64,000 nt of DNA from Paramacrobiotus metropolitanus. Lineage: Eukaryota > Tardigrada > Eutardigrada > Parachela > Macrobiotidae. Position 1 is the stretch's first letter. Every line of letters starts with the position of its first letter. The stretch spans positions 496,001 through 560,000 of the forward strand of contig NW_026570264.1 in assembly GCF_019649055.1 (NCBI RefSeq). The letters run 5' to 3'. A program made the position numbers and the translations under genes. The notes beneath the pieces are model-generated. The model saw only the letters and a list, made by a program, of their open reading frames with translations, made no database searches and had not been told where the DNA came from. Shown here one piece after another: positions 1 through 64,000 of this stretch.

Positions 1-898
1 ACTACTAAATATCGTACTGAAAACATCCATTAGGCTGTTTTTCTGTTTCATTTTATTAGACCTATAGATATAATTGGTTTTGCCAAAGTTTCCAATTAAT
101 TCAGTTTAAATGCATTTTCAATTAGCGGGGAACCGGAATATGGGATCGAACTTCACAGGGTGCCGGAATAAGGAATTTGTCGAAGTACAGATGCGTCTGT
201 AATCAGTGTAATGCCAAACGTCATAGACCGCATCCCGGTATCTGTTACATTTCCGGTTGACGGCAGATTTAAAATATGTTTATCATGGTCATAATTATTT
301 CTCGGAGGGTAAACCTCTTGTTTTAACATCCAGATTTCTCCGTAGATTGTTAATTTAAGAGGTTTTGTTGAAAGATTTTGCCGAGATCCGTTTAGATCGG
401 GACGTCACTTCAAGGATAATCATCTGATCGGGAACGCTGGCATTCCGCGTGCCTATTAAATTTCCTGTAGTTTAGCAAAGCAAAGCAAAGCCAACGACAC
501 CGGTAAAGGTTCGTCTTTGTTACCGAAAGCGTCTCGGAAAGGTTTCCCATTATCTCGTTGAGGTCATCACTTGGTCAATCCGCTGCAGTAAAATCTTTTG
601 CTCCGACAAAGTTCTTAGGTAATAACTGATATACTGTAATTCTGTGATATAAGCGCTTTTGGACGCTGTTATTGAAACTTTGATCTGGAATTGTTCTTCC
701 TTCCCTACAGGGAGGGAAAACTGTTCTTTATAAGGAACTTGATACGATATTACGCTACCTCAGGCCAATTTATTCGACATTAGTTGCTATCAGCGTTATT
801 CCAGTAATTATTTTACCAATAGATTTACAGCTTATTTACCTGCAATAATTTAAACCTGATTTATCTGATTTGAAACATTTTTATCTTGTATAATTATA
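1..898. other. 5' flank of the first receptor copy, no gene seen
   Basis: I see no coding exon here. About 375-445, the stretch reading ATCTGATCGGGAACGCTGGC is the reverse complement of a block found 340-570 bp upstream of other receptor copies. A short run of GCAAA units lies near 473-492. The rest is AT-rich spacer. Confidence 0.5.
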
Positions 899-2095
899 AT
901 AAACTTTTCCGTCAACTTCAGCGGAATTTGTAACGCCCCGGCGCATTTCCCATCGCTGTTCATTGCTTCCGTAACCGCGTGTGCGTCGAAATATCTGATT
1001 CTCTGCTACACCAGAGCCATCGCCAATTACGCTCTTTTAGCCGGTCTGATTTTTTTCGAACAATCAAACTCGCGACAGCGATCGGGATGCCGTTTATTAA
1101 TTGCTCATTATTTAGCCTCGCACACCGCACTTTGCGCCATATCATATCCAAATGGCAGTGTCAATTTACCGTAAACAAGCTGTCGCTGTTCAAACCAATC
1201 CCCGATTCTGCGGACCAATAATGGCTCTGCAACTGACCCTGCGGGACGCGGCCAACTGGATCGACACGTACATTGCTGTCAACCGTGTCGTGGCGCTCTG
1301 CTTTCAGTCCCATTATCGCCAGTTTTCAGCGCGGTATTTGGAAAAGTTTATACTCACGGTGTTATGGATCGCTGCTGTCTGCTTAGCTAGTCTTGGATGT
1401 TTTGATTTAGGAGTTAAGTATCCGGTAATACCGTCGCGCAGTTGTATTATCGTGCAGAAAGATGTGTTTGGGCTGTTGACCCTAATAACCGGCTGTTACT
1501 GCCCGTTAGCTGTGGCAGGCGCAGGATATGGTCTAATTTGTTTGAGACTATTTATTCGTCGAAAAAAGAGGAACACAGTAGTGGACAATATACCGCAAGA
1601 TGTGGATACAAACGCGGACCACCGGCGTGCAATGAAGACCAACATGGTGTTCTTGTCCTTTCTTTGGAATGTGGTAGGATATTTGCTGTTCCCTGTAACC
1701 TTGGCGGTTGCGCCGGATACACAGGTCCGTCGCCCTCTAGTGACGTTGTGGCTGGGCTCGGTGCAGATGTTCGGTTATGCCACCAACCCGGTAAGTATGT
1801 TTATACAAATTCGATCACCCTGGATATTCAAGGACTGTTGAAACCTGACTTTATAGTGCTTGCTCTTTCAATGTATAGTGTATACCCGATAATTAAGGCA
1901 CGAATTTTTTAGGTGATGTTTTTCGTCATGAGCTTTGAATACCGAGCGGAACTGGCGCGTCTGTGCCGTCGGGTCTGGGATGGAATGCTCGGACATTCAC
2001 GAGAGCCATCAACAAATGGACAACGGCCAGTGCGCTCAGGGAGCCTTTCGGCCTCTTTCACTACAGCGGGAAACAAATTGACACCGTTGAGTTAA
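899..2095 (+). pseudogene. Class A GPCR paralogue, disabled
   Basis: This is a copy of the seven-helix receptor family that fills the window. The paralogue start Met-Asn-Phe-Ser reads Ile-Asn-Phe-Ser here, because ATG has become ATA at 899. Near 1150, two bases are missing between the TM2-end codons for Ser-Tyr-Pro and the following Met-Ala-Val, which shifts the frame. Residues are also inserted around TM1 and the first loop. From 1152 the frame is open through TM3-TM7: C3.25, an NRV motif in place of DRY, P5.50 and the Asn-Pro of TM7. Exon 1 ends at 1790, a 122 bp intron follows (gtaagt...ttttttag), and exon 2 runs 1913-2095 and encodes MFFVMSFEYR and a 60-residue tail. Both splice sites are intact, so decay looks recent. 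An unknown upstream exon restoring the start is possible, but the two-base deletion would remain. Confidence 0.85.
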
Positions 2096-3546
2096 CTGGT
2101 GCCGACCATGTTTTTAAGAAGGCCGAATCGTAAACCGTACAGTAAAAAGACGTTAAGCTGATGTATATGAAGAATCTGCAGAATTTACGGTTAATAGTAC
2201 AATGCTTGATGTATTTCTCTGTTCTTCTCCACGCTCCTCCTTTCTGTTTTCTATATTAATATTACTGCTACATGGTCAACGAGCAACATCCTGCTTGTTT
2301 CCTTTACTAAAGGAAGAAACCTTTGAATGCTCACGTTAAAGAATAAAAATTTACTGGGTGGAGTCGATGCAACTGCCTATCAAGCGCGCTTTGGCTTTTA
2401 AGGGAAGTGTGCCGATGCTATGCAGCGTAACAAATCTGGATGCCTGTACGGAATTTCTTCCCTTTTGAGCGCTTCTAGCCACTTTTCTCTAAAGAAAATT
2501 TTTCTGTATTCATACCGGAAAGAAAGAAACTTTTTCTGCTTAGTTAACATTTAACAGAAGTTCACTTTGACGTATTCAAAAGCAAAAAATTGGCGCAGGA
2601 CTGTAGAATACACATGGGGAAGATGGACTCAAAAACAGCATTTTTAATTAAATTTCTGAACAGTGCATACATCATACATGTCAAGCGAGCCGTCCATCAG
2701 GTGCCGCGCCACAAAGGAGGCATCTGATCCGCGCTGCTCAAAATATACTTACAGCCAGAATGATTCGTCGTTGTTAAGAAAAATTACAGTGCAGTCTGGC
2801 TTCCCGAAAATCATCGTTTCAGGGTACATTTTCTCCACTGTTGCAACTGCCGTGTTACCCGGCCGGAAGGCAGTGTTCTTGTTCTGCCAACAAAAGCTCA
2901 TCGTGACAGTGAATCCTGATGACGAATGGAGCAAAACAGGAAACTGTTCAGAAAGGCGGCTACTCAATGAGAAAATTAAGCGGTGTTTACGCTGATTTCC
3001 CAAGATTCGGAAATTATACGTAAACAGCCGTCATAGCACATGTGCAACGTGACGCTTTAAATGCGTCTGCCGGGAATTTTTAGGTTTTGTTAGCGTCTTG
3101 AACCACTTCAGATACCACATCGCCCGGTTCCGGCCAGTTACACCCGTGACGCTGATTTTTAATGAGTTTTCTAGATCTGAGTCAAGTTTCAATAATTATA
3201 CCAGCAATTCCGGTATTATATACGGCACCCCTAATAATACTCGGCTACCAAGCCTCTCAAAATCGGTTTCTTATTACCTGTCCACGCTTCCTCTGAACAC
3301 TGGTTTGAACTTTTTACAGCTTCTGCTATGATGCTCCCGCTCTATATATTATTACGTGACTTTGCAAACTAATTTTATCCTTTTATTTATTTTCTCTTAG
3401 AGAAATTACAACACCAGCCTTTCCGCGCATATTTTTGGCGGATTTATTCAACAAATCGATTGACAATAGACAATTTGACAGTTGATAATTTAACCGCTGA
3501 ATTTTATCCGCAATTTATCCGCAATATCCGCTATATACAAAGTATA
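2096..3546. other. Intergenic between the two plus-strand receptor copies
   Basis: Apart from a minus-strand exon-like relic at 2644-2883, I see nothing codable here. Several AT-rich runs lie in 3350-3460. Confidence 0.4.
2644..2883 (-). pseudogene. Exon-like relic of unknown family, one internal stop
   Basis: On the minus strand, a good acceptor (ttggcag) is followed by 80 codons in one frame, ending in TAA at 2644. A single in-frame TAA sits at 2749-2751. The reading before it (NTAFRPGNTAVATVEKMYPE and on to NNDESFWL) and after it (VYFEQRGSDASFVARH to VCTVQKFN) both look like protein, with two Cys that could pair. The stop overlaps a perfect donor-like GTAAGTAT, but the only following acceptor would give a 19-base intron and break the frame, so splicing does not rescue it. 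I do not recognise the family; a lipocalin-like secreted protein is a guess. No related copy exists in the window. It reads as the last exon of a dead gene. Confidence 0.35.
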
Positions 3547-6299
3547 ATGAATTTATCCGCCAATATCAGCAGCATCTTCAATACGACGTTGCGCTTCCCT
3601 TTACTGTCCGCTTCTTCCGTGACCGCCTGGGCTGCAACGTACCTGACCCTCTGCTACAGCGGAGCTTTTGCCAACGTACTGTTATCCGGCCTGATATTTT
3701 CTAACTGGAGACTGCGGTCCGGGTGTGGTTTATTAATCGCACATTATTTAGCCTCGCACACCGTACTCTGTGGCGTTTCCTATCCTATTATAGCCGTTTT
3801 CGTGTACCGTAAACAAGTGACCGCTGTCCAAATCGACCCGCGATTCTGCGGACCAATCATGGCACTGCAGTTGACCATGCGGTACGCGGCCAACTGGATC
3901 GATACATACATCGCTGTCAACCGTGTTGTGGCGCTCTGTTATCCGTATCTTTACCGGCGCTTTTCCGCTCGGAATTTGGAAAAGTTTATTCTCACGATGT
4001 TATGGATCACTGCGGTGTGCTTAGCCACTCTCGGGTGTTGGGAACTAGGCATTAAATACCCGCTGTCACCGACGGGCAGTTGTACAATCGCACAAAAAGA
4101 TGTGTTCGGTTTGTTGACTTTTATTGCCGGGTACTATTGCCCGTTGGTCTTAGCGGGTGCGGGCTATGTTGTGATTTATGTAAGGCTAATAATTCGCCGC
4201 AGGAAAAAGAACACAGCGGTGGATAATGTGCTGAACGATGCCGAAACGACGGTAGAACACCGGCGTGCGGTGAAAGCTAACATGGTGTTCGTGTCGTTTC
4301 TGTGGAATTTAGTGGGATATCTAATTTTTCCGATAACTTTGGCGGTTGCGCCGGATGCACAGTTGCGTCGTCCACTGGCGACGTTGTGGCTGGGTTCGGT
4401 GCAGATGCTCGGTTACGTCACCAACCCGGTAAGCGTTCGCGTTTTGCTCTGGAAATGCTCCTGTTGTAAATTTGTGCAGGGTGCGGTCACAGAAAAATGG
4501 TTGAAACTGCCGTGAACCTTCAGCTGATTTTCTCGTAAGCTATGTCTAAGACTAAGAGAGACAGACATAAACGGCTGAAACTTGTCTTATTTACCATAAA
4601 TCAAATTTGTTTGATAACAAAACCGTTGCAAATGTTTTCTTATTCTTTTGAGATATCGGTTGGATGATTTCCTTTCGAAATGTGTGCACGGCGATAATGT
4701 CAGAGTTTAGCATACGTTTAGCTATGTAGAAAACTTCAATGGCGGTTTCAATCACTTTGTAGCGCGGGCTGTCATCCTAAGGCGGCCGGACGTGTTGCAT
4801 ATTCACGTTTACGGCTCGAGTCTTTAAGCTTCCCGGAGTGCATTGAGCCAACTTACCTGGGCACATTTTCCGGGTCTAAATTCAGAAATTCTGATCTTTT
4901 GTAGGAAGGTAGAGTACTGCCCCAGTTTGCTTGAAAAAATAGCTTCATCTGCAAAGGCTCAAGGGCATGGCCAAACAGAATTAGTTTAGTACGACGTACT
5001 TATTGTTTATAGGCGTACTGCTACAGCCCATTTGTGCAGTACTTCGCATGGGGCCTTAAGTTTTCCCCTCACACAGCACGGGAAATTTTGTTTTCCCCCG
5101 CACATGTGCCGCTTAGTCGCTTACACGCTTAAAGCTGACTGCAGTTTAAAGCCGCGTGCGCTGCGGCAACACGTTTGCCGTTATCCGAGCTGTCTCTGCT
5201 CTCTTGTTCAGTTGCGCAACCGGATATGCCGAGTTGGCCAGAAACCCGTTTTTAGCTGCAGCCAACTTCAAGTTGCATTCATGTAAGCGACTAAGCGGCA
5301 TATGTGCGGGGGAAAACGAAATTTCCCGTACTATATGAGGGGAAAACTTAAGGCCCCATGCGAAGTACAGTACTGTACCCTAACTCTGCACTTGAAGGAA
5401 ATTTGTACGCTATGAGCGATACGGTGCTGTATAGCCGGATTAACATTCAACTAATTCACGTTTATACACGCACTAGCTGCAAGCCGCGTTTGTGAATGGT
5501 GAATGGGCTCGTACAAGTGCGTGTGGCTGCACTGTACAAATTTCCTTCAAGTGCAGGGTTAGGGTACAGTACTCTTTCAGGCTTTTTCGGTAATAACTAA
5601 GTTTTGTGGGTATTGCATTGGTACATGATGGACCATACCAGTTTTTACTTTCAGGTACCGATGTCATTTACGCGCGCTTGCGATGACACTCCCACTGTTG
5701 CCAAATCATAGATTTTTAAAAATTCGTTATCGGCTGAACTGCGAGCGCATCCGTACAAGCATTCCTTGTTTACGATGTAGCTAATATCATAAATAATTTT
5801 GAGAAAGGGAACCGGTAATTTGGCTTGAACTGCATGGGCGAGACGCGTGCTGAAAGAGTCCCGATCTAGAACAGCACCCGTAAATCGAAACAAAACTAGA
5901 GAAAAGCCAGCATCGAACCAATGCAAAATACGGTAGTACATGTAGCATGCAATACTATGTAATCATTTAAGTATGGGTTGGCCACGCCGTTTGAGCCTTT
6001 GCAGATAAAATTATTTTTTAAGCATGCTAGGGTCGTATTCTATCCTTCTACAAAAAATCATAATTTTCTGAATTTAGACCCGGAAAATCCCTGGTTAGTG
6101 CATCCTCGCACATTTTATAAAGAAGGGATCTTTTTAGTTGATGTTTTTTGTCATGAGCGCGGAATATCGGCTGGAATCGGCACGTCTTTGCAGTCGGCTG
6201 CGGAAAGGAGTACGGAACCGTTCCCATGTGCCATCAGGCACTGGACAGCCGCCTATACGCTCGGGAAGCATTTCGCTATGTGAACAGGGCGGGAAATAA
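3547..6299 (+). CDS. Rhodopsin-class (class A) seven-helix receptor, intact, 347 aa
   Basis: This encodes a plasma-membrane GPCR; its ligand cannot be told. Exon 1 (3547-4428, 294 codons) covers an extracellular N-terminus with N-glycosylation sites and TM1 to mid-TM7. Exon 2 (6138-6299) gives MFFVMSAEYR and a basic tail ending GGK. Class A marks are the TM1 Asn in GAFAN, C3.25 in RFCGP paired with the loop-2 Cys in GSCTIAQ, R3.50 exactly 25 residues after C3.25, W4.50, P5.50 in YYCPL, and NPxxF in TM7. Asp/Tyr of DRY are replaced (NRV) and TM6 has no CWxP. An upstream in-frame ATG at 3460 exists, but all paralogues start at the Met-Asn used here. The 1709 bp intron is inflated by a 1.2 kb inverted-repeat element; paralogue introns are 109-146 bp. 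The closest copy in the window is at 34792-35951, which shares the short exon 2. Confidence 0.9.
5039..5369. mobile_element. Foldback/MITE-like element with ~87 bp inverted arms
   Basis: Arm 5039-5125 (starting GTACTTCGCATGGGGCCTTA) is nearly the exact reverse complement of arm 5282-5369 (ending GGCCCCATGCGAAGTAC). About 155 bp separates the arms and has no reading frame of note. It is nested inside the larger element of the receptor intron and abuts the next foldback element. Confidence 0.75.
5369..5573. mobile_element. 205 bp MITE-like foldback element, ~40 bp inverted repeats
   Basis: The left end AGTACTGTACCCTAACTCTG at 5369 and its reverse complement at the right end (5534-5573) match over about 40 bp with one mismatch seen. 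The internal region is non-coding. The sharp, symmetric ends suggest a small non-autonomous DNA element inserted at the edge of the neighbouring foldback. Confidence 0.75.
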
Positions 6300-7580
6300 A
6301 GAAGCACTGTTGGTGACAGCACCTGCTGACCGATAGCAAGACTAATCAAAGCTTGGATCGTGAACCAACCCGCAGTTTATAAAGTGCACGTACTTTGTGC
6401 ATTGGTGACTAAACCAATATTCTATACTCGTAGCAATAATAGCACAATTACTATTATAATAACATGATAACCAAAAAAACGCACCAGCATAATATTTTTG
6501 TGAGAACGTGTAATTACGGAGACTTTTTGTGTTACAATCCCCTGTGGATTTTCGATCCCAGATTCGGCGCTGTTTCTGTGAGCAAAATATTGGGCTGTTA
6601 AATTCAGACGTCAACACATTTTGAAAATTTTGAGCAGGTGACTTGATGTATGATAATGAAAGGGCAATCTCCTCGAACACTTGTTGTTTTCGCCAGCTGA
6701 AATAGGTTTCTCGGATGCCGGAATGATTACTTTAAACTACATTCACATGTTCCTGCGAAATTACATCTTCTACCGAAAAGACTAAACCAGGGACATGCTG
6801 TCCGAGTGCGCCTTGCAGCGGTGCATGTCAACAAGCAGTAATCATCCATGCATCCTGCTCGATTTTAATTGGTTGGTAAAATGATATACGCGGTTTCTAT
6901 CATGCTGTTGTGGCTACCGCCTTAATTAAGTCCACAAGGCCTTTGCATAAGAAACCCTTTTCATGTATTGCATCATATAATTACGTAAATGAAAGGCCCT
7001 CCAAAAGTTTCCCGCACAGGCACATATGGAAAATAATTTTCTGCAGAATGAATGTTTCCACAGATAAGTATTTCAACTGTATCAAGGAAATACCCTCGTA
7101 GTATATAGATCTATCTGTATATTATGTTCTACCGTCCCGTGGAACATGGCTAGAAAAAACCGCGAAGTAAATTAAAAAACTGACATTACTATCTAACTCA
7201 GCATGTTTCGAAACGGTTGCACATGAATTTTGTTTTCAAAAATATCTGTCCCGGGACCATCGCTCGGATGCCGGTACCGGTACAGACATGAGCTCAAGGT
7301 GACCTTGAAAGACCATTTACAACATATTATTGCGCGAAGTGTCTCGGGGCAACGGTTTTCACTGGAACTGCAATACTTTTAATTGGAATTGTTGCTTGGA
7401 AATGGAATTTCAGCACTAAAACGGAATTATTGTGAAAAAGATAAATTAAATTTATTTAATTGCGGTTAATTTGCATGAGCGGCAATTGTTTTCCTAGATA
7501 GTCCACCGCTGGTTTCCGTGGCAACATTCTACACATGATGCTAGCCATATAGAGTATTTCCTTACACTGCTGTATAGCAC
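6300..7580. other. Intergenic, no gene seen
   Basis: I see no supported exon. A stretch at about 7340-7370 (GTGTCTCGGGGCAACGG) recurs inverted at about 11333-11360 and belongs to a dispersed repeat. Confidence 0.4.
7340..7385 (-). repeat. Dispersed repeat, copy 1 (inverted relative to 11333-11385)
   Basis: The reverse complement shares CGGTTGCCCCGAGACACTTC and a weaker flank ending in TTGTAA with the copy at 11333-11385. The two copies face each other 4 kb apart and bracket the secreted-protein gene. Function and family are unknown. Confidence 0.5.
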
Positions 7581-8012
7581 GTGTTTAATCATTCACATTC
7601 GACATGTCAAGACATGTTTACACTTGACTTCAGCTTTGCCCCGTATAACGTTTTTTTAGCGCAAACTGCAAGTCTGAACTGTTTGACACCCGTTGACAAA
7701 CCTTTACTGTACAAAATGTTCAGTAAGAAAGAGTTCGTAAACCTCAGTGACCTTTTGCCCAACATCTGCATGTCACATGCACCATCCACGTCGAAGGCAT
7801 CTGCGGCAAAGAGCGAACCGATTCGCGATTTCCACCAGTGGTTCAGAGCATTTAATGTTCTTAAAATGTATCGGTGTGCAGTGCATCCGGAACTCAGCTT
7901 GCCGATGTCTAAGTACATGGATCACATTGGTCAGACAGCCGCGCTGAAAGGCATTGCAACCGAACAGCACTTTCTAATTTTTGCAACATATGACATTACA
8001 TCAGTAATTTAA
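7581..8012 (+). CDS. Open frame of 143 codons, perhaps a mobile-element remnant
   Basis: The frame encodes 143 residues with no signal peptide or membrane segment. The stretch FSKKEFVNLSDLLPN followed by a Ser/Lys linker and DFHQWFRAFNVLKMYR resembles, from memory, the N-terminal part of proteins encoded by invertebrate retroelements or recombinase elements. No reverse transcriptase, integrase or long repeat is seen nearby, so it would be a fragment. The start is the first ATG in frame and is not otherwise supported. It could also be a chance frame. Confidence 0.3.
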   Translation: MFNHSHSTCQDMFTLDFSFAPYNVFLAQTASLNCLTPVDKPLLYKMFSKKEFVNLSDLLPNICMSHAPSTSKASAAKSEPIRDFHQWFRAFNVLKMYRCAVHPELSLPMSKYMDHIGQTAALKGIATEQHFLIFATYDITSVI

Positions 8013-9686
8013 ACATGGAAATGCATATTAATGTAGTTTACGATAATCAACGCGTTGAGATGCAAGCAGCGTCACTACGCAGAATAATTGCATGCTTATA
8101 TGTAATTTAAACATTGAAATGCATAAAACGATTTTGCAAAAAATCGAGAAAATACAAGTTTTTGTTGTTTTTCCCCCTTTTGGTAGTGGAGCGACTCCTA
8201 GAGTAGTTTCGCACGAAAGTAGCTTTTTTAGTGTATCTGTACATATCTAGAAAAAATTTACCTCCATGCGTGAAATATAGGCACAGATTCTGTCGTATTC
8301 CACAATTTAAGCATAAACTACTGAGTAGTGACTACATTACACTAACTCAGTTGGTCGTAAACCATGCTCCAAGAAGTGCATCCAAAAATCTTCTCCATAA
8401 TGTATTATATTATTGTATTATAATTTTATTTATTTTATACAGATCTCCGCGTCGGCTTCGGGCAAATTTTTATATTTTCTGTAAAGTCTTAATACGTTTT
8501 ACCCTTTAGTATTTTTTTCCCTTTCGCTGCAGAAATGTGGAATTATTTCTAAGCACTTTATTGTTTTTTAAAAATTTTCTATCAATTTGCAGTGAAATTG
8601 CTCGTTGGTTAGCAGTTCACTACTTATTCCACAATATGCGCATACTTGAAGTATGTCATTGAGTACATTCGAATATTCATCTAAAACAGACCATGTTTTG
8701 CAACAGAAATGTGTATTGATTTACTCGTAATTTTATATGTACTGTACTTCCAACAGGTTTTTGCAGCAAGTTATATCTTATTTCAACGTCTACTGGGTCC
8801 TTGGGGCCTCAGCGCCCCTCCCGCCCAAGCGAAATCAATTTTCCCCTGATAAAAAATCTACCGTATACGGCGTTTTCTTGGCGTTCCATGAAACCGGCTT
8901 CTTACTGTAGCGGTTCGCACAATTGGCACCACCGAGTTTGTGCCCGGGAAATCTGCACTTGCAGCGTGTGTACTGCCCGCGCAATGGAGAGCGCATGGGC
9001 ATTCACACGCTGCGTGCGTATCAATTTCTCGCGTGCAAACGCTGTGGTGCCACTTGTGCGAGGCGTTTTAGTACCCTTCTCATTACAAGTTTACTGGGTG
9101 CTGCCACAAGTGTTGTGCTGGAAAATGATCACACTTTGAGGTGTTTTCGCGGTCGTTATTTCCAGAAAAGCTGATGTCTGCTCTTTTAGTTATTTCAAAC
9201 TTTCGAGACTACCCGGTATCATGTCGAAACTGGCAGAGGTAAAAAAGTTGCTGAACATTCATAACATACACTCCAGGTGGCCTATTCCAAGATTCTCTCG
9301 TTTACAGCTTAGTGCTGCCACAAGTGGTTTGCCGGAAACTGACCGTGCAGCAAAGTTTCCAAGTTGCCGGTTATTAAAAAGCTGCAGACCTTTGTTTCAG
9401 TTGCGCTATTTTTTTTCGAGAATGCCCGGTTCCATGATAGCATGTCTCGTGTGGTTAAGCTGAAAATTTGCTGATCTTTCGTAACTAGCACACTCGTGTC
9501 GGACGGTTTCGAAGATTCTCTCGATTTCTCGCTGGGTTTAGGAAAGAACGCTTATTTAAATTATTGGGACTCCTAATGAAGCATCGACGTAAGCATACGA
9601 TTTGGAGCTGGTTCGTTTATTTGGATGTGCATTGATGTTATAATTTTATTTGATAGTTGTTAAAAAACTGATCCACACTTATAACC
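8013..9686. other. Intergenic, AT-rich then repetitive
   Basis: 8400-8700 is strongly AT-rich. 9080-9500 holds an imperfect direct duplication. No exon with good splice sites was found. Confidence 0.4.
9080..9500. repeat. Imperfect ~220 bp direct duplication
   Basis: The blocks GTGCTGCCACAAGTG (about 9088 and 9308), TTTCGAGA-TGCCCGGT-CCATG (about 9200 and 9415) and AAGATTCTCTCG (about 9290 and 9510) recur in the same order with an offset near 215-220 bp. This indicates an old tandem duplication. No function is evident. Confidence 0.45.
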
Positions 9687-10681
9687 ATGGGCGGTCTCAG
9701 TTTTTGTCTTTGTGTTGTTTTCGCTTTAAACATGTTTCTTAATTTTTCGTTGGCTCTACTCAAGTTCCAGGGTGAAGAGAACGGCTACTTTTACGGTGCA
9801 AGCCAAGGCACACTGGACGGCGTGAGTATCACTTTGCCACAACTTTGCTCTATGTCTTTACTACGTAAAAGGACAATAATTTTGCATTGGGTGAACCATG
9901 AACGTATTTCGAAGGGAGTGGTACGGCGATTTGTTAAATGACATCACCATCGGGAAAATTTATTTCACGACTTCGGAGCGACACGATGAAGCTGTTGTTT
10001 TTCCAGTTCGGGCAGCAGCTGTTACGGATGTCTGCTTTGGCGAATCCAACCACACCAACTACAACTTCTACAACCACCACAACTACAACGACTACGCCTA
10101 CAACAACGACCACGCCCTGTCCAACATGCCACTCTTCTGGTAAGTACATGTTCAGTGTTCGGTAGAGTAGAATGGTTTGTTTATATCATTACTCTACAGT
10201 ATGTTGAAGCAATCTGTAAATACGGCACTGCTGCCGTTTCGAAGTTCGTACCAACATAATCCGGCATTACTGACAATAATTTACTCGTTCGTTGTTGACC
10301 TTCGATATTTCTTCTGTAGGCGGTCAATATTGCACTAAACGCTGGGCCGATGAAATGATATGCTTGACTGATCCCTTCATGATTTTGGTGGAACGAGCGG
10401 ACCTCGGCTGCCTTGAGAAGAACATTCTTGGAGGACCGTCGCGTGCCCGAGCCAATGACGTTGACTGGGCGTTGGATGTTCCTGAATTCTGGCGTGATCT
10501 TCCAGTAATGAAATGGGCCAACTATAGCGAATATATCTGGCAAGTGGACGACTGCACCATCAGAAGTGGCATAAAGACAAGCATCTATTGGGAGTTGGAC
10601 TGCTATGATCAGTGCTCGAAGGAGACCAACGCCTTTCAGAAAGGAGCACCCAAGGTCCCCAGGGATCACAAAGTCCATTGA
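9687..10681 (+). CDS. Secreted protein with Thr-rich linker and Cys-rich C-terminal domain, 209 aa
   Basis: Three exons join in phase. Exon 1 is 9687-9821 (donor gtgagt), exon 2 is 10007-10139 (acceptor tttttccag, donor gtaagt) and exon 3 is 10320-10681 (acceptor tgtag). Together they make exactly 210 codons. Residues 1-23 form a hydrophobic signal peptide ending near FSLA. Residues 60-83 are almost all Thr and Pro and would be a mucin-like O-glycosylated stalk. The remaining ~125 residues hold eight Cys (CPTC, then six more), Trp-rich blocks and an Asn-X-Ser site. The family is not recognised. The repeated ACA/ACC codons make the stalk prone to length change. An alternative start at 9938 reads the same frame but includes the intron polypyrimidine tract, so the spliced model is preferred. 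Its role outside the cell is unknown. Confidence 0.65.
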
Positions 10682-11332
10682 TAACCGTTTTATTTGAGAA
10701 CGAGACAGAGGCAGATTCGCTTTTTCATCATGTTATCACATTATTGAACGAATGAGATCTGTTTTGTTCGCAAATGAAAAAATGTACACTTGAGCGTCAT
10801 TTCATGTACGGTAGTTTCATGTACGGTAGTTTCTTTCGTAGTCTTTGTAGTTTGTACGCTGTCGTCGAAAATCATAGAAATGGTTTTTCAGGCCTCAAGA
10901 CACACTATGCTACAAGAAAGTTAAAATAGTTATCAGTACAGTATAATAGTCCAAACGCATACGGACGCTGCAGTATAATAATTTTTATTATAGTACAAAA
11001 GCATGCAAACGCTGCAGAGCCTCTTGAAACGCTCATCCTCATAAATTCGTTAACCACCTAAGCTAAAATCATTGGATGAAATGCATTCGCCACAAGGAAT
11101 TTCAATATGATTAACCGCAAAATAAATACTTCGTGCTAACAAAATAAACTCAAAAGACTCCACATTTCTGAAAGGAAAAGTCTCCGTTAGCGCTCGATCG
11201 TATTTGAGCGGTAATAGACAAGCATGAAAGTACTGTCCGTATCGTTGTAAAACCCGAGCAATTGATTAAACTGACTTGGAAAGTATTTTAGAAACCGTCA
11301 ATAAAGCTCAATGAAAATAAAATTGATTTCAA

Positions 11333-11385
11333 TAAAAACGGTTGCCCCGAGACACTTCTGTCAGTTATTACGTTGTAAAAATAAA
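11333..11385 (+). repeat. Dispersed repeat, copy 2
   Basis: This matches the reverse complement of 7340-7385, with the core CGGTTGCCCCGAGACACTTC and a similar AT-rich flank. Confidence 0.5.
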
Positions 11386-12205
11386 AGGTCGCAGGAGATG
11401 CATATCGACAGTACGAATTAAAACCATCGCGTCATGACTATTGTTTTCTACTGTCAACGGTTCGAATTTCGAGTTTAGCAGTTAGCGTCCCACTTACCGC
11501 TAAGCGTTTAACTGAATCACTCCAACGGATGCGGCCACAGTAAATATCAAAGCATGACGTGACAGAATTATTCAACCGATCAGGTCTCTCTGCACATTTA
11601 CAGGACCAAAAGGGTCTTCTTAAGTTGGACCAGCAGTTGGTTGAAATAATATTACAAGAACTAAAGAAGATCGTTGTTGCTATTGAATATTGAATGAACT
11701 CAATTTAGTCACTGCAGTGTTTGTATGATTTATTTACTGGTTAGATCCACACCGTGGTATTCGGTTTAAATTGCTGGCAATTTTACTGGCTGCGCTTCTA
11801 GCACTGTTAGAAGCGGCTCAGTCCGAAATAACGCATGGCGCACAGCTGCAAGTCGCCACATATGCCACTAGGGCTAACGTGCCGTTTGCTTTCAAGCCCA
11901 GAAAACGTAGAGCGTTATAACTATCGTTCATGTAAATATTGATTCAGACAAAACCAATAAAAAAATTAAAAATTGCAAGCTTTTTGATTCACCATGACGC
12001 GCCAGGTGAAGGTGACGACTCTTAAGAAAACCAAAGTAAACCGCATGCAGGATGCAGATCAACTGAACTAAGAAAACAAAGAAAACTGAGAAAACTAAGA
12101 AAACTAAAATGGTTTAGCCAGTTCACCGTCGAGTCTGTTCGACGAAGTGGCGGTCTAGGAGATTGCGCGTCATTTTCCGCCACTGCATCTCAACCTCGAT
12201 ATTCG

Positions 12206-12290
12206 GAGGCACACACCTCCCCGGAACAACCAGTGCAGGGCACTGGTTCGAAAACCGTCTGGTTTTCGAATAATTTTCGAGCAGAAGCTG
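12206..12290. repeat. Run of three short perfect hairpins
   Basis: In order: GGAGG/CCTCC around CACACA, AACCAGTGC/GCACTGGTT around a three-base loop, and TCGAAAACC/GGTTTTCGA around GTCT. The last two stems are 9 bp with no mismatch and nearly touch. This suggests the end of a small mobile element or a structured transcript, but no family could be assigned. Confidence 0.5.
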
Positions 12291-12696
12291 GTTCTGTTCC
12301 CAGGACTTCAGGACCCAATGAAACACCATTTGCAAAGCATACAAGTGCTTTATTCTGATGTTCTGAGCTGTTACGGACGCCTCCCCGTTATCAGAAGACC
12401 TTAAGACTATCAAGTGGCTTACCTTAAACCAGTACGTGTATGGAGAAAAGCTTCTCGCAAAGGCCTGCACGTATCATTTCAGACTTTTTATTGCTACTAC
12501 TTCTATGGTAAATTCTAACAGAACAGGAAAAGATGCCTGGCCGGAAAATTCCCGCAGGTTCAGAAAAACGTTTTATATTCCAGTTTGGCGCAGCACAATT
12601 TCGTTTTGTGTCTGTTGAACTAACAAAAAAAACGATTAGTACTCAAGCACACAACGTTACTAGAAAAGAAAAAAACGTCAGTGACTTAACAGAATA

Positions 12697-13145
12697 TTAT
12701 GACAGACTGCGTGAAAACTGCACGGGTCGGTCTTTATTGTGATCCCCATCAGAGCATCTTCCCTTATGGATAACTTTGACTCCTGCAAGAATATTCAATG
12801 TCAAACGGTTATGTTTAATCTTCATTTCCAAAAAAGATAAAAATTAACAGCTTCTCGTGAAATGTAACGTAAATTGGTACTTACGGGCTTCCTTTGCCAG
12901 ACATGTATTTCCGTAAGTGTTACCATCCACACCGCACACCGGGGAACCGCCTTGGCTGCAACCATCGACTGCAACGCGCAATTTGGGATATTACTTTAAC
13001 ACGACGGCGCAAATTCACGATAAATTATTGTAGCATGAGAGAAAAATTAAACTAATCCACTGGCGCGGTTAAGTGCAAGAAACTTACCTTGAGAAAGCTG
13101 CAGCAGTATCGCCACTATAAAACCTGTCATGATCCAGTGCGCCAT
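12697..13145 (-). CDS. Kazal-type protease inhibitor, single domain, 75 aa
   Basis: The predicted product is a small secreted serine-protease inhibitor. Exon 1 (13145-13088) encodes the signal peptide, exon 2 (12968-12885, 84 bp) the Kazal core and exon 3 (12782-12697) the rest and a hydrophilic tail. The exons join in phases 1 and 1 and total 228 bp. The mature domain reads DGCSQGGSPVCGVDGNTYGN and then TCLAKEA to GRC, giving C-x7-C-x10-C-x14-C. This is the Kazal pattern without its first and fifth Cys, the pair that normally forms one disulfide. Donor and acceptor sites are canonical (gtaag, tgcag). It heads a same-strand cluster with the genes at 14.1-18.2 kb that share exon lengths, so it arose by tandem duplication. 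Confidence 0.85.
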
Positions 13146-14104
13146 TTTTGAAACGGAAAGATAGAGAAAGTCTAATAGATCACCGCTTCTGATTAACTGC
13201 AAGATCAACAGAATTTTCGAACTTACACGTTCCGTCTTGTCCAGCTTGCATTCAAGAAGACTTGCCGGTTAACGGCTTGACAAATGAGTAAGCGGTTTAT
13301 AACAGCTTGCAGCTATTAAAATTGCTTTGTTGGTAGTTGGTGGTGTGGCAGAAAGGCGGCGCGAGCCGACGTGGCAGGGTGAAGTGAGTTCAGCTATCCA
13401 CGCGTTGCAAAACTGACCAGCTAAACAACTGCATAATGTGGCGTCTCGGATACTGTCGCGATCACATCGTCGGTGATGGCAACGCTGAAGAAGGTAACGC
13501 CCATTTATGAATGGTTGTGCTCGAGCGGATGACACGCTCTTTTTTAGAATGCTGATGAAAACGCGCTTTTACAATGCTAGATGGACGAAGTAAACTTTAC
13601 GGTATAACTCTCGTAATTATTACTAAAAGCGGCACAGTTGTTCGTTATCGTCGTGTTAGCAAGCGAACACGTCTACAGCGAAATATAAATTTCCTCTATT
13701 TGCAAGCCACACGTTGGCCGTCTATTTGCAGGAAAGATAAGCGACCGGCAAAATCTTTGTCGAAACGATAAAATTTTGGTCGAATTGTCGTGCACCAAAG
13801 CTCATCTTATCGGCTGATCTTTTTTTTGGCACGAAGAAAATGACTTCTAAGACAGTCCGTGCTAAAACCGCATTCAAGAGACTTCTAAGACAGTCTGCGC
13901 TAAAACCACATTCAGGAGACTTCAGATTAAATTAAAACGTGTTCTTCCTTACTAAAAGTGCCCTGGCATTTTTAAACAGCGTAGCTGCCGATGAAAACGT
14001 ACACTTATAAACAAAGAAAAGCGGTGCAAAGTTCGTTATATGATAACACGCCAGAAGCGGTAAACCGCTGCTGCGCTTTTCCAGTATTACATGGTGGAAT
14101 AGAG
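13146..14104. other. Intergenic in the Kazal cluster
   Basis: This holds a two-copy 38 bp tandem duplication (GACTTCTAAGACAGTC...) at about 13842-13917 followed by a partial third copy. No gene is seen. Confidence 0.45.
13842..13925. repeat. 38 bp tandem duplication, two copies plus a start of a third
   Basis: The units begin GACTTCTAAGACAGTC at 13842 and 13880 and differ at a few positions. A third begins GACTTCAGA at about 13918. Confidence 0.7.
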
Positions 14105-14520
14105 TCAAGCGGGTTTATCAGGGTCCTCGTATAAAACATTAATTTTGCCTTTTTCCATAACTCGGACCCCTTCCAAGCAGGCAAAACAACGATTTAACAT
14201 GGCGAAATAAAAGCAGAAATTACCGCTCGTTTACAGGTCTGTAGTGAGCGCAATAGAAGCTATTCTTACCCGCTTCTTTGGCTTGACATTCATTGCGGTA
14301 TTCTTTCCCGTTTGCGCCACAAACCCAGCTAATATGTCTTGGTTACAGGCGTCGGCTGCAACGGTAACAATAATACTCAAAATTTAGAACATCCAGAAAT
14401 AAAACTCAAAAACGATAGACTATTCAGCGCTTGTAAAAAATGAGGTACATAACGCAATGCGGCACCTTGAGGAAACGCTAGCAGCATCCCAGTAATCACA
14501 GCCATCAAGAAAAGGTTCAT
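14105..14520 (-). pseudogene. Kazal-type inhibitor paralogue, frameshifted
   Basis: The exon plan matches its neighbours: signal exon 14520-14466 (55 bp), core exon 14355-14270, last exon 14169-14105. The core exon is 86 bp instead of the 84 bp found in the other copies. The two extra bases, between the first Cys codon and the WVCG block, shift the frame. The last exon reads GVRVMEKGKI, where the paralogues have a Cys after Gly-Lys or Gly-Asn, so the final disulfide Cys is also lost. The first donor is GTGCC rather than GTAAG, and the exon 3 acceptor lacks a good pyrimidine run. Two independent lesions argue for a dead gene rather than a sequencing error. Confidence 0.75.
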
Positions 14521-15614
14521 CGTATCTATTCAAAATAATTCACAACTACAATAAACATAAACTTGGAAATTAGAATTGTACAAATTTTTTTAACGCTGCA
14601 AATGGATAAATATAAAACAACTGCAGTTCGTTTGTAAGCACTGCTTCAATGCACAAACTGTCAATTCACAGCGATTATACAAATATTACTATCACAGCAA
14701 AGTATTATCTTAACCACTATCGTGTAATTAGTAGAATTTCTACTCACATTTGACGCCTATGGTTGTGCAAGTCAACAAAGTTCACCCACTGAGCTAGTTG
14801 CACATTCCGAAATGGTAAGTTCCTTATAAAAATATTATGCGAACGGGTTTTGCAACAGCACGATTGCAGCATGCTAGTCGTAGTTCTTGTTTGTCTGTTA
14901 CGAATGCATTTTTCGCAATAATGTGTATATTTCGACCTTTCTTGTATTAGTGGTTTCGTCATTTCAGGGTATGATACTCGAAAATAACTGCGTGGCATTT
15001 AAATTTTCTGACCTATAATTGTTATAATTTTTCGTGACTGGAGACTGGCAAAAAATGTGCATTGAATTTGACACTGAACACAGGGATGCAACTACAGGTG
15101 TATACTAAACGGTCATGCGATACGCATTGAAAAAATTGTAATTGCAGTGTACAACCGACCAAAACCAAGTTTACAGGTGACCGAAATTAATTTCACCAAA
15201 TTCAAATGCCGAAAAACACGCATAACTGACATTTTACAGGCTTTTGCATGGATCGGAAAATTTTCCTAGGTGAGCAATTTTGGCTATCATTGATCGGACA
15301 TGAAAACATGCTGCAAACGAATTTCAATGCAATTAGTTGTTGTTCAATCGTCTTGAACCCTCATGGTAATAAGCACCCAATTATGAATAATTAACAACAT
15401 GTTCTTAGGGTTTTCCATGAAAGGACAAAATGGAATATAAAACATCCGCATTTTGTCATAAAATGTTACTCGAGCCACAAGGCCCACAAGATACAACTAT
15501 CATAAACAATCACGGAAGCGAAGCCTGTTTTATCGGACAAAACAAGGAATGGTACAACTCCGCTCTTTTCGTTCAACTTCCACTTTTTCACAGTTGAATA
15601 ATTGTGGACCGAAG
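14521..15614. other. Intergenic in the Kazal cluster
   Basis: Only a relic Kazal last exon (15234-15285) is seen; no matching core or signal exon was found upstream of it. Confidence 0.4.
15234..15285 (-). pseudogene. Relic of a Kazal last exon
   Basis: The minus strand reads AKIAHLGKFSDPCKSL and a stop, close to the last exon of the gene at 15615-16036 (AKIAHKGNCSGGC). The conserved Cys after the Gly is Phe here. The DNA match around GAGCAATTTTGGCT is strong. It marks a former fifth copy in the cluster. Confidence 0.55.
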
Positions 15615-16036
15615 TCAAGCGGATTTTTCATGGTCGCACCCACCGGAACAATTGCCCTTATGAGCAATTTTGGCTCCTGCAATGCAGCAGTCATAATGGT
15701 CATTATATCCAGGTTTTATAAATCCGTAAATTACCGCTGATTACATAACCCTAAAAAAACCATTCCTACCCGCCGACTTAGCAAAACATTCGTTCTTGTA
15801 TGTCTTCCCATCCACACCACACACTGGGCTGATATTCAGGTTGCAAGCATCCGCTGAAACCATACTGGTGAGAAAACGCAGTATTTCTTTACATTCAGAA
15901 ATCTAATTCCGTGTTCCTATTTCTGTATGCTTGTTCGGTAATGCAGTACACCATAATGCAATACACGTTTGTGTACGGTACCTTGAGGAAACGCCAGCAT
16001 AATCCCAAGAATCACCACACCTAGAATTTGGCGCAT
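15615..16036 (-). CDS. Kazal-type protease inhibitor, single domain, 66 aa
   Basis: Exon 1 (16036-15982) encodes the signal peptide MRQILGVVILGIMLAFPQ, exon 2 (15853-15770, 84 bp) the core and exon 3 (15676-15615) the end; the sum is 201 bp. The mature domain is ADACNLNISPVCGVDGKTYK, then NECFAKSAG and AKIAHKGNC: C-x7-C-x10-C-x14-C, lacking the usual first and fifth Kazal Cys. An additional Cys in the tail (GGC) is unpaired in this scheme. By Kazal convention the P1 position, two residues after the first Cys here, is Leu. The first intron starts GTACC, a weak donor shared in position with the 18.1 kb copy. Secretion and protease inhibition are inferred from the family. Confidence 0.85.
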
Positions 16037-17016
16037 CTTTTTCGGACTGTAATTAAGGACTGACGGATCAAAATAAACTTGTTGGGACTATTTTGGATAA
16101 GCATTCAACCGTTAACCAAGAAATAACAACGAGCTGATGGTTATGTTTGCTTCCGCTGACTGTTTTATGATACAGCAATATCAATTCTGGTGGCAAAATA
16201 TTGTATTAATGAAGCATGTACAGAGTCTATAGTTTGAGCAAAGCAAAGAACTGCTGCAGATTTACCGGTTTTTCAGGTTAACAAGCTCTTTACGCGGTAA
16301 ACTGATTGTACGAGTACATACTTACAGAGTACAGTATCGAGAGCTAGTAAATTCCGCAAAAATATTTTTGGTACGGCTATGCAACAAAGCGCACGTAATA
16401 AGGCGCTTACTGCTGTTGTTTGTCATTTACAAAATAACAAAAATTTTTTTGCTCAAGTGAGCACACATTTGCAGGCACCTGTTACCGTTAACTGCTCCAA
16501 GAACGTCAGGAATTTCAGTTACTCGTATATTAGGAATTGTACAGCGTGCACTGGAAGTTTCATTAGCGTACACTGGAAGTTTCAGTAACAAATACATAAA
16601 AGCCAGCACCATTATTCCTAATATTTAGAACAGAATTCTCAGAATAAAGTTTCAGCTACGTAACAGTTAATATACTACGTACGGTTATTATCAGAAATGG
16701 ATATAATGCAACAGGTCGACTGATCTGTGCCTTATGAAAAGCAACGCGATTTTCCAAAACATTAATCATATTAATTTTTATGCATGCCGGCTGATGTGAT
16801 AGCTGCTCACCAAGACGGAACAGCAAAAGGCGGCTCTGCATGGCAGTTGTTCGGTATTCAGCGACCGATGCCAACCAGGTTAAAATAATAAATAATAAAA
16901 TAAAAATAAAATCAATAATAACAGACCATAACTCAATTTCCCAAGTCAGAACACCATGAACATTTTAACACTAATCTTACAGTTTTAAAAAGTACATGCT
17001 CTTGGGTGGCATGGAG
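16037..17016. other. Intergenic in the Kazal cluster, no gene seen
   Basis: There are no supported exons. 16880-16925 is a run of AATAAAATA-type simple sequence. Confidence 0.4.
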
Positions 17017-18168
17017 TCAAGCAGCCTGGTTATGGCCACCACCGGATTTGTTATTTCCATCCTTTGAACATTTTCCCTGATGAACAATTTTGACTCCTAC
17101 AGCGGAAAAGGTCAAGCAAGTCGTCGGTGCTCGAAGACAGATCTTTATTGTTCATTATGCTTTTAGATTTGTTTAATTAATGCTGAAGAGCCATCGCAAA
17201 GACATTTTGATTATTACCGGCTTCTTTTGCAGAGCATTCGTTGACGTACGACTTTCCGTCCGCGCCGCACACCCAGGCAACATTGTGGGGACAGGCATCG
17301 GCTACAAACCGAGGAGTGTTAGAATCGAGGGGCAGATGCAGCATGGGACGACAAAATCAGTCAGCCGTTACGAAAAAATGAAACTACAACATTAATGTCG
17401 GTTCGGAAAAGCCTTGCCGCTTTCCTAGCAGCTTTTTTGAGAAGGTTCTTGCATCTATGATAAGAAGATTCTTTGAAGTTGGAGTTTGATCGAACTGCAA
17501 CTGCAACATCCGGTGATGCTGACGAATACAATTACGCAAAAGATACGCAAACGGGTGCAGAAAGTTTTTTTCGTAATTTATGCAATTCGCATGTGCAGAG
17601 TAAACGCTCATTAATTTCGAAAGTTGTCAGATTTTAAAATAAGTTTTAATTATTTCATATAAATAGATTTTGCACTTTGTCAAAAATTCTTGAGCTTTAT
17701 TTTCATGTAATAATTGGTTGTAAACCAAACTGGCTTTTTCCTTCTGCTCCGAAATTTGTAAAATTCACTTGTACTTCGTTGATATCCTTTTAAAATTTTA
17801 GCAAATGATAGAGCTTTAATTTTAGGTGCAAAATTTGGAGCATCCGTCGATAACGAGAGATTTGGTGCCTCAATTCGATTTTTTCAGAACACTATGCCAC
17901 CAGTATTCTCTCCAACCTGATGTTGCAAGCTCGAACCGTTTGTACACCAAATTGACAAAATCCTGGCAACAGTTTACACTTTTCAGAAGCAGTTTGGAAG
18001 ATGTAATTCCAAACTTCTCAGCGGATAGATCAGAATGTAAGGGTTTCTACGGGTTACTTCAGAAACATATCGCTATCTAGAAATACGACATGCCCACTAG
18101 GTACCTGGAGGATACGGCAGCAGCATACCCACTACCGTTGCAGTCAACAGTGGACGCAGCTTCGACAT
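17017..18168 (-). CDS. Kazal-type protease inhibitor, single domain, 75 aa
   Basis: Exon 1 (18168-18105) gives the signal peptide starting MSKLRPLLTATVVGMLL, exon 2 (17301-17218, 84 bp) the core and exon 3 (17096-17017) the C-terminus; the sum is 228 bp in matching phases. The domain is ADACPHNVAWVCGADGKSYV, then NECSAKEAG and VKIVHQGKC, followed by a Lys/Asn/Gly-rich tail. The Cys spacing C-x7-C-x10-C-x14-C again lacks the C1-C5 pair. Intron 1 is 803 bp, longer than in the sister genes, and starts GTACC; intron 2 starts GTAAT. An in-frame ATG lies further upstream (18288), but its sequence is not signal-like, so the chosen start gives the expected secretion signal. Confidence 0.8.
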
Positions 18169-19279
18169 GATTGGAATGAGGGATATCACAACGAAATCAA
18201 AACACGTTGCCAGTATTTCTGGATTGGCTGTTAAAGATTTGGTCAACAAGCAAAACTCGTGAATTATTTTTATCAGACGAAATGCCAAATAAATATATCA
18301 AGCCGCGCTACCGGCAAAGTGCATTCTTTACGTGCGGTTTTCAAAAACATTTTCGATCGTATATTAAATGATTGCTGCCGGCTACAGAAAAACCTCGGTT
18401 TTTCGTAAATAATCTGATGTTGTTGTTCGATATTTGCTCTCATTACAGTAATGCCAGAATGTTTGTGCAGTTGACCGGCTTATCAGGCTTGCAAACAGTC
18501 TATAATTTGTGCACAGCAGTGACGGATTCCATAGAAAATACTCCACATATGGATGAACAAAATTTAATAATACTTTTATTTTGCGGTCGCTCCTTCTCTC
18601 CATAAGATACTTCTACTATTAAACGGTTAATATCACCAGCACAAGAAAGCTCGAAATTATTGTTATGTTGTCAAATAGGGCGAAACGTCCTTTATTAACC
18701 GTTTCGATGCATTTGAAGTGAACTGTGTTGTCTCACTCTAAACGATTAACAGATTCTGGTTTTATACAGTTAATTTTTTATTGGCTTCGTTAATCAGTGG
18801 AGTAGTTACCCATACTTCGATGTTTCTCGCTTTCGAAGCGCTATCGCTGTTGAGCTAGGAGAAAAAAAACCAGATAGCTGTATGACCACAGACCAGGCGC
18901 CCCTAGCGCATGGTTACAAAATCTTGATCAATGATCAGCTATCAATGGTAGTCCATATAGTTAGTTGTCGTTTACAGTAGGCTTGGGACACTTTTTGCTT
19001 TAACTTAACAATTTCCCACTAATTTTGTTACGCTGTTTTACTATGCATACGTTTTTTGCTTTAATGCACTAGTGCAAAAACTCAAGGCATTTTTTGTCAT
19101 GACAATAAGCTTTATCATGTTGGTACCGACAGTTTAATTCCTCCGTAAAATGTGTCAACGAGGCAAATACCTAACCCTGATTGCAGGTATGCCGGATAGA
19201 TAAAGCCGCGAACAACCTCGTAGCTATCACACAAAAAGGGAAAAAAGCAACTTTACGCTGACAAATCCAAGGACTCAAA
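18169..19279. other. Intergenic between the Kazal cluster and the DOMON gene
   Basis: No supported exon. This would hold the 3' flank of the DOMON gene and the promoter of the 17.0-18.2 kb Kazal gene. Confidence 0.4.
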
Positions 19280-22200
19280 TCAGCGTTGCAGCTCATTGTT
19301 GTGATGCTCAGCTTCCGTTACCAGCTCACTAACACGCGAATTCCTCCTTTCCGCTGCCAGTTCCCCATTGAGCACAACAGCGTTGACAGGCTGTACAGGG
19401 ACCAGCGCAACCGTGTCCGCTCGCGCTCGCCAAAAGGCAAACAAGGTGAGAACGCTATCTCGGAGGCGCTGAATGCGGGATTTGCGGACATACCACAATG
19501 TCCCGAGCGCCAACAGCAACATGATAATAATGGCTCCGCAAACGCCGCCAATAATGGCGCTTGTGCGCCCATCCGACTCGAGAGCCTTGTCGCTCATCAT
19601 CACGGTGGTGGTGTCCGAGGCAGCAGTCGGAAACCCGTCCATGAACAAGGCTGCAGCACCAATCAACATTATGTTAGTAACGCTGAAAGTTCAAACAAAG
19701 TATTATGTGATTGGTGTAAGAAGTTAAGAACATAGTTCTTTATGGACGGTTTTACGCGCCTTGTGTTCCACTGCCGCAAAGGAAATGGCTGTTCTCGGTT
19801 TCGTGGGAAAGATTTTACACACTGGGGAGTGGGGGTTCTTGTTTCTGCTACAGAGTCAATCGAACTCGAGCGCCCACAGGTCTCAGTATCAAAATCAGTA
19901 GCTTCATGTTTAAAAATTCGTATTTTTATTGTTTGTCATTCAAGATTTTCAATGTGTTTATTGTCTTTCTATATGATTTCAAAATCTTTTCTATTAAAAG
20001 CCTTAATTTATGAGACTTCTAATGACTCCGAGCAATTTGAATACAATGCAACACATTATATTTTAATCGCCACAAGTTTGCCCTTGCTGGAAACAGCTAA
20101 ATTTAATCACTCTAACGCTTCTCGGTCAGAGTTGCTTTAGCTGTATTTAATTAGGCAATGCAAAAGCTCCCCGGTAGTGGTATCTGATATGTCTACCGGT
20201 AGATTTGCTTTAAGCTTTAAGCTTTATCTCTACGTAGATTTGAGCTTATTGATCATTCAGAAAGTAGAACAGCAGTTTATTAAGCCGGTTGTACTCAGCT
20301 AAGGGATTCAGTTGCGCTTACGTTCTGCGCGGGAAATGTCGAGACTGTCGGGGTCAACAGTGAACGAAGATGTTCCCAGCTGATGTCGTGTTCTGACGGT
20401 GCTCTGTAGGATCTCCCGTGTGGTTTTGGCGGCGGCCGCTGAAGTCTGATTGGCCGTGGGATCGATGATGATCTCCACCGCGACGACGACACCGCCATCC
20501 GGGCGCAAACTCAGTAGCCGCGTCCTCCGGAAACCCGGTGTTTTGCCCAGCAGCTTCCCAATAGACGCTTTGACTTCCGCCTCCAGGTTCATGAAGTCCG
20601 CACTACTGTCCGAAATCATCTCCGGCGTCCAGGTGCGGTCGACAATACGCACCGTGACCACCATGAAACGCGCCTGATCCACACTGCAACTGCGCACGCA
20701 GACGCGCCCCGAGCTGATCTTGGGCAGGAGTTTCTGGCTATGCCATTGGATTCCACCATACTGATCGTACGCACCGCCCACTACGGGGAAAATGAAGTAC
20801 GGGCACTTCTCATCCCTGAATGCGTAGTCTTGGCCGTTAGGGTCAGCAGTGTCGCGTTTGCGGGTGAATTCGATTACTTGGTAGCCATCCTGAGCAGAAA
20901 AATATCCATATAACACCATATAGTTCCATATAACACCATATAGTTCCATTCCAAAAGTTCCATATAACACGAATAGATCTAACTCAGTTAATAAATTTTT
21001 TGATTGTTTTTTATTTTTCTGTGTCTGTTTTGTGACAGCGCCGGCGGAACTATTACCTCTCGTCGACCGGAAATATCGAAGGGGTCCTGCTCCTCATCCA
21101 TTGGCGCGGCCCGGTTGTCCACGCAGTGCCGGTCAGTGACGACCACCGTATTCTTTGCCGTTATCCATCCAATGACGGCGTCAGCGTTTTTCTGTAATAA
21201 GAAACAGCAGTGGCAGTTGACCTGTTGCATATCATTGATATCAATTACCAGTAATTGCAGTGAAATGGTTTTTGCTACGGCCAAGAGGTTGCAAAGCACT
21301 CATACGAACTGCGAGCAGGAATCGAATTTGGGAAGTGACGAGCGCAACGGCTGACTTAGGCCATTAGTTACTTGCTTAAACTTAAACGTTCAACTATTCA
21401 TCACGAAGTTTCTTTTAATAATAATAAAATGTTGTACGCGTATGGGTTTGTATAAGTTTCTTAAAATGGATTGAGTTCGAACATTGAGCGTGTCAAATAG
21501 CATTTAGTTGCACTGACCATGGCCTTGTCGTCGTTGAAGCCGATGCCGGTCCAGCCGGCTGCTTTGGCCTTGACCACGAAGCGGATTGCGTCTGCGTCGT
21601 CCAAGAAACTCCATGAAGCCACGTAGATGCAGTTGGGCTCATCGCAGTTGTCTGGATATTTCCAAGTGCCCTCACACGGCAGATAACTTGCTAGAACCAC
21701 GCCCACTTTTCATTTAAACACTGATGTCTGTGTTGATGTTCGAAACGACTAATGATCACTGATTTCCTTCTTCCGGGTTTTAGAATTTTTAGAGCAGTAA
21801 TGATTATCACACCACCGGGAGTAACTGTAACGCTAGTTTGACGTGACATGTGTACTTTCGACGCACTTACGGATGTTTATGGTAGTGCTTTCCGGTGTCG
21901 CGGCCGGTCGAAGCGTGGCGCTGGGATTTTGTCCCGCTGAAACGTCTGTACGGATTTGTTTCTCAGACGGTTTGTGAACATCTGCTGACAAAACGCTATA
22001 CAGTTATTACAATCACCGACAAGAATCGTAGTGTAAAAGTCGATAATGGGAAACTTTGCAGCAGAAAACGGGCATTTTGAATAGCATAAGCTCTGCTTAC
22101 GATTAGCAAGATTTTTTTAATTTCACCGAAATGCCAATTAAGCGATCCAAAATCGCTTAGCAGCCTTAGCTGATGTTTTGTACTGTTCGAATTTTTAGTA

Positions 22201-24952
22201 AAATTAAGAATTTAACTAGGCTTGATAATACTACAGAGCGAATAAAGGCACCCGTGCTCCACGTTTGCCATACTCGGGGATAAATAAATAAATAAAATAA
22301 AAGGTTCATTGCTAACGAACTGGCGCAGTGACGATAATAGCAGAATGTAAGGTCTTTGACTGGACTTGAAAGAGGCTATTAGATATTAGGATTATATCTT
22401 TAACACGGACGGGTTGAACAAAAATATAACCATTAGCAGTGATCGTGATGCACACCCACCTGTTGCGGCCATTACGTCCGCGCACTGCGACGTGATGCAG
22501 ACTTGTGTCTGACTGACCCGCGGAACTGCCTCGTGTATGCTGATTCTGAGAGTGTCGGCATTGAAAGCGCCGCCCCTCACGGGGAACAGCATGTAGGCGC
22601 AAGCGTCACCGGTGAACTGGAAGTCGTTTTTGTCGGCGGTCAGTCGCCGGCGATGGAAGGACAGCGCCATAAAGCGCTCGCTGCGCAGGGCAGTGAGATT
22701 CTTCCCGTCCTGGATTACGTCGCGTACCGGCTGCAGGTGGCCGTCCGGCGCTTTGCCATCGATCAGCATCCCCCTGCCGCCCTCGTCCACCCATCCATAG
22801 AACAAGTCGGCCGATGGCTGCATCAGAGCAATATTTACGGTGTTATATGCGTATTACTTGCACTTGTTTGTACAGTTCATCGTAAGCAGTATTATTTCGA
22901 TTTGGTAACAGCATTAGTTCGATTCAGTTGGATCAGAATGTTTTTTTTTCAAAAAGCAGGAGTTCACAACGGAAAGATACCTGTAACGTTAGACGTACCA
23001 TGAATGGCTTATCGTTGAAGCCGATACCGGTCCATTTGTCGACAACTGTGGTTACAATGTTAAATTTAATTTCGTCCGTTTCCGGTACGTAGTCCCATTG
23101 AGCCATGTACTGGCAATTCTCTTCCGAGCAGTTGTGAGGATAGCGGAACTCTCCCATGCAGGTCAGCACTTTCTCTGAGCTGGAGCTGCCGCCTGCACCG
23201 GCCGCTTTGGTGCCGTGCAAAGCGGCGGCGGAGAACATTTGATTGGCGGCAACCGCTGCAATATAAAACAGACGACTGGGGCTACTATAAATGCTTGGAC
23301 AGTGAACTACACGCTCATCACTTGCAGTCGCTTGCATGTACCATATACTGGCCTGCCCATCAAAATTAAACTTACTTTTGTTGCTTTTTGTATTTGATTA
23401 ACTATATCAAAACTTGTAGCTTTTTCAACAGCATTTGCTCGATCAAAGAAATGCTGAGGTTTAGTATATAACGTTTGCAATTTCTGAGGAACACCAAAGG
23501 TACTGTAATTCGCACGGTACACACTTGTGGGAACGGTGGCTGTCGTGGAAGCTACCGTCGTAGTATTTCGCAGGGCGGCAATTTGCTCGGCAGTGCAGCT
23601 GCCAATGCAGATCTTTATTGAACTGATGATGGGCGTCCGCCGGTGCTGCTTGATCAGCCCGGTAACAGCGGATTCGGTGAAGGTGGAACCCATGACAGGG
23701 AACTTAAAGTAGGGGCAGCGGCCGGGGCCGAACTCGTAATCGTATTTGTCGCCGGTCGCCAGTTTGCGGGCAAAGTGAAAAAATGCTCGGTCGCCACGCC
23801 GGCCCCCCTCGATGATGCGGATGTTATTGTCCCAGTCCCTGGCCGGTGCCGTATAATCCTTGGCGTAGGCGTCTATCATCTTTGGTATCCCGTTCGACCG
23901 GATAAAACCGTAGATAATGTCCGAGTCGACCTTTTCAAGAAATTGATTTGATTTCTCAACTGTTCATCAACAAATTATTGTACAGAGTAGATTGTACTTT
24001 GCAGTGCTTAAGAACATCATCTTGTAGTGTTGTTGCAAATTTCTTCAGGTCCAGTATCTCTTGTAAATATTGCTTTATAGCAGTACGCGAAGAAAATAAA
24101 GATTCAGAAGGGCTTTGTTTCCCTATAGTTTTTCAGGCTTTTATAATTATTTTTAGAACAACAGCGTGTCCCATCGCACATCTGCCTCTTATACGATGCA
24201 CCTTAAAGTCGATGAACACTTCGTCGTTGATTAGCACATAAAGTCATAAACTGAGCGTTAAAACATGACTGTCGTGCTCATTGATTCACTTGTGCACTCG
24301 GATGTACAAACTGGTTAAGACTGTTAAATCAACTCTAATATAATAAACTGAATTGAACAAAAGGCGCATGTCCACATCACATTAAGCGCATCACATAAAG
24401 TTTTCCGAAATATAAGGGGAAACTACAATCTCACCTCCAAGTTTCGCTAGCACCTTTGGATGTTCTAAGTTCCGTGCTGAAGCAATATCAGGCAGCCTAC
24501 ATACTTACCATTTGCCGTTCATCACCGAAGCCAATCCCGGTCCAGAGATCTGGTGTTCCGGTCTCGATGATAAACTCCACTTCGTCGGCATTATTGCCCG
24601 GCCGCCATGTGGCCATATACAGACACTCTTCGTCCTCGCAGCCGTAGGGGAAGCGGAAGTTTTCCCCACACAGCGGATCTTTTCTCAGCTCTCCCTGGTC
24701 AAAATCACTCATAGTCAACGCTGGCGCATTCCGGGTGGAATTTGCCGGTGCAACGCCAGCAGTACTTCCCCTAATAGGCGGCGCAATCGCCCGCACGCCA
24801 ACCGTTTCCGGGGCCGACACTACTGACGTGGGCGGTTGACTAAGCTTATTAGCTGTGTCGGATAACTCCGGACCACTGGCGAAAACCAGATGCATTTGAC
24901 CGGGGATAAAGACATCGATCAGAAGAATAAGAATGATGCGACGGCACTGCAT
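19280..24952 (-). CDS. Type I membrane protein with three DOMON-like repeats and a SEA domain, ~910 aa
   Basis: Eight exons fit in phase: 24952-24509, 23930-23504, 23255-22999, 22817-22460, 21690-21518, 21191-21057, 20889-20322, 19650-19280; they total 2733 bp. Residues 1-27 are a signal peptide. Three repeats follow (about 95-262, 323-480, 502-667). Each opens with C-x(7-8)-C-x4-C and a Tyr-x-Ala-x-Trp block and continues through WTGIGF, then Asp/Ala-Asp-hydrophobic. The first two also have an FHFARK/LSFHRR-type strand, and each repeat ends in a Cys pair. This matches the DOMON fold, which binds heme or sugar in known proteins. Residues 671-777 resemble a SEA domain, 818-841 form one membrane helix and about 70 residues are cytoplasmic. 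Each repeat is split by a phase 0 intron after the WTGIGF block. The exon 2 end is the least certain; a phase-consistent donor is GTACC at 23503, and a stronger GTAAGT at 23375 does not fit the next exon. Ligand and function are unknown. Confidence 0.75.
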
Positions 24953-26348
24953 ACTTTTCGATGGAACATGAGCTTACCGTGTAAATGTCGCGTTGTTAGG
25001 TATAGTTGCGCGACGCGAGTTGTCTGCATCTGTTCACGCTAATATGTTAATCGTGCCGCGGGCGGTATTCCGCGTGTTCGGCTGAGCTGTGTCATCACTT
25101 ACCGGTAAACAACCTAATTTCTGCATGCATGTTGCAAACAGTTTCGTCATGAATGATTGTGGGCAATCAGTTACTCTTCTGATTTTCTTGTGCGTTGTCA
25201 TTTGCAAATTATCGTCTGTTTTTGGTCCCGGAAGTTACACCAAATCGCTGAAAAAAAGCAACCACCGGTTACTCCGTGACCACGCATTGAAAAGAAATTA
25301 CACAGCCGTAAAAACGTCCATTAAGGGGTTCTTCTGTTTAAACATTATTCAATTATTCATAAGCCTACCTAACAAGACTGAGCAGTTTAACGCTGTCCAT
25401 ACATATGTGCACAAAAATACTGCCCAGCAAGTCCTAACATCGAAAAGGTGGTATACTTGGATTGGTTGTACGGGCAGGATCATATACGATCTATCGGCAG
25501 TCTGTTCATGTTTTACTCGTTAATCGATATTTATCTGTCTTGTGTGACCAGTCGACGGTAAGTAAAGCGGTAAAAGCGGTATGTTAAGCTTTGACGTTAC
25601 CGGAGCCAAACAGATGTAGTGTCAGCGCTAGCTTCCGTCACGTGTAGAATATTAATAATACTCCATGAGGGTTTTCAACAAAGCTGTTCTGTAATCTCTG
25701 TGAAGGCTAAAACGTATACTTCAATGTAGAGAATTTTAGCGACTACATGGCATAACACAGATTTTTATCTGAATGTATTTTTGTGAGCGACGCTTGTCCT
25801 AATATGTATGTGTTGTAAATACTAAATAGAACAATTGTGAAATGTTGAAAATAATAGAATATGGTCAGGATCATTCTTCCTCGAGTACTCAGTGCCGCTA
25901 AGCATACGGTAGTCAAATGTTCTAAATTTTCTAGTTCTGTTTTTTCCTCCCGTTTCTAGTTTTCTCCTTTTTTGTGCTTTTTCTTTCTTCCTTCTTTTTG
26001 AGTGCAATGAATTGGAAAAGCGATTAACAGCTGCAGTTATCGCCAGCGTTCCTGCTACCGGGAACCATCAAGGGCGAAAATAATGGCACCGGTCAAGACC
26101 AGAACTTGTTTCGTAGTCAGCGCCACCTGCTAATTTCTGTTCGCTGACGCCATCATTTAAATTCAGATTATTTCTTCAGTTCGCGCATAGACAGAGAAAA
26201 ACATCGAATGAATTTCGATTGCTAACCGATACTTATCTCTACAAAAAGCATTTAATTTATGGAGAAATAACAGAATTATAGGATAGTTTTGAATTCTCAA
26301 AACCGCTATTTACAACGGGTGTCCAGGTGTTTATGGTTCCGTTTACGA
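24953..26348. other. Intergenic between the DOMON gene and a receptor
   Basis: A 144-codon plus-strand frame at 25089-25523 shows no recognised domain, and part of it (near 25310-25370) resembles the non-coding sequence at the very start of the window, so I treat it as repeat-derived. The DOMON promoter should lie just above 24952. Confidence 0.4.
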
Positions 26349-27577
26349 TTAGACCTTCGACTCCTGATTAATAACGACGTCGGTACTAGTTGATGGCAGT
26401 GGCGCTAATTTTATTCCCGCCGCATGCACAGATAGCGAAAGGCTTCCCGAGCGTACCGGCCGCTGTCCATTACCTGATTGCGTTTGCCGACCCAACATTC
26501 CATTCCACAATCGGCGACATAGGCTCGCTAATTCCGATCGGTATTCCGAGCTCATGAGGAAAAACGTCACCTAAAAATTTGTGTAATAATTTATCGAATA
26601 CAAAGGTTCACTTCCAAATTTATTGTGTTGATAATATACAATTCCCTCCATAAATTTTGAACCTGAGGGCATGATCCGCTCTCTCAAGGTCTTACCGGGT
26701 TTGTAACGTAGCCAAACATCTGCACCGAGCCCAACCACCACGTTACCAACGGACGAAGGAACAGTGTACCCGGTGCAACTGCCAAACTAACCGGAAATAC
26801 CAGATACCCGACCAAATTCACCAGGAACGCAGCAAATACCATATTGGCCTTTCTCGTTCGCCGGTATTCGACCGCTGTTTCCGGTCCTTGACGCGAATCC
26901 TCCACCGCTGTGTCCTTCTTTCTTCGGCGAATTATAAATCTTATATAAATCATACCATAACCCACACCCGCCAACACCAGCGGACAGTAATAACCTGCTA
27001 CAAAGATCAGCAAACCAAACACATCTTTCTGCATGATGGCGCAGCCGCCTGAAGGTACCAGCGGATATTGGACGCCGAAACCCAGCCACCCAAGGCTTGC
27101 TAGGCACGCAACAGCGATCCATAACCCCGTAAGAATGAATTTCTCCAAATTCCGCGCGGAAAAACGCCGGTACTGATACGGGTAGCAGATCGCCACGACG
27201 CGGTTCACAGCGATATACGTATCGATCCAGTTGGCCGCGTACCGTAAGGTCATTTGCACTGCCATGCTTGGTCCGCAGAATTGGGGATCGATTTGGACAG
27301 CGGTCGCTACTTTACGGTACACGTTGATCGCAGTGATTGGATAAGAAACAGCGCATAGTGCACTGTGCGAGGCTAAATAATGAGCGATCAAGAGGCCACA
27401 TCCGGAGCGCAGTCGCCCGTTTGAAGAAATTAATCCGGCCAACAGCGCATTAATGATTGCGCCGCAGTAGCATAGTGGGAGATATGTTGCCGCCCAAACG
27501 GTTACGGAGGAAACTGACATCAGTGAAAATCGCGAGGTGGCATTCAAGGTACCCGTACCGTTGGCTGATGAATTCAT
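26349..27577 (-). CDS. Rhodopsin-class seven-helix receptor, intact, 367 aa
   Basis: Exon 1 (27577-26696, 294 codons) and exon 2 (26570-26349, 74 codons with stop) flank a 125 bp intron (gtaaga...ttttag). The Met-Asn-Ser-Ser start matches the paralogues; an upstream in-frame Met at 27610 is not conserved. Motifs: GAIIN in TM1, C3.25 in QFCGP, NRV in place of DRY followed by AICYPYQYRRF, loop-2 Cys in GGCAIMQ, P5.50 in YYCPL, RRRKK at the base of TM5, NPV-TFF in TM7. The tail has EYRSEL and a Ser/Arg-rich stretch that could be phosphorylated. It stands apart from the main array, between the DOMON gene and its pseudogene, and is about as divergent from the array members as the 32.6 kb copy. Confidence 0.88.
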
Positions 27578-29029
27578 TACACGAGATAGAGAAATATATG
27601 ACACATGCAAGAATGACGTTCAAGTGCATATGTTTATAGGTAAGGACTTGTATCGGTATTAAGAAATTATTTGGAATAAATCTGAGACGCATGCCAAAAT
27701 ACTGGAAACGGTTAGCATTCAAATCCTTTTAGCTACTTTAATAACAAAAAAAAAACTAAATCGCTGCGCATTAAAGACTAGTAATGTCGGAGCCGGGTGC
27801 TAAAATGTTCAGCATCAGATTATGTACAGTAACCAGTTCTCTCTGAAATTTCCTGATCAGTAATTATTGTATTATGTACCGCGTTATGTCGTCAAGCATT
27901 TCTGCCAAAACCAATAAACAAAATGTGCAATAAATGTCCGCCAGACGAAACATAAGCTGAATTACACCCACGACTGCTGCACCCTGCGGGCCTGGGATCT
28001 GATGGTGCTTGTCTTGACGGTTGAGGCACCTGATCGACTTGCATAAGCCTAGCTCAGACCGTGAGAGAATTACAGTAACTGGGGCAGGATGATCCTTGAA
28101 TCAAGAAAAAGGGAATAAATGTGACCAACAAAAATTTACCGGTGAAAACGTGACGGCATTCATTGATTTTACAGTGGGCTTGAAAGCAACCAGTTGTTAA
28201 AAGAATCGACGCCGACGGATTGGTTTGGCAGGTTTGTGGACGGCTTGCCCTCCTATCTGCCAGACTTGGACAGGAACGTGGATGCGATTTCAATAATCAT
28301 CCCCCATCCTGCTAATTATTTACAGAAACGTGCAGCTCGCATTATATGTTACAGCATTACTCGACATATTATAGTATTATAGTATTACTCGACATTTGTA
28401 TGATAGCTTATTTATCGTGTGAAAGGTGTTTATCACTTACCTACAGGCTACGGTCTGCTTCAATTTTTAGCCGACGGTTACCGAACCGCAAGGTAAAGTT
28501 GCACCTCTTTTTTTTAGATACGGCCGCTGCCCCCTGCCGGGCGTCGTAAACATTACAGAGGACATCGAGCAGCGTGTTGGTCAGTTTTCATGGTACCATT
28601 TCATCTAGCGGCTAAAGTTCCTATTTATTAATGCAATGCAGATTCGAAGAGTAGAATGCAGTTAAATCTAAACTGCACTGCGTTCAAATGTTTAATGAAA
28701 ATACAAGTTTTCAGCATTCATATAGCTGCAATTGTCATTTTGTTATGTGGCATATGCTACTGGGTGGTATAAAAATATAACGTGTCGGCGGTTTGCCCGT
28801 TTCCGCAGAGGACCGAATTGCTAGCCATTTTGCATTGTGTACTGAAAAATGGGTTTATTTGGCTTCCGGTCTATTTCCACGAGACTAATGACACTGCGTT
28901 GCAGTTTTTTCGAAAAACGTATCGTAATCGCATTTAAATCTATTGCCGTTGCCCGGGCATGGCATCAAAAAAATTGTAAACACCGAAATCTGTTTTGCAT
29001 CTTTCGCTTATCGGCAGTTCCGTCAGGCT
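27578..29029. other. Intergenic; possible unidentified Cys-rich frame
   Basis: On the minus strand at about 28144-28246 a frame reads GCFQAHCKINECRHVFTG up to a GTAAAT donor. It is Cys-rich but too short to place. Around 28340-28400 there are short direct repeats (TATAGTATTA, TACTCGACAT). Nothing else is seen. Confidence 0.25.
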
Positions 29030-30586
29030 TTTGCTCAGGTAGTGCGACAGCCAGACGTGATGCAGACTCGTGTCTGAGACTGACCAGCGGAACCGCTTCA
29101 TGTTTGCTAATCATGAGGGTGTCGGCACTGAAGTCGTCGCCATTCACCGGGGACAGCATGTGGGCACAGGCGTCATCGGTGAACTGGAAGTCATTCTTAT
29201 CCTCAACCGCCGCCGCCTAAAGGATAACGCAGCAAAGCGTTCGCTGCGCCGAGCAGTGACGTTCTTCCCGTCCTGGATTATGTAGCGTACCGGCTGCCGG
29301 TGACCGGCTGGCGACTTGGCATCGATCAGCATACCTTTGCCGCCCTCCTTGACCCACCCGTAGAACATGTCGGCAGATGGCTACGAAAGAACATCATCCA
29401 CTGTGTTGTATATTCTTTGTCATTCCGTGAACACGGTGGTTACATTCAAGGATTATTTATAAGGTTTGGGTAGACTTCAATTTCGTTTTCGACAAAAATC
29501 TAAGATGACAACATAGAAGTGTCGGCAAACTGAGGCGCACCATAAATAGCCTGTCACTGAAACTGATGCCGGTCCATTTGTCGACATGGTGGTGTGAGGA
29601 GGAGTGGCCTCTCCGTTCACCCGCGCACAGGCGGCTGCTAGGTTGTTTTGCTGTTTTTGCTGGTGTTTTTCTCGATCTGCCAGATTCTAAATCTGGTAGA
29701 TTCTTCAGTTGCTGGATTTCGTCGTCTGAGCTGTATGCTTTTTCCGTTTTTGCCCCGCAGCAAGGTGCTGCGGTGGCCTTTGATGTGTTGTGTGAGAGAG
29801 AGATAAAGTGTGCAGTATTGGCGTTCAGTTTCCGTTTCTGTTCGCCCACAGGGGTGAACTAGCCGTTCATCCCCTGTTAGAGTGGTGACGATGTTAAATT
29901 TAATTTCGTCCGTGTCCGGCACGTACTCCCATTGTGCCACGGACTGGCACGCGTCTTCGGAACAACCGTCAGGATAGCGGAACTGCCCGATACAAATCAG
30001 CTTCTTCTCGGAGCTGGAGTTGCCGTCCACTCCGACTGGTGTGGTGCCAGCCAAACCGGAGGGGTATGACTGGCGACAGCCGATATAATAAAATACCACC
30101 GGTGATTAACGTATTAACGTCGACATTTGCAGATCCTGTGGATTAGTATGAGTACTGTGACTCTGGCGGCACATACTGGTTGGAATGGCGGTCGTCGCGG
30201 TAGCTGCCGTCGTCGTATCCCGCTCGGCAACTAGTTGGTCGGTACTGCAACTGCCGATGCAGATCTTCATGAGACTGACGATGGGCGTCCGCCGGTGCTT
30301 GTCGATCGTCCCGGTAGGGAAGATTTCGGAGAACGTGGAGCCCATGATAGGGAACTTGAAGTAGGGACAGCGGCCGGGGCCAAACTCGTAATCGTACTTG
30401 TCGTCGGTCGCCAATTTTCGGGCAAAGTGAAAGAATGCCCGGTTGCCGCCGACAATGCCGCGTCGACCGCCGTCGATGACGCGGATGTTATCGTTGAAGT
30501 CTTTGGTCGGCACCGTGTAGTCCTTGGCGTAGGCATCCACCATCCTTGGTATTCCGTTCGACCGGATGAAACCGTTGATAGTCGAC
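29030..30586 (-). pseudogene. Decayed partial copy of the DOMON/SEA gene
   Basis: Three exons of the 19.3-25.0 kb gene are recognisable: exon 2-like (from 30586), exon 3-like (about 30080-29540) and exon 4-like (from 29380). The exon 2 copy has lost 8 bases after its GTCGAC start, shifting the frame, then keeps FHFARKLATDDKYDYEFGPG. The exon 3 copy is split by a 287 bp insertion between the NIVTT and VDKWTGI codons. The exon 4 copy has a 4-base deletion after LSFRRRRL and a further 2-base gain near its end. No first exon, third repeat, SEA or membrane exon is found. It lies upstream of the intact gene with a receptor between, so the duplication was not a simple neighbour tandem, or the receptor entered later. 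Confidence 0.8.
29595..29881. mobile_element. 287 bp insertion with 6 bp target duplication in the DOMON pseudogene
   Basis: GTGGTG occurs at 29589-29594 and again at 29882-29887, and the sequence between is absent from the paralogous exon at 23.0 kb. The insert has no clear inverted ends. Short related motifs (GGGTGAACGG-like and GGGATGAACGG) occur near its two ends. No coding capacity is seen. It could be a short retroelement or a fragment. Confidence 0.6.
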
Positions 30587-32582
30587 CTATCGAGCAACTA
30601 ATCTGTTAGCTTTTCATCAAAAAGACTGTTATACAGAACTTCGCACTTTGCAGGGGTTAATAATATCACCAGGTATAGTGTACAGCTACTGCAAATTGCT
30701 GCTTGTGCAGTATATCACGAAAATAATGCTGAGCAGCGGCATGTGACTAAAAAAATAAATGCATAAACACTTCACAGGTGCCATCAGTTTCCCTCTCAGG
30801 CTCTTATAATTATATGTACTACCAAGTACTTTCTATGGTGTAGAAGGACCGATTTATTGGCAATAGCCGCCCAAATAACAAAAAATGCACGCGCTGACAC
30901 CCTACGTAATCGTTAGAATTTAAACATTAAAAAAACAACCAAATTCCCGGTCCTCCCTCGGGTTAAAAGGTAACGTGCTCAAAACAGCCGTAGCATTTCC
31001 CTTAACAACAGCAAGGCTGAATTGAATCGCTGCTTAAGAAAAGCAGTAGAAGGACTAGTAAGTAATCGAAAATCTGGTTGTGACGTCATCACTGTCGCAT
31101 ACAGAACGCATTGCCACACTGTTGGATAGCATTGATTTTGAAGACTTTCCAGAGTTTTTTTCCAGTTTGAAGTACATAATTTTCAGCCCGGTATTTTTTT
31201 ATTATTGGCGAAAAGTTTCCTGAAAGTGCTTGTTGCTCCACGTTCGTTGAAAATTTTGTTTGGTGCGATGGAATCACATCTGTTTTCCATCTGTTTTCCG
31301 CGTACAGATGCGCGGTTTGTTTGGAATTTTTATATACTCGTATTTTTCATGGAGAAACACCCAGCCAGACATCGAGGAGGTGGTGTATTTCTATCTACTG
31401 TATGTCGCACACTATGGACATTTTATTTCATCGGCATCAAATCGACCAGAACGAAACTAAGGCAGTCTTCTTAACCTAGACTATACAATTAGCCGATTTT
31501 TACCCGTTACGGAAATAGTGGTGAGGGAATGGCGTCGCCGCAGCCAACTGTGCCTAAGAAAAAAACTAAAAAAAAGTTAAAAAACTGAAAAACCAACCGA
31601 GAAGCAAGTTGTCGGTCCTCAAAATATTTCGACAAAACGTCGGTTAACAATTTAGCAAAAAAAGCAAGTCGTCGGTCAGCAAATTGTTGGTCAGCGATTT
31701 ATTGGTCGGTGAACTGACGGGCTACCGTGCAAAAGCGATGGTCGTTTGAATGGACCACCTTAAATACTAAGTTCCACAAACCGATTTTCTTTCGGTGTTT
31801 TCCTTCTTCCAATTAAAAAAGGGTATGATACCCTTTACAGAGTACCCTACACTGCAAAACTGCAGAAACATCACCGAATCCCGTTGTACGTTTTGTCAGC
31901 AGAAGGTATTATGGAATGTTACGTCCCCTCAAGTGAAATGTGTGCTCAAATGCTGCCACCAATGGAAAACCTGGCGGCATCGTTGTGCATTTCTTTGCCG
32001 ACCATTAAAAAGTTATCAAGATAAATTATATTCTTAGTTTTCGAATAAAAAGCGCCGTTAAGCAAACGGTGGACAAAAGACAAAATTCCTATTTTGTTCT
32101 AATTCTTTGCCGCAGGGGCAATAGTTTTACCAGTTTTTTCTAACTGAAGTTATTGCCCGGGTTTCTGCTACCAAGGAGCTTGAAATAAAGGGAAAAAAAC
32201 TAGCGGCGATTAAGAGTAAACTCAGTAAACTATATTTCGTAGTCAGATGCACTGGATGCAGCCAGGTAATTTTATCTATTGCCGCGAGCCGTCAAATAAA
32301 TTACTTTTTTGGTGAAGTCATCTCTAGCATAATCAAGGGAAAAACAAATTTCGCGCAAATTCGCACATCGCATAAATTTCGTTCGCTAATGGACGTTTAG
32401 CAGGAGTACAGAAAACACTCCACCCACCATGTGAAAAATAGGGACAGATTTGTAGAATACTTGTTTTTAAATTCTCGAATTTGCTGTTTATACCACGTAT
32501 CCAATTTGTATGGCTCTGATCACGATTCGGTCAGCAGTTCTTTCTAGATAACAGAGTCGGTCTTAGCTGACTGCAATCGTGC
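30587..32582. other. Intergenic, no supported gene
   Basis: Several short frames exist, none with a recognised domain. Simple A-rich sequence lies near 31555-31590. The missing exons of the DOMON pseudogene were looked for here and not found. Confidence 0.4.
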
Positions 32583-33783
32583 TTACTTATTTTCCGCCGT
32601 GCTCACTGCCAATGAATGGCTTCCCGATCGTACCGGCCGTCGCCCATTCCATGATTGGTCTGTCGGACGACCCAACATTCCATTCCACAATCGACGGCCG
32701 AGATTTGCCAGTTCCGACCGGTATTCCGAGCTCATGAGGAAAAACATTACCTAGAATATTCATGTTTGAATTTATCGAGTATGCAAGTCGCCGACTTCAA
32801 ATTATTTTATATGTGTCGACAGTTCGTGGATGGCATGCATTTCCCTTGGAAAAACTTTGAGCATAATACGCATGCTCTGCTGTCTTGCAGTCTTACCGGA
32901 TTCGTGACGTAACCAAAGATCTGAACCGAGCCCAGCCACCACAACACCAGCGGATTATAGAGCACCGCTTCCGGTGCAACGACCGAACCTATCGGATATG
33001 CCAAATATCCCACCAAATTCAATAGAAACGAGGCAAACAGCATGTTGGCTTTTGAAGAATGGCGGTGTTCCATCGCTATTTCAGGGCCTCGAGGTAAATT
33101 CTCTACCGCTATGTTTCTCTTTATTCGGCGAATTAGAATTCTTAAATAAATTACACTATAATTCACAGCCGCCATCCCTGGCGGTAAATAGTACACGGCT
33201 ATAAAGATCAGCAAACCAAACACATCTTTCTGCACGATGGCGCAATTGCCCGACGGAATTAGAATGTATTTAACGCCGAAATCCAACCATCCAACACTCG
33301 CTAGACACGCCGCAGCGATCCATATCCCCGCGAGAATAAATTTCTCCGAATTCCGCGCGGAAAATCGTCGGTAATGGTATGGATAGTACAGCGCCAGGAC
33401 GCGATTGAAGGCGATGCACGTATCAATCCAGTTGGACGCGTACCGTAAGGTTAACTGCAGTGTCATAATTGGCTTGCAGAATCGAGGGTCCATTTGGACA
33501 GCGACCGTTTGCTTGCGGTAGACGTTGATGGCAATAATGGGATATGAAATAGCGCATAATACGGTGTCCGAGGCTAAATAATGGGCGATCAATAGGCCAC
33601 ATCCGGAGCGCAGTCGCCCGTTGAAGAAAATTAAGCCCACTAACAGTGCGTTAATGACTGCACCGACGTAACCTACCCTAGTGAGAGAAATGTTGCAGCC
33701 CAAATGGTTACTGACGAAATATTCACCAGTGCGAACTGCGGTGTACCATTAAAGATCCCAGTGATGTCGATTGATGAATTCAT
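32583..33783 (-). pseudogene. Rhodopsin-class receptor paralogue with a TM1 frameshift
   Basis: Exon 1 (33783-32897) is 887 bp, exactly 5 more than the 882 bp of its sisters. In TM1 the codons for Leu-Cys-Tyr are replaced by a stretch in which 8 bases stand where 3 are expected (CTAGGGTAGGTTAC), so the frame shifts by +2 and meets a stop. Before it, MNSSIDITG and on to TFLSL reads well. After it, all helices are open through TM7, including C3.25 (RFCKP), NRV, the loop-2 Cys and NPV. The intron (32896-32751) and exon 2 (32750-32583, MFFLMSSEYR, stop TAA) are intact. A single lesion means recent loss or a sequence error; if the base calls were wrong this would be an intact gene. The second loop and TM5 are the most divergent in the family (YYLPPGMAA). 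Confidence 0.7.
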
Positions 33784-34791
33784 CATAGGAGGTAAGAAAA
33801 GCGTATAAAAATAAAGTTAAAATGTATCTTTTTATAGGTTAGCACCTTCGGTGAAATAATAGACTCAAGAATCGTCTTCCGAGCAAAGTGTACCCATAAA
33901 CGTTTCTGTACATCGACCAGCTGGTTTAAATGCTTTTTGCAAATTTTGGTGAGAATCCAGCGCAGGATGCGTGCGTTAATGCCTGTTTACTTAAGGGCTC
34001 CTACTTTTATCCCTTGACCAGGCAAAACTTCAAAAACATTTCAAAAAATTTCCAAAACATCACCTGAAAAAACTTTCCGAAATGGCTATGCTCCCCAACT
34101 GTCCGGGCGCAAAAAAATCAAAATTTCCGTACTTCGGTGGATTTTGTTTCCTTACTTTTGACGCCTAGGTTATCGTTATCTTCGTCCTTGTTTTATCGAC
34201 TGTTCATTAAAAATGTTAGCAAAACATCACAGATCTCGCTGTAGCGTCTCATAATATTTTCACGTGCTGATGATTTCAGCCAAGGCAAAGCCACAGTATC
34301 GGAAATACGAGCATCATTTGGACAACCTATTAAAATCGATCCCGATTCACTAATTATTGCTTGGTTATGCCAACAGCGCTGCAAGGCGAGCTCGTAGAGA
34401 ATCTAAATGTTTGGGACTTTTCTGTTAAAACATGTTTAATTTGGCTAAGACAACAAGAACACGAGAAAAATGCTCGTCCTTATCAAACACTGCGTAACCT
34501 GTGCTCATAGGGTTTTTTAAATTTTACGAAGGCTTTTTCTAGCTTGTATGCGGTCGATAGAAACGGCATCGAGAAATTAAAATCAGACGACAATTATAAT
34601 AACGGAAACTTATAACAGGAAATCAGCGTAACGAATGTTTTGAAAAAGATAAATATTACAACAATGATTAATTTTTTAGTTATTTATTCACCCCGCACAA
34701 ACTGTGTGAGTTTTAGTACTGCTTGTTTCATGATTCCGGCTTTAATTAATCTTGATATCGACAAGCAGTTGCCGTTAGCAACGGTGCTAAT
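33784..34791. other. Intergenic between receptor copies
   Basis: A 63-codon minus-strand frame at 34193-34384 (CWHNQAIISESGSILIG...) follows a fair acceptor but has no recognised family and no partner exon. Otherwise nothing is seen. Confidence 0.35.
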
Positions 34792-35951
34792 TTATTTCCC
34801 GCCCTGTTCACAAAGCGAATGGCTTCCCGAGCGCATCGGCCGCTGTCCAGTGCCTGATGGCAATCGGGGACGGCCTCGCACTCCGTTCCATATCCGACTG
34901 CAAACACTCGCCAACTCCTGTCGGTATTCGGCGCTCATGACGAAAAACATCAACTAAAAACATGACCCTAATATAAAATCCATTCGTAATCAATAAATAA
35001 TGCTACGCTTCCCGTAGAAATTTCGGATATGATAATTTTCGGCATGAACTGTGAAGTGCGAACGCTTACCGGGTTGGTGAAGTAAACGACCATCTGTATC
35101 AAACCCAGCCACAATGTCGCCAGCGGATGTGTCCGCTGTGCATTCGGCGCAACCGCCAAGGTTACCGGAAATATCAAGTAACCCACTAAGTTCCATAGAA
35201 AGGACAGGAATACCATGTTGGCTTTTCCTGTGCGCCTGTGTTCCAGCGTTGTTTCGCCATTTTGCGAAACATTTTCCACCGCTGTGTTCTTTTTCCTTCG
35301 GCGCATTAACAGTCTCAAATAAATCACACCATAACCCGCACTAGCTAGTGCTAGTGGACAATAGTACCCGGCTACAAAGGTCAACAAACCGAACACATCT
35401 TTCTGGGCGATTGTGCAACTGCCAGACGGAAGCTGCAAGTATTTTACGCCTAAATCCCACCATCCGAGACTCGCTAAACACGCGGCAGCGATCCATAAAA
35501 CCGTGAGAATGAATTTTTCCAGATTCAGCGCGGAGAAACGTCGGTAAAGGTACGGATAGCAGAGTGCCACGACACGGTTGACGGCGATATATGTGTCGAT
35601 CCAGTTGGCGGCGTACCGCAAGGTCAACTGCAGTGCCATGATGGGTCCGCAGAATCGCGGATCAATTCGGACAACGGCCACTTGTTTACTGTACGCAAAC
35701 ACGGCAATAAGAGGATAGGAAATGGCGCACAGCGCGGTGTGCGTAGCTAAATAATGAGCTATTAATAAACCGCACCCCGAACGCAGTCGCAAGTTAGAGA
35801 AAATCAGGCTAGACAGTAGTGCGTTGGCAATAGCTCCGCCGTAGCACAGAGTGAGGTACGTTGCAGCCCAAGCGGTCACGGAAGAAGCAGACAGTAAGGT
35901 GAAATTGCTCGTTGTATTGGAAATGCCGCTTAGGTTGATGGATAAGCTCAT
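34792..35951 (-). CDS. Rhodopsin-class seven-helix receptor, intact, 347 aa
   Basis: Exon 1 (35951-35070, 294 codons) and exon 2 (34953-34792, 53 codons plus stop) flank a 116 bp intron (gtaagc...tttttag). It starts MSLSINLSGISN with two N-glycosylation sites. Class A marks: GAIAN in TM1, C3.25 in RFCGP, NRV for DRY, loop-2 Cys in GSCTIAQ, P5.50 in YYCPL and NPxxF across the splice. Exon 2 is short and ends CEQGGK, as in the plus-strand gene at 3547-6299. These two form a subgroup, although they lie 30 kb apart in opposite orientation, which implies a rearrangement or long-range copying. Confidence 0.9.
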
Positions 35952-37925
35952 TATAGCGCTTTCACCCTTTCACCTTAACGATATATATCAGCCGTGGATC
36001 TGTCGGATAATTCTACCAAAATTCTGCGTAGGCCTGCTAGTGCTGTAATTATCTAATACCAAAAAAATATTAAAATCCGTTAGAAAAGTCTAGGAATAAT
36101 ATCCTGTGATCGAAAGCAGCGTTGCACAAGCCGTAAAAGTTTAAACCAGCGCTGACATTAAGCGCGTGTAACAAGAAACTGTTATCCAGAAGCTTTGGTA
36201 GCCGAGTAATAATACCGGATTTGTCGGCATATGAGCATATTTATTGAAACATGATCCGGATCTAGCAAACTAATTTAGCATCAACGTCACAGAGCTTCCT
36301 GCCACCATCGAATTGCTTAGTTTTAGCAAAACAGTTCTATTAGACCACTTATTTAGAAATTATAATAAACGTGGAAGAATGTATATGATGAAAGAATGCC
36401 TGAAGAAATAAGTGTACTTAATTACGTTTGAACTCATATCACGGATATCGGAAGCGGTTCAAGTCGCTGGCATTAAGCTTTATTACAAAATACTACCAGT
36501 GGACAACATGAGAATACAGAAAACAACATTGCAGAAGATTAAATGTTGAAGACGGCACGAAGCCCGTCTTAATTTAATGACTTTAAGTAGTGCCGAAGAA
36601 TATGTTTAGTATTCTTCGAAAGGCGATGTTTACCGGTCATATTACAGCCTCCATACAGACTTCATGCAGTCAGGTAATTGCGCGTACAAACAAACCAGCC
36701 AAAGAAAATACCCGCCAGAAGTATTTAAAGCCTCAAGTCACACACGTGCTGGGGCAACTACCAATATGTAATTTCCTGATCTTGGAAATTCACCATGAGC
36801 AACACCCATGACTCCCTGAGTAGCCGCCCATTCAGACAGTTTCCTGTTTTTTTTCCGTTCGTTAGAAGGTGTTGTTCCAGTGTGAGCTCTTTTGTTGACG
36901 GTCAAAAAATAGGACACCCATTTCCGGCTGACTAGCACGACTGACAGCTGCAAAAGTAGCAGTAGGGAAAATATTCTGTGAAATCATGGTTTACAGGAAC
37001 AGGAACAGAGCCCAGATAAACGGATTTCACGTCAGGCCACAAAACATGGCTAAATTTGATGCGGTGTACAAAACCTGCACTTTTCCCATTATAAATCAGC
37101 ACACCATTGATGGTCATCCGCTTCGACCAGTGCCCAGTCCTGCTTATTCCTTTTTTAAAAGTAAGATACCTCTACTACATACACCCTCCGTTCTCAGCTC
37201 TCTGAATGTTGTAGAGAGGTGTATGTTACACAGGGGCACTGCCCCTGGGGGCGGTCATTAACTTGTCCCCAGGGGGCTGGTCATATATTTGTCAACAGCA
37301 ACTACGCACGGTGCCGCTGATGCTTGGTTTATAAATTCATGTTACTCCTCCAAAACGTGGCTCACTAGCGCTTGTTTATTGCATTCCTTTTCAAAAAGCT
37401 ACCGTATTACTGGCAGTTTCTGCGTCGGAATGAACCGGTAACCAATAATTTTCAATGCCCTTTTGCTGCTTTTACTGCCAGATCTGGTACTTGACAGATC
37501 TGAAACAGAAAACGGAACTTTCTTTGAGACCTTTCTACGCTTATTCAGCCAGCTGTATGTAACGAAGAGGTTGACTGTATGTTAAATCCTGTCAGCGGTT
37601 CCACGAAAGGTGTATGTTGTACTTATGGAGGGGTGAATGTTATATAGAGAACTGCGCGTATGTTATAATCCATCGAGTAGTCCGGTTCTCAGCCCCACGT
37701 CTATTATAAAGGGGTGAATGTTGTATAAGGGTGTATGTAACGAGGGGTTTACTGTACATTCAAAAAGCTTTGTTAGTAGTCGTAATATGCAGTCTTTTAA
37801 TTCCGGTCGCTAACCAACTAGTACAAGCATAGAACGCATTAGAAATTGTGAAAAAATTGAATAGTCCATCGAGCAAAACAATTTTTTGATTTCGAACTTG
37901 CTATGTGCACAGCTATGCCGTCACA
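35952..37925. other. Receptor 5' flank and repetitive spacer
   Basis: 36.6-36.9 kb matches, at similar distance, the far upstream flanks at 41.3-41.5 and 49.4-49.6 kb (GGCGATGTTTA-type and CACACACGTGC blocks). 37.15-37.76 kb is a repetitive stretch. No gene is seen. Confidence 0.45.
37150..37765. repeat. Repetitive stretch with recurring GTGTATGTTRTA / GGGGTGAATGTT units
   Basis: An inverted unit (TACATACACCCTCC) opens the region. Direct units GGTGTATGTT, GGGGTGAATGTTATA, GGGGTGAATGTTGTATAA and GGGTGTATGTAAC follow to the right end. This looks like a degraded inverted-repeat element. A CCCCTGGGGGC palindromic patch lies near 37241. Confidence 0.5.
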
Positions 37926-38025
37926 ACGTCACAAGCGGGCGATGGACCTCGGTATCCGTTACACCGGCCAGGGTTAACGGGAACACGAAATAATAGCCCA
38001 CAACATTCCAGAAAGACGAATCAAT
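37926..38025 (-). pseudogene. Receptor relic covering TM6 and loop 3 only
   Basis: The minus strand reads FWNVVGYYFVFPLTLAGVTD and then TEVHRPLVTL, which aligns with the TM6 region of the array genes (FLWNVVGYLVFPVTLAVAPD). One codon is inserted and a stop follows. A conserved upstream block of the family (38075-38125) lies only about 50 bp away instead of ~500, so most of the gene was deleted. Confidence 0.75.
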
Positions 38026-38074
38026 ACCCGCGTAGCTAGCCTGGCTCCTGAAAATACAGGATATTTAATGCACA

Positions 38075-38125
38075 CCGGAAATGTCAGCGTCCCTGATCAG
38101 ATAATTATTCTTCCATTTACGTCCA
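38075..38125 (-). promoter_or_regulatory. Conserved upstream block of the receptor family (orphaned copy)
   Basis: AATGTCAGCGTCCCTGATCA followed by GATAATTATT on the plus strand matches blocks at about 40930, 45020 and 48990 and, inverted, at about 375-445. It sits next to a gutted receptor relic. Confidence 0.5.
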
Positions 38126-38230
38126 GAGTTTCTGGGGTTACAGCAAAAATTTTTCCGCTTATCCTCTCATTATAAGGACCTTCGGGGAAATGTGAATATT
38201 AAAACAACAGGCTACCATTCGAGAAATAAG

Positions 38231-38463
38231 TTAATGCGCTTTATTAGCGCAAGCCAGTACACCCATACAGAATATAAAAAGAACAGAGGTGATTACAACA
38301 AAGAATTCCCCTGAATTACTCGGCTCTGTCGATGGTTTGAGTGCGGAAACTGCGTTGCCTGCTTGGATTTTAATCGACAAACGCTGTTGAAGAAGTTTGA
38401 GCGAGCGAGGCTCACCAGTGTGCTGCTGTAGTCGTCTGCCCATTTCCTTCAGTAAAACTGATG
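38231..38463 (-). CDS. Unidentified C-terminal exon, possible mobile-element remnant
   Basis: After an acceptor (aaatgcag) the frame runs ASVLLKEMGRRLQQHTGEPR, then SLKLLQQRLSIKIQAGNA, and ends in a hydrophobic helix (FFVVITSVLFIFCMGVLA) and a stop. The Gly-Arg-Arg-Leu...Thr-Gly-x-Pro-Arg...Gln-Arg-Leu-Ser-Ile...Gly-Asn-Ala pattern resembles, from memory, a segment common in proteins of invertebrate mobile elements. No first exon is identified. Confidence in any function is low. Confidence 0.3.
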
Positions 38464-39148
38464 CTGCATTTGCAAGGAAGCCGGTACCAGCAGTTCAACA
38501 ACTGCTACTAGTTCAACCAGTAGCAGCTTTTTGAGAACCACAGGTATTTGGCTCCTAAATAAACAACGGCTAGCTTTTTTCAGACTGGCTGGTTTTTCAT
38601 TGACAGTTGAGATTCTTTTCTCCTGTGGCTTTGAACATAAGTTATGCGATAAAAAACAAATCGTTGATGTGCAGCTGTAAATGGCAACGAAAACAATTTT
38701 GGAAAAACTTTTGGAATACCCGCTGAAGAGAAGTGGGCCGGGTACATGGCAGTGATGGTACTGTACCGAATTCTTGTACTAATAAGAACATATAAAAAGT
38801 AATCAGATTTATGCAGGATTAAACGTTTCCATGTTCCGGTATATGAACAAAATATCCCCATGTATCCGCACAATTCAGCTATAACATTAAGAGTAAATGC
38901 GATGGATAAATAGCTGTATCACCTGCGCACCCTGTAATCCTAAAAACCGGCATTAAAGGACTTTTACCTGTACTCTGCTGGCTAGATGATTTAATTTCTT
39001 TTGCTAATGACCTAGCAGCAACTAGGAAAACACCAATGTCTTTCATGTAGAAGGCAAACAGAATTATTAATAATACATTAGACAATACAACTCTGAATTA
39101 TTATGTCCACTGTGTGAACCGGCTTTGCGGCTTCTTGTACTGCTCGGT

Positions 39149-40361
39149 TTAGAATTCGATTTCCTTGATAACACGGTCGGTTTTAGTTAACCACAAGGGT
39201 GCTAATTTATTTCCGGCAGTGTTGCCAGCGGTCGAAAGGCTTCCTGAGGGCATTGGTCGTTGTTCATTTGAAGATGGTTCTCGTGAACGTCCGAACATTC
39301 TGTTCCAGATCCGACGACACACAACCTTTAAATCCTCTCGGTATTCGGTGCTCATGATGAAAAACATCATCTAGAAAATTCGATCCAAGTTATATGTTTT
39401 AAAAAAAACCTAATGTGCCAGTTAGCAACACGTCTTATAAAAAAAACCGGTCTTATCGAAACTGCACGAACGTACTAACCGGATTGGTGACGTAACCGAA
39501 CATCTGCACCGAGCCCAGCCACAATGTTACCAGTGGACGACGAACCTGAGTGTCCGGCGCAACCGCCAAAGTAACCGGGAAAACCAGATATCCCACCACA
39601 TTCCACAGAAACGAAGCAAACACCATATTGGCTTTTACCGCACGGCGGTTTTCCATCGTGGAATCAGCATCATGCGGCACATTTTCCACCGCTGTGTTTT
39701 TCTTTCTTCGTCGGATCAGCAACCTCAAATAAATCACAGCATAACTTGCTCCTGCCACAGCTAAGGGGCAGTAATAACCGGTAATAAAGATCAGCAAACC
39801 AAATACATCTTTGTGCACGATGCTACACCCTCCCGACGGAACTAGCGGATATTTAACGCCTAATTCGAGCCAACCTAGACTGGCTAGACACACAGCAGCG
39901 ATCCATAACATTGTGAGAATAACCTTTTCCAAATTTCGCGCGGAAAACCGCCGATAATGGTACGGAAAACAGAGCGCCACGACACGGTTGATGGCGATAT
40001 ACGTGTCGATCCAGTTGGCCGCGTACCGTAAGGTCAGTTGCAGTGTCATTTGTGGTCCGCAAAATCTTTGGTCGAGATTTAAAGCGTTCGCTTGTTTGCG
40101 AAAAGTGGACACGGCCAGTATTGGATAGGAGATGGCGCAGAGCGCTGCGTGCGAGGTTAAATAATGAGCGATTAATAAACCGCATCCCGATCGGAGTCGC
40201 CAGTTCGAAAAAATCAGACCGGCTAACAAAGCGTTGGCGATGGCTCCGGTGTAGCAGAGAGTCAGATATGTCGACGCCCACGCGGTTACGGAAGTAATGG
40301 AAAGAAATGCAAAATGCGACGTTGCATTGACTGCCCCGCTGATGTTGACGGAAAAGTTCAT
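39149..40361 (-). CDS. Rhodopsin-class seven-helix receptor, intact, 367 aa
   Basis: Exon 1 (40361-39480, 294 codons) and exon 2 (39370-39149) flank a 109 bp intron (gttagt...ttctag), the shortest in the family. It starts MNFSVNISGAVNATSHF, with N-glycosylation sites before TM1. C3.25 (RFCGP), NRV for DRY, W4.50, loop-2 Cys (GGCSIVH), P5.50 (YYCPL), KANMVF at the base of TM6 and NPxxF in TM7 are all present. The 73-residue exon 2 product has a Ser-rich tail. A family-conserved block lies about 570 bp upstream. The dead copy at 899-2095 is its nearest relative at the N-terminus. Confidence 0.9.
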
Positions 40362-43327
40362 CTTAATTATACGATATAAAAAACCTTAAAATCAGGCAAG
40401 TCGGTTTTGAACTATTGCAGAAAAATAAGCCGTAAATCTATTGATAAAATATATATTTAAAAATCGCATATAGAAGCTCATTGCAGACAAATTTGTCGGA
40501 AATGGCGCAGTATTGTTTCAGATTCCTCATAAATAAACACGTTACCGTCTCCGTAGGAAAGCAGGGACCATACTACCAAATCAGACTTTCAGTAAAGTGT
40601 CAAAGAGGAACATGAACAAAGATTGACTGGATTAGCCGGTTGTTGCTGTTTTCACCCAGAAAACACCGTTTTTTTACACACTCATTGCACCTGACTCCAA
40701 TGTACGTACGTATTCAAAAGAAACAACAGCATAAATCTAGATACTAAAGCGAAGAGAAAAATTGAATAAAAGCCTGAGAGAATGGTGTGACTTTAACGGA
40801 TTAATCAAATGATTGCCTCAAAGGTATAATTAGAAACCGTTTTCAATACGCTTTCGGTAGCAAAGGCGAATCTATACCCGCGTCGTTGGCTTGGTTAATG
40901 AAACTATAAAACATTTATTAGACACCTAAAATGTCAGCGTCCGTGATTAGATAATTATTGTTGCTGACGTCCTGACCTTAACGAACCTCGGCAAAATATT
41001 TCCGCAGATCCTCTTATATTTGACACTCTTCGGAGAGATGCGGATAATAAAACAAGAGGCTAACCATCCCGGCTATAATTATGACCATGGTATACCCATT
41101 TAAAATAAGCCATCAACCGGAAAAAGCCCCACATACCTGATGTTGATCCTAGCATATGGCATTACATAAATCATCACGTGTGACAAGTCATAAAAATTAA
41201 TACGCGCACAATTAAAGGGGCATTATCATTTACATGAAATCGGAGAATCAATACTGCAACAGACCAAGAAAACAGATTGCTCGGGCTTATGCAATGATCG
41301 AGTTATTACTGAAATGCTCCCTATTTTTTTTTGAAAGGCGATGTTTATCTGTCATGTTTTCCATATAAACTAAACAGTAACACGAAAATGCCTGGGCACA
41401 TGTAGTTATAGTTTCTAGTCACACACGTGCTGCTACACTCATCGTGTATTTTCTCAACGCTGTGTATTTAGGGTCACTTCAAATCCGCCGCTGAGTTGCC
41501 GCCACTTTTGTTCGTGTGAGCATTTTTGTTGTCATTGTCATTTGCTACTGTCGGTGGAAAAAAAGCAAGACGTTTACACTTACTTTCGGCTTTGCAGTAG
41601 GATAAACAGAAGTGATGGCGAAAATATTTTTCGAAACCTTTATCTTTTACTGTACTGCCCGCGGATCTGAAGCTGGTTTCGCAGGTACGACCGTCCCGGG
41701 AATCCTAAGCAATCCGCGATTGCGCAATGTTTTTCCTACAGGAAATTCTATTTTGCTGCGGAACGTGTGTAGCGTGGTTTACAAACAGTCGTGTATTCAG
41801 TAGGCAGCACATGATCCGGTCTGTTCATGATTCGCTACGTCGACGTACGGTATTATGGCAATTATCACCAGTTAGACCACACCGTTGGACCACTGCTTCA
41901 GTTTGAATTTTTCTTACCGTACTACCTTGAAGTAATCGATTCTTGTTTAGAATTGTTTTTGGACAGCTTTCACGTGAATTGGCTTTAACATTGAGTAACG
42001 GCTTTATTCGGGCAATGACACAGAGGGAGTGCCAAAATTTTATTTTTTCGAGTTTGCCTGCTTACTGGTTAAATCATGAACAACCGTTATATGTTTGTTA
42101 CATACTTTATTCTCTAAACTATGAAAAAAAAGAATTTCAGTCGTTCAAGCGAAAAGTCGTTCCTCCGTTCCGTGCGCCGGTTCGAGTAGCCTAACAACTT
42201 TCATTCTAAAAATTAAATTTTAAATAAATTGCACTGCGGATTTGCTCTACAAAATGCGAATTTTTTTGGTTTTCCGGTCTTCTGCTCTTCGAAAATTCGG
42301 ATTCCTTCTGTCGCTAGAAACTACTTCAGTGACTGCACCTATGTCCAGACTTTGGTCACTTTAACCGATTCCAAAGCACTATACTGTAGTTGTAATTGTA
42401 ATTAGCTAATAAGTAGTTATAATTAGCTAATACATTTTTTAAGACTTAGGACTAAGAATTTTTACATGAATTTTCCTATTTATATGCGTAATATGTATCT
42501 GAATGCATAATATGGGACATCTGGTCACGTACGAAGACAGTTGTAGCCTATTTTATCTTTTTCCAGAAACAGCAAGCATCAGCAGACTCTTAATACGTGC
42601 TTCAAGAGGGAAAATTTTTAGGCATTCAAACATTAAAGCATTAAAACATTTTAGACATTAAGATTTTAGGCATTTCATTAAACTAAGAAATCGACTAAGC
42701 GCTACCGAGTTGTCGTGTAGCCGAATATCCGGCCCCTAAATTACGGATGAAAGGTGGGTTGATGTCCAAGGTTGCTTTGTGCTTGTTGCAGCACACTGGA
42801 ACAAGTCTTCCGATAATTCTCCAGCGGGGGCCAGTAAACAATTTTTACCCATTTATATAAAACAATTTTCAGATGTAGAATATCATAAACATGGAATTAC
42901 CAAAAACCCGGCTATCTATAACAAACGACTTTCATATGGTGAATGCTGACTTTCATAACTGCACCATTGCTCCTAAGGTAATCCCATTAATGGGTCCAGC
43001 ATACAGCTAGGTCCCGGTGACCAAGTATACGATGTTCTGAGTTAGGAACTTAGCATCCGAGGACCACTGGAGGCTTCGAACGCACCATGCACGATTTCAC
43101 TGAGGCTTTTTGGCTCTGTAGGGAATCCCAGCCCACGAAACTCGAATGCTAATCGGCGAAGCAAAGCAGTACATAATTAATCTGACGCGTTAGAACATTT
43201 TAATTATTTGAACAGATCTTGTAAGCAGATGAAAAATTAATTATTTAATTATAATTAATTTATTATTAACATTACTCTAGTAAGTAGACGCTTTTTTTGC
43301 ACCGCCAGTTTGCGAATAATTTGCTCT
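40362..43327. other. Receptor 5' flank and spacer
   Basis: 40925-41040 holds the conserved upstream block, and 41.33-41.82 kb aligns loosely with 49.37-49.95 kb, so the duplicated unit extends at least 1.5 kb upstream. 42390-42450 and 42610-42680 are low-complexity AT-rich repeats (TAATTAGCTAATA, CATTAAA). No gene is seen. Confidence 0.45.
40925..40975 (-). promoter_or_regulatory. Conserved upstream block of the receptor family
   Basis: AAATGTCAGCGTCCGTGATT and the following AGATAATTATT lie about 570 bp before the start of the 39149-40361 receptor. The matching blocks at other copies sit 340-510 bp upstream. Function is not shown; conservation by recent duplication alone is possible. Confidence 0.4.
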
Positions 43328-44558
43328 TCAGTTAAGCTTTATACCACGGTCAGTGCTTGCTGACCACAATGGAGCTGATCTATTCCCCGTCGTGTTCACA
43401 GACCGCGAACGGCTTCCCGACCGCATCCGCCGTTGTCCGTTGTTGGATGGCTCACTAGAGCGACCCAGCATGGCATTCATCACTCGGCTGGTGAGACGCC
43501 CCAGTTCCGATCGGTATTCGACGCCCATGAGGAAAAACATTACCTAAATTCATTCGTCTTCTAATAACTGAATTCTTCTTAAATACATCAACGCTATTAA
43601 AACGCTCGTATCATCAACGATTTGACGGAGAGCATTCCAGTTAACCTGATGTAAAATAAATATGCTGGCTTACCGGGTTGGTGACGTATCCGAACATCTG
43701 CACTGAACCCAGCCATAACGTCACAAGTGGACGCCGAAGCTGGGTATCCGGCGCAATCGCCAAGGTCACCGGAAAAACCAAATAGCCCACCGTATTCCAC
43801 AAAAATGACACAAAAACCATGTTGGCTTTCACCGCACGTCGGTGTTCCACCGTTCTTTCTATATCTTGCGGTGCGTAATCCACTGCCGTATTTTTCTTCC
43901 TTCGGCGAATTGCCAATCTCAGATAAATAACACCATAACCCATAGCCGCCAAAACCAGCGGACAATAATACCCGGCGACAAAGGTTAAAAGCCCAAAAAC
44001 ATCTTTTTGTACGATGCTGCAATTACCCAGGGGTATTAGCAGATATTTAACGCCCAAATCCAACCATCCTAAGCTTGCTAAACAAGCAGCAGCAATCCAC
44101 AACACCGTGAGAATAAAAGTCTCCATATTTCGAGCGGAAAATCGCCGATAACAGTACGGATAACAGAGCGCCACGACACGGTTGACAGCGATGTATGTAT
44201 CGATCCAGTTGGACGCGTAGCGCAAGGTCAACTGCACCGTCATGAACAGTCCACAGAATCGTGAGTCGACTTGGATACCGGTCGCTTGTTTACGGTACAC
44301 GGACACCGCGACGATCGGATAGGAAACAGCACAGAGTGCGGCGTGGGCCGCTAAATAATGGGCGATTAATAGTCCGCATCCTGCTCGCAGTCGCCAGTGA
44401 GAAAAAATCAGGCCGGCTAACAGCGCGTTGACGATGGCACCGGTGTAGCATAGAGGAAGGTGTATGGACGCCCAAGCAGTTATAGAAGAAGTCGACATTA
44501 AGGAGAAACGCGGTGTCGCATTGCCGATGATCCCGCTGATATTAGCCGATACATTCAT
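43328..44558 (-). CDS. Rhodopsin-class seven-helix receptor, intact, 366 aa
   Basis: Exon 1 (44558-43674, 295 codons) and exon 2 (43543-43328, 71 codons plus stop) flank a 130 bp intron (gtaagc...tttag). The start MNVSANISGIIGNATPRF is used because it matches the family; an in-frame ATG lies 13 codons upstream. All family marks are present: GAIVN in TM1, C3.25 (RFCGL), NRV, loop-2 Cys (GNCSIVQ), P5.50 (YYCPL), a basic TM5 end (RRRKK), the NTVGYLVFP version of TM6, and NPVMFF with MGVEYR in exon 2. The tail is Arg/Ser-rich. Confidence 0.9.
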
Positions 44559-46670
44559 CGTTGAAGACTGAAATTTATGCAGCGATAGCCTGGTCATATA
44601 AACTACAATTAAACGGATATATCGGTTGATTTATGCCTAAGCAAAGCGGCTTAAATTAGGGATGAATGACGCAAAATTTTAGCAGCAGCAAAATCGACGC
44701 TTTGGTCGCAGAATAAAACTGGTTTTTTTAGCTTCACTCGAGGGACGCTTTCGCAAATTTGCGAGGAATTGTGCTAGAATTTACAATGCAACATTCAACT
44801 AATAAAGTGTAGAATCTGACAAAGCGTAGGCTAGAAAAAAAGCCGGTAAAAGAAAATGGCAACTGATTAAGCAACTGGTGAAATACTTTAGAAATATATA
44901 ATTCCCAGCCGGTCTTAGTACGGGGTGGTAGAAGAGACAGCTCAGTACAGGCTTTGCTGCCGTGCTTATGGTTAATGAAACTTGATGAGACAATGAGATT
45001 AATCAGAAGACGCGTCAAATGTCAATACCGTTGATCCCATAATTATTTCTGGAGCTGACATCTTGAACTTCTCTCGCAACGTCAAAATCGTTGTCCTTCC
45101 AATAATCACCTTATTTCATCCATCCTCGGGGAACATAGAAATTATGGATGAAAAAATAGGGAACATAACTAAATTCCAACCTGGGACCAATTTAATCTAC
45201 CATAAACTGAAAATGCCCACGTGTCAGGAGTCAGAACATGGCTTCGGAAGTTTCAGAATTAATTCCTGGAGGAGGTTAACAGGCGAACCTACTCAGTCCG
45301 GATTTAAAAACGAAAAAATTATATTGTATAAAAGAATAAAACTGGCGGAACCGGTTATTAATAACCTTTTTGCACCGGATGATGCAAGCAGCTTTCGGAG
45401 AATCTGCCCTTTACTGGTCATGTTACCATGTTGCTAAGCTAAGTACTTCCGTCACAAACAATAAGCAAAATGGAAATGTCCGCCAGACGTACTTGGAGTT
45501 TCGTATTTCACGCATGCTGCTGCGCTGCGGTGTGATAATGCAACGTCAGTGCGATATTTGTTTGATAGCGATTCCACCAGATTGTCTTGCACAAGAAAAG
45601 GGGGTCAAGTAGTGGGAGTTTGTTTTGAGACAGAAAGTCGTGCATGTATAAAAATTTCAAAAATCTAAAGAATATAAATTCTCCAGGGAAGATCTGGTTT
45701 TAAGTTTGAATCACTGAATGTTCGTTTTTGCAAATTTGCCTCATCAGACATTTTCAATTTTGGACATTTGAATTCTTATAATTGCTACTACACTTAAAAA
45801 GTTGTCAGTTTTCAGCCATCCTTTTTTGTAATTTTTGTAAGATCGGACTTATCATTGCCAAGCACGAGTTAATAAATTCAAGAATTTTCACCCTTCGAAA
45901 GTTACGAAAATAACGTAATAGGCATTTACAGTTTTGCTTCTCTCGCTTCCATGAAATTCACCAGTCGGGATGTTAGTCGCAACCGAAATTACTGACTGTT
46001 GTAATTTCCTGTAGTAAAGCCTACCAACGGATTGTCCATACTGCCAAGTGTTTCTGTTAATAGATCCAGTAGGGGAAGGTTTTTTAGTATCGACGGTTTT
46101 TCAGTTACCTCAAATATCCAATTTCCAATAATATTTTTCCGTATTGCCGAAAAATACCTTCGCACAAAATTTTACATTTAAGTTGGCTTGGATTACAAAA
46201 ACCGCTCGGAAGATTATCAACGGTTTTTAATTTGGAAAACAGTCAGCCTTGAAATAAAATATGCGAGATTTGAAGAAATTCAAATTAGAAGGATTCTAGT
46301 GAGATTTTCGGATCATTTGTTAGCGATGAATATTGACGCATTTTGGGACTGTGTTTCAGCCATTGCTTTCCAACTATGTAGATGTTGATTTTTTAAAACC
46401 GTTTCGTCCAAATGTATGCAAATCGTTTGACCGAGCTCACAGTAGTATGCCTTTAATTTTAACGTTGAGAAACGGGCAGGCCCGTGAAAGCGAATATCCC
46501 CATGTATGGCCCGAATTCGGTACCAGCTTTTGGTGCGCTTTTATAAATACACTAGTAAGCAGGATGCGGTGGCCGCACGGTCTGCATTCTCTGGGTAAAA
46601 ACATTGATTGAAACAGGGAATATGCAAACAAGATATTCAGTATTCTACAGTTCCGTAAGCAGTTCGATCT
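44559..46670. other. Receptor 5' flank and spacer
   Basis: The conserved upstream block occurs in weaker form at about 45015-45060. No gene with support; frames at 45063-45437 and 46333-46611 show no domain. Confidence 0.4.
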
Positions 46671-48656
46671 TCAACAATTCTTACTACCACGGTCAGTACT
46701 AGCTGACCACAACGGCGCTAATTTATTTCCCGCAGTGTTTGCGGAGAGGGAAATGCTTTCGGAGCGCAGCGTTCGCTGTCCGGTGCCTGTTGGCTCGCGT
46801 GAACCTCCCCGTATACCTTTCCAGACTCGACGGCACAGACGCGTCAGTTCCGCCCGGTATTCGATGCTCATGGCGAAGAACATCACCTAAAAAAATTGTG
46901 TCTGATAATTACTGAATTTTCTTTCGAACACGTATGTAAAAGGTCACCAGTCCTAGCTTCACGGAAGGCTATTACAAACTAAAAAACAAAATTAACTACC
47001 ACCAGTACTCTGTAGAGGTCCAAATATGCCTGACCAGGGCACATTTTTCGGGTCTAAATTCAAAAAATTCTGATAATTTGCAAAAAGTTATAATACTACT
47101 ACCCTAGTTCAATTAAAAAATTAATTTCATCTGCAAAGGCTCAAAGGGCGTGGCTAACCATCAATTAAATGTCAACGTAGTTTATATACTGTTTACTGCT
47201 ATTTAGAGCACTGGTGCTGCGCAGTCTCATTGTGATAGCTTCGTTTTGATTTTGCGAGCGCCGCACTAGTTGTGGACCCTTTCAGTACGCCCCCCCCCCA
47301 TGTCATCCCAGCCAAATTAATATTTGTCAGGAATTTTATAAAGTATTAATTAAACCGTAGACAAGAAGTGCCGGCATAACAGGCTGTATTAATGTGCTTT
47401 CAAATTAATAACCGATAGCAGATTTTGGAAATTTAAAATGCGCATCAGCGGTGAAACGGCCACCGCATGCGTATATGGGTTAAACATCAGGACTTGACAA
47501 CTGGATCCAATAATTTGCTCGTGCAATACGGTAAAATTTAATCAACAAAAAATATAGGCTGAAGAGTACTAAGTACTGCACCAATACATTGCAACAGTAC
47601 GGTACGTAGTGCTGTATGTTCATTTAATATTGTTTGGCCACGCCATTTGAGCCTCTGCAGATAAAATTATTTTTTTAATTATACTTGGGTATTATTCTAC
47701 CTGTCTACAAAATATCAGAATATTTTGAATTCAGACCCGGAAAATGTGCCCTGGTGAGTTTGGTATAATAAAAACATATGGCTCACCGGGTTGGTGACGT
47801 AACCAAACATCTGCACCGAACCCAACCACAACGCCACCAGTGGACGACGCATCTGTGTATCCGGTGCAACCGCCAAGGTTACCGGAAATATCAAATACCC
47901 GACCACATTCCACAGAAACGACGCAAACACCATGTTGGCTTTCACCACACGCCGATTTTCCATCGTTGAATCCACATCTTGCGGCAGATTTTCCACGGCT
48001 GTGATTTTCTTTCTTCGACGAATTATTAGTCTTAAATAGATAATGCCATAACGTCCAGCCGCTACCGCTAATGGTAAATAGTACCCGACTACAAAGGTCA
48101 TCAACCCAAACACATCTTTTTGTGCGATAGTACAACTTCCCGTCGGTATTAGCGGATACCTAACGCCTAAATCCCACCAGCCTAAAACAGCCAAACATAC
48201 CGCTCCGATCCATAACACCGTTAGAACGAACATCTCCCAATTCCGCGCGGAAAACCGGCGATAATGGTACGGAAAACACAGCGCCACGACACGACTGACG
48301 GCGATGTACGTGTCGATCCAGTTGGCCGCGTACCGCAGGGTCAGCTGTAGTGTCATGATCGGTCCGCAGAATCGTTGGTCCATTTGGACAGCGGTAAATG
48401 GACATTTTGCTGTCCGCTCGATCCATTACCGCTTGGGCGTCGACATACCTTACCCTATGCTACAGCGGTGCTATTGGTAAAGCGCTTTTAGCCGGTCTGA
48501 TATTTTCCAACTGGCGCCTGCGCTCGGGATGCGGTTTACTAATCGCTCATTATCTAGCTTCACACACCGCACTCTGCGCGATTTCTTATCCAACCATGGC
48601 AGTGCAAAATGCGGCGTCGTGTTGAAGATCCCGCTGATATTAACCGACGAATTCAT
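46671..48656 (-). pseudogene. Rhodopsin-class receptor paralogue broken by an internal inversion
   Basis: The pieces are: the start MNSSVNISGIFNTTPHFA on the minus strand (48656-~48607); TM1-TM2 on the plus strand (about 48401-48606, reading LLSARSITAWASTYLTLCYS onward to ISYPTMAV); and loop 1/TM3 to TM7 on the minus strand again (about 48395-47787). A 900 bp intron holding an inverted-repeat element follows, and then exon 2 (46886-46671, MFFAMSIEYR). So about 205 bp has flipped in place. At the left breakpoint about 11 bases, including the Lys-Gln codons after TYR, are missing, which shifts the frame. Short inverted motifs (GCACTGC / GCAGTG) sit at the two breakpoints. The remaining TM3-TM7 frame is open, so the event is young. 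Confidence 0.85.
47033..47755. mobile_element. Second copy of the intronic inverted-repeat element, 723 bp
   Basis: The left end ACCAGGGCACATTTTTCGGG (47033) and the right end (reverse complement ACCAGGGCACATTTTCCGGG, ending 47755) frame the element. Inner blocks CTGCAAAGGCTCAA and the CGTGGC motif match the 4855-6095 copy. The internal DNA near the left arm is also similar; the two nested foldbacks are absent. It lies near the donor side of the intron, whereas the other copy lies near the acceptor side, which suggests separate insertions. A C-run of ten lies at 47290-47299. Confidence 0.75.
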
Positions 48657-50470
48657 TGTTCTCGTTCGAGATAAAGATAAGATACGATTAACAAACTACC
48701 TGATGCAGAAAGCACATTAATTAAGAATTAAGCCGCATTTTTGCTGAGTATGTGAACTCGTAAAAAATTACGGGAGATGGGGCAGCAGTAACGTGATACA
48801 TTTCAAAATATTTTGCCATTAATGCCAAGCAGCCAGACAAACACTGGATTAGTACCTAACTTCAACTTAAGTAACTAATCCAGTGGTGAACTTGAGGAAC
48901 AGGGAAACGGTTTTAAGAAGCGTTTGGTAGCAGCGACGAATTAAATTCCTAATTTGGTGGCTTGGGTACTTAAACGCGATGAGATTCACTGGGTCCGTCA
49001 AATGCCAGCGCCTCGGGTCAGGAAATTAAAATATTAAAGTAATAGAGTAGACCTCCGAGTAATAATTATGCCCAATTTAAGTCCGTTTAAGTACACCATA
49101 AACCGGTAGAGTCCCACGTGCCAGATATTTTGTGCGGTTATGAGTTATGACATTTGGCATTAAATAAATTTTTCACGTTCGACAATTCATCGAGAACTAT
49201 TACCTCATTAAAAGGCACATTTTTCATTATCGAAGAAAACAATATTGCGTGTGATCGAAGAAAACAATATTTCAACGGGGTCCTTTATGAAGACTGCGTC
49301 GTTCAGAAATTTACAACGATTTACTTAGTGCGTAGTAGTAGTGCGTACGATGTTTATCATTCTCGGTCAAAGTGATGTTTACGCATCATATTACCATTTA
49401 ATGCAGTTATATATTTTTGCTTTCAAAATAAAAGCAGTGATACAAAAATGGCCGAACAGATGTAATTAAAGTTTCCAGTTACGCACGTGCATCTGTACTC
49501 GCCAGTGTTATTCTTTTAATACTCGAAATCCTGTCGTCATAAATCACAATTCATACTGCTCCTGACTCCCTGCCACTCCGAACAAATTCTACTCAGCTCC
49601 GTTTGCCCAAACATTCTTACTGTCAGTGTCCTTTGCTATTATCGGCGGAGAAACCTGCAGAATGAAGGCATTCATTTCCGAGGCGCAAACAGGTGTATAA
49701 AAGGGTCACAAAATATTTTCTGGAAATACTATGATAGCTATTACTTTATTGTACAGTAGCCTATAGCAGATTACGTAAATATCACCGCTCGGGCGTCACA
49801 AAACGTTTTGCGACGGTGCCGTATTTTACCACGGAAAGTGTGCATGCGGCTGGCGGTTCCTTCACTGTATGAACCGCTAAACCGCTGCGCTCGACGCGAT
49901 TTACAATGTGTCGTGTACAGACTCTGTATTATGCCGGCTGCACGTGATTTCGGCACACTTGTTCTCGTACTACAATAAAAGTACTCGTATTATACGTATG
50001 CCTAAAATTTGTGTGCAAGCATAAAGCAGTAGGCTTCGCATGATACAGTTAATTTTCCATCAGACATGTGAATAAAATTATTTTTGAAGTATCCTTCCAA
50101 GTTCCAACACATGCGGGAAAGCTTAATGAATATAGTGAAGGAGTCTGCCGGTTGTTAAGACTTTCAACTGAATCGTCTAAAAGTTTCTCTGTTTGTTGTA
50201 AATTTAGCTCCGCAAAGCATCCATAAAAGGTTTCGTTCAGGCTTTACCATAATTATCATAACCACGCGCCTAAATCGTGCAGCTCAGATTATCGTTTAAT
50301 AAAAAAATGTGCCAGCACAATTTTACAACAACCGTAGCGCCAATCAAGGCCCAACGACCACTATCATCCTGTATAAAACAGTTCACTTGGGATTTTTTTA
50401 AATACATTTCCAAATGTTTCTTCGCATCCGGGAATAGACATATTGCTCTATCAGTTTATTACGCAAGGGG
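48657..50470. other. Receptor 5' flank and spacer
   Basis: The conserved upstream block is near 48985-49030, and 49.37-49.95 kb aligns with the 41.3-41.8 kb flank. A direct repeat GATCGAAGAAAACAATAT occurs near 49217-49272. No gene is seen. Confidence 0.4.
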
Positions 50471-51423
50471 CTAATTACGGCGGGGTATAAGTATAGGACC
50501 GGTACCATCGCATCGTCCTCGACGTGCTACCTCGGCGTCTGCAAAACAAACGAAAATAATCATTCAGGAGAACCTGCATTATAATAGTTTACATTGCAAG
50601 TTCTCTACCTTAGTAGTGCATTCACTGTATTAAAGCTAAAAGAACGCCCATCCTTGGACGTCACGCTGTGTAAAACATACGGTATGCTACGTTGCGGTAC
50701 TCTACCTGAGCACTTGGCCATACACTCGTTGCCGTATGTAACACCGTTCACACCGCACACCGGCATGTAGATTTTCGTGCAATGGCAGCGCACCGGCCCA
50801 CCCGTGGCTTCCGCTGTATTTCCCTGTCCAAAGTTTCCTTGTCCGCCATTTCCCTGCCCCGGATTTCCCTGGGTCCAGTTATTTTGTCCACCATTTCCTG
50901 GTGCCCCGTTTCCATTGGCCTGTCCACCGTTGTTTCCCTGGCCCCCACTTCCCAGGCTCCAGTTATCCTGGGATCCGGTAAATTGCCTTGTATTTGTTCC
51001 CTGTCGATTCCAGTTTCCCTGTGCGGACATTCCCTGGTTGGACCACCCTCGCTGCCCGCTAACTGCCATATTAAAAAAATTTGCAAGTTAGACAAATGGA
51101 CAGAAAATTTCGTTCAGAAATTCGACACACCAAACGATATTTAATTAGGCATATATTTATCGGTTAATTGTTGGCAATGCGACACAAACTCTATGTATGT
51201 ACGCTTATAGTTACACTTAAATTCTACGAATATCGTCTATAAATAAGTATTAAGCCAATATTTAAATTATTTTCTTATGTATTTTGGTTTTTAATTAATT
51301 ATTCAGTTTTATATTGTACATGGCAGACGTAATAAATTATTCAAATTAAATTTAGCTGCAGAATGGCGGCTTACCGGCAATGGCAAAAATCAAAGCGATG
51401 AAGGCTTGTATGCAAAAATTCAT
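50471..51423 (-). CDS. Secreted Kazal inhibitor with Gly/Asn/Gln-rich N-terminal region, 157 aa
   Basis: Exon 1 (51423-51375) gives the signal peptide MNFCIQAFIALIFAIA. Exon 2 (51062-50706) encodes about 80 residues of Gly/Asn/Gln/Trp repeats (units such as GQGNGGQGNFGQGN and SQDNWS) and most of a Kazal domain. Exon 3 (50538-50471) adds the last Cys. Total 474 bp, all phases fitting. The domain is complete with six Cys: RCHCTKIYMPVCGVNGVTYG, NECMAKCS, then GRC, spaced C-x-C-x7-C-x10-C-x3-C-x10-C. The P1 residue by convention is Lys, typical for trypsin-like targets. If exon 2 were read past its donor it would run to 50605 and lose the last Cys, so the spliced form is preferred. The low-complexity region suggests a disordered, perhaps matrix- or cuticle-associated protein; this is inference. 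Confidence 0.8.
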
Positions 51424-53436
51424 TTTCAAGATAATTAAGCCCGTATAAATAATTAATCGTAACAGCTAATACAGACGCAACAAATAATGCAACAGAAATA
51501 AGAAACAAAAATTTCACGTTAACAGCTGAGATTGAAATTATTGAGCGAGTGAATGCTGAAGTGGTACGCTGTGTTTTATAGAAAACCCAAATATTTCCCC
51601 AAGTAGCAGGTGCCGCAATGGACCCGGAAAGGCAGGAATACTTGGGCGGTGACATCGCTGTATTATTCTGACGAGGCAGGCATTTTTCCGGTAACAGTCA
51701 TTCAGTGGGTCCTGTTGTCTTTAGTAATGATTTCATGGAAAAACATTGCTGTTCTTCCACGCGGTAGAAGGACGGCCGCGGCAGGAATCTACCGCGTCAG
51801 CACCCGGAGACACTCATAATGTCACGGACACTCGTGAGGGCTGCATGCTTCGGCTTGAAGTGTTTGATAACTGTCTGTAGTGTTAAACGCCAACGATATG
51901 TAGGTATTATGTACAGGTACATGTGTGTAGACAATATGTATCAGAATTTTTCAAAAATCCACTCAAACGGTTAGGCAGCATAAAAACACGGGAAACATTC
52001 AAGTTACCGACAAATAATCCATTGTTTATTAGAACTTTCCTGTCTCAGAACGTGACGCGGTTAGTAATAAGGTGGGTTGCAAGTGTGTTTTTATCATTCT
52101 GATAAAGACAGTTTTTATCCGCACGGGCATTGCGCACATAATGTTTGTTGCTAACTTGCTAATAGTTGCTGCATTATTGTCGACAGTCGATCATTATTCG
52201 TGCAACAGTCAGTCCAGCAACGGAGAATGCACATCCCTATTTAATTGTTCTTAATAAGAAATTGAAATCTATAGGGAAAAAATTGATTAGCGAGCGTATA
52301 CCGCTTTGGTCAATATATGGCCGCCTCAGTAATTTTTTTAAATCTGTATCAATTAAATCTTCACTAAGGTTGTGCATAAAAATTGTTGTGTTTAATACAG
52401 TGTCTACTAAAACAGTGTGCTAAACTCGTAGTATTCGGACATGAAAGTAGAAAGCCTCACAAAATGCAAGCATCGTGCGCGTACTGTAAACAAACAGACG
52501 ATTTTGCACCGAGCGAGCTCCGATGTCGCTGAGAATACAGCCCAATATTATTCAGATCTTACGACCCAGAAAAGAGTTACGCTACGCCCTTTGAGGCGCC
52601 AAACATTCTTGGTCGATCGATATAACAGACTAATAGCGCTCTGCCGCGCGTTTGGAATGACATAATAGAAGTAGATTCATAATTTACTACTGCCAAAGTG
52701 CAGGCATTGTCCTTACACGTGCCGATAGGAGCGCTCATTATGCCGATTTAACAATCTGTGAAGTTTGCAAAGGTGCAAACTGGGTTGACATTTTTCTCAG
52801 ACATTTTTCTCAGACCACAATTAGATAAAATTTTTCTCAGAGCACATCGTTCACCTATCAATTTTTTTGCACTCGCTACAATGCTAGAAGTTATTTTTAA
52901 ACTTTGTTATGTTAAAGTACCATCGGATAAAAGTTTCTGACATCACCATAATATTACCATCTTTGAAAGTTTGTAAAATCACCATCGTCCATAAAATAGT
53001 GATAGCGATAGGCTGCAGTCGGTAAGGCGGTAACTATAAGCGTAAGTATCATCCACCAAGTTTCTCCTGTGATCACTGACTCACTGGTTATAAAATAAAA
53101 TAATGGGAATTCATTTGTCAGGAATAATTTTTTCTGAAGGCCAGATTTTCGGGAACTGTATTTAACCCGCTCGCACTACGGTCCCGCATACTGTTAAGCT
53201 GATGTGGAAGTTTTATTGTGCTAGCACAGAATAATCACATTGCGCAGAAAAAAGTATTGTTTTATCGTAATATAATTATTACATAGGCAGAAAATTTATA
53301 AATTAATCTCATAAACATGATCAAAATCTTGATTTAACAAGCTGTTGATTATGGATTGTGTACTGTTTCCGTAACGAAGAACGAAATATTATGTTTTTCG
53401 GCCAACCGTTTCCCTTTCTGAGCCGTCTTCCCATCA
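51424..53436. other. Intergenic, no supported gene beyond one small frame
   Basis: ATTTTTCTCAGA repeats three times near 52788-52838. A possible small secreted peptide is at 52141-52254. 53217-53340 is AT-rich. Confidence 0.4.
52141..52254 (+). CDS. Small secreted Cys peptide or truncated clip-like exon, 37 aa
   Basis: The frame MFVANLLIVAALLSTVDHYS starts with a good signal peptide and continues CNSQSSNGECTSLFNCS and a stop. The Cys pattern C-x(8)-C-x(5)-C resembles the first half of a clip domain, as found before serine proteases, but the other three Cys are missing. No donor precedes the stop and no further exon was found. It is either a tiny peptide, a relic or chance. Confidence 0.3.
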   Translation: MFVANLLIVAALLSTVDHYSCNSQSSNGECTSLFNCS

Positions 53437-56400
53437 TTAGAGTCTGCCAACTAATGAAGCAAGCACTTGCACCCCAGCTTGCGCTAGCTGTCGCATCTCA
53501 TTTCGTTCCGCTTCCCGCTCACGCTCCCTCCGCTCGTGCTCTATTTGTTGACGCATGTCATGTAACGTATCGTGCAGCTTGCGCTGTTCTTGCTGCATCT
53601 GCCGCTGCTCAGCCTCCCACATTCTCTCACGGCGTCGCATCTCCTCCACCATATTCTGCCGCTCTTGTGCACTGGCATGCTTTGCCGCCTCCAGACGATC
53701 TTTTAGGTCAGCGAGGTGCTTATCGTGGCGCGCCTGCGCTTGCTGTTGCTGCTGTTGGAGTTGCTCGATTTGGTCCGTGCGTTGTTTAACTTCCGCCTGA
53801 TGCCGTTTCTCCTGTTCAGCTTGGGCACGCTGATTACCAAGAATAATTCGGAACTCCTCCTCGATGTTTTTGGCGAGGTGATCTTGGGTGGCAGCAGTTC
53901 GCGGTTTCTTGCGCAGTAAAGAACTGAACTGCGACATAAAGATGGTTTGGCTTTCGTCTTTAATCAGCTGGTGCATGGCCAGCAGGAAAGGTTCTTCAAT
54001 AATTTTGCCGCCTGTTAACTGCAAGACAGAAGCCGGGCTATTACGTAAGTACAGTAAACGATTTGAAGTACACTATAGGCGATAAACGGATCAATGATGT
54101 AATTGCAGGCGAATCCAGCACGAACGACTTACTGGCTCAGTCTGGCTGCAGAAACTTCAAAAACGATTTGAGGAAGTCTCAACGTTTTGCGGTTCTACGT
54201 TATGCCAACAGTTTGTCCCTTGATTTAAATTTTAGTCGATGTTTTCGAACACTGTTGTACTCATAAAATTGAAGCGGATGTATCGCAGCGCCAAAAAAAT
54301 TGTACCAGTATGGCTCAATGCGGACGCTTCTAATTAGCACACACTGCACCTGACCAGGGTGAGTACCTAACGCGTCCATACATAGTAAGAAAATGTCCTT
54401 ATTTATTTTGTGCTAAAGTACCTTTATTATCTAACGGTAAATAGCGTTAATATCTAGGCAAATAAATCCATAGGTTGAGTGATCTAAGCACCGAGACAAG
54501 CTGTTGCACGTACAAATTTAGCACGGAGTAGTACCGCAGAATCTGGTTTCGCTTCGGTCTAAAAGCGCTGCGAAGAAAGCGGTGCATTTTTGCAGCTATG
54601 TTTATCAATGATTACGCGTATAATATGTATCACATGTTATCTGCAGTCCTGCAGGTGAACGAACGAACATATTGCCATGCAGATACGAAACTTATTATTA
54701 GTCATAATATTTACACGTGTCGCTTGCAGGGTTTGGCTGTAAAATAGAATGATACCGGTTTAACAGTTCCGTTAGACAAATTAAACTCACCGAACGAATT
54801 TTTTCACTATAATGTTTGTGCGCCTCCCTTTCGGCCTTCTCGACTTCGTATTGCTCCATTACCTAATTTATCGTCGCAAACAATTAATTAGTCCTTCTGA
54901 ACATCAGAAGTAGCGCTGTACACAATTAAGTGCTGAAATGGCTATAATACTAAATTGTGCTGCTTAAATTAAACTGGATGTACCTGCAGAATACCTTTTG
55001 CCTGCGGTACACTACCGCTTCTGAACAAGCCGAAAACATGCTGTAAAATAATAAACAAAGTAATGATTCATATACACTTCACCTTTTCCTAAAAGCTGAA
55101 CGTAATTATTATCTTTCACCGTACAGTAAAATGTTGTCTTAACAAAAAAAAAATGGTTGCAGCTTTTATTTTATTGTATAATTATTCATCGGATAACTAC
55201 GAGTATTGTATGGTGCGGCCGGGATGACCTTTAATCTTTAATGATAAATGTAAATGCCCTGGTACATACACTGTAGTTGACTTTATCTGCATTAATAAAT
55301 CAAGGGGCCCTTCGGTATATTCACCTCAAGATGAAGAAATTAAAAATGCACATTATAATATATTAAGGGCACAGTGTAGCGCTTTTGCTCGGCGTACTTC
55401 AAGGTGGTCAGCCAGTTCGGAGCATGTCAGTTCACGTCGCTTATACTGAAATCGGCGCCGCCATTTCAGAAAAATCGTATCCAAGAGCGAAGGCACAGTA
55501 TTTTTGAAATCGGTCTTAACCGCTAATCAATAAAAAACCGGATTAATAAGGCGCATACATTGCGATTTTTTATTTAAAGTTAATCGGTACCGCTTTCCGA
55601 GAGACGGAACCCTTCACTTTCAGCCGAATCCGAGATAATTGGCAGAAGAAAGGCTCGCACCGACGAATAAACGTTGATGACATCGCCGTGGGCGTCGGTG
55701 TGCTTTGGTGACTTCAGGTTACACTGCAATACAATCACTGTAAAATCCGCTGTATTTCTAATATGTAAACGAATCGGGACAACGCACTAAAAGAGCAAAA
55801 TGCCACCGGTCCAGTCTAGAGCAAGTAACTGCCCATTTTTTATGTGGGTGTGATTTGATAAACTGATATCACAGTCGAAATATTATTGTGAGACGCCTTT
55901 AGCTGGCAGTGTAAGCGCTGCTTCAGTAAAAACGAGAAATACGTGCACGCGCGTTAAACTCAAATCGAATTTTCACTCACTTTTAAGTACGCATCACCAT
56001 CATTCCATCCATGGACGAAATCTCCCCGCAGCGTATCGCGCATAAGTATGATTAAATCTTGAAATACCTTTTCACTGCCTGCAGCAGAGAAGCACTTGTA
56101 CGCCTGGTGTAAGCCTGTAAGGAGCAAATGTTAATAAACTGTTCAATAACCTGTGCATAGATTACTCTGCAATTTCGATCCCAGCCTGGAGAATTGCGTT
56201 AATAAGTCAATCTGGTCGCGTCCAAAGTTCCGCATCACATTGAATACCTGTAGTAAACAACGTCACATTGTGTTTACTGCTGCTTCTGCTTATCAGCACG
56301 GGTGATAGACTGCCGGGTCTACGGGCCTGCACCGTGCCGGCAGAAACAACAGTCGCAAGTAAATAAAATGGCGACAGTCAGGCGCAGGGGACGATAAAGC

Positions 56401-57577
56401 TGACTTCCGGTTCTTACGTTGTTCTGTGCGTGCTGTGTGTGGTAAAACAAAGTCTGCGACAGTCTATTGAATGCAGTCTTTGAAAATGTCGCGTTTATAC
56501 ATAACTATTATTTGAGTCAGTCTATCCATGAAACATTAAAAAAAGTAATTGCCAAATAATTATGCCAGTCACAAATCTAGCGGTCGGTAGAGAAAAACGT
56601 TTAATGCTATTCTGGGAAACTGAATACGCGACTTGACGTTTTATATACATTAGAACATCTGGCTGCGCTTTCCTCAATATTTAAATTCGAAATCATTTTC
56701 ATCATTTACTTTTCAATGCTTCGATATGTGGAGTGTGGACAGCCTATTGACAAATCGATTGGCAAAATAAATCAACAGTAAAATTCGAATTGATGCGCAT
56801 TCCGGACAATCAACCAAGCTCTAAAGGCCATTGCCGAGTTTGACTAACCGTTACGGAGCTAAGCATGCTGGTAAGGAGGAACAGCGACGAATCCATCTGT
56901 GGATCGGCTTGTGTATCGAAAAGACCTTGTGTATCCAGGAGAAATATGGCATGCTTTATCCCGTCGTGACCTTGCACCAGATAGGGTTTTTTGGTTATCC
57001 AGATACCCTGCGTGCAGCCTTTGACCTTGTTGGACGTGATAAAGCGGTTTGCATGTTCTTCACTTTCGTACAGGTACGTGGAGACTGAAGGAGCCAATAC
57101 ACCGGCAACAAGCTGCAATCGAATACTATTTGTGTTTACAGCCCAGTTCAAGACACCCATAAGTAAATACTCGTAATCATGGACTTGATTGAACAACTGC
57201 ATGCTCAGTTAAAAATGCATCTGTTAATATTATGTGGATATCACTAAGGGAGAAATGGGAAAATGTTTTGCGAAAAATAATGGAAGGTCAAAAATTGCGA
57301 AACTTCCGAGCTGAACCATAATAATATTAATTTTTCGGTAAATCTGCAGCCGCGGAGGCATTCACCAATACCATAACCTTACCTGCAGCAGGAAGCGATG
57401 CATCACATTAAGCAAAGTAGATTTTCCATCGCGGTATTTGCCCACAATCCCCACTGTGCTGACCCTCACATTTTGCAGTTCCGGATGGCGTAGTTCATTA
57501 AGCAGTTGCGCAGTGTCTTTTAGCTGTAGCTTACCCTGACCATTTTGCACGGCTACGTGAATTAATTGCTCAGACAT
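53437..57577 (-). CDS. GBP/atlastin-type large GTPase with coiled-coil tail, 540 aa
   Basis: Nine exons: 57577-57383, 57112-56849, 56247-56151, 56078-55981, 55723-55591, 55522-55398, 55040-54984, 54862-54791, 54018-53437; they total 1623 bp with all phases agreeing. The product is a GB1/RHD3-type GTPase. The P-loop is GIVGKYRDGKS (43-53), the switch I Thr is in KGCTQGIW, the G3 motif is DTQG (125-128, Gln where vertebrate GBPs have Glu), and the RD motif is ILMRD (199-200). A helical middle domain follows, then a Gln/Glu/Arg-rich coiled coil over the last ~190 residues. No membrane hairpin as in atlastins and no C-terminal CaaX box are seen. It likely dimerises on GTP binding, as the family does; a role in membrane remodelling or cell-autonomous defence is inference. 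It is head-to-head with a sister gene, 700 bp apart. Confidence 0.85.
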
Positions 57578-58277
57578 CTTTGCTGGAGAATGGTTGAAGA
57601 AACGTTATATGATGTAAAGAAGTGTTATAAGCAATTCAAACCATCTCTATGTTACTGTTAATTCAGAGTGTCACACAGGCCCCGAGCCCTGTGACTCCAA
57701 GGTCATACGCCAAAGTTACTAATCTTGCTACCTCTGAAGAAGCATAACTTTCTGTAGAGCGAGATGGCATCTTACTGACGATAAAATTGAGCCGGGTCAT
57801 CTTGGCAGGACGTTCCGGTTGTTTTGATATATGCATAAGCGATAACCTTATTATTTAACCTTTAGAACAATAATAACGATGACTAATAATGCCTATTATC
57901 GCCGTGAATATATTACCAGATAAAAGCGCGGGATTATCTTTGAAATTGAACACCCATCCCTCAATTCACCAGGAGTTTGTAGATTAGCACGATGATTTAA
58001 TGTCATACGACTTGAAAAACATGAAGTATTATATTGAAGCAGAACTGTCATCAGTCATGCTATAGTCCAACCGATAAGGCAGCGAAAAGGGTGCAGCCTT
58101 AAATTGTATCACAATAACTGCTGTACAACCATTTGCAAACCTTGTAGCATAAGGGGATCGATCATTCGAAGATCAACCAGTACGGTATAAATGCCGGTAG
58201 AGGTGCCAAAAGTTTGGCAGAAAATATTGTGATTTGCTTGTGGCGAGAATCTTAATTACGACGCTAATCCGTAAAGA
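57578..58277. promoter_or_regulatory. 700 bp shared upstream region of two divergent GTPase genes
   Basis: The starts of the two GTPase genes face away from each other here, so both promoters must lie in this interval unless 5' non-coding exons exist. I see no clear TATA box or known response element by eye. Co-regulation is an inference from the layout. Confidence 0.5.
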
Positions 58278-61200
58278 ATGGCTAGACGGGTGTGGGCTTT
58301 AGCTGTAAAAAGGAATGACGACCTTTACCTCCATCAGATGAAGGATTTCATTCAGCGTCTCCAGCAGGACGACATTAAGGACTTACCAATCTGCCTGGTC
58401 GGCGTTGTGGGAAAATATCGCGAGGGAAAGTCAACAATGCTGAATATCATGCATCGATATTTGCTGGAGGTAAATGACTGTACAGGACTAAACATCGGAC
58501 GCGGTAGACTTGAACATGACGCCAGTTTTTTTACTGTTGAATATCCGTGCACATAGTCAAGCAACCTTTACATGGCCGCCGCCAAATTTTGAAAATTCTT
58601 GTTTTTTCGTAAATAGGTGGTAGATATACTACCATAGTATGCTTAGAAAAAAGTTTTTATCTGAAATATCCAACGCAGTAGCATAATTTATGATCTAGTT
58701 GGACTGCTTTGGCAGTTTCGATGGAAACAAAACGGCTGAGGCTATTTTCCACTTATTTTAGTAAGAGTCTGAATAACTTTCGGTTACTTTAAAGTAACCG
58801 GTTACTTACGAACGGTTACGAACGGTTACGGTTACGATTACGATTACGATTACGATTACGGTTACGGTTACGGTTACGGTTACGGTTACGGTTACGGTTA
58901 CGGTTACGGTTACGGTTAAGGTTACGGTTACGAACGGTTACTTCACTTTTACTTTTACGGTTTTCGGTTACTTTAAAGTCCCTAACTGTGGCAAATTTGC
59001 CACAGTTAGGGACTAGTTGTCTCTAATTTACCGCTTAGTGCCGTAAAATTTTTTTTTCTGATGATTTAATATCTTTTCTCCTTTTCACTGGTCGCAGCTG
59101 ATATCTTAATTATTAAATTCGTGACCTTGTGGTTCGTGGTTTGCACCGTACAGATATGGCGAATGGTGGCTTACGTCGGCGAGGGTTGTTACATATCTAA
59201 ATAATATGTTTCGGAGAGATCCAATATTCTGTTTTAAAAATTTGTGCATTCTGTTACCGTTATTAAAATTGACTTGTGAGTGCTTATAACTGAATTACCG
59301 CACCAAGGAAGTAGATACCTGGGTAGCTTACAATGCTGCAACAACTGCAAAAAAACCGACACTTAACATCAGAGTATGTTATAAAACTGTTCGACGTTTT
59401 TCAGTGCGATATTTTTATGCAATCGGAATATTTGGTCAGCAAAAGCTAGAAGCAGCACTTGCTGGTGCAACCAAAAGAATAGCTAAAACGGTACCATACT
59501 GCCAGTAATAATATCCAGCATATCAGATTAATTTTTTCAGCATAAATTGTGGTGGACAGAAAAACTTAAAATTAACCACAACCGCATATTTGTTTGTGTG
59601 CAGTGCGAGAAAGGAAGCAACGTCCGTATCGAAGATTATCTGTACCAGAAAGCGGGTCAAGTGGATATCTTCGAGACATCACCGGATGTGAAGGGTTGTA
59701 CGCAGGGCATCTGGATTACCAGCGATCCGTACATCATTCATAATAGTACCAACGGAAATTGTGCAGTGTTTCTGCTGGACACGCAAGGACTATATGATAC
59801 CATGAACAAGGACTCGCTCGATTCGGCACTGTTTCTGCTGACCAGTATGATCACATCGGTCACTGTACGTCGCAACTAGCAAACGATTTTAGTAATAAGT
59901 TAGCAAAAAATGCTGCAATAAATTTGCTATTTTCCAGATTTACAATGTTATGCGGAATATCGGACGGGAAAATCTGGATACCCTGGCACAGTTTTCGCGA
60001 CTGGCTTCACAGATTCGCAGCCAGTTTTACTCGGGTCCGTCAAGGCATCTTATTCAGTATTGCATTAACAAACAGGCAACACACTGCATTTACAGGCCAG
60101 GAAAAAGTCTTTCAGGATTTGATTATTCTCACGAGAGACGCTTTGACGGGCAACGAGGAACATGGCTGGCGAGACGGACGACAAATGGTCGGTACTAAGG
60201 ATACTCGTACCAAAAGTATTCAGCGATAACAGGGGGTTGTAATTGCATTTCTATACTTATTAGTACTTTGAGTAGTACTAACGGCCCGTTAGTACTTTTC
60301 CTAGTAGACCAGTTAGTAACGACGGGGGTAACGTAACTACAACGACTGCGATGTACCAACACAATGTACAGGTACAATTGGTAAGGTAATAATGTAGCAA
60401 TGCCGATATGTTTGAACCGTGTAATATGACGCCGCGCTACGGCAGTTCATGGCACTGAAAAACCTTCAAGTAAATCTTACAGAATGTGCCTGTTTTAGTA
60501 CCGTAAAATACTGCTATTAGTACCGAAAAGAAAAAGGTCAAAATTTAATAACTGCTATAGAAAAACAAAATGTATAAAACAGACAATATAACATGTGATT
60601 TGTAGGTTCAAATCGAGGACCCGGAGATGCGCAACAAAGATACAATCCGAGAAATCCAGCAGGCTTTCAGGAATCTGCGTGGTTTCTGGATGCCACGGAT
60701 TGCCAGCGAACCGGATGAAAAATCGTTTCGGTTGACATCGGAGTGTAAGTCCTACCAGAATATATTATGTAACGCTCATTGAAAAGTTACCACACCAAGT
60801 TTCTGCGGTGGTGCACTTGGTGCACCACCGGACTTGGTGCTATCTTACTCTGGCATCTACGAACAAAGTAATCAAGCCCTACTATACAAAAACAAAGAAG
60901 GAATAAAAAAGCTTTAAGCTCTAATATGTAATCTGCACTCTATTTACACGAAATTAAGGAACAATTTACTATCCGCGGGGGTTAATCTGAGTAAATATTA
61001 AAAAGCGCTAACTTGTAAATAAAAAATAAGCAGAACTATGCCATTTTCGCAGCAATTCTGCCAAAGTTCAAGCATTATGTCGCCGTCTTCCTGGATGAGG
61101 TGTTTGGCCGTATGTTAACGGTGTTCGAGCATCGGCGCATCGAGTATCAGTGTGCTGGTTATGCCGACTTTCTTATGGTATGCCGCTTTTTATACGATTA

Positions 61201-62455
61201 CTCTTTACTGCCATTTACTATATTTTACTATAAACAGCACATCGCCTCACTATTTGAAGATGGAAAAATTCCCCGAGCGGAAAGCATGTTGGATGTAAGC
61301 CCGCCAGTCGTTGAAGTCGAACACCTGCTAAAAACTGAAACTAAAAAGCTGCATGCGCAAATAATGTATGTGTTGCAGGCAATGGTGCGATTGGAGTTCC
61401 AAGTTGCGATGGAGACGGCTTTTGCCCATTACCGTAAACACATGTACCAGGTAACTGATCAACATGTACAGTTACAGGATAAGAACCTACTGTAAACATC
61501 GAAGATAAGACAGTTAGAACTTCGAACGCGGATAAGCGCCGGTGTTTACTTATTTACATTTCAGTGTACTGCACTTGCATAACTGCGCATAACTGTTTGC
61601 CGATATGCGCAGCCATTTAAAATGTGAGCTTGAACTTGAACACATAGGTTACGGTATCGGTGGGTTTTGTCGTGAGTAACAGGCGCTATTTGTTTCCTGC
61701 CTCCAAAACAGCGCTTATTTTTGTAGGCTGTGCAGATTGATCAACTGATTTCCCTGGATGACTTGAAACGTCACCATACCCATTTCAAGGCTGAATGTCG
61801 CTTGATTCCCGAGGCCGTTGTTCTTAACAAACAGACAGAACGTTCGCGGACCTTTGTCCAGAAGCTTGACCTCATGCTTGAGGAAGAATTCAGTCTGATA
61901 ACCGGTAACCATCAAGCCCGTCTACGGGATGAAGAGAAACACCAAGCGGAGCTGCGTAAGAAAGACGCCGCGGTAATTGACTTGAAGCAAAGTATGCTGG
62001 AGAAGGATGCATCGCATATGGCGGCCATGGACGACATTAACGACCGCATGGCTAACATGGCCAAAGAGAATGAGGAAGGCCGACGTAAACTTCAGGCGGA
62101 AAAGGAGGCGCGGGAGGTGGAGCATCAGCGCGTCCAGGCCGAAAACCGGCGTCAGTACGAGGAAGCGCAGTGCGAGTTGAAGCAACTGCGCTGCGATATG
62201 GAGAAGGCGAAAGAGTGTCAAGCGACCACCTGGCAGCAGTTCATCCCTGAGATAATCGGAGCGGCTTCGGCGGCGTTTGGACAGGTGATGAAGACCTGGA
62301 GAAAGACCAGTCAGGCAAACGCTGCCGAAGCACAGACGAATGCGTTCATTCGACAACTGTCCACTCCGTCGCCAGCCACGGTACATACAGCTGCACCGTC
62401 GTCCCGGGCGCCCAGGGCCCCCTCCAGTGCCACTAGGAGCGAACGCAACTGCTAA
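58278..62455 (+). CDS. GBP/atlastin-type large GTPase with coiled-coil tail, 584 aa
   Basis: Nine exons: 58278-58469, 59604-59864, 59938-60034, 60096-60187, 60606-60744, 61053-61177, 61238-61294, 61379-61450, 61736-62455; they total 1755 bp, in phase throughout. Exons 3, 6, 7 and 8 have the same lengths as in the sister gene. The P-loop is GVVGKYREGKS (42-52), switch I is KGCTQGIW, G3 is DTQG (123-126), and the RD motif is ILTRD (197-198). The middle helices include FRNLRGFWMPRI and IPRAESMLD, and a ~200-residue coiled coil ends in a Ser/Pro/Ala-rich tail (RSERNC). No membrane hairpin and no CaaX are seen. The third intron is only 61 bp with a weak donor (GTCCGT), supported by the sister gene. 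Intron 1 (1134 bp) holds a telomere-like repeat and a 38 bp perfect palindrome. The ligand is GTP by family; the cell role is unknown. Confidence 0.85.
58782..58943. repeat. Telomere-like hexamer array (GGTTAC)n with GATTAC variants
   Basis: About 20 head-to-tail units of GGTTAC, with a block of GATTAC variants and a few GAACGGTTAC irregular units. It is flanked on both sides by the direct repeat TTTCGGTTACTTTAAAGT (about 58778 and 58962). It lies in intron 1 of the plus-strand GTPase. It may be an expanded microsatellite; it is not the arthropod TTAGG type. Confidence 0.85.
58977..59014. repeat. 38 bp perfect palindrome without a loop
   Basis: The left half AGTCCCTAACTGTGGCAAA is followed directly by its exact reverse complement. 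It sits just right of the telomere-like array and overlaps the end of the right flanking direct repeat. Confidence 0.9.
60811..60833. repeat. Short perfect hairpin in GTPase intron 5
   Basis: GGTGGTGCAC and GTGCACCACC face each other with a three-base centre, and outer CACCAAGT/ACTTGGTG motifs extend the fold. It lies in the intron between exons 5 and 6 of the plus-strand GTPase. Confidence 0.55.
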
Positions 62456-63327
62456 TACGCACTGAGTACTGATTTCATGTTTTATTCCTCGCTATTCTAC
62501 TAGTTTCATTCCAAACTAAAAACAGTTTGCGCAGATTCCTTCGTCTCGCCATTTTAGCGTATAGGTGCAGTTTCCGCAGCAAGTTTTTTTCACGGCAGTT
62601 CGATAATTTGAAGCTTACCGTTCTGTTTGTCATATTATGCGTAACGTTTGTGGATACCTGAAAGCGGGATAACTTAAATTTTCGTTTTAAAAGTTCACCA
62701 ATATTATCAGTTTGGATGTTTATTTGTTCCGTCTCATAAAGCGTCGATTTTATTAGCTGCTGTGCAAGATAAGATGTATCGTTTGATATCACGTACTCAA
62801 CGTCCGACTAAAATGCGAAATCTGCTAGTCACTTCCTTTGGACCGCCCACCGGTGTCGTCTCATGGGTGATCACGTGACAACCCAGGTTTTAGGCCTGAA
62901 TATAGTCAGTCCTGGTCACCTCATAGAAAAAACTGCTGCTGAGGCGACAAGTTGCAACAAATGTCTCCACGATAGGTAGCAGTTATTAATCTTGTTACGC
63001 GTAATGGCTCCATATAGAAACAAAATGCTGTGTCAGATTGTTCTGCATTTACGACTGCTATGGTTCAAGAAACCATTTTTTACACAGGCTACGACTCAAA
63101 GAACGCAAATCAACCGCAAACTAAAACAAATAACAGAAGCCCTTACAAATGTCCGAACAGCTGACCGAATCTCTACGTCTGTACCAGCAATTGTGTAAAC
63201 TGATGGCTAGTGCACGCCCTAATGTGCCATAATCACCATATAAACTGTTTTAGTATTAAGCTGTTAACTCATAATACTGTTATTATAATTGTAATATTTG
63301 TTGTACAAACACCGGGTAAAAAACACC
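62456..63327. other. Intergenic between the GTPase and the last Kazal-like gene
   Basis: One minus-strand exon candidate (62658-62807) is listed separately. No other feature is seen. Confidence 0.4.
62658..62807 (-). CDS. Exon candidate of unknown gene
   Basis: Between an acceptor (cattttag) and a donor (GTATCC) the minus strand has 50 codons in phase 0: SDVEYVISNDTSYLAQQLIK and on to LKRKFKLSRFQ. Codon use looks protein-like. A following short stretch (NGKLQIIELP and stop) would need a 35-base intron. No upstream exon was identified and the family is unknown. Confidence 0.2.
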
Positions 63328-63832
63328 ATGAAAGCGACAGCGGGTGTTTTGATGTTCATATTTCTGGCAGCTGGTAAGGAAAGATTATACTAATTGCAGT
63401 TTTGCAGCAACTGTATCGCTATACATACTAACTGTTACTACTATATTATTACCCAAATTAACAAAGCTAAAATTTATTCTAAAAGTTGCTAGATTTAAGA
63501 TTCTGAATGGTAAACGGTCCGAAACAACCGCATATTTTAAGCTAAAAGACAGCAAATCATCTTTTGCAATCAAAACACAGCTTCCAGAGTCAATCATTCG
63601 TTGAATACTAGTCTTGAACTTGTGTGTACTATTCGCTGGTTACTTGAAGATACTGGGTTGAAAAAAAGGGATCTTAGTTTTATTGTGGTGTCTCTTCCGG
63701 TATGTTTCATTATGGCAGGCATGGTCAGCAAGACGGATTGTTTCTTCCCGTGTACCACCTTTCCTTCCGTTGGACCGGTGTGTGGAAAGAATGGGATCAC
63801 GTACTCCAGCGAGCGCATAGCCTACTGTCTCG
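63328..63832 (+). CDS. Secreted Kazal-like inhibitor, 5' part only (3' end beyond window)
   Basis: Exon 1 (63328-63373) encodes the signal peptide MKATAGVLMFIFLAA and ends in phase 1 before gtaagg. Exon 2 (63719-63832) starts after atggcag and reads MVSKTDCFFPCTTFPSVGPV, CGKNGITYSSERIAYCLG, then a gtaagg donor in phase 1. PVCGKNGITY is the Kazal signature. The pattern C-x3-C-x9-C-x14-C is longer than in the other copies, and the Asn before the fourth Cys is missing, so it is an atypical member. The last exon with the final Cys should lie past 64000. A weak acceptor at about 63900 would add only a few residues to a stop. Confidence 0.65.
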
Positions 63833-64000
63833 GTAAGGTCTACGTTTTGAAATTACAAGTAGTCTCAATTTTTAAGGGCGAAGAGCCTAACTTTCAGAAG
63901 CAAATGCATGTGTTTAGGGACCATCCATAAATTAGTAACGCCAGTAGGGGGTAGGGGGAGTCTTTAAAACGTTACTATTTATGACAAAGGGGAGAGGGGC
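63833..64000. other. Window end, intron of the last Kazal-like gene
   Basis: Non-coding; the last 60 bases are G-rich (GGGGGTAGGGGGAG). No exon is assigned with confidence. Confidence 0.4.

Follow-up and report, generated by a model that had tools for sequence, protein, structure and literature searches.

A probable young in-place inversion of about 196 bases in a tandem rhodopsin-class receptor gene of Paramacrobiotus metropolitanus

Introduction

How does a receptor gene come to have its start codon and TM3-TM7 on one strand, and the TM1-TM2 part between them on the other? A preliminary description of the DNA analysed here (64,000 nucleotides of contig NW_026570264.1, here also C44, positions 496001-560000, referred to below as the window) took such an arrangement at one locus for a micro-inversion, with the TM1-TM2 segment turned round in place. 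We compared this locus with its paralogs, in the window and in the whole assembly (169.8 Mb, 533 contigs), and arrived at the same reading: we put at about 85% the probability that the locus carries a real, young and inactivating in-place inversion.

Results

A receptor cluster and its rearranged member

The window, with a GC content of 42.7%, contains eight tandem copies of a rhodopsin-class receptor, named A to H:

Paralog A, first exon about 899-1796, plus strand
Paralog B, first exon about 3547-4434, plus strand
Paralog C, first exon about 26693-27577, minus strand
Paralog D, first exon about 32894-33676, minus strand, start further up
Paralog E, first exon about 35064-35951, minus strand
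Paralog F, first exon about 39474-40361, minus strand
Paralog G, first exon about 43668-44558, minus strand
Locus H, first exon 47787-48656, minus strand, with exon 2 at 46671-46886

F and H were tested against Pfam, and both F (50.4 bits) and the TM3-TM7 part of H (41.9 bits) passed the cut-off of 30.5 for PF00001 (7tm_1); a Pfam search with the flipped piece of H alone (65 amino acids) gave no match. Genome-wide, two different queries returned at least 132 family matches (546 candidates) and at least 135 (590 candidates). This large receptor family lies partly in tandem clusters, on contigs C44, C10, C37, C63, C83 and others. A search of phage records gave no match, as expected.

The features of locus H are as follows:

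48605-48656, minus strand: start codon and N-terminal part in the original orientation (MNSSVNISGIFNTTPHF), aligned with seven paralogs
48409-48604, plus strand: flipped segment, open in this orientation, coding for the last part of the N-terminus and for TM1 and TM2
47787-48395, minus strand: rest of exon 1 with TM3-TM7, open, ending in a splice donor identified by eye
46671-46886, minus strand: exon 2, C-terminal tail, open up to the stop codon, acceptor read by eye
48599-48604, plus strand: right junction, GCAGTG (CACTGC on the minus strand), a 6-base microhomology that paralog spacing suggests is shared by both joined sides
48403-48410, plus strand: left junction, CATTTTGC, inverted copy of 48604-48611, a possible templated scar
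48391-48395, minus strand: site of a deletion of about 14 bases adjoining the left junction, at an ACCGC motif, deletion read by eye
47030-47760, no strand assigned: dispersed element bounded by long terminal inverted repeats; it sits in the intron of H, outside the inversion

The intron element is about 730 bases long, of which each terminal inverted repeat takes up about 130-140. It has at least 123 genome-wide matches (the best 40 of 196 candidates being listed), and the closest near-full copy among those listed is 84% identical. We rejected it as the cause of the inversion: its ends lie more than 600 bases from the nearer junction, and there is no common border.

TM1-TM2 of locus H is reversed at its original place

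When positions 48250-48720 were used as the query of a DNA search, the TM3 side and TM1-TM2 of six of the seven paralogs matched H on opposite strands, each of the six aligning with query positions 1 to 131-146 (TM3 side) and a second time within 157-355 (TM1-TM2). Paralog D gave only the TM3-side match in this search; pairwise blastn added an opposite-strand alignment of 92 bases (78%) between its TM1-TM2 and H. When the window was compared with itself (122 HSPs; pieces of at least 60 bases, close on both sides), the whole TM3-TM7 of H lay on the expected strand relative to the same six paralogs, and all 12 opposite-strand neighbour pairs returned involve H, these being the six paralogs counted both ways, with D absent.

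With 80% identity and E = 6.5e-31 the flipped piece aligns with family residues 18-86, in reverse orientation to the remainder of H, and the plus strand reads ...ARSITAWASTYLTLCYSGAIGKALLAGLIFSNWRLRSGCGLLIAHYLASHTALCAISYPTMAV, which is family TM1-TM2. A plus-strand frame of 75 codons (48398-48625) runs over TM1-TM2, with an in-frame ATG at the left junction. The start-codon part, the flipped segment and TM3-TM7 are each open, as first described. The strand-switch signal is far beyond chance, and H shows what defines a microinversion, a segment reversed at its original place between flanks that keep their order. The claim of an in-place event is borne out by the strand switch against six of seven paralogs, with D contributing pairwise only, and by a tree position accepted for both parts (see below). 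The length of the flipped part, previously given as about 205 bases, is smaller, its core comprising about 196 bases (48409-48604).

The genome matches listed for the 48250-48720 query include neither a haplotig nor another copy of H. In tables read by eye, the best 132 of 546 and 135 of 590 family matches showed no further pair of adjoining matches on opposite strands.

The two junctions differ

Both current junctions can be read in the assembly. On the minus strand the right one is CATTTTGCACTGCCATGG; paralog spacing suggests that the N-terminal side once continued with a second CTG codon before TCCGCT; CACTGC would thus be common to both sides. Inverted motifs had been reported at both breakpoints. 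A site does exist at the right junction, but GCACTGC and GCAGTG are that one site (48599-48605) read on its two strands, and GCACTGC/GCAGTGC is now found at the right junction only. The putative ancestral left partner of the 6-base repeat is reconstructed from the codon spacing of paralogs that are some 20% diverged.

The left junction is not a plain exchange at an inverted repeat: a few bases have been replaced and about 2 gained. The sequence CATTTTGC at 48403-48410 has its reverse complement at 48604-48611, and a local match of this kind would arise with 2 of the 64 possible three-base fillers, one of them the filler observed; a templated scar is weakly suggested. Judged by eye from the codon spacing of the paralogs, the left side has lost about 14 bases, which together with the extra ones makes a net change of -12, and the aligner's own gap total for H at this junction is -12 as well. 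The loss at one breakpoint noted before is therefore real but amounts to about 14 bases instead of 11, and with a small replacement and a nearby deletion at the left junction calling the record of the event 'clean' goes too far.

Template switching and end joining as possible origins

The inversion most likely originated by microhomology-mediated template switching or by break repair at the 6-base inverted repeat. Provided that it is real, young, inactivating and in place, we consider template switching the likelier source, at somewhat better than even odds, and infer it instead of two-break repair. A germline accident would have put the reverse complement in place of the roughly 190 bases that separate CACTGC from GCAGTG. 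The 3' end would have switched template at the 6-base motif and the opposite strand would then have been copied through TM2-TM1, which would put TM1-TM2 on the other strand; the switch back would have left the small scar at the left junction and the 14-base deletion nearby (microhomology-mediated template switching, or MMBIR). As the flipped core of about 196 bases exceeds the DNA persistence length (145 base pairs, as cited in PMC8755829), looping would be less of an obstacle here than in the ape cases discussed below.

The repeat itself marks the site but is not rare, since such 6-base inverted pairs are common: each of five genes has 15-31 of them at a spacing of 150-250 bases. Its position at a junction is less expected: for inversions of 150-250 bases placed at random in the five intact paralogs, a microhomology of at least 6 bases has a probability of 0.0016. 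Two double-strand breaks followed by end joining with the piece turned round would have to meet this figure, and microhomology-mediated joining would be needed. End joining usually leaves small losses, filler and deletions close by, all of which H has at or near its left junction; the inverted 8-base copy at both junctions also fits staggered ends. Two-break joining leaves scars similar to those of template switching, and we regard it as a possible, though clearly less probable, origin of a real inversion.

The arrangement is very unlikely to be an artefact

We take Paramacrobiotus sp. TYO to be the P. metropolitanus of later papers. The assembly analysed here, with its 533 contigs, is likely the one published for TYO (170,483,395 bases, 684 scaffolds, GC 43.46%; PMC8277472). 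Two primers for ParTYO_TPS-TPP-2 given in that paper have gene-specific parts that each hit the assembly once, on C84, 3.7 kb from each other and pointing inwards; the reversed control had no hit. According to that paper, it was made with Canu, nanopolish and Pilon from DNA of about 3000 animals, at a mean coverage of 45x nanopore and 62x Illumina reads, and amplification has one mention in the main text, for cDNA.

If the true gene were intact and the flip a chimera of assembly or library, the near absence of decay outside the junctions, as in an intact gene, would be accounted for. Chimeras of multiple displacement amplification are, as described in PMC1855051, mostly inverted joins at short complementarity; they join two segments, and 85% are inverted. 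To produce H, an artefact would have to make two specifically scarred junctions and return to the original place, not just one two-segment join, and the substitutions N125S and N43K (see below), the latter at a nearly invariant position, suggest some real loss of constraint. With polished nanopore and Illumina data of this depth behind the published TYO genome, we consider an artefact very unlikely.

A broken frame with little decay

The minus-strand frame from the start codon of H, MNSSVNISGIFNTTPHFALPW..., ends after 61 codons with a stop at codon 62, and the family match of H holds 3 stops. As the frame ends there, we infer that H has lost its function as a receptor. It is a pseudogene, the third of eight copies. 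Paralog A became a pseudogene in a different way: its start codon is changed and a 2-base gap follows TM2, and its TM1-TM2 also carries in-frame insertions of 3 and 9 bases. In paralog D, TM1 is interrupted by 5 inserted bases and exon 2 by a stop.

Selection was assessed with a two-ratio codon model written for this analysis (286 codons, eight genes). The background had an omega of 0.206, H one of 0.243, and pseudogenes A and D together one of 0.497, the value for H differing from that of A and D (p = 0.014) and not from the background (p = 0.52). A second topology gave 0.208, 0.212 and 0.448, respectively, with p = 0.010 against A and D and p = 0.93 against the background. In the omega profile of H, 2dlnL is 2.32 at 0.35 and 4.30 at 0.40, which places the upper limit at about 0.39 by interpolation; the neutral share of the H branch (dS 0.31) is at most about a quarter, or about 0.07 per site. 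None of the 286 codons of H is a stop; at 0.088 changes per site 3 stops would be expected, giving a neutral limit of about 0.09. Relaxed selection on H was not detected by this model, omega not being significantly above background, and we read the absence of a rise as youth. The young age proposed in the preliminary description is supported by both results: no stop, and an omega of 0.24 against 0.21 in intact relatives.

Individual positions show the same scarcity of changes. Over TM3-TM7 columns invariant in the other seven copies, private changes number 3/80 in H, 2/79 to 5/82 in intact copies, 13/90 in A and 16/93 in D; in the flipped part the counts are 1/28 for H, 4/31 for A, 2/29 for D and 1/28 to 2/29 for intact copies. 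The flipped-part counts, the 34 family-invariant columns (1 change in H, 6 in A, 0 in D) and the nearly invariant ones (2/18 in H, N43K and Y87C; 1/19 in A; 3/19 in D) do not separate broken from intact copies. Y87C lies inside the deletion scar and is probably misaligned. H also has S at N125, which is invariant in 19 aligned relatives. N125 is presumably the residue before the TM3 arginine of class A receptors, and N43, where H has K, their TM1 asparagine. N125S and N43K may be the first signs of decay in H. Omega of TM3-TM7 taken gene by gene was ordinary in A (0.246) despite its broken frame, and 0.86 in D; the value for F (0.145) was below the rest at p = 0.047, uncorrected for eight tests.

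TM3-TM7 and exon 2 of H are open, TM3-TM7 still looks constrained, and an in-frame ATG stands directly before TM3, from which a five-helix protein could in principle be made, so that H would still be functional. Such a product would be without TM1-TM2, and the absence of decay is expected from youth alone; continued function is in our view even less probable than an artefact. The inversion might still be segregating in living Paramacrobiotus as flipped and unflipped receptor alleles, which we think unlikely. If it were, one could examine the junctions that a coding microinversion leaves with the ancestral state still at hand.

The flipped piece looks like the gene's own TM1-TM2

Codon-aligned identity of H with the seven paralogs is 0.67-0.77 in the flipped part and 0.73-0.80 in TM3-TM7. 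Ten placements of H were tested on trees of each part. Both the flipped and the unflipped part accept a separate lineage for H, placed between A+F and the remaining copies (AU p = 0.46 and 0.70, respectively). For the flipped part the AU test rejects at 5% a sister relationship with A (0.042), F (0.042), E (0.021), C (0.004) or D (0.004), and accepts B (0.069), G (0.66) and the groups B+E and C+D as sisters. The SH test rejects no placement of the flipped part at 5%, C and D being at 0.051; pairing H with G fits the flipped data better by 0.15 lnL units, and the placement of H is weakly supported in both trees (bootstrap 48 and 50). The two parts are therefore alike in identity and in tree placement, as expected of the gene's own segment; the flipped part being short, tree placement is support and not proof. 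A stronger point is that a young event should leave a close donor, and there is none among the listed matches. To judge from these comparisons, the flipped piece looks like H's own TM1-TM2.

The least probable of the readings weighed here is that no inversion took place and that H lost its own TM1-TM2 by deletion and received another paralog's copy backwards: the genome has many paralogs to supply one, AU leaves G and B as sisters and SH rejects no single paralog, but AU rejects the five others, the best paralog reaches only 0.774 over the codon-aligned flipped part (the local match to F being 81%), and the lack of a closer copy among the genome matches listed counts weakly against it.

Discussion

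In the human-chimpanzee comparison of PMC8755829, 59 microinversions of 17-33 bases are described, all flanked by inverted repeats of 3-75 bases; the authors argue for MMBIR, with template switching possible where perfect repeats are longer. H resembles these as a short in-place reversal and, if the left arm is reconstructed correctly, by a 6-base inverted repeat at its borders; it differs in its length of about 196 bases, its position in a coding exon (none of the cases reported there lies in coding sequence) and its one scarred junction. Short-range template-switch mutations of great apes follow, in PMC7954356, a four-point model in which two switches yield a reversed piece. Like the products of that model, H carries a reversed piece, and it has small changes nearby; the great-ape cases are mutation clusters between close species, whereas the ancestor of H is reconstructed from paralogs. 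Our literature search found no account of locus H and no paper on Paramacrobiotus metropolitanus with an inversion.

The cluster in which H lies, tandem rhodopsin-class receptors of which some are broken, is of a familiar kind. Birth-and-death receptor clusters with pseudogenes consist of tandem rhodopsin-class receptors, some of them broken. Two neighbours of H became pseudogenes through start loss, small indels or a stop, and H did so through an inversion.

H illustrates a known mutation type well without being new in kind, and the case alters no general idea. It shows legibly how a gene was lost when about 196 bases within one exon were turned round, a change that annotation might easily overlook or enter as a short piece of a receptor, and it offers a test locus for the origin of short inversions in an animal that survives drying.
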